Source: Thiotrichaceae bacterium (GTDB lineage Bacteria; Pseudomonadota; Gammaproteobacteria; Thiotrichales; Thiotrichaceae). From it: 40,296 bases of DNA. Each line of letters starts with the position of its first letter. Within the stretch, counting starts at the first letter, position 1. Shown one piece after another: positions 1-40,296 of this stretch. The stretch lies in assembly GCA_026991755.1 (NCBI GenBank), contig JALXAX010000175.1, positions 1-40,296 on the forward strand. The letters run 5' to 3'. The position numbers and the translations under genes were made by a program. Below the pieces are notes generated by a model. The model was not told the DNA's origin, ran no database searches, and saw nothing but the letters and a program-made list of their open reading frames with translations.

Positions 1-127
1 ACATACGACTTATTGGTAAATGGAAAGAAATGGCTTGTGTTAGTGTAATTATAATCATAAGTTTTTTAGTAGTATAAAATTTAAGTTGCTTTGTTATTAA
101 ACACTTTTTAGAGAGACTGAGAGCCAT

Positions 128-997
128 ATGTTTTTAAACTCACCTTACCTAGTCAGTTCAGGTGGCGATTTTGATTTATCAAATGCTTCGACTATTCCAC
201 TAGATAGCCACCTAACAAAAGGTTATGTTAAAGATGAATTGCGTAAATACACTAAGCAATTAGGTGATTTGCAACATAAACTTTATGCCGAAGATACACG
301 GTCTTTGTTAATTGTTTTCCAGGCAATGGATGCAGCCGGGAAGGATAGTACTATTCGAGCCGTTATGAAGGGAGTAAACCCAGCAGGCACTCAGGTTTTT
401 TCTTTCAAGAAACCTAGCTCTGAAGAACTCGATCATGATTTCCTTTGGCGCACCACAAAATGTATGCCAGAAAGAGGGCGGATTGGTATTTTTAATCGTA
501 GTTACTATGAAGAAACGCTCGTAGTAAGAGTTCACCCAGAATACTTAAACTATCAACGTCTGCCTTCACTGCCTATAAACCTGGATGATCTATGGACGCA
601 ACGATTTGAGTCCATCAACGCACTCGAAAAACATTTGGTCCGTAATGGAACGGCTGTATTAAAGTTTTGGTTAAATGTCTCTAAAGGTGAGCAAAAGCGC
701 AGATTCTTATCCCGTCTTGACGACCCACATAAACACTGGAAATTCTCATCGGCGGATATTAAAGAGCGCGGACATTGGGATGATTATATGAATGCTTATC
801 AAGAAACTATTCGTGCTACCTCTACAGAACATGCGCCATGGTTTGCAATACCAGCGGATGATAAAAAATACATGCGTATGACGGTTGCAAAAATCATGGT
901 TGAAACACTACAATCATTGAATCCTCAATTCCCCGAAGTTGATAATAAAGAACGTAGTAAGTTTGATGAGATGCGGTCTTTATTAGAATCTGAATGA
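128..997 (+). CDS. ppk2: Polyphosphate kinase 2 family protein (PPK2)
   Basis: A 289-residue cytoplasmic PPK2-family kinase, which moves phosphate between polyphosphate and nucleoside mono- or diphosphates. A Walker A-like loop is seen at residues 67-74 (MDAAGKDS) and a Walker B-like strand at about 120-128 (GIFNRSYYE), followed by the lid-type basic stretch and the conserved RLDDPHKHWKFS block near residue 197. Single-domain length fits the shorter PPK2 classes rather than the fused two-domain form. The ATG is preceded by GAGAG at a normal distance. I cannot tell from sequence whether AMP or ADP is preferred. The esterase gene follows 69 bases downstream on the same strand, but nothing links the two functionally. 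Confidence 0.9.
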   Translation: MFLNSPYLVSSGGDFDLSNASTIPLDSHLTKGYVKDELRKYTKQLGDLQHKLYAEDTRSLLIVFQAMDAAGKDSTIRAVMKGVNPAGTQVFSFKKPSSEELDHDFLWRTTKCMPERGRIGIFNRSYYEETLVVRVHPEYLNYQRLPSLPINLDDLWTQRFESINALEKHLVRNGTAVLKFWLNVSKGEQKRRFLSRLDDPHKHWKFSSADIKERGHWDDYMNAYQETIRATSTEHAPWFAIPADDKKYMRMTVAKIMVETLQSLNPQFPEVDNKERSKFDEMRSLLESE

Positions 998-1066
998 GTA
1001 ACAAGAATACAACCTCCTCTGTTTTCCCATTAGCCTTTCATGCGCATAATAAACTGGAATATACCA

Positions 1067-1735
1067 ATGAGCTATTTACCCTGTTTGGAAATAGAGCCTG
1101 AAGAACAAGCTACAGCCAGTATTATATGGCTTCATGGTTTGGGAGCTGATGGTAATGACTTTGCACCTATTGTCCCGGATTTAAAGCTAGCGGATAATTT
1201 ACCAGTGCGTTTTATTTTCCCTCATGCACCGAGCATGCCCGTCACCATTAATAATGGATATGTGATGCCAGCATGGTATGACATTTTAGAGATGTCTATA
1301 GAGCGCGCCGTCGATGTAGAACAATTGAAAGTTTCTGCGAATGCTATTTCAGCATTAATTGATAGAGAAATAGAACGAGGTGTAGATAGCCGTCGTATCG
1401 TTGTTGCTGGTTTTTCTCAAGGAGGGGCAGTTGCGTATCATTGTGCGCTCACCTATAAGAAACCGTTGGCTGGTATATTAGCTTTATCCACTTACTTTGC
1501 TACTGCTGATGTCATTGAGCTTTCTGATGCGAATTCAGAGATTCCTATTTTTATTGGTCATGGTACATCGGATCCGGTAGTGCCAGAAGTATTAGGTCAA
1601 CTAGCGACACAAAAACTTAAAGAACATCATTATGATGTGACGTATAAAACGTATTCAATGGAACATAGCGTTTGCATGGATGAGATTCGGGAAATAGGGC
1701 AGTGGGCTAATATTCTTTTAGGAAGCTCTGATTAA
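1067..1735 (+). CDS. Carboxylesterase / phospholipase family alpha/beta hydrolase
   Basis: An alpha/beta hydrolase of the carboxylesterase 2 / acyl-protein thioesterase-like family, about 222 residues. The oxyanion region WLHGLGADGNDF, the nucleophile elbow GFSQGG, the acid HGTSDPVVP and the catalytic histidine in MEHSVC are all present and in order. A start at 1040 would add nine residues (MRIINWNIP) not expected in the family, so the ATG at 1067 is chosen; family members usually begin close to this point. No signal peptide is visible, so it is probably cytoplasmic. The last four codons and the stop (GSSD, TAA) lie inside a short palindromic mobile element at 1721-1835. Removing the element and one TTTA copy would make the protein end in LLAT with a TAG stop. 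Natural substrate unknown. Confidence 0.88.
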   Translation: MSYLPCLEIEPEEQATASIIWLHGLGADGNDFAPIVPDLKLADNLPVRFIFPHAPSMPVTINNGYVMPAWYDILEMSIERAVDVEQLKVSANAISALIDREIERGVDSRRIVVAGFSQGGAVAYHCALTYKKPLAGILALSTYFATADVIELSDANSEIPIFIGHGTSDPVVPEVLGQLATQKLKEHHYDVTYKTYSMEHSVCMDEIREIGQWANILLGSSD

Positions 1736-1835
1736 GTCGGGTGGAATTTCTCGACAGATGAAATTGTTCAGTTTTTGCTTAAAAATGGGCAATTTCAGCT
1801 TCGAGAAAACCGCTCATGACTTGATCAGAGGTTCC
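1721..1835. mobile_element. MITE-like palindromic element, family B, in the esterase 3' end
   Basis: A 115-bp non-coding element. The ends GGAAGCTCTGATTAAGTC and (reverse) GGAACCTCTGATCAAGTC match the family B ends at 17810-18132. The stretch starting GTCGGGTGGAATTTCTCGA is nearly identical to the reversed right arm of the copy at 17974-18132. Direct repeats TTTA flank it at 1717-1720 and 1836-1839. The centre is shorter than in the other copies, so this is an internally deleted version. It carries the stop codon of the upstream esterase. Confidence 0.8.
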
Positions 1836-1883
1836 TTTAGCTACTTAGTTTGCCAATACAGACTTAATAGAGCTGCCCTTAAC

Positions 1884-2159
1884 TTAGATATCATTCCCTA
1901 TACGCCAAAACACAAAGATTAAGATAGCAACGGCTATACCGTAAGCCAGTATTTTGCTGATAGCGGTACTTCTTGCTGCGGCTTTACTCGTAAAATAACT
2001 ATTAAGTGCTTTTTCCCCCGCCGCTGATTTCTTTTCAGCAAATGGTTCTTTGAAGGTTTCACATTCTTCGCTGTATGCACAGTTGTTACAGCTGGATTTT
2101 TTATCTTTATTGATAGTGCCGAAGCAAGTAGGGTCAAATTCTGTTTTTTTCTTAGCCAT
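1884..2159 (-). CDS. Small Cys-rich protein with C-terminal membrane anchor, unknown function
   Basis: I do not recognise this 91-residue protein. The N-terminal half has four cysteines (residues 12, 24, 27 and 33) in a pattern containing CNNC, which could bind a metal. A basic and alanine-rich middle leads to one hydrophobic segment at about 70-86 and a short polar end, so it looks like a tail-anchored protein with its Cys cluster in the cytoplasm. It starts with MAKKKTEFDP on an ATG. It is divergent from trhP, with about 150 bases between them. A second reading frame through the same stretch is a shadow. Function unknown; expression likely given the clear protein-like composition. Confidence 0.6.
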   Translation of the reverse strand: MAKKKTEFDPTCFGTINKDKKSSCNNCAYSEECETFKEPFAEKKSAAGEKALNSYFTSKAAARSTAISKILAYGIAVAILIFVFWRIGNDI

Positions 2160-2312
2160 TTTGATTCATTGTTTTTACAAGTTGAGTTGTAGTGGTTTCA
2201 AGTCTTATTAGAAAATATAACCTAAGGATAGCTGCATTCCTTTAAAAAGCTAAGGTTTATTAACATCGAGGTGGTATTATCACCCTCTTTTAAACCTACC
2301 CAATCTGCCACC

Positions 2313-3659
2313 ATGATTATACCTGAACTACTAGCCCCCGCAGGCACTCTTAAAATGATGCGATATGCCTTTGCTTATGGTGCAGATGCTGTTTATGCAG
2401 GTCAACCTCGTTATAGTTTGCGTGCTCGTAATAATGAGTTTATGAATGACAATCTTGCCATTGGCATTCAGGAAGCTCATGACTTGGGTAAAAAGCTGTT
2501 TGTAGCTGTTAATACCATGCCGCATAACGCAAAGGTGAAGACCTTTATGGAAGATCTTGCACCTATCATTGAAATGAAGCCTGATGCATTGATTATGGCA
2601 GACCCAGGTTTAATCATGATGGTGAAAGAGCGTTGGCCTGAAATACCGATACACCTCTCCGTACAAGCAAATACAGTAAATTACGCAACCGTTAAGTTTT
2701 GGCAAAACTACGGTTTAGAGCGGATTATTCTATCGCGCGAGTTATCTTTGGATGAAGTCGCTGAAATTCGTCAAGAATGCCCTGATATTGAACTGGAAGT
2801 TTTTGTTCATGGTGCATTGTGTATTGCCTATTCTGGACGGTGCTTATTATCAGGTTATTTCAATCACCGAGACCCGAATCAAGGTACCTGTACCAACTCT
2901 TGTCGTTGGGAGTACTCCACCAAACCTGCTGTGCAAACAGAAGACGGTGTGATTAGACCTTCTGAAGAAGCAGTGTTGCCGTCTAATGCATTGAATAATT
3001 CAGGCTGTGGTGATCAAGAGCGCCATCCACTGGCTGATCAGGTATATTTTTTAGAAGAAAAGCAACGCCCAGGTGAGTTGATGCCCATTACGGAAGACGA
3101 GAATGGCACTTATATCATGAACTCTAAGGATTTACGTGCCGTAGAGCATATCAATCGATTAACTGAAATTGGTGTAGATTGCTTAAAGATCGAAGGTCGT
3201 ACGAAATCCCATTACTACGTCGCAAGAACCACACAGGCTTACCGACAAGCAATTGATGATGCGGTTGCAGGTCGTGACTTTGATGATAAATTATTGGGCG
3301 TGCTTGAAAACTTAGCTAACCGTGGTTATACCGATGGCTTTTTTGAACGTCATCATACGCATGAATATCAAAACTATATGGAAAATGCTTCCAAAGCGAA
3401 CAAACAGCAGTTTGTAGGCGAGATGATCAGCGCGAATAAAGAGAATGGCACGATTGATGTAGAAGTTAAAAACAAGTTCGCAGTAGGTGATCGTCTAGAG
3501 TTGATTATGCCTGATGGCAAAAATCGTGAAATTGTTGTGTCTTCCATGCATAATTTGAAGGGAGAAGCAATGGAAGTAGCGCCAGGCAGTGGTCATCAGG
3601 TTCGTTTACCTGTTGATAATATCGAACATGACAAGATGTTGATCTCTCGTTTTCTGTAG
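2313..3659 (+). CDS. trhP: U32-family tRNA hydroxylation protein TrhP (YegQ-like)
   Basis: About 448 residues, close to E. coli YegQ (about 453). Family members take part in the prephenate-dependent hydroxylation of uridine 34 in tRNA. The conserved start ELLAPAGTLKMMRYAFAYGA and the motif YAGQPRYSLRARNNEF are present. The U32 signature is seen as EVFVHGALC then SGRCLLS near residues 164-180, and further cysteines in GTCTNSC suit the family's metal or cluster site. A GTG start at 2271 would add 14 residues (MVLSPSF and on) not seen in the family, so ATG 2313 is preferred. An insertion rich in Glu and Asn at about 210-250 of the protein is modestly unusual. It stands alone between a divergent gene and a MITE remnant. 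Confidence 0.88.
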   Translation: MIIPELLAPAGTLKMMRYAFAYGADAVYAGQPRYSLRARNNEFMNDNLAIGIQEAHDLGKKLFVAVNTMPHNAKVKTFMEDLAPIIEMKPDALIMADPGLIMMVKERWPEIPIHLSVQANTVNYATVKFWQNYGLERIILSRELSLDEVAEIRQECPDIELEVFVHGALCIAYSGRCLLSGYFNHRDPNQGTCTNSCRWEYSTKPAVQTEDGVIRPSEEAVLPSNALNNSGCGDQERHPLADQVYFLEEKQRPGELMPITEDENGTYIMNSKDLRAVEHINRLTEIGVDCLKIEGRTKSHYYVARTTQAYRQAIDDAVAGRDFDDKLLGVLENLANRGYTDGFFERHHTHEYQNYMENASKANKQQFVGEMISANKENGTIDVEVKNKFAVGDRLELIMPDGKNREIVVSSMHNLKGEAMEVAPGSGHQVRLPVDNIEHDKMLISRFL

Positions 3660-3674
3660 ATATTTCTAGATATA

Positions 3675-3753
3675 GAAGACCCCCTTGCATGAAAAGATTG
3701 CTAAATAAAATGAGTGTAATTTTTATCAGTTATATCTTTCGTGCAAAGTTCTC
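3675..3753. mobile_element. MITE-like element, family A, short degraded copy
   Basis: About 79 bp with decayed family A ends: CTTGCATGAAAAG at the left and ATCTTTCGTGCAAAG at the right, the latter followed by TTCTC instead of GTCTC. The inside keeps the GAGTGTAATTTTT stretch that matches the GAGCGTAATTTTT of the full copy at 10076-10234. The central palindrome is lost. It lies between trhP and the next gene, and its right end supplies a spurious upstream GTG to that reading frame. Confidence 0.6.
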
Positions 3754-3794
3754 AGTTGATAACCGAATTATTTTATAACTTTACCGAGTATTTT

Positions 3795-4295
3795 ATGAAA
3801 GCTGAAATACAATTTTTTGCTATGCCAGATGATGTAGAAACACTTCTTGAGCAAGTTAAAGATAAAGTAGACAGGATTGAAACTAATAATAGTGAATCAT
3901 GTTTATTAATAGGTGATTGCAATGTCATCGTAACAGCAGGAACATTACAAGCCGATAGGCTAATAGTAGGTTCTGTTGCTATAAACACAGGGCTTGCTGA
4001 TGATGCTTGTGCTGATCAAGAGCGTGCTAAAGCAATCTACAGACAATTACGCAAGTGGTTAAAGAAAAACTATTCTAACAAACTAAAAACAAGGATGCTT
4101 GAGGGTAAAGATAAGGTTTCTGCAGCAAGAAATCACTGGTTAAGCCCTGCGGCTAAAGAGTGGTCTTTGGCAGATAGTAAACATCAAATGAAGCTTTATG
4201 ATACTAGCCCAATAGTTTTTGAAGTGATGGTGGTTAGTAAACAAATGGGGGAAATCAAACCCGTTTCGTCCAATAAAGTTCGAGGACATGGCTAG
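3795..4295 (+). CDS. Hypothetical protein, about 166 residues
   Basis: Not recognised. The protein starts MKAEIQFFAMPDDVETLLEQ and is a soluble mixed alpha/beta sequence with no signal peptide or membrane segment. A basic helix-like stretch (KWLKKNYSNKLKTRM) lies in the middle, and a conserved-looking NHWLSPAAKEW motif follows. The frame is open back to 3741, but those 18 codons come from a decayed mobile-element end, so the ATG at 3795 is used. It converges with the membrane sensor-like gene on the other strand. Family placement would need a profile search. Confidence 0.6.
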   Translation: MKAEIQFFAMPDDVETLLEQVKDKVDRIETNNSESCLLIGDCNVIVTAGTLQADRLIVGSVAINTGLADDACADQERAKAIYRQLRKWLKKNYSNKLKTRMLEGKDKVSAARNHWLSPAAKEWSLADSKHQMKLYDTSPIVFEVMVVSKQMGEIKPVSSNKVRGHG

Positions 4296-4360
4296 TAAAT
4301 ATACAGTGTTTCAAAGTGTTTGTTCTTAGCTTGTCATGGGGACAATGCGAGCCTGTTAGC

Positions 4361-5269
4361 TTATTGAACACGTCGTTCTACTGTTTTTATTAAAACAATA
4401 ATCAATATAAACAGGGCAAAAGCGACCATAACCATGATAATAATCGCTTCCTTCCATAATTTGCGAAGATAGGCTTTTTCATAGGTGGTATCGGGTAAAT
4501 TAACAAGTTGCCATGCGGTATGTGGAATATTTTTTGTCGCTCTTATATTTCTTAGCTCTTCTTTAGTCAGGTTTATATCACGTTTTAATTTATCTCTTGC
4601 GCCTTCTCTTGTTACTTCAATTAGGCTGGTATCTGCCTGTTTCACTATAATCAAACGTTGCCCAGGCACCTCGTGTGTTTTCAAAATATCTGCAATTTCG
4701 TTAAGATAAAAGCTGGAAAAAAATACACGTGGACTGAGGGCTTCATTGGTGTTTTTAACAACACCATTTACATAAAGTGGTGACATGATGTCATAGTGAT
4801 ATTGAAAGGGTTGTGGATGAATAACGACTTTATTTTGTGAATCACTATTATTATTTTTAATAATTTTAGAAAAATTATTTAAATCAGTTTGGCAAGCTTG
4901 ACCGACTAATGAGTCAATGTCTTGCATAACAGGTTTACCGTGGCTATCTGTGATAGTAAAGGTAAAAAAGTCGGGGAAACGTTGTAGCAGGCGCTGACGG
5001 ATATCATTTGCAGTATTTTCGTCGGCAGGGGAGTTGCTAAGGTGTGTGATTAGTTGAGCATATTCATCTAGGAATAGTCGTACATGCCGATGTCTATTTT
5101 GTAGATGTGTATTAATAGCATAAGCGGCACCTTTAATAACAGCTTTTTGGCTGTTGGTATTTTGCATCTTAAATTCATCAGCTCGATGCCATGTATTAAT
5201 GATTAAAGTGATGGCTGTGAGTAGTACAAATACGGCAGCTATTAAGAATACTTCCATTTGTTTTAACAT
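4361..5269 (-). CDS. Membrane protein with periplasmic sensor-like domain and no output domain
   Basis: A 302-residue protein with a membrane segment at about residues 7-25 and another at about 275-295. Between them is a large periplasmic region of about 250 residues. This is the layout of the double-Cache type input part of chemoreceptors, diguanylate cyclases and histidine kinases: an N-terminal long helix (QNRHRHVRLFLDEYAQLI), then FFTFTITDSHGKPVMQDID as a typical PAS/Cache strand-turn. After the second segment it ends in KTVERRVQ, with no HAMP, kinase, GGDEF or methyl-accepting domain. The ATG at 5269 has GAGAT upstream. It may be a stand-alone sensor, an accessory protein or a truncated receptor. 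The ligand is unknown. Confidence 0.65.
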   Translation of the reverse strand: MLKQMEVFLIAAVFVLLTAITLIINTWHRADEFKMQNTNSQKAVIKGAAYAINTHLQNRHRHVRLFLDEYAQLITHLSNSPADENTANDIRQRLLQRFPDFFTFTITDSHGKPVMQDIDSLVGQACQTDLNNFSKIIKNNNSDSQNKVVIHPQPFQYHYDIMSPLYVNGVVKNTNEALSPRVFFSSFYLNEIADILKTHEVPGQRLIIVKQADTSLIEVTREGARDKLKRDINLTKEELRNIRATKNIPHTAWQLVNLPDTTYEKAYLRKLWKEAIIIMVMVAFALFILIIVLIKTVERRVQ

Positions 5270-5310
5270 TTATAAATCTCAGGTGTGTATTTGTCGAATA
5301 ATGTATTTTG

Positions 5311-5350
5311 GAGATCTTGCATTCATCAATATATCTCGTGCAAAGACTCT
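5311..5350. repeat. Probable decayed family A element, 40 bp
   Basis: GAGATCTTGCATTCA at the left and ATATCTCGTGCAAAGACTCT at the right resemble the two ends of family A joined with no centre. It lies in the 304-bp gap between the divergent sensor-like gene and djlA. I see no other feature in that gap beyond AT-rich sequence where promoters for both genes could lie. Divergence makes this call tentative. Confidence 0.35.
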
Positions 5351-5573
5351 TTTATGTAATTCGTGTTGTTGTTTATAGTCTAGTTTTTAGCATCTGTTTG
5401 TTATTCTTTTAGCTTTACTTGTTTTAGATTACCAGCGAATTAGATTCATTGATAATTGGTATAAGTTTGTCATATTTCCAGTTTATATAACCTTAATCAA
5501 GTCTCCTTAATGGTTACCTATTCTGTATACTCTACTGCTTGAAAATCACAGCTATAGGTACCATATTCCTGCG

Positions 5574-6428
5574 ATGCGTTATATAAAATATATTACTGCC
5601 ATAATCGGCTTTTATCTCTTTGGTCACAGTTTCTTTGGAGCTTTTATTGGTCTATTAGCGGGTATCTTTATCAGCTTCAAACTCTCAGGTGGTTTAATCG
5701 GACAGCTTAGTGGCTTTGGTAATGTGGGCGGTATGAAAGTACTTAACACAGAACGCCAAACTGTTTTCTTTGAAACCGTATTTACTTTGATGGGTACGCT
5801 TGCCAAGTCGGATGGACGCGTTTCAGAACAAGAAATTGCACATATTGAAAGTTTTATGACTCAGCTCAATATGAGTGCAACACATCGACAGCAGGCGATT
5901 TTACATTTTAAAACAGGTTCTACACTGGGCTATGAAATAGAAAGTCTAATTCAAAAGTTTAATCGCGTAACAGCCACCTCACCTAACCTAAAACAGATGT
6001 TAATGGTGTACCTGGTACGTGTGGCACTGGCAGATGGTCAGTTACACCCGAAGGAAGCCGAAACAATGCGCCTAATTGCAGTGCAACTAGGTTATTCAGA
6101 ACAGGCGTATAAACAATTACTGGCGATGTTGTTGGGGCAGGACCAATTCTCGGGTGGGCATTATCAGTCTTCGGGAAGCCAATCTTCAGCGGGTGGTGGT
6201 TACACTTCAGTTAATGAAATTGATGTGGCCTATCAGGCATTAGGTGTATCTAAGGATGACTCAAATGCAGTGATCAAGAAAGCTTACCGTCGTCTTATTC
6301 GTGAATATCATCCGGATAAACTTACAGGGCAGGGCTTGCCTGAAGCAATGATCAAAGAAGCCACTGAACGCACTCAAGAAATTCAGGCTGCTTATGACCT
6401 TATTAAACAACAACGTGGTATGAGGTAA
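5574..6428 (+). CDS. djlA: Co-chaperone DjlA
   Basis: A 284-residue inner-membrane J-domain protein that stimulates DnaK. The N-terminus has one membrane segment (about residues 5-40) with glycine spacing, as known for DjlA. A TerB-like helical domain follows at about 60-185 (GTLAKSDGRVSEQEIAHIE and LVRVALADGQLHPKEAE). A short Gly/Ser-rich linker leads to the J domain at about 214-284, with the HPD motif at residues 246-248. Length is close to E. coli DjlA (about 271). Start MRYIKYITAIIGFYL fits the family. It is followed 7 bases later by a helical-repeat gene, probably co-transcribed. Confidence 0.93.
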   Translation: MRYIKYITAIIGFYLFGHSFFGAFIGLLAGIFISFKLSGGLIGQLSGFGNVGGMKVLNTERQTVFFETVFTLMGTLAKSDGRVSEQEIAHIESFMTQLNMSATHRQQAILHFKTGSTLGYEIESLIQKFNRVTATSPNLKQMLMVYLVRVALADGQLHPKEAETMRLIAVQLGYSEQAYKQLLAMLLGQDQFSGGHYQSSGSQSSAGGGYTSVNEIDVAYQALGVSKDDSNAVIKKAYRRLIREYHPDKLTGQGLPEAMIKEATERTQEIQAAYDLIKQQRGMR

Positions 6429-6435
6429 GCTATTG

Positions 6436-7434
6436 ATGGCCAGTGCTAACAGTGAAAAGAAACTAGCACGTTTTAATCATGTCATTAATGGTTTGGATAG
6501 GGCAGATACCGATGAACTGTCTAAGGTGTTGTTGGGCTATCTACACAGCGACCACAGCGACAGTAGTAATAATAACCGTATACTCTCAAAAATAGCTGTT
6601 ATTGCAGAAGAGAATCAACTCTATACGCTAGTTCCTGATTTAAAAGAAGCGTATCAACGGATGTTAGCCGATGCGGTAAATAAGGATGCCAATTGTACTG
6701 CAAAGAGCGCCATTATGCGTTGCCTTGTTACTTTGGATTGCGATGATGTGGATTTCTGGTTAGCAGGCCTGCGCTACCAACAGCTTGAACCTACCTGGGG
6801 TGGAACGGTTGATACCGCGATTGATGTTCGTTGTAGTAGCGCGATGGGATTGGTATCCACTACTTATTCACGCTCAATGATCGAATTACTTCATTTACTC
6901 AATGATAAAGAAGCCAATGCAAGGGCTGGCGCCATACGTGCAATGCGTTATGGCATACCCTATGAAGCGGCCTTGGTGTTAAGGCAGAAAATAGCTCAGG
7001 GTGATGACGAAGTTGAAATTATAGGTGAATGCTTTATTGCGTTATTGCAGGTAGAACCTCGACAATCGCTATCGTTAGTTAGCGCGTATTTGCATCAAGA
7101 TGATGAAGCTCTCTATGAAATGGCAGCGCTAGCATTGGGTGAGTCTCATCTGGATGATGCATTCAATGCCATTCAACAAGCCTGGGATGATACTTTTTCT
7201 ATTCATCAACGACAACGTGAGGTGCTTATCCGTGCTACGGTACAACACCGTAGTGACGATGCCTTTGATTGGTTATTGTCATTACTATTGTATGCAGATG
7301 AAACATTAAGTTTGATGATTATTGAGCCATTATCAATCTATAAAAGTAACCAAAAACTACGCAAACGTGTCAAAGAAGTGCTTGATGAGAATGGCGATGA
7401 AATACCGTTGAAAAGCTTTTATGCGAGCTGGTGA
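6436..7434 (+). CDS. HEAT-like helical-repeat protein, unknown function
   Basis: A 332-residue soluble protein made of helix pairs. Repeat-like blocks include MIELLHLLNDKEANARAGAI, ALVLRQKIAQGDDEVEIIGE and ALYEMAALALGESHLDDAF, which suggest HEAT-type alpha-solenoid structure and a scaffold role. No enzyme motif is seen. A TTG three bases earlier is possible, but the ATG is preferred. Being 7 bases behind djlA, it probably forms an operon with it and might act near the DjlA-DnaK system; that is inference only. Confidence 0.7.
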   Translation: MASANSEKKLARFNHVINGLDRADTDELSKVLLGYLHSDHSDSSNNNRILSKIAVIAEENQLYTLVPDLKEAYQRMLADAVNKDANCTAKSAIMRCLVTLDCDDVDFWLAGLRYQQLEPTWGGTVDTAIDVRCSSAMGLVSTTYSRSMIELLHLLNDKEANARAGAIRAMRYGIPYEAALVLRQKIAQGDDEVEIIGECFIALLQVEPRQSLSLVSAYLHQDDEALYEMAALALGESHLDDAFNAIQQAWDDTFSIHQRQREVLIRATVQHRSDDAFDWLLSLLLYADETLSLMIIEPLSIYKSNQKLRKRVKEVLDENGDEIPLKSFYASW

Positions 7435-7461
7435 GTAAAATTTAGCAAACACTTAGAATTT

Positions 7462-7491
7462 GAGACCTTTGCACGAAAGATATGACGGATT
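7462..7491. repeat. Solo end of a family A element
   Basis: Thirty bases starting GAGACCTTTGCACGAAAG match the reversed right end of the full family A copy at 10076-10234 with no mismatch. The other end is missing. It lies between the converging HEAT-like gene and dsbD. Confidence 0.65.
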
Positions 7492-7495
7492 CAGG

Positions 7496-7528
7496 TTTTA
7501 GGAAAAGAGTCAATGTAAGTTCCTAAAA
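7496..7528. terminator. Possible bidirectional terminator hairpin
   Basis: A perfect 9-bp inverted repeat, TTTTAGGAA and TTCCTAAAA, with a 15-base loop. It lies between two converging genes and has A on one side and T on the other, so both transcripts would end in a U-containing stem. The stem is AT-rich and weak. Confidence 0.4.
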
Positions 7529-7535
7529 ATACGAT

Positions 7536-9965
7536 TTATTTACCCAGACCTACACTCTTTAAAAATGCTTTAGCATCAGCATCAAACTTATCTGCTTCTA
7601 CAAATCCTACTTTACGATAAGCTTTATTTTCTACACCATCAGGTGAGAAAAACATAATACCTGGAGGGCCAAATAAGCCAAATTTCTTGAGTAGTGCCTT
7701 ATCATCGTCATTGTTAGCAGTAACATCTGCCTGGATCAAGATAACATTTTTCAATGTGTTAATAACAGCAGGGTCTTTGAAAGTGATGTGTTCCATTTCC
7801 TTACAGGATACACACCAATCAGCGTAGAAGTCTAACATGACTGCTTGGTTACTTGTCTTTGCATTGGCTAGAACGGCGTTTAATTCAGCAATACTCTTAA
7901 TGCGTTTAAAGACTAAGCCGTGCTCCGTTCTGACATTAGACGCTGATGAGCTGACTGACTGTCCACCCACTACGCCACTTAGAGGCTGTAGTAAACTTTT
8001 ACCACCACCTGCAACACCGATTAACATCAGTGCACCGTAGAGCAGCATAATAAAACCAACGCCTTTCCATAAGTAAGCCCATTTGCTTTGGCCTTCAGGA
8101 ATTGGGCTGATGGCTTTCAAATAGATACCTGAAATAATTAACAAGATAGCAGTTAGAGCAATGGTTACTTGAGCAGGAACGATTCTTGAAAGCATCCATA
8201 TGGCCATTGCTAGCATTATCACACCAAACACGCCCTTGACTGCATCCATCCATGCACCTGCTTTGGGTAATAAGCTACCTGCTGAGGTTCCAATGATAAT
8301 AAGGGGAATGCCCATGCCCATACCGAGAGCAAATAATGATAGTCCACCTAATACGGCATCACCTGTTTGCGCAATATAACTCAATGCAGCAATAAGAGGG
8401 GCGGTAACACAGGGGCCTACAATAAGTGCAGATAACACACCCATGACCGCAGCACCAATGTAACTTCCGCTGGTTTGGCTGTTGCTGATATTAGTTAGCT
8501 TGGATTGAATCCCGCTAGGCATTTGCAGCTCGTAAAAGCCAAACATAGATAATGAGAGTAAAACAAAGACTAAGGCGAAGGCACTAATGACCCAAGGGTT
8601 TTGGAACATAACCTGTACGTTAGCACCAAATACGCCTGCAATTATCCCCACAAGTGCATAAATTAGTGCCATTGGGATTACATAAGATAACGACAGGCCG
8701 AATGCTTTCTTAGTGGTGATACTGTCACCTTGTCCAGCAATAATGCCTGATAAAATAGGAATCATCGGGAATACACAAGGTGTAAGAGCTAGCCCCAGCC
8801 CGAATAGTAAAAACATTAAAATTGTACCTATAGATGAACCATTCTTGATTCTATCCATAATGGCATCTTGTTCTGAGATAGGCTGAGCGGCTTCATGTTT
8901 AGTGCTTTGAGCCATATTGGGTGTTGCACTTTGAATAGTTACATCTTCGGGTAAAGTATTCGAACTATTGGTTTGTGGAGAAGATGTATTAAGGCTAGCT
9001 AGCTTAACCGTATGTATTTTGGTCTGTGGTGGATAGCATATGCCCGTACTTTTGGAGCAACCTTGATAAGTCGTTGCTAGTGTAATTTCATCCGTTTGAC
9101 TGGTAACGGGGATATTAACCGTAAAGTCATGCTCATAGACTTCGACATCACCTAGAAACTCATCATGCTTTTTCTTACCATCAGGGAATATCGCTTCTCC
9201 AAGCGTTGCACCCTCAGGTGACTTAGCCAAGAACTTGGTTTTGCCACGATATAAGTAATGCTCTGGGGTTACCTTCCAACTCGCGTTGAGGGTATTGCCA
9301 TCGGCAGTTACAGAAAGTTTAAAGGCCTCATCAGGGTGTAAAGGCTCATTGGAGTCACCCAAACTCATGATGGAGTCAGTGGAGGACGCTTCAGCAACCG
9401 AAGTGTCATTAGTAGATGTGTTCTCAGAAGTAGCAGGTGCTGCGGTCATTGTGTTTGCAGTATCCGTATCCAGTGATGCGAGTGTGACCGTATGGGTTTT
9501 CTTTTGCGGCGGGTAACAAATGCCTGTTAGCTCTGAACAGCCTTGGTAGGTTGTCTCGACAGTGACTTCTTTGTTGCTACTAGTAACGGGGACTAGTACT
9601 GAGAAGTCGTGTTCGTAGACTTCTGTATCACCAAGAAAATCATCATGTTTGGTTTTAGAAGCAGGGAATTCAGCTTGTCCAAGACTTGCATCAGCAGGTG
9701 TTTTAACAACAAAATGAGTTTTATCACGATAGAGGTAATGACCGGGTGTGATGGTCCAGATGGCATTAAGTTTGTTGCCTTCGCTACTTACTGAAAGCTT
9801 AAAGGCGTCATCGGGATGTAATGGCTCATTAGAACCGCCACCAATGCCTAACTTCTGGGCTAAGCCGGATAAGCCATTGCCGCTAGAGTCTGCTGCAAAA
9901 CTATAAGTACTTATTTGAGTAGTGAGTAACAGGATGCAAAGCGTGATTATTTTTTTTATGATCAT
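7536..9965 (-). CDS. dsbD: Thiol:disulfide interchange protein DsbD with duplicated alpha domain
   Basis: About 809 residues against about 565 for E. coli DsbD, which carries electrons from cytoplasmic thioredoxin across the inner membrane to periplasmic disulfide proteins. The ATG at 9965 opens a clear signal peptide (MIIKKIITLCILLLTTQIST, cleaved near SFAA). Two alpha (immunoglobulin-like) domains follow at about 45-162 and 205-322, exactly 160 residues apart. Each begins SNEPLHPD and holds a cysteine pair in YQGC and GICYPP. A multi-span membrane beta domain at about 375-660 has both redox cysteines (LTPCVFPMIP and VGPCVTAPL). The C-terminal thioredoxin-like gamma domain has WCVSC. All redox cysteines are present in both alpha copies, so neither looks dead. 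A TTG at 9989 would add eight residues and is less likely. Confidence 0.93.
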   Translation of the reverse strand: MIIKKIITLCILLLTTQISTYSFAADSSGNGLSGLAQKLGIGGGSNEPLHPDDAFKLSVSSEGNKLNAIWTITPGHYLYRDKTHFVVKTPADASLGQAEFPASKTKHDDFLGDTEVYEHDFSVLVPVTSSNKEVTVETTYQGCSELTGICYPPQKKTHTVTLASLDTDTANTMTAAPATSENTSTNDTSVAEASSTDSIMSLGDSNEPLHPDEAFKLSVTADGNTLNASWKVTPEHYLYRGKTKFLAKSPEGATLGEAIFPDGKKKHDEFLGDVEVYEHDFTVNIPVTSQTDEITLATTYQGCSKSTGICYPPQTKIHTVKLASLNTSSPQTNSSNTLPEDVTIQSATPNMAQSTKHEAAQPISEQDAIMDRIKNGSSIGTILMFLLFGLGLALTPCVFPMIPILSGIIAGQGDSITTKKAFGLSLSYVIPMALIYALVGIIAGVFGANVQVMFQNPWVISAFALVFVLLSLSMFGFYELQMPSGIQSKLTNISNSQTSGSYIGAAVMGVLSALIVGPCVTAPLIAALSYIAQTGDAVLGGLSLFALGMGMGIPLIIIGTSAGSLLPKAGAWMDAVKGVFGVIMLAMAIWMLSRIVPAQVTIALTAILLIISGIYLKAISPIPEGQSKWAYLWKGVGFIMLLYGALMLIGVAGGGKSLLQPLSGVVGGQSVSSSASNVRTEHGLVFKRIKSIAELNAVLANAKTSNQAVMLDFYADWCVSCKEMEHITFKDPAVINTLKNVILIQADVTANNDDDKALLKKFGLFGPPGIMFFSPDGVENKAYRKVGFVEADKFDADAKAFLKSVGLGK

Positions 9966-10007
9966 TATGAGTATAACCCAGGAATACAAGATTGATTAAT
10001 AAACGAA

Positions 10008-10042
10008 TGAGACCTTACATTATCCATTCATGCAACGGTCTC
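10008..10042. repeat. Family A remnant, 35 bp
   Basis: GAGACCTTACAT at the left and ATGCAACGGTCTC at the right are the family A ends with nearly all of the inside gone. It lies 33 bases before a full copy of the same family, in the gap upstream of dsbD. Confidence 0.5.
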
Positions 10043-10075
10043 AAAGTATAATAAAAAGCAAGATGTTTTCATTAT

Positions 10076-10234
10076 GAGACCTTTGCATGAAAGTATGGCG
10101 AGAGAAAAAAGAGCGTAATTTTTCAGATTTTGTCTAAAAAGGAAGGTAATAGCCGAGCTATTGGCTAAGTTTTTAGACAAAATCTGGGAAATTTAAGCCT
10201 TTTTAATCCGTCATATCTTTCGTGCAAAGGTCTC
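10076..10234. mobile_element. MITE-like palindromic element, family A, full copy
   Basis: A 159-bp element bounded by GAGACCTTTGCATGAAAG and CTTTCGTGCAAAGGTCTC, with perfect 5-bp direct repeats ATTAT at 10071-10075 and 10235-10239. The inside folds on itself: arms AGATTTTGTCTAAAAA and TTTTTAGACAAAATCT enclose the core AATAGCCGAGCTATTGG at 10148-10164. It encodes nothing. Together with the 35-bp remnant it fills most of the 9966-10317 gap between dsbD and the DUF11 cluster. Confidence 0.85.
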
Positions 10235-10317
10235 ATTATATCTTATTTACTGATAATACTCATTCGTCTATAAAATAGATGCAATTTTGACAAGTCAGAT
10301 CAGGTGTCAAAGTGACT

Positions 10318-11925
10318 TTATTGTACTATCACTCTAAATTTTAGAGAGAAAGTAGGATTTCCAGACATGCCTACGGCAGAAAAAGATCCTTTAGGCATTA
10401 TTTTTATACGTTTAACACTTGTGTCAACCCCAGTGGCATCAGGGATAGGCACATAACTGAAGTCAGTACCTGTGGGAAATTCAGAAAAGCTTATATCGTC
10501 ACCTGTATTAGCCAATGTAGTGAAGTTGTAAGTTAACCCGCTTGGTGCGTTAGGAGAAGTTCCATCGGTAAATCTTATGGGGCCAGTGCCTGCTCCAGAA
10601 ATGTCATTGACATAGAGAGCCGTATTGGCAGGAATACTGTCATTTATTTCGATGGTATCATTATCCGCCGCTCCAATGCCTGAATTAGTGACAACAATAT
10701 CGTAATCAACTAAAGCACCGGGGATACGTTTAGGATTAGAGCCGCTGTAACCATCACTGATAACAGTAGATGACTTTTGCAGACTGATGCTGGGGTATGC
10801 TGTTACTGGGTTTAAGCAGACATCGTCTATATGCCAATGATCAAAATTGCTTCCATTACCTTGAGTCATCCGTAGGCGCATCTGAAAATTTGCATGTTTT
10901 GCGGTATTAGGCATTGCATAGACTCGGGTATAGCTTTGTCCGTTGGTGCCTGAACCTAAGAACGTTTCAAGTGTTACCCAATTACTACTGGAGTTTAAAT
11001 ATTCTACGACTAAGTCTTCATTATTATCGGTATCTTCACTGAATGAATCAGCTCCCCGTCGTATCCAAAGGGTGATCTCTTTAAAATTAGTACTGGTATC
11101 AACTACGATAGAGGTGGCACTGGCTACGCCTCCATTGATATCCAGTGACCGGTTGGGTGATTGGGAGGTGAGTGTATTAATATTAACAAAACCACCCGCC
11201 TCACTGATTGTCCAGTTATCCAAGTTGTCTTCAAAGGAATCACAACTTCCCACTATTAAAGGTGTTGCTGGCCCAGGTGGTGGTGGAGGGGGCGCAACGG
11301 GGGTATAGAGTAAATCATTGGATAGTGTGATAGCAGAATTGAATGAGTGTTGAGTAAAAATGGAACTAGTTTCCTGGATGCCAACCGTTGCACTACTACC
11401 ATCGCATGAAGTACTGGAGGTGGAATATCGAAAACGTATATTTCCTGTTTCATAGAGGACAACCTGGAAAGTACAACTACCAGTAGTTGGAAAACGAGGC
11501 ACATTATTCCAGGCAGCCACAAAGCGTCGATTGGGTGCGCTACCAAAGGTTTCGTATTTGATTGTTCCTGTACCACGGTTTAAGTCATCCCAATAGGGCG
11601 CAATAACCGTTGATGAAGACGCTGTGGCAAGAGCTTGGTTATTAAAATCAGTCCATGCATTAAGTGACAAAGCACCATTGGAGTTTATATTGATCGTATT
11701 GATAGTAGCAAGTCCACCAAAAGGAAAGTCGAAACCTATAGGGACAGAAATCGTATCATCATCACCGGCTGCCCAGTTAGTAGTGGGGTTTTCTAATGCT
11801 GTTCCTGCAACACTTGCTTCTGTGTAAGCCGCTGTAGCATTGACACTAATGGCACTAATAATTAGCGCGATAAGTAGCCCTAGAAAAGTGCTGAGTGTAA
11901 AGCGATGTTTAAGTCTTGTTATCAT
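10318..11925 (-). CDS. Secreted multidomain protein with DUF11-like C-terminus
   Basis: A 535-residue exported protein. A signal peptide covers about residues 1-33 (hydrophobic core LSTFLGLLIALIISAI, cut after ATA). Residues 35-210 form a beta-rich domain with FPFGG, NGALSLN and PYWDDLNRGTG motifs, like the NIDO-type or adhesion-related domains of other exported proteins. A proline linker (PPPPPPGP) follows. Residues 225-375 look like a jelly-roll binding domain (SFEDNLDNWTI start, WHIDDVCL end, MAM or CBM-like). The C-terminal 150 residues are DUF11-like (LVDYDIVVTNSGIGAADN). It overlaps the end of the 1572-residue barrel gene by 17 bases, so the two are probably translationally coupled. Likely a cell-surface or extracellular component; no anchor motif seen. 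Confidence 0.7.
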   Translation of the reverse strand: MITRLKHRFTLSTFLGLLIALIISAISVNATAAYTEASVAGTALENPTTNWAAGDDDTISVPIGFDFPFGGLATINTININSNGALSLNAWTDFNNQALATASSSTVIAPYWDDLNRGTGTIKYETFGSAPNRRFVAAWNNVPRFPTTGSCTFQVVLYETGNIRFRYSTSSTSCDGSSATVGIQETSSIFTQHSFNSAITLSNDLLYTPVAPPPPPPGPATPLIVGSCDSFEDNLDNWTISEAGGFVNINTLTSQSPNRSLDINGGVASATSIVVDTSTNFKEITLWIRRGADSFSEDTDNNEDLVVEYLNSSSNWVTLETFLGSGTNGQSYTRVYAMPNTAKHANFQMRLRMTQGNGSNFDHWHIDDVCLNPVTAYPSISLQKSSTVISDGYSGSNPKRIPGALVDYDIVVTNSGIGAADNDTIEINDSIPANTALYVNDISGAGTGPIRFTDGTSPNAPSGLTYNFTTLANTGDDISFSEFPTGTDFSYVPIPDATGVDTSVKRIKIMPKGSFSAVGMSGNPTFSLKFRVIVQ

Positions 11926-14900
11926 TTTTATGTGACATGTTTTGTTCTGTTAGTTCTGCTTTTTTAGCGCTGTCAGTAGCTTTCTTAAATCTAACGAGTT
12001 TACTCAGTTGGTCTTTATCAGCACGATATCGTAGTTGCAAGAAAGGACCTTGAGCGGTGTATTCGCTTTGGTCAAAATCATCATCACTGAAGCCTTCTAA
12101 GTTATAGCCAACACTTAACCACATGTTTTCAGCAGGAGTTAAGCCCATAGACCCACCATAGTTATATTGCCAATTGTCTGTCTTCCAATCGTGAAGATAT
12201 CCTGCATGAACACCAACATCCATTTTGCTTGAGAGGTTCCTTCTGATTTGCAGCTGTGCGGTATCAACTGTGGAGTTAAACGATTGGTTAAACTCATCTT
12301 CCAGAGTATGTTTAATACCATGATGTAAGCTGATTTGTGTTTTTCTGCCCGCTTGCTTATTGATATGAAGGTTATGAATCACTTTTTGTGTCTGCTTGTC
12401 ATTTAGGCCATTGGTACTGCCTAGTGTTTCCTCGTGTGTGAAGTCCAAGCGTTGTAATACGGTGTAATCACTCTCTTGTGGATGCCAAGCACTACCCAAA
12501 CTAAGTGTTGCCTTGCTAATTTCCAGTCCTGTGCTTAATCGCGAATGCGTCACACCAATACGTGCAGATACATCCTTGCCATTGCCTAGCTCATGCAAGA
12601 AGCCAAAACGAAAGTTATCCTTGTTTTCTCTATCACCATTACGATGTTCTAGTCGACCTGTCCAACTCCAATCCTCATCACGCCAGCCTAAACCTACGGC
12701 AAAAGCGGTATAATCATCACGGATGCTGCCATTAATAGCGGGTTGATCACTATCGACAGGTGTTAATTGTGAATCGTTAATCGTTTTTGAATGATCCACG
12801 CTAAGATCAGCTGAGAGGTTGTCGGTTAAATTAAGATGTTGGGCTAAGCCCAAAGTTGCAAAGGTGCGATCCCCTCCATATTGATTTTGTCGGTTAATGC
12901 TGCTTTTTAAGCTAGCACCCTCCCACAGTTTTGAAGTAAGACCCATTCTATCGGTAGTCGTATCAACGTCATCGCTACGTGTTATCTCTCGTTCGATAAA
13001 TAACGCTACACCGTCAGTCAGACCGATATCAGCACCAATGATGAAACGATCAGGGTAGGCTTCATTAGCGCCTCGTCCACCGATGTTTTTCTCTATCGTA
13101 CTACGAAGAGTGACTCGACCGTTATCAGGTGAGACAGAACCGCCTAAGGTTAACAGGGTTCCTTTCCGGGAGATTCCATTAGTTAATTCTTTAGTATGTC
13201 GTATACCTACTGCATATTTGCTTTGTTTATTTTCTTTACCAAACTCAAGACTAATCTGATTTCGCTCATTATTGTTATCAAGATTTTCTTGGTGGAACAT
13301 GTCGCTACGGATATAGGTTTGATCATTTTCACCAAAGTTATAACGCCCATCAACACCAATTTTACGCGTTCCACGTTCGCTAATATTTTGTTGCTCTAGT
13401 CCAAAAGTAGCGTCTTGTTGACGAATATAGGCACGACTGGTTATTTTTTTAGTTTTCTTTTCAGCTTCTAGTAACCATGCGGTACCTGATGATGTGCCAC
13501 TACTTTGCGCGATTTCTGCTTTAATTGTTTCACTTTCGTTTAGCTTATAAGTGATATCTGTACCTACTAGGTTGCTGCTGTCGCCGCTGGTATTGTTCTC
13601 ATGTATTAAACTCAAACCAATTTCAGTTTTACCGTTATTGGTTAAGTAGGCTACGCGACCACTTGCTGCGATTGATTTTTTAGCGTTGCTATCGCTTTCA
13701 TAGTCAACCACAATAAAAGTAGGATTGAGGTTATGGTCACGACTAGAGATAGGGAATTTAAAAAAGAGACTATGGCTATCATAATCAATTTCATAATCCG
13801 CATGTAATGCCAATAAACGCTGGGAAATAATCCTTTCAGAATGAAAGCGGTCCCTAGTTTCTAGCATGACAACTTCACTGTTAGGGATAACTGGCTGTGT
13901 CAATAGATACTCACCAGAAGTTCCATCCCCAGGAATTTCATCCCGTTGATGCTTGTTTTTGGTTTCACTAAAGGATGTGTTTAGATGATAATTACGACCT
14001 TTATATTCACTGTGAATGCCGTGCAAAGTACGCTCATAACGTGATAGCTCAGTAACCGTCATGTTGGTTCGATAATCACCGAATAACATATAAAACTGTT
14101 CACGTTCCAGCTTGATGAACAGTTTACTGGAGCTTTTCGTTTCAAATTGGTTGGTCGCGTTATCACCATAAATTGTATAGAACGCATCGGGATCCAGGTT
14201 GCCTTGTAGTTGTTCACCTACTTCACCACGACGCTTTGCAGAATCATAGGCAACTGTGAGCAGGTATTTACCTTTTACTTTACCTTTGGCAAAAAATGCG
14301 ACCCTTCCGTTGTTATAAATACGCTCTTTCTTTTCAAGATCACTAAGCGTCTTTAAGTTGCCCGATAAAGTGTTGTAGCCAAGCGTACCTTCAGCCAGTC
14401 CTACCATGATCCACTCTTCGCGTATTTTAGGCGTAATCCATGCTTTAATTTCTTGTTGTTTATTGTCAGACAGTTTTATGGTCAAACGTATTTCACCACT
14501 TTGAGTACCCGGTTTTAAGCGAATATAGCCGATGCCATTTTCTTCTATATGCAGCTTATGATCGCCTTTATAACTGCCTGTACTTAAGCTTAGCTTTTCT
14601 GAATCATTTTTATTAATTTCACGATCATCAATCTGATAATTACCCTGTTCAAGGGAATAATAAACGAAGCTATTAGCACGTAAAGGAAAGCCTTCTTTGT
14701 CTTTAACTAAAACAGCAATTTTAGGTGATGTTTGTCCATCTGCTATCAGCGTTGAGCGCTTTTCATCAAATTTAGCAAAAGCGGGCTCTCCTGAAAAGTG
14801 CACTAACCTATCTAGCTTTTTTATGATTTTTCCTGCTTTATTTTTAACAATCACCTGAAGTTTGTTTTCACGGTTATTAACATCAATATCAACGCCACGC

Positions 14901-16627
14901 CAACGGCTGGTTTGTACCGTTTTGTCTTTATTGGTAGAGCTACCGTCATAGTTCAGACCACTTACTTTTTCGCCATTAAGTAATAGGGTGATTTTTTCCT
15001 GTGGTGAATGTTTTACAACCACACTAATAGAAGCAATAGGGGGAATAAAGCCTTTAGGAGGCCATAGTATTTCAGTGCCTTTTTTAGCTGTCGTGATGTA
15101 ATCATCTGCAAAGTCTATTAGTGGGTTTTTTGCGGGTGATGATGTGTCATCAGCTGATTTTGAAGCAGTCGCTGTTCCTTTAACATGAAAATCAGCTCTC
15201 CATATGCCACCGCCTTTTACATCGATAAACTGTGAGTCAGGCTTCCCAGCAAATTGCGTATTATCATTACACAAGATCGGCGTTAATCCATCATCAAGGC
15301 TCTCAGTGTCGAGCTTCACTAGATGAGTACCAGGTGTAATGCCGTCCATATGCCAAAAGCCTTCTTTGTCCGTATTGGCACTTTGACCCGTTTCTATATA
15401 GATATGAGCGCCTTTTATGACAGGTGCTTTTTCTCCACAGCCATGGAACACACGGCCAGTGAGAATAATGTGGTCGCGCATTAACTCATCTTTAATAGTT
15501 ACATTGGCTGATGCAATGAATGAATTGTGATTATCTGAAAATGCCTGTGCGGTATTTTTAGCGATAAATAAAGGCGCACCTGCACCTATACGGACACGGT
15601 ACTTAATGATCCAGTTGCTTTGGGTTGGCATATTGCCTAAAACGAACAGTAAAGAGCGTCCGTTGCTAATGACCTGGTTATCAGCAAGCAACGTATTATT
15701 TAGTGTGGCAGTATTAGCAATATAGCGAAAGCTAGGAGGGAGCAGATCTCTAATTTCTAAGTGGGTTAGACCTTGTTGAATAGTATTGCTGCGGATGTCT
15801 AGGGTATAAGTAACTGATTCGCCAATGCTAGCAATGGTACTGCTAACTTGTTTGCTCAAAGAGATAAGACCTGCGGGTTCAACCAGAGCAGCTGTTGCAC
15901 TTACATCAGTACTATCTAAGGCATCACGGTAGTTGACGCTTATTTTTGCATCTTTAGCAACACTTAATACACCGTTAAAATTATTAGCGGTGAGTCCATC
16001 GGTCTGAATGGCTCCTCTAAATTTACCAGAAGAGGGTGAAGTTTCAGTGAGTTGGATGACTTCTGTATCGCCTGTTTCAGCAACAGTAATAGTAATGAAG
16101 ATGGTTTCGGTAATTAATGAATCTACATTTTGATCAAGATCAGTTACTTCAATGACTATGGGTTCATTGATAAGGTATTGAGTTGATGGTTCTATAGGAT
16201 ATGAGGTTGGGAATGTAGCCTGACTGCCATCAAGTAATGTAACTTGATTAATGGGTTGCCAGTTCTGGGAGTTGGTGGTTTGCCCACTATTACTAAATGC
16301 ACTTTTAGGCACTGGAACAGCTGTACCCAAAGTGGAAATTCTAAAAAAGGTAATCGTTGAGGGTGTTCTTTCAATGGTTGAAATGTTGACGCTAGCAGTT
16401 TTCTGAATAGGAGTTCCTTGTAAAGAATAGCTGGCGATGACGGTATTGGTAAGGGTTGTATTCGGAGGTGTTGCAGCATGTGAGGGTGATGCAATACCTA
16501 ATAAAATCAGTATGAATAAATAGCAAAACTTGGCTAACAATTGCGCGCTACTGTGCATAGTACTGTGCATAGTATCGGTATGATACTTTGCTGTGCCGCG
16601 TCTTAAATTGGAAGCTTTGCTATTCAT
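11909..16627 (-). CDS. Large outer-membrane protein with DUF11, Ig-like and beta-barrel regions
   Basis: A 1572-residue protein. The N-terminus is basic, then has a signal segment (CYLFILILLGIASPSHA, cut near residue 51). Domains visible: a beta domain at 52-250; a DUF11-like domain at about 255-370 (SKQVSSTIASIGESVTYTLD); a carboxypeptidase-regulatory-like domain at about 388-460 (GRVFHGCGEK, DKEGFWHMDGITPGTH); Ig or invasin-like domains to about 750. The remaining 800 residues are dense in alternating, amphipathic strands (YNNGRVAFFAKGKVKGKYLL, FYMLFGDYRTN, LRYRADKD), typical of an outer-membrane barrel, and the barrel appears to close at GPFLQLRYR before a charged tail. No TonB box or plug recognised. 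It may display or export the DUF11 partners encoded around it. Family function is unknown to me. Confidence 0.7.
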   Translation of the reverse strand: MNSKASNLRRGTAKYHTDTMHSTMHSSAQLLAKFCYLFILILLGIASPSHAATPPNTTLTNTVIASYSLQGTPIQKTASVNISTIERTPSTITFFRISTLGTAVPVPKSAFSNSGQTTNSQNWQPINQVTLLDGSQATFPTSYPIEPSTQYLINEPIVIEVTDLDQNVDSLITETIFITITVAETGDTEVIQLTETSPSSGKFRGAIQTDGLTANNFNGVLSVAKDAKISVNYRDALDSTDVSATAALVEPAGLISLSKQVSSTIASIGESVTYTLDIRSNTIQQGLTHLEIRDLLPPSFRYIANTATLNNTLLADNQVISNGRSLLFVLGNMPTQSNWIIKYRVRIGAGAPLFIAKNTAQAFSDNHNSFIASANVTIKDELMRDHIILTGRVFHGCGEKAPVIKGAHIYIETGQSANTDKEGFWHMDGITPGTHLVKLDTESLDDGLTPILCNDNTQFAGKPDSQFIDVKGGGIWRADFHVKGTATASKSADDTSSPAKNPLIDFADDYITTAKKGTEILWPPKGFIPPIASISVVVKHSPQEKITLLLNGEKVSGLNYDGSSTNKDKTVQTSRWRGVDIDVNNRENKLQVIVKNKAGKIIKKLDRLVHFSGEPAFAKFDEKRSTLIADGQTSPKIAVLVKDKEGFPLRANSFVYYSLEQGNYQIDDREINKNDSEKLSLSTGSYKGDHKLHIEENGIGYIRLKPGTQSGEIRLTIKLSDNKQQEIKAWITPKIREEWIMVGLAEGTLGYNTLSGNLKTLSDLEKKERIYNNGRVAFFAKGKVKGKYLLTVAYDSAKRRGEVGEQLQGNLDPDAFYTIYGDNATNQFETKSSSKLFIKLEREQFYMLFGDYRTNMTVTELSRYERTLHGIHSEYKGRNYHLNTSFSETKNKHQRDEIPGDGTSGEYLLTQPVIPNSEVVMLETRDRFHSERIISQRLLALHADYEIDYDSHSLFFKFPISSRDHNLNPTFIVVDYESDSNAKKSIAASGRVAYLTNNGKTEIGLSLIHENNTSGDSSNLVGTDITYKLNESETIKAEIAQSSGTSSGTAWLLEAEKKTKKITSRAYIRQQDATFGLEQQNISERGTRKIGVDGRYNFGENDQTYIRSDMFHQENLDNNNERNQISLEFGKENKQSKYAVGIRHTKELTNGISRKGTLLTLGGSVSPDNGRVTLRSTIEKNIGGRGANEAYPDRFIIGADIGLTDGVALFIEREITRSDDVDTTTDRMGLTSKLWEGASLKSSINRQNQYGGDRTFATLGLAQHLNLTDNLSADLSVDHSKTINDSQLTPVDSDQPAINGSIRDDYTAFAVGLGWRDEDWSWTGRLEHRNGDRENKDNFRFGFLHELGNGKDVSARIGVTHSRLSTGLEISKATLSLGSAWHPQESDYTVLQRLDFTHEETLGSTNGLNDKQTQKVIHNLHINKQAGRKTQISLHHGIKHTLEDEFNQSFNSTVDTAQLQIRRNLSSKMDVGVHAGYLHDWKTDNWQYNYGGSMGLTPAENMWLSVGYNLEGFSDDDFDQSEYTAQGPFLQLRYRADKDQLSKLVRFKKATDSAKKAELTEQNMSHKNDNKT

Positions 16628-16730
16628 TTTTATTATAGTTATTAAGCTTATTGGATTTGTTTGTTAATACGATATTAAAGAATCTCTATCAAGTCGATTA
16701 GAGATTTCTAAGTGTGTCGTCGTATAAGAC

Positions 16731-16758
16731 AATTCCCCCAATAATATTTGGGGGAATT
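16731..16758. terminator. Perfect hairpin between two DUF11-cluster genes
   Basis: AATTCCCCCAA and TTGGGGGAATT form a perfect 11-bp stem around a 6-base loop. It lies 44 bases after the stop of the 321-residue gene and 104 bases before the barrel gene. No long U tract follows, so it may only attenuate read-through or protect the upstream RNA. A second, shorter inverted repeat (AATCTCTA and TAGAGATT) sits at 16681-16706. Confidence 0.55.
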
Positions 16759-16801
16759 AAGTCAGTTACAGTAGCTAATTTATTGACTACTGTATGATGA
16801 T

Positions 16802-17767
16802 TTAGTCAATGGTGACATCGAAAGTGAGTGTTGCTGTTTCACCTGCTGGAATATCTACATTGGTTGTGATAGTTCCACCAGGATCGGCAACGGTGCCAGA
16901 ACCGCCACCTGTTACAACGATAGCAGCTGAACTGGCTACATATGTGGTATTTGCAGGTGCAGTATCTTGGATATTAACAGCAGTTGCTGCTGTACTACCT
17001 GCGTTTGTTACTGCAATTGAATAGGTGATTTTAGCACCAGGAATACGCTGATTATAAGTGCTGGTACCTGAAATAGCAGAAGTTTTAACAGCAGTCAGTG
17101 TTGCAGTTTTAACTTCATAAGTTCCCTGTGCTGAATGTTTAGCATCAGTGCCTGCATCTGTAGCACCTGCGCCGTCTGCGAATACGGTATCAACGTTAGT
17201 AACGTCATCAGCTGCACCTGCATCATTTGTTAAGGCTGCACCACCCACTCCACTAACGGTATGACCATCAACGACAACGGGTGTGGTAGGCTCTAAAGCT
17301 GTTGCTGTTAATACAAGGTTTGCTAGATCGCCATCACTAAGGCTATCAGGCATAACACAAACCACATCAACATTGACCGCAGGGGCTCCTGGTGCAACAT
17401 CAGTAAGGTTGGCAGGAGTTACACAACTGGCTGTATCAAAATCATCTCCAGCCAGGTTTGTCACTGCAAAACTGAAATCTTGTGGTGAGTTTCCTGTATT
17501 AGCGAACGTATAGGTTAGTGTTTTACCAGTAGCTAGAGATACCACGGGTACATTAGCTCCAGGAGATGTAACGGTTAAGTCAATCTTGCGGTCAACGGCA
17601 AAAGTGGTTGTATTACTTGATTCATCAGTTTGTGGTGTGCCACTGACTGAGAAGCTTATAGTGGCTGTATTATTTACATCAGTACCCGCAGTGGTTAATG
17701 CGAATGCTGAATGGCTTGCACCTAGCGCGGCAAGGCTGAATAGTAATGGTAAGTGTTTTATTTTCAT
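16802..17767 (-). CDS. Secreted DUF11-domain protein
   Basis: A 321-residue exported protein with a clean signal peptide (MKIKHLPLLFSLAALGASHS, cut after AFA). Residues 24-215 form an N-terminal beta region (TAGTDVNNTATISFSVSGTP start), and residues 225-321 a DUF11-like domain (KITYSIAVTNAGSTAATAVN then DTAPANTTYVASS). The sequence is rich in Thr, Ala, Val and Asp with almost no Lys or aromatic residues, as is usual for secreted structural proteins. Only three cysteines are seen, two of them around SCVTPAN and VVCVMP. There is no sortase or C-terminal membrane anchor. The N-terminal pattern is shared with the 351-residue protein and the start of the barrel protein, so these may be paralogous modules. 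Confidence 0.75.
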   Translation of the reverse strand: MKIKHLPLLFSLAALGASHSAFALTTAGTDVNNTATISFSVSGTPQTDESSNTTTFAVDRKIDLTVTSPGANVPVVSLATGKTLTYTFANTGNSPQDFSFAVTNLAGDDFDTASCVTPANLTDVAPGAPAVNVDVVCVMPDSLSDGDLANLVLTATALEPTTPVVVDGHTVSGVGGAALTNDAGAADDVTNVDTVFADGAGATDAGTDAKHSAQGTYEVKTATLTAVKTSAISGTSTYNQRIPGAKITYSIAVTNAGSTAATAVNIQDTAPANTTYVASSAAIVVTGGGSGTVADPGGTITTNVDIPAGETATLTFDVTID

Positions 17768-17809
17768 TTTTATGTACTCTTATTGTTTTTAGAATTGCGG
17801 TTTGTTTAA

Positions 17810-17969
17810 GGAGCCTCTGATCAAGTCATGATTCGTTTTTCTGAGGCTAGAATCTGCCAGCTTTTCGCTATAAAAGTGACCAATAGCTACGGCTATTGCT
17901 AACTTTTCTAGCAAAAATCTGACAAATTCTATCTCTCAGAAATTCCGATCAGACTTGTTCAGAGGTTCC
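17810..17969. mobile_element. MITE-like palindromic element, family B, copy 1 of a tandem pair
   Basis: A 160-bp element with ends GGAGCCTCTGATCAAGTC and (reverse) GGAACCTCTGAACAAGTC. TTAA flanks it at 17806-17809 and 17970-17973. The arms pair along most of the length, around a core CCAATAGCTACGGCTATT at 17880-17897. It lies inside the minus-strand DUF11 cluster. Confidence 0.8.
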
Positions 17970-17973
17970 TTAA

Positions 17974-18132
17974 GGAACCTCTGAACAAGTCATGAGCGGT
18001 TTTCTCGATGCTGAAATTGCCCATTTGTTGCTTAAAAATCTCCCTAATAAAACGACTATTAGCTCCATTTTTAAGTAAAAACTGAACAATTTCATCTGTC
18101 GAGAAATTCCACCCGACTTATCCAGAGATTCC
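17974..18132. mobile_element. MITE-like palindromic element, family B, copy 2 of a tandem pair
   Basis: A 159-bp element starting GGAACCTCTGAACAAGTC directly after the TTAA that ends copy 1; its other end reads (reversed) GGAATCTCTGGATAAGTC and abuts CTAA. Its arms differ in sequence from copy 1 but pair with each other. The two copies fill the 389-bp gap between the 179-residue and 321-residue genes; nothing else is visible there apart from short flanks. Confidence 0.78.
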
Positions 18133-18156
18133 TAAGGGGTTATGATTTTCATTTGT

Positions 18157-18696
18157 TTACAGCAAACGTACCTGATAGCTAACTCTCTTAATCTCGGTAG
18201 GTTTTAAACTCGCTTTATATCCCCAGCGAATATGCGTGTAATCAGCGGGTGTAGCAGGGTGTGTCTTTCCGTCTTTTCCTTTGACTTTTAATGATGCGGG
18301 TGCACCCCAGTGTTTACCACCATCTACTGAATAAGTAATACTGAAGTTCTTTCCAGTAGCAGTATTAGGAACATAAACAGTATGCTCAGGAATAGGGTAG
18401 GTCACACCAATGTTGTCAACATTCTCATTACCAATGTTTTCAAAAAGATTCGTATATTGAACCACTTCTCCTGGTAATACCTTGATAGCAGGGATCAGCT
18501 TTTTAACGGGTTGTCCCTGTTCATTTTTAACCGTAATTACTTTTTCGACGGTTGAAGACGTTTTGATGTGTTCAGATTTAGCAAGTGCATTGTTTGTGCT
18601 CAGCAAAAGCAAACCCATAGCAGCTACTTTTAAAGTGCTTTTGAGTGCATTGTTCAGGTTTCTTCTTATTGTTTTTTTATACATAGCTTTTAGCAT
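18157..18696 (-). CDS. Small exported DUF11-like protein
   Basis: A 179-residue protein. A basic N-terminus and hydrophobic core (STLKVAAMGLLLLSTNNALA) form a signal peptide of about 39 residues. The mature part has the DUF11-type pattern VLPGEVVQYTNLFENIGNEN, then YPIPEHTVYVPNTATG, and closes with RVSYQVRLL. It also contains YSVDGGKHWG, a turn seen in related envelope proteins. It is rich in Lys, unlike its acidic relatives in the same cluster. The ATG at 18696 follows AAGGAG at six bases. The gene begins ten bases after the 351-residue gene, so the two are surely one unit. Role unknown; probably a periplasmic or surface partner. Confidence 0.72.
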   Translation of the reverse strand: MLKAMYKKTIRRNLNNALKSTLKVAAMGLLLLSTNNALAKSEHIKTSSTVEKVITVKNEQGQPVKKLIPAIKVLPGEVVQYTNLFENIGNENVDNIGVTYPIPEHTVYVPNTATGKNFSITYSVDGGKHWGAPASLKVKGKDGKTHPATPADYTHIRWGYKASLKPTEIKRVSYQVRLL

Positions 18697-18702
18697 TGTA
18701 TG

Positions 18703-18708
18703 CTCCTT
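18703..18708 (-). promoter_or_regulatory. Shine-Dalgarno AAGGAG sharing bases with the upstream stop
   Basis: On the minus strand the TAA stop of the 351-residue gene runs directly into AAGGAG, six bases before the ATG of the 179-residue gene. This arrangement suits translational coupling. Confidence 0.8.
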
Positions 18709-19762
18709 AATTGACTCGGTAAGTAATGGTAATTATTTGATGAGATGGCGGTACGATATCGCCAAGGTTTATAGTGGCGGTATTGGCACTCGTAATGCCA
18801 AAATCAGCTTTATCTGCATCAGCAACATCGCTTAGTGCTACTCCATTGAGCGTAATGCTACCTGCCACAAACTGCATATTGGCAGGTGTGCTGTCTTCGA
18901 TAACTAGGTTTTCAAGGGTGCCATTAGCATCCCCTGTAGCATGAACATCAATCTGATAAGTGATCAGAGACTGCGACATTACATCGGTGCCAGAAAAAGG
19001 ATCAACTACACTTGAAATAGTTTTGTTAAGCTCTAGTGCGACGTTGGAAATGCGAAAAGAGCTAGTATTGTCGACACGCCCATTTTGAACAAGTACTACA
19101 ACATTGGTATTAACATCCCCCACCCCTGTTAGTACGTCCCCTATAGAGCTGCTAGTAATACCCGCTGTCGTTGATGTTGCAATGAGTTGAACGTTGCCAA
19201 GCTCTGTTATGGAAAGGTTTGCGGGAATGTTACTTCTTACATAGATTCTTTGTGAAGCATCATTTGCTAGTTGTACAGGGTTTGCAGGTTGATAAAGCGT
19301 GTCGGTACTCTGTAAACCAGCTATACCATTGGTTTCTAACCAGATACTTTGTACCTCTGGATTGAAATCATCCCCTGTTAAGGTATCAACCGTTGTTAAG
19401 TTGAAACTCTCTGTGCCATTTCCTGTATTGGTTAAATCCCAGCTTAGTACTCTATCGATTGATGGGGTTGGTACCACAACATCGTTTAAATCTAGCGAGG
19501 TCAGTGTTGCATTGATTATTTCAGCAACTACAAATGTGTTAGTGGTCTCGAATGTCTCTGGTGTACCTGTAACAGGGCCAAGGTAGTAGCTAACCGTAAC
19601 CGTATTACTAATAACAGTACCTGCAGTGACTCCTTGTGCTTGTACACTTTGGGAGAAAATAGGTAAAAGTAGCGATGTAGTGATCAACACATTGACTACT
19701 ACTTTAACGATTGAGTTGAAAGTGTAGAAAATGCTTTTGCTGATAGGTATAAGCAGTTTCAT
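18707..19762 (-). CDS. Secreted DUF11-domain protein, first gene of the cluster
   Basis: A 351-residue exported protein. The signal peptide spans about residues 1-42 (VVNVLITTSLLLPIFSQSVQ, cut after VQA). The mature start QGVTAGTVISNTVTVSYYLG matches the pattern at the start of the 321-residue and barrel proteins. A beta-rich middle (SIDRVLSWDLTNTGNGTESF) leads into a DUF11-like end at about 245-351, with SLITYQIDVHATGDANGTLE, IEDSTPANMQFV and a final IITITYRVN. No cysteine and no anchor was seen. It is the first gene of the minus-strand unit; the region upstream is long and AT-rich and divides it from the thrombospondin-repeat gene. Likely extracellular; role unknown. Confidence 0.75.
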   Translation of the reverse strand: MKLLIPISKSIFYTFNSIVKVVVNVLITTSLLLPIFSQSVQAQGVTAGTVISNTVTVSYYLGPVTGTPETFETTNTFVVAEIINATLTSLDLNDVVVPTPSIDRVLSWDLTNTGNGTESFNLTTVDTLTGDDFNPEVQSIWLETNGIAGLQSTDTLYQPANPVQLANDASQRIYVRSNIPANLSITELGNVQLIATSTTAGITSSSIGDVLTGVGDVNTNVVVLVQNGRVDNTSSFRISNVALELNKTISSVVDPFSGTDVMSQSLITYQIDVHATGDANGTLENLVIEDSTPANMQFVAGSITLNGVALSDVADADKADFGITSANTATINLGDIVPPSHQIITITYRVN

Positions 19763-20144
19763 TATTTTAATTATTATTATTATTTTGCTTGGGTTTGTTT
19801 TTTATTGTTTCTTATCCTATTGATAGTTTCATTTTTTGCGTTAATAGGAGCTTAATACGAGCAGGTTTCAGATGAGAGGTTGTTGCTATAACTGGGTTCA
19901 GAGGGTTTGGAGCCTATATGTAGCTAATTTAAATGAGATTAATTACTAGTCATAGTTGATTAATAAATAATGATTGTTGATCTTTTAGCAAGATGCTAAT
20001 CTGCTTATAAATTACCCATTTTTGCATAATTATTCACTAAGTGTGATGTTAGTTTGACAAAACGAATGGGAGGGCTTGCAAATAAAATAGAAGAATATTT
20101 TTACCTGTCTTCAGTCATTTGCAAATGAAATAGTAGTAACTACT

Positions 20145-20468
20145 TGAATCCGTGAATGCAATGCGGATAGTAGGGGTAAAAGATTGTTTTAGAAAGAGAT
20201 TTAAAAAATATTAGCATTCTTCATTATATCTGAATCCGTGACTTCAATGCGGATAACATGAGATAAGTTTAGCACGGGATTTTAAAAAATCTTAGCTTCA
20301 CCCTTAGATTAAGCGGGCATTTTTAAACCCGCGATGAATCAATAGCTTATTCACTGTGCCGTAGTGAAGTCACGGATTCAGATATACCTTAAGTGTAAGC
20401 ATGTGTTTTTTTAAATTCTCTATGAATCAATATCTTATTCCCCATGCTGTAGTGAAATTACGGATTCA
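20145..20468. mobile_element. Outer family C element, interrupted by a second copy
   Basis: The left end TGAATCCGTGAATGCAATGC at 20145 and the right end AGTGAAATTACGGATTCA finishing at 20468 match the ends of the inner copy at 20231-20380. The right part from about 20408 (TTTTAAATTCTCTATGAATC) is the diverged counterpart of the inner right part (TTTTAAACCCGCGATGAATC). The outer copy has decayed more. Its right end overlaps the first 23 codons of the longest reading frame upstream of the thrombospondin-repeat start. Confidence 0.7.
20231..20380. mobile_element. Inner family C element, nested insertion
   Basis: 150 bp with perfect inverted ends: TGAATCCGTGACTTCA and TGAAGTCACGGATTCA. The inverted match extends outward to ATATC and GATAT. 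With two more end bases counted, TATA could be the target duplication. The inside holds AGCGGGCATTTTTAAACCCG, itself a hairpin. It interrupts an older copy of the same family. Confidence 0.75.
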
Positions 20469-20490
20469 GGTACTAATAAAAATAAAAAAA

Positions 20491-23400
20491 ATGAAAATTA
20501 TTAGCAACAAACTAGCTGAAGCTCTAATGCTTTTTATGGGGACAGGTCTAGTCACATCACCTGCATGGGCCACCAGCTTTTCAATCACACGGTTTGAGCC
20601 ATTAAATGAATTAACGAATAAGGATAGTGTTACATTTCAAATATCCTTTGAAAATGCTTTGGCATTATCAACTAATGATATTCAGTTTATTGAAAATACC
20701 GGTGGCGACATTATTCAATCAGTGGATGATATCAATGGAGACTCGACCTCTTACAAGGTAATCATTCCTACTAAAGTATCGGGCTCTATTTTCATTTATC
20801 TTCAAGGCTCCTATATAGAAGCAAATGGTCTTTCATTTTCAGGAAGCTTGCCTATCTATAATATTGATAAAATTCCACCTACTACTCCAACCACTAATTC
20901 AGATACGATAACATTAAGCGGTCAACCTACGCTGTCTGGTACCTCTGAGGCAAATAGTCTTATAACGGTCTCAATTCAAGGGAGTTCAACAAGCTGTACA
21001 GCACAAGTTCAAGCAGATTTAAGCTGGAGCTGTACACTTGCCCCTGCACTAGATTATGCAGATTATGCAGTTTCTGTAACTTCACAAGATCTAGCAGGAA
21101 ATATTAGTGATGCTAATAATTTTACCCTTAATGTGCTTGATCCTAATGGTGATAATGACAATGACGGATTAATTAATGCCATTGAAGTTGGACAACTTAA
21201 TACCAACCCATTTAGTGCTGATACGGATGGAGATGGGGTAACAGATTTAATAGAGGTAGGTACTGATACCAACAATCCTATAAACAGTAGTGGCGGTGCG
21301 TTGATTGATGCCTTAAACCCTCATGATGATTTTGATAGCGATGGTTTAAGTAGCACCTTAGAGAGCGTCTTGGGGTTAAACCCGAGAGACCCTGATTTTG
21401 ATAACGACAATATTAGCGATGGTATCGAAGCAGGAGTAAGTGGGAATGATACGGATAACGATGGTATTGACGACCTATTTGACAAGGATCAAACACAGGG
21501 TGTAGATAGCAACAATGATGGAATAGATGATGCGGCAACCTTGCCGGATAATGATGGTGATGGCATACCCAATGCAAAAGATGTAGACAGTGATGGTGAT
21601 GGTATACCCGATATAGTCGAAGGCATCGAAGATAATGACAATGACAGCATCCCCAATTACCTAGACCCAGACTCCGATAATGATGGAGTTACAGACCAAA
21701 CTTCATCAGGTGTATCTGGAAATGATACCGATGGCGATGGTATTGACGACACCTACGATGTCGATCAAACAGGGGGTATCGATGCCAATAATGATGGCAT
21801 AGATGACGCAGTAGTTACCACAGATATGGACGGGGATGGTATAGCGGATTATCTGGATATTGATGATGATAATGATGGCATTCCTGATTCTGTTGAATCG
21901 GGTGCTACAGGTACGGATACGGATGGAGATGGCATAGATGATGCGTTTGATGTGGATCAAACAGGCGGTACGGATGCCAATAATGATGGTATTGATGATA
22001 CTACGTCACAAGATTCCGATGGTGATGGTATACCTGACAGCTTAGATAACGATTCTGATAATGATGGTATCCCAGATATTATAGAATCAGGTGCTACAGG
22101 TACGGATACCGATGGAGATGGCATAGATGATGCGTTTGATGTGGATCAAACAGGGGGTATTGATGCCAATAATGACGGTATCGACGACGATGCTTTTTTA
22201 GACACAGATGGCGATGGTATCCCTAATAGCAGTGATTCGGACTCCGATAATGACGGTACCCCTGATAATATCGAATCAGGCGTGTCGGGAAATGATACCG
22301 ACGGCGATGGTATAGATGATGCCTTCGATGTAGATCAAACCGGTGGCACGGATGCCAATAATGATGGTATTGACGATGATGCTTTTTTAGACTCAGATGG
22401 TGATGGTATCCCCAATAGTGCTGATACTGATTCTGATAACGATGGCACCCCTGATAGTATCGAATCAGGTGCATCGGGCAATGATACCGATGGTGATGGC
22501 ATAGATGATGCCTTCGATGTAGATCAAACCGGTGGAGCGGATGCTAACAATGATGGGTTTGATGATAACTTTCCGCTAGATTCTGATGGCGATGGTATCC
22601 CTGACAGCATAGACACTGACTCTGATAATGATGGCACCCCCGATATTATCGAATCAGGCGCATCGGGTAACGACGCAGATGGAGATGGCATAGATGATGC
22701 CTTCGATGTGGATCAAACGGGTGGAGCGGATGCTAACAACGATGGGTTTGATGACAACTTCCCGCTAGATTCTGATAATGATGGTATCCCCGACAGTTTA
22801 GATACTGACTCCGATAATGATGGCACTCCTGATAGTGTTGAATCAGGCGTATCAGGTAATGACACCGATAATGATGGCATTGATGACACATACGATGTGG
22901 ATCAAACAGGCGGAACCGATGCGAATAATGACGGCATTGATGACAATGTAGTATTAGATTCAGATGGTGATGGTATCCCCAACAGTGCTGATACTGATTC
23001 GGATAACGATGGCACCCCCGATAGTATCGAATCCGGTGCATCAGGCAATGACACCGATAACGATGGTATAGATGATGCCTTCGATGTAGATCAAACGGGT
23101 GGAACGGATACTAACAACGATGGGTTTGATGACAACTTCCCGCTAGATTCAGATGGAGATGGCATTCCCGACAGTATTGATACTGACTCTGACAACGATG
23201 GCGTTCCTGATAGTATCGAATCAGGCGCATCGGGCAATGACACCGATAACGATGGTATAGATGATGCCTTCGATATCGACCAAACAGGCGGCACTGACGC
23301 CAACAACGATGGTGTTGATGATAACTTTCCGCTCGATTCTGACCATGATGGCATTCCAGATAGTGTAGATACCGATTCAGACAATGACGGTGTACCCGAT

Positions 23401-25131
23401 ATTATTGAATCGGGTGTTACGGGTAATGATACCGACGGTGATGGCATAGATGATGCTTTTGATGTCGATCAAACCGGTGGAATGGATGCCAACCATGATG
23501 GTATTGATGATAATACCCCGTTAGATTCTGATGGTGATGGAATCCCTAACAGTGCTGATTCCGATTCTGATAACGATGGTATATCAGACACTGTAGAGGC
23601 AGGTGTAACGGGCAATGATGCCGATAATGATGGCATAGATGATGCCTTCGATGTGGATCAAACAGGTGGTACAGACACCAATAACGATGGTATTGATGAT
23701 GCCTTCCAAACGGGCAACCCTGACTATATCAACCCCGACAATGACAGCGACGGTGATGGTATCCCTAATGCTGTTGAAGTTACATTAGGATCAGATCCCA
23801 ATGATCCAGATAGTGATAATGATGGCATTCCCGATGGCCAGGAAGACTTGGATAATGATGGTATCCCCAATGCAATCGAACTAATCCTAGGATTAGATCC
23901 TGAAAATGCAGATAGCGATGGCGATGGCATCAGTGATGGTCTGGAAGATAGTGATGGTGATGGAATTAACAATGCACTTGAAATATTAGTAGGGCTTAAC
24001 CCGAACAATATTGATTCAAATGGTGATGGTATACCAGATTCAACTGTCACCGATTGGGATAATGATGGTATCAGTAATGATAATGAAATTGGTGGCTTAC
24101 CATTGCTAGATACGGATCAAGATGGTATTCCTGTCTATCTGGATGATAACGACAACGACGCAACTGTGGGTAATGCAAATGGCCGTATTGAATATCCTTT
24201 CGATAAGGATAATGACGGCATATTGAATGTATTTGATAATGATGATGATGGTGATGGCATAAGCACTGCTGATGAAGGTTTGGCTGATTCAGATGGTGAT
24301 GGTATCCCTGATTATATGGAATCAAATAATCAGGATATTGATGGCGATGGCATCAAAGATTATCTAGATAGTGATGATGATAATGATGGTATTCCCACAT
24401 TAACCGAAGTCGGTGCTAATGCGCAGAACATTGCTCAAGATACCGATGGAGATGGCATTCCTGATTATCTGGATGCGGATAGCAATAATCATGCGAATGT
24501 TGCTGATAGCTCGGGTGATTCTGATGGCAATGGTATTAGTGACCATCAAGAATGTCCGAATGGCTTTCCTTGTCCTGATTTAGACAAAGACGGTATCCCC
24601 AACTATATCGATACCGATGATGATGGTGATGGTATTACCGATGCTATCGAAATAGGTGGCGATGCTCAGCACCCGCTTGATCAAGATGCAGATGGCATAC
24701 CTGATTTTCTAGAATCTAGCCTTATTGACTCAGATGGTGATGGGCTGTTTGATGATCAAGATAACGATGATGATGGTGATGGTACATTAACTATAGATGA
24801 GTTTGATCAGCTCAAAGACTCAGATGGTGATGGTTTACCAGACTACCTTGATCCTGATACCAACCTGTTACATCCAAATGGGAATGCTTTGGGGGACGCT
24901 GATGGCGATGGTGTCATTGATAAACTAGAGTGCCCAACGGGGCCACAGTGTGATGACTCGGATAATGATGGGATTCCAGATTACAGAGATGCCAATGTAC
25001 TATCAGGAAACCCTGGAACAGGGGAACCAACAGTGAAAACAGTGACAGGAGGAGGTGCATTTAACCCTATTATGCTATTACTATTTTTGGGTTACACATG
25101 GTTGCGTCAACGTTTGCGGATAAATTCATAG
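20491..25131 (+). CDS. Giant thrombospondin type 3 repeat protein, calcium-binding, surface
   Basis: About 1546 residues from the ATG at 20491. An upstream ATG at 20401 lies in mobile-element sequence and would put 30 extra residues before the signal peptide, so it is rejected. The signal peptide ends near SPAWA. Residues about 28-220 are bacterial Ig-like. The rest is a long array of Asp/Asn/Gly loops of the DSDGDGIPD type, as in thrombospondin type 3 calcium-binding repeats. The middle has twelve copies of a 63-residue unit (189 bp; marker DVDQTGGTDANNDGIDD) between about 21460 and 23715, then more irregular repeats with LGSDPNDPDSDNDGIPDG. The C-terminus has GGGAFNP, a hydrophobic stretch and RQRLR, like a GlyGly-CTERM-type sorting tail. 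It probably forms a stiff extracellular rod when calcium is bound. OmpA-family gene follows 48 bases later. Confidence 0.85.
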   Translation: MKIISNKLAEALMLFMGTGLVTSPAWATSFSITRFEPLNELTNKDSVTFQISFENALALSTNDIQFIENTGGDIIQSVDDINGDSTSYKVIIPTKVSGSIFIYLQGSYIEANGLSFSGSLPIYNIDKIPPTTPTTNSDTITLSGQPTLSGTSEANSLITVSIQGSSTSCTAQVQADLSWSCTLAPALDYADYAVSVTSQDLAGNISDANNFTLNVLDPNGDNDNDGLINAIEVGQLNTNPFSADTDGDGVTDLIEVGTDTNNPINSSGGALIDALNPHDDFDSDGLSSTLESVLGLNPRDPDFDNDNISDGIEAGVSGNDTDNDGIDDLFDKDQTQGVDSNNDGIDDAATLPDNDGDGIPNAKDVDSDGDGIPDIVEGIEDNDNDSIPNYLDPDSDNDGVTDQTSSGVSGNDTDGDGIDDTYDVDQTGGIDANNDGIDDAVVTTDMDGDGIADYLDIDDDNDGIPDSVESGATGTDTDGDGIDDAFDVDQTGGTDANNDGIDDTTSQDSDGDGIPDSLDNDSDNDGIPDIIESGATGTDTDGDGIDDAFDVDQTGGIDANNDGIDDDAFLDTDGDGIPNSSDSDSDNDGTPDNIESGVSGNDTDGDGIDDAFDVDQTGGTDANNDGIDDDAFLDSDGDGIPNSADTDSDNDGTPDSIESGASGNDTDGDGIDDAFDVDQTGGADANNDGFDDNFPLDSDGDGIPDSIDTDSDNDGTPDIIESGASGNDADGDGIDDAFDVDQTGGADANNDGFDDNFPLDSDNDGIPDSLDTDSDNDGTPDSVESGVSGNDTDNDGIDDTYDVDQTGGTDANNDGIDDNVVLDSDGDGIPNSADTDSDNDGTPDSIESGASGNDTDNDGIDDAFDVDQTGGTDTNNDGFDDNFPLDSDGDGIPDSIDTDSDNDGVPDSIESGASGNDTDNDGIDDAFDIDQTGGTDANNDGVDDNFPLDSDHDGIPDSVDTDSDNDGVPDIIESGVTGNDTDGDGIDDAFDVDQTGGMDANHDGIDDNTPLDSDGDGIPNSADSDSDNDGISDTVEAGVTGNDADNDGIDDAFDVDQTGGTDTNNDGIDDAFQTGNPDYINPDNDSDGDGIPNAVEVTLGSDPNDPDSDNDGIPDGQEDLDNDGIPNAIELILGLDPENADSDGDGISDGLEDSDGDGINNALEILVGLNPNNIDSNGDGIPDSTVTDWDNDGISNDNEIGGLPLLDTDQDGIPVYLDDNDNDATVGNANGRIEYPFDKDNDGILNVFDNDDDGDGISTADEGLADSDGDGIPDYMESNNQDIDGDGIKDYLDSDDDNDGIPTLTEVGANAQNIAQDTDGDGIPDYLDADSNNHANVADSSGDSDGNGISDHQECPNGFPCPDLDKDGIPNYIDTDDDGDGITDAIEIGGDAQHPLDQDADGIPDFLESSLIDSDGDGLFDDQDNDDDGDGTLTIDEFDQLKDSDGDGLPDYLDPDTNLLHPNGNALGDADGDGVIDKLECPTGPQCDDSDNDGIPDYRDANVLSGNPGTGEPTVKTVTGGGAFNPIMLLLFLGYTWLRQRLRINS

Positions 25132-25179
25132 GCTAAAAGAAAAAATTATAAAAATAATAATAAGAAACTGGGCATAACA

Positions 25180-26292
25180 ATGAAAATAATAAATCTAAAT
25201 AAGATATTGCTATTGCTATTGATCTATATACTTGTTTATGGGGCGACTTTTGCAGATCAAATTAAACATATGGAAGATAGTTGGTATATCGGTGGTGCAT
25301 TGGGGATAAGCTCATTAGAACCAGAAACACCTGCCGGTTCATCAGTAACCGATAGTAAAGACCTTTCTGGCAAGGTCTATGCTGGTGTGGATATATCGAA
25401 TCAGATAGGTATTGAAGCATTCTGGTCCAATTTTGGAGAAAGTAAAATTAACGGATCCGCGGGTAATGGCAGCATTAATTATTCAGCGATAGGTGTTAAT
25501 GGTGTTTATCACCTGCCTGCCTATGCGGGGCGCGTACATCCTTTTGCGAAACTGGGGATTGCAAAAATAAGCAATCGGTCTACAGGTACGGTGCACTATA
25601 AAAAAGAAAACAATTTTAGTGCTTTTTCAGGGCTGGGTGCGGAGTACGATTATAATCAAAACTTAAAAATTCGTGCAGAGTATGAGTATTTCACAAAAGA
25701 TATTAGTCAGCTAAGTGTGGGTGTTAATTGGGCTCCCCGTGAGCGCATTCATTATCTGGATAACCGTAGTGATGATTTAAATTATAATAAAAACGTAAGC
25801 ATACCTATAGCGCTACCCGTCGAAGTTCCTTCACCAAAAAGTATACCTGTTCAGGCGAAAGTGGTACCCATTGCAAAACCTTTTAATCATCATAAAAAGC
25901 TAGTTAAAAAAGTGCATGTGCTAAGTTCATCGTTATCAGGTAACTCATTATTTGCATTAGGCAGTGCACAGTTATTACCAAGTGGTGTTGAACGACTCAA
26001 TGTATTGATCGATAAAATCCATAAAGGCAACTTTAAGATTTATCATATTATAGTAAGTGGACATACTGATAATATTGGCTCAGCCAAGCAGAACATCTAT
26101 CTATCAAAGCAAAGAGCTAGTGCTGTGGCTAACTATCTAGCTGCTCGTGGTATCCCTAGACAAAAGATGTCAGTTATCGGTTATGGCGAAAGCCAACCAG
26201 TGAGTGATAACCGTACTGCTTACGGAAGGTCTTTAAATCGACGCGTTGATATAAAAATAAAAGGTGCGGAAACGTTTGTGGTAACGCGTTGA
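25180..26292 (+). CDS. OmpA-family outer membrane protein
   Basis: A 370-residue protein with a signal peptide (KILLLLLIYILVYGATFA). Residues about 28-190 form an eight-strand-type barrel (SWYIGGALGISSLEP start, GVNGVYHLPAYAG, LKIRAEYEYFTKD, LSVGVNWAPRE end). A Lys/Pro linker follows (VEVPSPKSIPVQAKVVPIAK). The C-terminal OmpA domain at about 255-366 binds peptidoglycan in family members: GHTDNIGSAKQN, LSKQRASAVANYLAARGI and SLNRRVDIKIKG are present. It lies just behind the thrombospondin-repeat gene in probable co-transcription, so it may help hold that rod or its export apparatus in the envelope. Confidence 0.9.
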   Translation: MKIINLNKILLLLLIYILVYGATFADQIKHMEDSWYIGGALGISSLEPETPAGSSVTDSKDLSGKVYAGVDISNQIGIEAFWSNFGESKINGSAGNGSINYSAIGVNGVYHLPAYAGRVHPFAKLGIAKISNRSTGTVHYKKENNFSAFSGLGAEYDYNQNLKIRAEYEYFTKDISQLSVGVNWAPRERIHYLDNRSDDLNYNKNVSIPIALPVEVPSPKSIPVQAKVVPIAKPFNHHKKLVKKVHVLSSSLSGNSLFALGSAQLLPSGVERLNVLIDKIHKGNFKIYHIIVSGHTDNIGSAKQNIYLSKQRASAVANYLAARGIPRQKMSVIGYGESQPVSDNRTAYGRSLNRRVDIKIKGAETFVVTR

Positions 26293-26414
26293 AGCGATAT
26301 TTTATCAGCTGGCAAACAGCCAATCTGCTACGAGTATCGCCTTACACGAAAGACATGAAGCGTTCTGAATACCCTGCTTTCAAAAGTCAGAGAGGTGGGC
26401 TTCCCTTGGGTGGT

Positions 26415-27557
26415 TTATTCAATAAAATCTGCCCCGTTTCGTAACACGCCCATAGAGCGAGGGATGTATACATCCGCAATTCTTTCTGAATAAAACACCA
26501 ACTTTAGCTCGGGCAGTAGCTCTTGGTAGACTTCGTTTTCAATCGGTGACTCGGGTGAATCCGCTTCTCTTCTTTCGGGTGCAATCATTGCATACTCAAT
26601 AGGTAGCTGATTGATGTTTACCTTGCGGGTGAATTGTTCAGGCAGGTCATCCAGACGTAGTGATAGTGAACCTTTGTGACTGATGGTTTGATCGATAGAA
26701 TGATAATAATTGCTAGTCCCATCCTCATCCTGAATAGCGATAATCTTCAGTTTTTGACCACCGTGATAACTAATAAGGAGATCGATAATGATGTTGCTAT
26801 CTTCCTCAACGATCATTATTTCCATATCAATATCACGTTGTAAGCTCATGCGCTCCACATCTGCCAAACACAAGCTGTCTTTGCGTTTTACGGTGCAATC
26901 CAATACTGAAATCCAGGCGGGTGAATATTCTTTAAGAAAACCACAGAACTCGTCCTGCTCATTTTCATGATTCAGTTTTACGACAACTCTTTCATTAATA
27001 TAACGCTCCAGAATAGGGTTGAAAACATTACCTACTAAGCCTAATGCAGAAGCACCGACTTTTTTAAGGTACTGATCCTGGTTTTGTACAACAGCCGAAC
27101 CACTACCTTTCAGGCGATTTAAGAAAACACCTAGGGCTTCGTTAATAGCATCATTGAAAGCATTTAACAGGTTACGTGATGTACGTTTTGCTCGGCTGTA
27201 AAAGCCTGGGTGAATGGTGTTTTCAACTTCTTTTTTGCGACGTTGCTGGTTTTCTATCGATAACTCATTATGAAAGCGGTAAAAAACCCATGCTTTATCA
27301 AGATCATCTTGGTAAGCGATATAGCTACTAATCATTTCACCTGATGCATTTTTATGAGGGTCTGAGAAGGCTAGTTCCAAACCGTTTGAGTAGACTTGCA
27401 TTTTCCCCCAGACTTGCTTGCCACCCACTAGTTGCATGGTGATGTGAAAGTCTTGCATATCCTTTAGCACACGATCTCGTTTTCGTTGCTTCATTACGTT
27501 TGAGATCAGAGCAGTGAGGAATATCAGTAATATACTGATTAGTAGAACGTTATCCAT
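26415..27557 (-). CDS. Membrane-anchored protein of unknown function
   Basis: I do not recognise this 380-residue protein. One membrane segment at residues 4-21 (VLLISILLIFLTALISNV) is followed by a basic stretch and a large, probably cytoplasmic, part. Two similar beta modules can be seen: FHITMQLVGGKQVWGKMQVY with GLELAF near the start, and RVVVKLNHENEQDEFCGFLK with SWIxVLDC-type strand in the middle (SPAWISVLDC). Between them is a helical, Gly-rich hydrophobic stretch (VGASALGLVGNVFNPILERY). The C-terminus ends in VYIPRSMGVLRNGADFIE. It converges with the OmpA gene. The 122-bp gap between them has no clear terminator. Confidence 0.6.
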   Translation of the reverse strand: MDNVLLISILLIFLTALISNVMKQRKRDRVLKDMQDFHITMQLVGGKQVWGKMQVYSNGLELAFSDPHKNASGEMISSYIAYQDDLDKAWVFYRFHNELSIENQQRRKKEVENTIHPGFYSRAKRTSRNLLNAFNDAINEALGVFLNRLKGSGSAVVQNQDQYLKKVGASALGLVGNVFNPILERYINERVVVKLNHENEQDEFCGFLKEYSPAWISVLDCTVKRKDSLCLADVERMSLQRDIDMEIMIVEEDSNIIIDLLISYHGGQKLKIIAIQDEDGTSNYYHSIDQTISHKGSLSLRLDDLPEQFTRKVNINQLPIEYAMIAPERREADSPESPIENEVYQELLPELKLVFYSERIADVYIPRSMGVLRNGADFIE

Positions 27558-28091
27558 TTTTTTAAATTCTTTTAGTTTTCTTTATTTGGAAGATTTGCAA
27601 AGGTCTCTAGATAAATGTTACCTGTCATCTCAGTCTAGGAGGCTGTCCGAGAGCTAAGAAACTACTGCAACCCCATAAACATCATAAGCCAACCTTGTTG
27701 AAGTTGTTAAATATTTAGTGTTTTGCTTGCAAATGACTTAAAAGCGAATGCAGAACAACTATTCACCTCATTCAATAAGCTCAACTTATGATGCTCCTGT
27801 GATTTTTGTTACGGTTCTGGTTCTCGTACAGCCTCTTAGGCCTTTCTATTGCGCATTATCTACATTTGACTAGGTGGTTTTCAAAGTCTACACTCATGGA
27901 GATTCTAATCATAAATGAGTGTTTTGTCTTTTTCGTGGCTTTATTTGAAAAGGCATTAATACGCAACATCCTAATTATAAGTTTTTTCGTCGGGCTACAC
28001 GTTATTTCATCATTAATTTAATTTAGGGTTTAATTTAGGGCATCTAGAACGCATTTTAAATGCAATTGTGGGATAAATAATAGTGGGGACG
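27558..28091. other. Intergenic region of 534 bp with two element remnants
   Basis: It holds a solo family A end at about 27590-27607 (TTTGCAAAGGTCTC) and a family D element at 27639-27835. A 71-codon frame at 27806-28021 is open and hydrophobic, but starts inside the element; I do not call it a gene. The last 70 bases contain the start site of the secreted mosaic gene, with GTGGGG before its ATG. Confidence 0.55.
27639..27835. mobile_element. MITE-like or insertion-sequence remnant, family D
   Basis: 197 bp with inverted ends GAGGCTGTCCGAGAGC and (reverse) GAGGCTGTACGAGAAC, two mismatches in 16. A second inverted pair, CATCATAAG and CTTATGATG, lies inside the ends. CTAG at the left and TTAG at the right may be a diverged 4-bp target duplication. 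No transposase is encoded. Confidence 0.6.
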
Positions 28092-31000
28092 ATGAAAATG
28101 ATAAGGCTAATTACTCTTATGCTGTTGTTAGTAACGCTTAATGTAGCTAATGCAGCACTTCCATCGCCGCCTTTAAATGGTAGCTACCCCATTGCTGATG
28201 TTGATCAGGATGGCACTATAACTCCTCTCTCGTATGGTGTGTTAACACTTAGATACCTGTTTGGTTTTAGAGGTCAGTCGTTAGTAAGTGGCAATATTGT
28301 TAGTGCCAGTTGTGCGCGCTGTTCTGCTACGCAAATTAGCACATATTTAGCTTCTACTGTTGAAACTAAGGTTTTAGATTGTGAAAATAACACTACAGTT
28401 TCCCCGCTCACGGATGGCTTGCTCTTTGTTCGTCATTTATTGGGTTTTACGGGTAGTACGTTAATTAATGATGTGGTGGGTTCTGGCGCGCAAGTTACTA
28501 CCGCTACCGCATTACAAGCTTGCCTTAATACACTAACTAATCCTGTTGATACAACTCCTCCTGTGATTACGTTAACAGGCCCTGATCCCTATGTCATTTT
28601 TGTAGGTAGCGGAGCATATAGTGATCCTGGCGCGAGTGCTGTTGATGCTGTGGATGGCGTCGTGAATGTAACGATTGACTCTTCTCAGGTTCTAACATCA
28701 ACGGTAGGTACGTATACAGTTACCTATACGGCTTCCGATAATGCAGGAAACTCTAGTACAGTAACTCGCAGTGTCAAGGTAGATCCCTCTCCAACGATTG
28801 CCGGGCTTATTGGTCATTGGCCATTAAATGAAAATACAGGGAATACAACGAGTGACCAATCGGATAGTTCCATTAACCTAAATGTTAATGGTGCAAACTG
28901 GGTTGCTGGTCAATTTGATTCTGCGCTTGAGTTTGCAGGTCCTGGTTCTAATCAAGATGTCTCTACGTCGAGTGCGGCAGCTTTACAAACATCTTCAGTA
29001 ACCATTTCTGCTTGGGTTTATCCTGATACTTCTAGCGAGTCTTGGGAGTGGGTTGCGTCTCAGGGTGATAACTACGGTTTGTATCTTGCTCCCACTAGCA
29101 GGAAAGTGGTATTTTATCTTAAGGATACGACGGGTATATGGATAACGGTTGAGTCTGAAAGTAATATTTTTCAATTTAACCAATGGCAGCATGTAGCAGG
29201 GACCTTCGATCTAACTACTCATACTATGAAGGCGTTTATTGATGGCAATGAAGTAGCAACAGCTAACTACGCTCAAGGGATTGCACATGATGCAGGTAAT
29301 GGGTTTACTATCGGTTCGATGCAAGGAAGCCGTTTGTTTAATGGAAAAATAGATGAGGTTCAGCTTTACAACGTTGCTTTGACTAAAGCACAAATTACAC
29401 AGTTAGCGCAAGGTACGGCAACGCCGCCATCATCGAATACAACCCTACGTATTTATCCACTGGGTGATTCCATCACCGATAGCATCAATGGCCGACCTAG
29501 TTATCGACGCCCACTTTGGTTTTTATTACAAAATGCAGGCTACAACGTCGATTTTGTTGGCTCATGGGCACGTAATGATTCAGGCCTAACGGATTATGAT
29601 TTAGATCATGATGGGCATGCAGGTGCGGAGGCAGGTGATATCGCACATGACCTTAATTATATACCAGGTACAACTACAGCCCCTGGCTATTTAGGCAGTG
29701 TAGATCCAAATATTGTGCTGTTGCATATTGGTACAAATGATCTTGATAGGGGGCAGACCGTTGCGAGTACCTTAACGGAGATAGATAGTATTATTCAAAG
29801 CTTACGTGCGAAAAATCCTTCTGTCGTTATCTTTCTTGCGAAGATTATTCCGATGCGAAACTTCGACACAGCAGCTTTTAATGCTCAAATTGATGGCTTT
29901 ATTGCGACACGAACTACCGCAACATCACCTATAATCGTGGTTGATCAATATACTGGTTATGATCCACAGACGGATAACTACGACAACTATCATCCGAATG
30001 AACAGGGTGAGAGCAAAATGGCGGGTAAGTGGTTTGCCGCACTGCAAGGTTATTTAGCAGGCCAACTCGCTGCTCAAACTACTACGGTTACACCTGCTGT
30101 TAATACCAATGCTCTGCGTAATCCGTTGAAGGGATTTCGTTGGATATTCAAAAACCAGGAGTATCAAACTGCTTTCCCTACAACTGCTGAGCGACCCTAT
30201 TTGTCTCTTGCAAAATGGTATCTAGCTTATGATTTGCTGGAGAATAATACAGCAGATGATGTACAGAAGATCATTGATTACTCCAATACGCTGTGGGCTG
30301 CTTTACCACAAGGTAATCAGAAAGTTGTACCAAGAGTCTATCTTCGTTACGGGGATGATGCTAACGCTGAAGATCGCTGGCCTGCGGATATGACTGCGGG
30401 AGACTTTTCATCAACTCAATTCTATACGCGCATTAACGCCTTTATTCAAAAGCTGGGACAAGCCTGGGATAATGACCCACGGATAGCTTATGTTGAAATG
30501 GGAATTTTAGGTGCATGGGGGGAACAACATACTCCTTACCCCACACCTGAAATGGAAGTTTTATTAGGAGGTGCATTTACTACTGCTTTTAAAAATAAAC
30601 AAGTTTTACATGCGGGTACGACAGATTATTTTCGTAATTACCCCTTTGCTACTTATTGGGATTCTTTTTCCCATCCTGTAGAAGAGCTTTTTGTTGACTG
30701 GTTAGAGGCAAACAGGCCAGATTCTTGGAAAAGTAGGGCTTATATTGGTGAAGTAGCTTATAACTTTGGTGGAGTTGAAAACTATTTAGGGGTTGATCCA
30801 ACAGATACCTTAAGTACGCCCGCCTATTTTAATCGTATTCTTAATTACTTAAATCGTACTCATAATACCAGTTTGTCTTGGATTGCTGATTACAATCAAA
30901 CAGCGGCTACCGCTGATGGTGCTGAATTAGTACAAAAGAAAATGGGTTATCGCTTCTTATTAGAAAATGTGACATTACCTAAGCAAGTTTCTCAAGGAAA

Positions 31001-31754
31001 TAACTTCCAAATTTCGTTTTCTATAAAGAATGAAGGTGTGGCTCCTTTTTATGAGAAGTGGCCTGTTGAGCTTGTTTTACTAGATCCAACAACTAAGCAA
31101 CCTGTTTGGAGGGAAGTCTTCCAAAGTGCAGACATAACAACGTGGATGCCAGGGGAAGATTGGAACTATGATAAGAATGACGCAACGATATTAGGTTCTG
31201 GGTATAACACACCTGCAGCATCGTATGTATCCACTGGTATTTTCAACTTGCCTGCAAGTGTTCCCAATGGTGAATATGTGGTTGCTTTGGCAGTACTTGA
31301 TCCAGCAGGAATGCACCCTTCATTAAGGTTTGCGACTACAAACTATATCAATGGTGGTTTCCACCCCGTTGCTAGAATAGGGGTTAATACGCTGTCCAGT
31401 AGCTATAATGCAGCTAATGTAACGTTTGATGATCCTCAATTAGATAATAGTCTTTTTTATGATAATAGCGTACCACCCGCCATTATCGTTACTGCACCAA
31501 AGGGTAACGTAAGTTGGAGTGGGGGAACGAACCAAGTAGTTTCCTGGAATTCCTATCAAGTCGGTGATTTTGTGGATATTGATATTTCGTTGGATAAAGG
31601 CGTGAACTGGATAAATCTAGTGACGAATACCCCTAATGACGGAAGTGAGTCAGTCTTTATTCCTATTAATTTAGGTACGACGACTGCGCGTATTCGCGTT
31701 AAAGCAACTAATGCTGAAGATGTGTCAAATGCTGACTTTACGGTGACAAATTAG
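28092..31754 (+). CDS. Secreted mosaic protein with SGNH esterase and DUF4832-like domains
   Basis: About 1220 residues. GTGGGG stands five bases before the ATG at 28092, so that start is chosen over the GTG at 28083. A signal peptide covers about 20 residues. Two dockerin-like units follow (DVDQDGTITPLSYGVLTLRY and a degenerate second with PLTDGLLFVRHLLGF). Then come an Ig-like domain (DTTPPVITLTGPDPY), a LamG/concanavalin-like domain at about 235-450 (LIGHWPLNENTGN, GKIDEVQLYN), and an SGNH hydrolase at about 455-660 with GDSITDS, HIGTNDLD and DNYHPNEQG, so its catalytic set is complete. A DUF4832-like region (NPLKGFRW, YVEMGILGAWGEQH) at about 675-1100 has a glycoside-hydrolase look. The last 110 residues form a KNH/Ser-Thr-type Ig domain (TAPKGNVSWSGGTNQVVSWN). 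Likely acts on extracellular polysaccharide; substrate unknown. Confidence 0.75.
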   Translation: MKMIRLITLMLLLVTLNVANAALPSPPLNGSYPIADVDQDGTITPLSYGVLTLRYLFGFRGQSLVSGNIVSASCARCSATQISTYLASTVETKVLDCENNTTVSPLTDGLLFVRHLLGFTGSTLINDVVGSGAQVTTATALQACLNTLTNPVDTTPPVITLTGPDPYVIFVGSGAYSDPGASAVDAVDGVVNVTIDSSQVLTSTVGTYTVTYTASDNAGNSSTVTRSVKVDPSPTIAGLIGHWPLNENTGNTTSDQSDSSINLNVNGANWVAGQFDSALEFAGPGSNQDVSTSSAAALQTSSVTISAWVYPDTSSESWEWVASQGDNYGLYLAPTSRKVVFYLKDTTGIWITVESESNIFQFNQWQHVAGTFDLTTHTMKAFIDGNEVATANYAQGIAHDAGNGFTIGSMQGSRLFNGKIDEVQLYNVALTKAQITQLAQGTATPPSSNTTLRIYPLGDSITDSINGRPSYRRPLWFLLQNAGYNVDFVGSWARNDSGLTDYDLDHDGHAGAEAGDIAHDLNYIPGTTTAPGYLGSVDPNIVLLHIGTNDLDRGQTVASTLTEIDSIIQSLRAKNPSVVIFLAKIIPMRNFDTAAFNAQIDGFIATRTTATSPIIVVDQYTGYDPQTDNYDNYHPNEQGESKMAGKWFAALQGYLAGQLAAQTTTVTPAVNTNALRNPLKGFRWIFKNQEYQTAFPTTAERPYLSLAKWYLAYDLLENNTADDVQKIIDYSNTLWAALPQGNQKVVPRVYLRYGDDANAEDRWPADMTAGDFSSTQFYTRINAFIQKLGQAWDNDPRIAYVEMGILGAWGEQHTPYPTPEMEVLLGGAFTTAFKNKQVLHAGTTDYFRNYPFATYWDSFSHPVEELFVDWLEANRPDSWKSRAYIGEVAYNFGGVENYLGVDPTDTLSTPAYFNRILNYLNRTHNTSLSWIADYNQTAATADGAELVQKKMGYRFLLENVTLPKQVSQGNNFQISFSIKNEGVAPFYEKWPVELVLLDPTTKQPVWREVFQSADITTWMPGEDWNYDKNDATILGSGYNTPAASYVSTGIFNLPASVPNGEYVVALAVLDPAGMHPSLRFATTNYINGGFHPVARIGVNTLSSSYNAANVTFDDPQLDNSLFYDNSVPPAIIVTAPKGNVSWSGGTNQVVSWNSYQVGDFVDIDISLDKGVNWINLVTNTPNDGSESVFIPINLGTTTARIRVKATNAEDVSNADFTVTN

Positions 31755-31815
31755 TTATTTAAAAGGCTATCCTTATATCCTACGCCCATAAATATTGATA
31801 ATAACTTTAACCTCT

Positions 31816-31851
31816 GCATGATGTGCTACGCTGATAGCGTATGCATCATGC
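31816..31851. terminator. Strong hairpin between the secreted mosaic gene and recB
   Basis: GCATGATG with GCTACGCT pairs to AGCGTA and CATCATGC across a 3-base loop, broken only by one or two mismatches. It lies 62 bases after the upstream stop and about 105 before recB. It lacks a U tract, so it could be a factor-dependent terminator, an RNA-stability stem or a repeat remnant. A TACAAT at about 31913 might be a recB -10 box, without a clear -35. Confidence 0.4.
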
Positions 31852-31955
31852 CCCCAATCCTGCTAAGGCTGGGAATAAGAATGTGCGCTATCAAAATGTA
31901 TAACTAATCAGTTACAATGCGCTCTATATATCAATGAGTCACAGGATGTTAGTGA

Positions 31956-34900
31956 GTGTTAACACAACAACAAGTAATCGCATTTAGCCCCTATGACACG
32001 CCGCTTGAACCTGGTATCAACCTGATAGAAGCGAGTGCAGGCACTGGTAAAACCTTTTCTATTGCTATGCTGGTGATGCGCTTTATTCTGCAAAAGGGCT
32101 ATCGTATTGATCAGCTTCTAGTAGTGACCTTCACTAACGCAGCAGCTCAAGAATTACGTGATCGTATTCGTGCACGTTTACTTGAGGTGAAAGCCGTCTT
32201 TTCGGGTAAATCTACCAAAGATGATGTGTTTAATGAGTGGGTGGCTAGCCTGCCAGAACAATCTGCTAAAAATGCGTTGAGTGATGCTTTATCTGACATC
32301 GACAATGCCCATATATTCACCATTCATGGTTTTTGTCAGCGCATGTTAAGTCAATACGCGCTAGAGAGCGGTCAGATATTTGGCTCTGAGCTATTACAAA
32401 ATACGGCTCATATCAAACAACAAATTGCTGAAGATTATTGGCGTTTAACTACTTATTCTCGATCAGTAGATCAGGTGGTCTTGCTCAGGAATACGGCCAT
32501 CTCGCCTTATGGCCTTATGGCTAGTGTTAATGATATTCGTGAGGGTAGTACGGTTGTGCCAGACGCTGACAGTTTGGATAGTTGTTTAGCTGTATTAGAA
32601 GAAAGCTTACAAATCATTAGACAGACCATTAATGAAAGAATATCTAGCATAGAAAATGCTATACAGAATCATACTGACAAGTTTAAAAAAATCTATATTG
32701 ATGAGTTTTCGCAAATAAAAGACAAGTTGCAGTTGTGGGTAACTGGCTCGAATGTAGTGCTACCGCTAGATGAAATATTACTAATTAGCACTCAAGGTCT
32801 AAGTAATAACGGACTGAATGGCACTAAGTTTCGGAAAACTAAAGTCCTAACGGGTGAACAAAGGAAACGAGACTTCCTTAACGAACAAGGAATTGATGCA
32901 TCAGCTATTGATGAACTAGAGCCGTTACTGGATAGTTTGAGGATTGCTTTCCAAAAAGGCTTATATGTTTATAGCGAAGTGGAGATGGAAAGCCGTCTTA
33001 GCCAATCAAATCAACTTTCTTTCGACAGTATTATCAAGCGCTTATCACAGGCTCTACAAGGTGGGGTTGCTAACAAGGGTGATGAAAACAATGATAGCGA
33101 ACAACATTTAAAGCAGTTACTACAACATAAATTTCCTGTAGCTTTGATTGATGAGTTTCAGGATACGGATGATGCGCAGTGGACTATCTTTTCATCATTA
33201 GCTTCTCACTTAGCCTCTCAAGCAACAAGCAACTATCTCTACCTTATTGGCGACCCCAAACAGGCCATTTACAAATTCCGTGGTGCGGATATTTATTCTT
33301 ATTTATCAGCCAAGCAACAGGCACATCGCTATTATAATTTGACAACTAACTGGCGCTCACAACAACCCTTAGTTGATGCAGTGAATACGTTATTTGATGT
33401 TGATAAGCCGTTTCTGATTGAAGAAATTGCTTACTACCCCGTTAATGCAGCAAAACAGGAAACATCATTTTCTTTTGCAAATACGAAGCGTGCGGCAACA
33501 GAGGGCGCAGCAGGTAGTTCGGCGGAAAAATTAGTGCTGTGGGAGTTAGATAAAAATCCAAATCAAAAAGACGGTTATTGGTTGGCGTCTAAAGGCAAAC
33601 CCAAAGATCAAATCCGTACTCATGTGGTTAAAGAAATCCTAACGTTATTATCGCAAACGGATACTAATGGAGAAGTAGCCACAACATTACAACTCGATGG
33701 CAACCCAGTTGTACCTAGCGATATCGCCATCCTTGTACGAAGCAACCCAGAAGCTGCCACTTATCAACAGGTGTTGATGCAGTATGGCATACCAGCGGTG
33801 CTGAACAGTAAAACATCGGTATTTGCCAGTCAGCAAGCGGTTGAGATCTATCATCTGTTACAGGCCATTTTACGACCAGGCAATCAGCAATTAATTCGTT
33901 ATGCGCTTTGCCAATCGTGGTTCGGCTTAAGTGGAAATGATCTATATGACCTGTTGGATCAGCCACAACAGCTAGATACCTGGCTGATATGTTTTCAGCG
34001 TTATCATGAGCTATGGGAGCGCAAAGGTTTGCTTGCCATGATGCAAAAGCTAATAGCTGAGCAACAGGTAGTACAACATTTGGCTGTTTATGCCGATGTG
34101 GAACGAAGTATCACTAACATTAACCATGTTCTTGAAATGCTTCAGGAAGCGGCGATTTCTAATCGACTCAGCCCGCTAAAAACAGTGGAATGGTTGGAAG
34201 ATGCCATGCAAGAACGCATCATGCAAGACGGTCAGGAGCTACGTCTGGAAAGTGATAAAGACGCAGTTAGTATCGTTACTATTCATAGTTCCAAAGGCTT
34301 GGAATATCCTATTGTTTTTTGTCCTGATCTTTGGGCAAAAAGTGGTGGCTTTCATTCTAATATCGTTGTCGCGCATAAAGACGGTCAACAAATCAGCGAC
34401 CTCGGTAGTGGTGAGATAGAACAGCATCGAGCGCTGATGGATGAAGAGAATAGGGCAGAAGAATTACGTTTATTGTATGTAGCCATCACGCGAGCTAAAT
34501 ATCGTTGTTATTTAGCGTGGGCGGATCAACGTACGATTAAAGAAGAAAATGCTTCTGCACTAGCCTATCTGTATAAGCAGCAAGAAGGCGAGGATTGGCG
34601 GCAACGCATAGAGGCGTTACAAACAAAGAACGCCTCTGCATTTGAGCATATTATTTTAGAAGTCGATGCAGAAATAATGCAAAACTATCATCAATTAGGC
34701 TCTAATAAAGAATTAACTATTAGGAAGTTACAGCGAGAAGTAAAAGCAGATTGGATGATGAGTAGTTATAGTGCAATGGCCTATTACAGTGTACATGATG
34801 AAGTACCAGAACTGCCGTTAGATAAAGCACAAGAGAGTTATAACGCTACTGTTCAAGAAGTTCCAGTTATTGACCCACTTCCTAAAGGCGCACACACGGG

Positions 34901-35591
34901 TAATTTAGTGCATGAGTTATTGGAACATACATCGTTCTCGGTACTTTCTTCCATAGAGCCTGGTGAACTTGATAGCGAATATCTTGATAACAGAGAGAAA
35001 ATGATCAAGCGCTTTGCGGTGGACATTAAGAGCACTGAGGTGCTTGATCAATTGCTTAGTGATACTGTAAATACCGTTTTATCCGCAGATGATACAGATT
35101 TTAAATTGTGCAACTTAAGTGATCATCAATGCTTAAAAGAAATGCCGTTTTACTTTGCTATCGACCAACTTGATACGCTAGAAGTAAACCGAGTACTAGC
35201 TCAATCCGAAGCTTATTTGCCACTATCGGCACAGCAAATGCACGGCCAGCTAACAGGCTTTATTGATTTGATTTGTGAGTATCAAGGCAAGTATTACGTG
35301 ATGGATTACAAAACCAACTCTTTGGATGATTATAGTGTTGAGAAAATGACAGAGTCCATGCGCGAGCATAATTACGGCCTGCAGTATTGGATTTATTCAC
35401 TGGTTTTGCACCGTTACTTGACTCAAACGCTTGCAGATTACTCTTTTGATAAACACTTTGGTGGCGTGCGATATTTATTTGTGCGAGGCATGAAACCCGA
35501 TAAAGCTATGAGTGGTGTGTTTGAAGATCAGCCAGACCTTGTAACGTTACAAGCATTATCGCAAGCATTTTCATCAAGAGCTGTCTCATGA
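31956..35591 (+). CDS. recB: Exodeoxyribonuclease V beta subunit RecB
   Basis: 1211 residues (E. coli about 1180). RecB is the 3'-5' helicase and nuclease of RecBCD, which resects double-strand breaks for recombination. Walker A is at residues about 26-34 (ASAGTGKTF). UvrD-type helicase motifs follow: VTFTNAAAQELRDRIRARL, Walker B LIDEFQDTDDAQW near 395, GDPKQAIYKFRGAD near 428, VTIHSSKGLEYPIVF near 773 and LLYVAITRAK near 843. The C-terminal nuclease keeps GFIDLI near 1098 and MDYKTN near 1115. The frame is closed by a stop just upstream, so GTG at 31956 is the first possible start, with AGGAT before it. recD overlaps its end. No recC lies immediately upstream, where it is commonly found. 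Confidence 0.95.
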   Translation: MLTQQQVIAFSPYDTPLEPGINLIEASAGTGKTFSIAMLVMRFILQKGYRIDQLLVVTFTNAAAQELRDRIRARLLEVKAVFSGKSTKDDVFNEWVASLPEQSAKNALSDALSDIDNAHIFTIHGFCQRMLSQYALESGQIFGSELLQNTAHIKQQIAEDYWRLTTYSRSVDQVVLLRNTAISPYGLMASVNDIREGSTVVPDADSLDSCLAVLEESLQIIRQTINERISSIENAIQNHTDKFKKIYIDEFSQIKDKLQLWVTGSNVVLPLDEILLISTQGLSNNGLNGTKFRKTKVLTGEQRKRDFLNEQGIDASAIDELEPLLDSLRIAFQKGLYVYSEVEMESRLSQSNQLSFDSIIKRLSQALQGGVANKGDENNDSEQHLKQLLQHKFPVALIDEFQDTDDAQWTIFSSLASHLASQATSNYLYLIGDPKQAIYKFRGADIYSYLSAKQQAHRYYNLTTNWRSQQPLVDAVNTLFDVDKPFLIEEIAYYPVNAAKQETSFSFANTKRAATEGAAGSSAEKLVLWELDKNPNQKDGYWLASKGKPKDQIRTHVVKEILTLLSQTDTNGEVATTLQLDGNPVVPSDIAILVRSNPEAATYQQVLMQYGIPAVLNSKTSVFASQQAVEIYHLLQAILRPGNQQLIRYALCQSWFGLSGNDLYDLLDQPQQLDTWLICFQRYHELWERKGLLAMMQKLIAEQQVVQHLAVYADVERSITNINHVLEMLQEAAISNRLSPLKTVEWLEDAMQERIMQDGQELRLESDKDAVSIVTIHSSKGLEYPIVFCPDLWAKSGGFHSNIVVAHKDGQQISDLGSGEIEQHRALMDEENRAEELRLLYVAITRAKYRCYLAWADQRTIKEENASALAYLYKQQEGEDWRQRIEALQTKNASAFEHIILEVDAEIMQNYHQLGSNKELTIRKLQREVKADWMMSSYSAMAYYSVHDEVPELPLDKAQESYNATVQEVPVIDPLPKGAHTGNLVHELLEHTSFSVLSSIEPGELDSEYLDNREKMIKRFAVDIKSTEVLDQLLSDTVNTVLSADDTDFKLCNLSDHQCLKEMPFYFAIDQLDTLEVNRVLAQSEAYLPLSAQQMHGQLTGFIDLICEYQGKYYVMDYKTNSLDDYSVEKMTESMREHNYGLQYWIYSLVLHRYLTQTLADYSFDKHFGGVRYLFVRGMKPDKAMSGVFEDQPDLVTLQALSQAFSSRAVS

Positions 35592-37384
35592 AGATAGAAC
35601 AGAGTCAGAAGCATAAGCAACAACAGAAGCAGAATGAAGTCATGGATGTCTCCTCTTTTGATTACTCACGTCTTGATAACGCCATAGCCCAGTTTTTAAT
35701 GTCCAGATGTGCTTTTGATAAGGAGCATCAGGCAGAACAAAGAAATACTTTTAGGGATATTGTCAGAGAGCTATCTGCTGCTTTAGCCAAAGGTCATTCT
35801 TGTATTGCGGTATCTGATGATCAACAGCGATTGTTGAAAGAATCTGCTCTGATATATGAAGTAGATGATACCTCTTTAACCGATGTAGTGCGTACGAATA
35901 CTCCTTTAATTCTAGAAAACTCCAGGCTCTATCTACAGCGTTATTGGCACTACGAAACCCGCTTAGCCGAACAGTTAAGATACAAGATATCTAATAACCC
36001 ACAACACCATAATAATTTAGAAAAACTACTCGATAAATATTTCGAAATACAGACAGAAAAAGACTGGCAAAGAGAAGCAGCCATGAAGGTCTCTCAACAG
36101 TCTTTTAGTATTATTACCGGTGGCCCAGGTACGGGTAAAACCACAACCGTATTAAAAATCCTCGCATTGCTTCAAGAAATTCAACTCACTCAAGTATCAC
36201 CCGCTGGCACAAAACCTCTCAATATTGCACTAGCTGCTCCTACGGGAAAGGCCGCTATGCGTTTGCAAGAGAGCATCGGAGAAGGCAAAGAAAAGCTTAA
36301 TTGTAGTGATGAGATTAAAGCCTCTATAACTGATTCGGTAAGTACGATTCATCGTCTACTTGGTGCAAAACCTGCATCACCGTATTTTAAGCATCACGCG
36401 GATAATCCCCTTGTGTATGACGTGGTGGTTATTGATGAAGCCTCCATGGTCGATTTAGCGTTAATGAGCAAACTGGTGGATGCGTTACAGCCAGATGCAC
36501 GGCTTATATTGCTGGGCGATAAAGAGCAATTAGCTTCGGTAGAGTCTGGCGCTATCTTGGGTGATTTATCGCAGGGGTTGCCTGACAACACGATTGAGTT
36601 AAAAAAATCCTGGCGTTTTAAGGCGGAAATTAAAAATCTGGCATTAGCCATCAACCAGCAAAATGCTCAATTAGCCTGGCAACTGTTAGTATCCGATCAC
36701 GCATCTTCTACTGCTTTGGTGACGACAGCTTTATTGCCTCATATCATGCATCATACAAAAAACTACTTTGAAATAGTTAATAAAAACAATGCAATAGAGG
36801 AGATATTTAAAGCCTATAGAACGTTCCAAATCCTTTGTTCAAACCGGCGTGGTAAGTGGGGTGTAGAAGGCATTAATGCCAGTATTGAACGTGCTTTACA
36901 GCAACAAGGTGTGAATACCTCACAACGTTGGTATGCAGGTAAGCCTGTCATTATTACTCGTAATGATCCTGGCTTGGGGTTATTCAATGGTGATATTGGG
37001 ATTTGTTTGTTTGATGATGAAGAAATGGGTAACGAACAAAGGGAAAGAAAAGGGCAAAAAGACCTTTTGGTTTATTTTCAATTAGCAGATGGTCGTATCA
37101 AAAAACTATTGCCAGCACGTTTGCCCCAGCATGAAACCGCTTATGCATTGACGATTCATAAAAGTCAGGGTTCTGAGTTTAAGCATATCCTCATGGTGTT
37201 GCCTGAAACTCCCAATCCTGTGTTAGGAAAAGAGCTAGTTTACACTGCCATTACACGTGCCAAAGAAACAGTAGAAGTCTTCAGTAGTGAGAATGTATTT
37301 TCATATGCATTGAGCCGTAAGGTAGTGCGTATTAGTGGTTTACAGGATAAGGTGAGACCTTTGCACGAAAGAAATGACGAATAA
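35588..37384 (+). CDS. recD: Exodeoxyribonuclease V alpha subunit RecD, C-terminus altered by an element
   Basis: 598 residues (E. coli about 608). RecD is the 5'-3' helicase of RecBCD. Its N-terminal non-helicase domain is followed by Walker A at about 178-185 (GGPGTGKT), Walker B VIDEASMVD, GDKEQLASVESGAILGDL, a glutamine-kinase style IHKSQGSEF and YTAITRAK near the end. The ATG overlaps the recB stop (ATGA), so translation is coupled. The last nine residues (RPLHERNDE) and the TAA lie inside a family A element at 37354-37512. Without it the frame would read on as VSLLKGNNSE and stop at a TGA overlapping the truD ATG. The catalytic core is untouched, so the protein is probably active. Confidence 0.94.
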   Translation: MKIEQSQKHKQQQKQNEVMDVSSFDYSRLDNAIAQFLMSRCAFDKEHQAEQRNTFRDIVRELSAALAKGHSCIAVSDDQQRLLKESALIYEVDDTSLTDVVRTNTPLILENSRLYLQRYWHYETRLAEQLRYKISNNPQHHNNLEKLLDKYFEIQTEKDWQREAAMKVSQQSFSIITGGPGTGKTTTVLKILALLQEIQLTQVSPAGTKPLNIALAAPTGKAAMRLQESIGEGKEKLNCSDEIKASITDSVSTIHRLLGAKPASPYFKHHADNPLVYDVVVIDEASMVDLALMSKLVDALQPDARLILLGDKEQLASVESGAILGDLSQGLPDNTIELKKSWRFKAEIKNLALAINQQNAQLAWQLLVSDHASSTALVTTALLPHIMHHTKNYFEIVNKNNAIEEIFKAYRTFQILCSNRRGKWGVEGINASIERALQQQGVNTSQRWYAGKPVIITRNDPGLGLFNGDIGICLFDDEEMGNEQRERKGQKDLLVYFQLADGRIKKLLPARLPQHETAYALTIHKSQGSEFKHILMVLPETPNPVLGKELVYTAITRAKETVEVFSSENVFSYALSRKVVRISGLQDKVRPLHERNDE

Positions 37385-37512
37385 AAATGGCTTGAATTCC
37401 CTCTATTTCTGCTAAAAATTCGGCCAATAGCTCGGCTATTACCCTCTTTTTTAGCAAAAATAGAGAAAATTACGCTCATTTTTCTCTCGCCATTCTTTCA
37501 TGCAAAGGTCTC
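37354..37512. mobile_element. MITE-like palindromic element, family A, full copy at the recD 3' end
   Basis: 159 bp, the same size as the copy at 10076-10234. The ends are GAGACCTTTGCACGAAAG and CTTTCATGCAAAGGTCTC. Perfect AAGGT target duplications are at 37349-37353 and 37513-37517. Arms such as CTCTATTTCTGCTAAAAA and TTTTTTAGCAAAAATAGAG pair around the core CCAATAGCTCGGCTATT at 37424-37440. It replaces the natural end of recD and adds 164 bp before truD. Confidence 0.92.
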
Positions 37513-37544
37513 AAGGTAAGTCTTTTAAAAGGTAATAATAGCGA

Positions 37545-38594
37545 ATGAACTTTCAACCCCTCTATCAACCCCTTATTAAGGGTAGTATTCGTAATAAACC
37601 TGAAGATTTTAGGGTTGATGAAATACCCTCGTTTTCGCCAGCGGGAGAAGGTGAACACCTGTTCTTACATATAAAAAAAACAGGAGCTAATACAGATTGG
37701 TTAGCAGGCCAACTTGCTCGTGTACTTGGAGTGAAGAAACGAGATGTCAGCTATGCAGGCTTAAAGGACCGAAACGCAGTGACAACACAATGGTTTAGTG
37801 TTTATCTACCCGGTAAACAGACGCCTGATGTCAGTAAACTAATGCCTAAATCATTAGCCACTGACATAGAAATCCTACAACAGACTCGTCATGTGAAAAA
37901 GCTGCGTAGAGGCTCACTGGAAGGTAATCGTTTTGTTATTACGATACGTGATTGCGACTATGTTGAATCTGATAAAGAAAAGCTTGAGCAGTGTATTCAG
38001 GAAATACGAGAGCAGGGGATTCCTAATTACTTTGGTGAGCAACGTTTCGGTCATAAAACAGAGCAGGGTTGGAATAATATAGAAAAGGCTACCGCTTGGT
38101 TTAACGGTGAGATAAAAAGACCGAAAAATAGAAATCAGAGTGGTTTGTATTTGTCAGCCGCACGCTCGTTGATCTTCAATCATATATTATCTGAGCGTAT
38201 TACCAATAAAACATGGAATCAGCACGTTGAAGGTGATGTTTTTATGTTGGGTAATAGTAGATCATGGTTTGCTGATGATAGTGACGAGAAAATTAATCAT
38301 CGACTTCAGCAATTTGATATTCATCCAAGTGGTGCTTTATGGGGCAGGGGGAGACTAAGTACAAAAGATGAGTCATTTGCTTTAGAAAACAACATAGCGA
38401 AACACTATCCCGTTTTATGCGAAGGGCTGGAAAGAAATGGCCTAAAACAAGAGAGACGTTCTTTGCGTATAAGAGTTAAAGAGCTGGATCATCAATGGCT
38501 TGATGAGTCCAGCTTGCGGCTTAGTTTCGTATTGCCAGCAGGGTCATATGCCACAACTTTGCTGGAGCAAATTGTGTCTATTGCTGTTCATTGA
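37545..38594 (+). CDS. truD: tRNA pseudouridine(13) synthase TruD
   Basis: 349 residues, the same length as E. coli TruD, which converts uridine 13 of some tRNAs to pseudouridine. The catalytic aspartate is in AGLKDRNAVTTQWFS (Asp75). NYFGEQRFG at about 162-170 and the motif GALWGRGRLST are also present, as is the C-terminal LPAGSYATTLLEQI. The gene begins at an ATG that was probably overlapped by the original recD stop; the present recD ends 160 bases earlier because of the element. The start is therefore now outside the reach of recD ribosomes, and its own initiation must rely on GGTAATAATAGCGA, a poor Shine-Dalgarno. Confidence 0.95.
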   Translation: MNFQPLYQPLIKGSIRNKPEDFRVDEIPSFSPAGEGEHLFLHIKKTGANTDWLAGQLARVLGVKKRDVSYAGLKDRNAVTTQWFSVYLPGKQTPDVSKLMPKSLATDIEILQQTRHVKKLRRGSLEGNRFVITIRDCDYVESDKEKLEQCIQEIREQGIPNYFGEQRFGHKTEQGWNNIEKATAWFNGEIKRPKNRNQSGLYLSAARSLIFNHILSERITNKTWNQHVEGDVFMLGNSRSWFADDSDEKINHRLQQFDIHPSGALWGRGRLSTKDESFALENNIAKHYPVLCEGLERNGLKQERRSLRIRVKELDHQWLDESSLRLSFVLPAGSYATTLLEQIVSIAVH

Positions 38595-39012
38595 GGGGAG
38601 CTTTGCTCCGTAAAGTGGACACCAGATTACCCGGAAATTCACGATAACGGGTTTCCCACTAACATAATCTGCCCCCTTTTCGCTATGAAATTAACCAATT
38701 TCTAAGGCAGTCGCTTACATTTCTATCAAAAACTGATGAATTCTAACTTATTTTAGATTCTTTAAAAAAATTTAAAAAATAAATTAGTCTAAAAAACAAC
38801 CCATTGCCATCAATCAGTCAACACCCCACCAACACTGATAGAATAGGCTTATCAAACCCATTAACAATCATATTATCCATCGTAACCACCCAATAAATAA
38901 CATAAAACTACTATTTCTGGTAGGTTTACTCATCATTTAATCTCAGTTAATCTGCCGTTCATCCTATAAAGCTCAAAGAAGCTTAACTCACTAAATTATT
39001 GGGGAAATTCAA
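38595..39012. other. AT-rich intergenic region of 418 bp
   Basis: A small hairpin GGAGC-TTT-GCTCC at 38597-38609 follows truD closely and may end its transcript, without a U tract. A 7-bp inverted pair CAGATTA and TAATCTG spans about 38622-38670 around a CCCG/CGGG stem, possibly a decayed element. Beyond that I see only AT-rich sequence and GGGGAAA at 39001, the likely ribosome site for the next gene. Confidence 0.5.
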
Positions 39013-40296
39013 ATGCAATCTGTTCATCCTTCTCGCCCACTCACCCTTGCACTAACAGGCATCAGCTTATCCGCTGCTATCACATTGGCACTAACCGCGT
39101 GTAACAACGACAATACCAAAACACCCACAGAAGTAGCCAAAAACTGGTATCTAACCCCAGACACCAGCAACAGTGGCAGCAGTATCAACGGCATAGACAT
39201 AGCCAGCGGCAAACTAACCCAAAGCCAGACAGACCTCTCCTCAAGCACGCTTAGCCTTAGCCGAGTCTATGTCTCTCAGGGCGCCACCCGTGCCATACTA
39301 GGCGGATGGCAACACAACTTTGCCAGTCGTTTTGACGGAGATGGCACCGCCTATGCAGACTACAAAGGCAGCAAAACCGCCCTGTATAACGACGCAAAAA
39401 CCGCCTGTACCGAAGGCTGGAACGACATCAAAGACACCGTCTACAACGGCAAACTCGCGCAAGCCCAACCGCTCTTTCATCAAGGTCTGTGCGACATCTA
39501 CCTACAAAGCGACATCGTAGCCTCACTACCCGTAAAAAATGCCGATGGCAGCAACCCCTACCCACTACACAGCCTGATGCGACCCGACGGCACCACACAA
39601 ACCTTCTTCAAAAAAGATGGCGAATGGACCACCACCACACGTAGCCCACTCAGCCTAAAAAAAGACGGCAACAACTGGATCATCACCACCCTCAGTGACA
39701 GCCAGGAAACCTACAACGCCCAAGGTCAACTCACCCAGATGACCAACCCACAAGGCCAAACCACCAAACTCACCTACAATACCCAAAACCAACTCATAAA
39801 AATCACAGGGCATTTTGGTAAAACACTAGAACTAAGCTACACCAACAACCACCTCACCAGCGCCAAAGGCCCAGAAGGAATCGTCAGCTACCAGTATGAT
39901 GCCGAAGGAAACCTCAGCAGCGTCACCCAGGTAGACGGCACCCAAAACCAGTATCAGTACAGCAACGGACAACTCACCCACATCATCGATGCAACAGGCA
40001 ATACCGTAGCCAGCTACCAGTACGATACACAAGGTCGCGTCATCCAAACCGCCGCCGCCAACAACACTCGCGCCAGAAGCATCCGCTACGCAGTAGGCCA
40101 AGTTACTGTTACCGACATCAACACCCAAGCCACCGACGACTACCAGTTTGATCTTAATTACGGCATGATGAAAGCCACCAGCATCACCGATACAGACGGC
40201 AACAAAGAAACCCGACTCTACGACGCCAATGGCTACCCCGCCAAAATCACCGCCAAAAACGGCACCATCACCCAAACCGTCTACGACTACCGAGGC
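39013..40296 (+). CDS. Rhs/YD-repeat lipoprotein, partial (runs past the window end)
   Basis: The frame is open from ATG 39013 to the last base (428 codons). GGGGAAA lies eight to twelve bases before the start. A signal peptide ends in the lipobox LTAC, with Cys30 as the lipid-carrying residue. After about 200 residues of unknown sequence, YD-type repeats appear: LTYNTQNQL, SYQYDAEGNLSSVTQ, QYQYSNGQLT, SYQYDTQGRVIQT, TRLYDANGYPAKI and VYDYRG. Such repeats form the shell of Rhs and polymorphic toxins, whose toxic end lies at the C-terminus, outside this window. Codons end in C far more often than in the rest of the window (AAC, ACC, GGC, TAC), which suggests transfer. Whether a toxin and an immunity gene follow cannot be seen. 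Confidence 0.85.
   Translation, partial: MQSVHPSRPLTLALTGISLSAAITLALTACNNDNTKTPTEVAKNWYLTPDTSNSGSSINGIDIASGKLTQSQTDLSSSTLSLSRVYVSQGATRAILGGWQHNFASRFDGDGTAYADYKGSKTALYNDAKTACTEGWNDIKDTVYNGKLAQAQPLFHQGLCDIYLQSDIVASLPVKNADGSNPYPLHSLMRPDGTTQTFFKKDGEWTTTTRSPLSLKKDGNNWIITTLSDSQETYNAQGQLTQMTNPQGQTTKLTYNTQNQLIKITGHFGKTLELSYTNNHLTSAKGPEGIVSYQYDAEGNLSSVTQVDGTQNQYQYSNGQLTHIIDATGNTVASYQYDTQGRVIQTAAANNTRARSIRYAVGQVTVTDINTQATDDYQFDLNYGMMKATSITDTDGNKETRLYDANGYPAKITAKNGTITQTVYDYRG

Follow-up and report, generated by a model that had tools for sequence, protein, structure and literature searches.

The 159-bp element found between recD and truD is very probably an inserted copy of a high-copy, IS5-type miniature inverted-repeat element (MITE). 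It lies in the window, that is, the whole stretch of 40,296 nucleotides that was analyzed, which is a contig from a Thiotrichaceae bacterium. The insertion is ordinary in kind, and the first-pass annotation saw and reconstructed it correctly. It is a clean example of a bacterial MITE that has landed in a core-gene operon with apparently little damage, since the recD tail varies among relatives, the element has its own stops, and truD keeps an SD-like sequence. Of greater interest than the insertion in recD is the strand-biased hairpin of the element family, which is unusually well conserved. The features of the window are listed in Table 1.

Table 1. Coordinates of the features around the recD-truD junction, and of a second copy of the element, in the window.
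Feature	Position	Strand	Remarks
recB	31956-35591	+	TIGR00609; 4-nt overlap with recD start (ATGA)
recD (exodeoxyribonuclease V alpha)	35588-37384	+	TIGR01447; residues 590-598 (RPLHERNDE) and TAA stop encoded by the element
Left target-site duplication AAGGT	37349-37353		Window letters
Near-palindrome, 159 bp, very probably a MITE	37354-37512	+	Ends GAGACCTTTGCA ... TGCAAAGGTCTC; stops in all six frames
Right target-site duplication AAGGT	37513-37517		Window letters
Former recD 3' end, remnant	37518-37548	+	Old codons SLLKGNNSE, TGA at 37546-37548
AAAAGG, SD-like	37527-37532	+	12 nt upstream of the truD ATG; left intact past the element
truD (tRNA pseudouridine-13 synthase)	37545-38594	+	NF002153; ATG 160 nt past the present recD stop
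Second copy of the element, diverged	10076-10234	-	84% identity; target-site duplication ATTAT

The genes recB, recD, and truD were assigned by the profiles given in Table 1, and all three matches are above cutoff. An ORF of 1223 aa with a signal-peptide-like start is located upstream of recB (28083-31754).

The letters of the window agree with the first-pass description of a palindromic element flanked by perfect AAGGT duplications, and the genome-wide core matches described below support it. If the element and one AAGGT copy are removed, recD reads ...QDKVSLLKGNNSE-TGA. In this rebuilt junction (VRISGLQDKVSLLKGNNSE followed by the stop), the TGA overlaps the truD ATG as ATGA; the junction as it would have been before the insertion can be rebuilt. 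Just one of the three frames is open through the rebuilt junction, and the other two hold stops. The element went in 31 nt ahead of the final base of the rebuilt recD stop. At present, recD ends with ...DKVRPLHERNDE-TAA inside the element. The last nine codons have been replaced (SLLKGNNSE by RPLHERNDE), and the valine preceding them is unchanged, its codon having turned from GTA to GTG. The statements that the element supplies the present stop codon, that the new end is as long as the old one, and that recB and recD meet in the same ATGA arrangement were all correct. The match to the RecD model TIGR01447 extends to residue 588, which corresponds to position 596 of the 597 in the profile, and the residues encoded by the element lie beyond it; thus, no modelled part of RecD has been lost.

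The element belongs to a large family in this genome. The whole-genome search revealed at least 40 copies at 95-100% identity (40 scored out of 252 candidates, on both strands), and the window element is identical to one copy elsewhere in the genome. The core pattern matched the genome 143 times and its reversed control 0 times, which indicates that the element is not a product of chance; the end motif matched 351 times, and the reversed pattern 0 times. In the stretches of the genome that were examined, 97 copies are full-length. They include 66 copies of 158-160 bp, 26 copies of 211-214 bp, and 5 copies of other lengths. Members of a longer class of 207-213 bp (L102, L103, L104, L107, and L111-L114) carry an extra segment of ~53 bp near one end, with a small hairpin of its own, CCGTTTT...AAAACGG. 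The 5-bp target-site duplication is perfect in 61 of the 97 copies, has one mismatch in 15, and has two or more mismatches in 21. The G+C content of the duplication is 13% in the 61 perfect cases. The element is therefore short and non-coding with inverted terminal repeats, its copies are many and dispersed, and a duplication of fixed length is seen at many independent sites, all of which are characters of MITEs. Against the IS5-type MITE weigh the 21 of 97 copies with two or more mismatches and the AAGGT duplication itself, whose G+C content exceeds that of most targets.

The second copy in the window sits between two ORFs on the - strand. In another copy, L006:2397-2555 (G000:C159:8648-8806), the centre of the palindrome is reversed relative to the arms, as if the middle had been inverted between them.

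A number of copies are within ~100 bases of a contig end, which indicates that these repeats did break the assembly, and the junction at recD might be suspected of being an assembly artefact as well. The copy at recD is ~2.8 kb inside its contig, its duplication is exact, and the flanking genes are coherent; an artefact is thus extremely improbable.

The genome contains one intact copy of an IS5-family element (L078:1013-2205; 1193 bp), with a transposase ORF of 328 aa that scores 267.5 bits against the profile NF033581 (cutoff 140). The left end of the MITE is identical to the left end of this IS at 18/18 bases and to its right end at 15/15 bases. For the right end of the MITE, the agreement with the two IS ends is 17/18 and 12/12 bases. 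The comparison of the internal sequences of the MITE and this IS showed no similarity above chance. The MITE thus shares its ends with an autonomous IS5-family element, as is characteristic of IS5-type MITEs. The flanks of the single intact IS copy mismatch at three of five positions and no 5-bp duplication is visible there, so the partner is assigned by its ends. This counts against the IS5-type MITE in that the duplication length of the IS is not matched to that of the MITE. Degraded relatives of this IS are present on contigs C74 and C42. The available portion of PMC4596501 lists GAGACCTTTGCAAAA as an end of ISNme1 and gives an end motif for ISPg1 to which that of the MITE is close; both ISs belong to the IS5 family.

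REP/BIME-, ERIC-, and Correia-type repeats, in part as described in the review literature, have a similar copy number and a palindromic form. The window element might be one of them and not an IS5-type MITE. Against this are the AT-rich 5-bp duplications and the ends common to the resident IS5-family element, with ERIC and Correia compared by description. A search of the stretch in the window and of four loci produced no Rfam match at gathering score. We consider it most improbable that the element is a repeat of these types. A match to MIR8562 (E 2e-4, 34.7 bits; gathering score 211) was dismissed as a match to a long hairpin. The plasmid collection contained 0 matches to the element.

As the mechanism of the insertion, we propose that the GAGACCTTTGCA ends were recognized by a transposase of the IS5 family, for example that of the intact element in the genome, and that double-strand transposition, with cuts staggered by 5 bp, would have moved the element. 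That the insertion was tolerated is probably due to its position beyond the conserved domain of RecD, in a tail that is variable among relatives, to the stops that the element has in every frame, and to the lack of a terminator-like site in the scan of the + strand. recD and truD may therefore still share a transcript. Two further candidates were rejected. A promoter carried by the element and driving truD was discarded as no sigma-70-like site was found within 37200-37700. A terminator between recD and truD was discarded as well; the only terminator-like site is on the - strand.

The gene contexts were determined for 95 copies, after two of the 97 were dropped for short flanks. ORFs of at least 100 aa served as gene proxies, with which single calls may err. 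There are 48 copies between co-directional genes, 16 between divergent genes, and 10 between convergent genes; 7 are at gene starts, 5 at gene ends, and 3 inside ORFs, while 6 were left unjudged. Among the five copies at gene ends, recD is the sole clear case in which several residues are replaced, and its duplication is perfect. In three others (C12:26862 and C61:20982, both with perfect duplications, and C121:3467, with none recognizable), the gene still stops at the codon at which it would stop in the joined flanks, with one or two initial bases of the element completing that codon. The fifth, C111:2918, has two mismatches in its duplication and is a doubtful case.

The first-pass annotation further claimed that the insertion had broken a translational coupling of recD and truD, and proposed a check of this junction in relatives. 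The 29 truD loci of relatives (L048-L076) have flanks of up to 1.5 kb, and several of them are cut by contig ends. Only in one of the 29, that of G004, is recD beside truD. There, recD ends with SGLSQKLVVNSQ-TAA, and the truD start is 456 bp further on. The gap contains an ORF of 91 aa on the opposite strand (L087:4709-4984), which may encode a BrnA-type antitoxin. The recD end could be read in seven relatives (G001, G004, G005, and L088-L091) by reading on from the ends of the tblastn matches. The ATGA overlap of recD with truD was observed in 0 of these seven, and their recD tails differ in length and sequence. The RecD proteins of these relatives show just about 38-58% identity (tblastn), and the comparison therefore neither confirms nor refutes the coupling. 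In L089, recD overlaps another gene as ATGA. In G005, recD and truD might be adjacent across a contig break, whose two ends have nothing longer than 9 nt in common.

In G012, and apparently in G024, truD overlaps an upstream gene other than recD by 4 nt, which makes a coupling of truD plausible in Thiotrichaceae. The 4-nt overlap of truD thus occurs in this family, and that with recD is seen solely in the reconstruction of the junction before the insertion. If recD and truD were coupled by their stop and start, that coupling would have been lost, and truD would now depend on its own ribosome-binding site. As far as the junction sequence goes, a loss of coupling through the insertion is a fair inference. 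That the coupling was a working one, and that truD output was changed by its loss, is possible but on balance doubtful. The rebuilt junction closes as ATGA in its sole open frame, recB and recD are joined likewise, and the truD overlaps in G012 and apparently G024 point the same way. The ATGA match alone is worth approximately a factor of three, as one of three frames could give it. On the other side, no relative with a readable recD end shows the overlap, the gene order is kept in G004 alone with the two genes well apart, and AAAAGG is retained upstream of truD. Of the first-pass claim, the closure of the rebuilt junction stands, and conservation of the overlap was not seen in the relatives.

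The MITE is distributed beyond this genome. It was found in 18 of 60 genomes of the family Thiotrichaceae, this genome included, which represent four of eight genera; some of the 18 have only partial matches. Of the five further genomes in the genus, three contain no match. We aligned 34 copies from 13 genomes, including this one; L046, whose right end was impossible to place, was left out. The length is 155-161 bp in 32 of the 34 copies, and 149 and 165 bp in the others. The 32 copies from outside the window are ~69-88% identical to the query. Perfect 5-bp duplications are observed in 16 of these 32 copies, which were read from other genomes.

The inverted-repeat arms of the window element (37353-37431 and 37435-37513) are 73% complementary. 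As a single strand, the element has a folding energy of -64.5 kcal/mol (+ strand, z of -12.5) or -88.8 kcal/mol (- strand, z of -16.4), and 0 of 200 shuffles equalled it on either strand. Of the 32 non-window copies, 30 fold better on the - strand, as do all 48 copies of 158-160 bp tested in this genome. Covariation was examined on 21 hand-picked representatives spanning the genomes. Their - strand consensus has -53.3 kcal/mol and 59 pairs, 36 of which have changes on both sides; the + strand consensus has -15.1 kcal/mol and 50 pairs, 30 of which have such changes. Pairing cells make up 94.1% on the - strand; shuffles reach 84.1%, and slid alignments no more than 55.6%. The 36 pairs with both-side changes compare with 14.8 for shuffles and no more than 19 for slid alignments. 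These figures favour the structure because it was derived from the same alignment. The evidence for compensatory change in the family hairpin is strong.

G.U pairs are concentrated largely on one strand. At pairs chosen by Watson-Crick agreement, which is strand-neutral, the - strand shows 98 G.U cells against 30 A.C cells, or 46 against 23 distinct types (p=0.008). G.U exceeds A.C in 18 of the 21 representatives, is smaller in two, and ties in one. A second alignment, restricted to the outer stem, gave 33 against 16 (p=0.02). These p-values are too optimistic, because the representatives are related. With 13 pairs of the + strand consensus, the bias was not significant (10 against 4 distinct types, p=0.18). 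For columns that occur in no more than two representatives, the ratio is just 31 to 21, and most of the G.U excess comes from columns that are older and shared (10 to 1). Recent copies in this genome show no strand bias, with 16 against 13 distinct transitions.

The compensatory changes together with the one-strand G.U bias hint at selection on the folded strand. Templated correction of the palindrome would also yield compensatory changes, and one asymmetric ancestor could account for much of the G.U bias. We propose, very tentatively and as an unlikely reading for now, that what is maintained in this MITE clade is a folded single strand with fixed polarity, and that the transcripts or single-stranded DNA of this strand must fold for the element to persist. 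Across four genera, the length stays near 159 bp and the pairing is kept while the sequence changes, and the wobble pairs are biased towards one strand; whether selection can act on some MITEs as structured RNA or DNA, beyond their role as transposase substrates, is thereby testable.

It is also conceivable that the copy between recD and truD is no neutral insertion and has been domesticated as a regulatory hairpin, serving as a processing or stability site. The very stable fold on both strands and the conserved stem, covarying across genera, would suit such a role. The copies between co-directional genes show no clear preference of orientation (29 against 19, p=0.19; 33 against 20, p=0.10, with the gene-end cases added), the element is at this site in none of the relatives examined, and its identity with another copy in the genome fits recent transposition. 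Domestication is accordingly improbable, and the insertion of an IS5-type MITE is preferred. A hand count of the first 53 contexts had suggested an orientation bias of 22:10, which the larger set did not support.

Literature searches on Thiotrichaceae with miniature inverted-repeat elements found no account of the element at recD. Searches combining MITEs with stop codons, translational coupling, or operon insertion yielded only unrelated work, and those on bacterial MITE hairpins with compensatory change yielded only IS605 stem loops.

By its ends, the element resembles BrickBuilt, an IS5-related MITE of Porphyromonas gingivalis. The 12-bp ends GAGACCTTTGCA and TGCAAAGGTCTC are as listed for BrickBuilt_4 in the accessible part of PMC4596501, where BrickBuilt ends are likened to those of IS5-family ISPg elements and ISNme1 is also listed. 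BrickBuilt, as described there, contains a minisatellite, is present at 19 loci, and has possibly non-canonical duplications, whereas the window MITE is a plain palindrome with its many core matches and regular 5-bp duplications. Chunjie, a MITE of Geobacter uraniireducens, is likewise inserted in an operon, and the title concerned speaks of an undisturbed operon structure, while the review, in the portion available, describes it as disrupting one of two operons for phosphate uptake (PMC10969869). Chunjie is 178-235 bp long against 159 bp here, and the two are likened by description and not by ends or duplications. The hupL and dsrA MITEs of Candidatus Thiomargarita nelsonii are also high-copy elements of a sulfur bacterium, the hupL MITE being present on 260 of 439 contigs (PMC4853749, in part). 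The hupL MITE has 10-bp direct repeats and 19-bp inverted repeats, and the dsrA element has TATAG direct repeats; the window MITE, with variable 5-bp duplications and GAGACC ends, is by description unlike both. The Correia/NEMIS elements of Neisseria are also small repeats; once transcribed, their stem-loops are proposed to affect neighbouring mRNAs through RNase III (PMC2229807, in part). Their 155-bp form reportedly has stops in all frames, like the window MITE, and the different host and ends set Correia/NEMIS apart from it by description.
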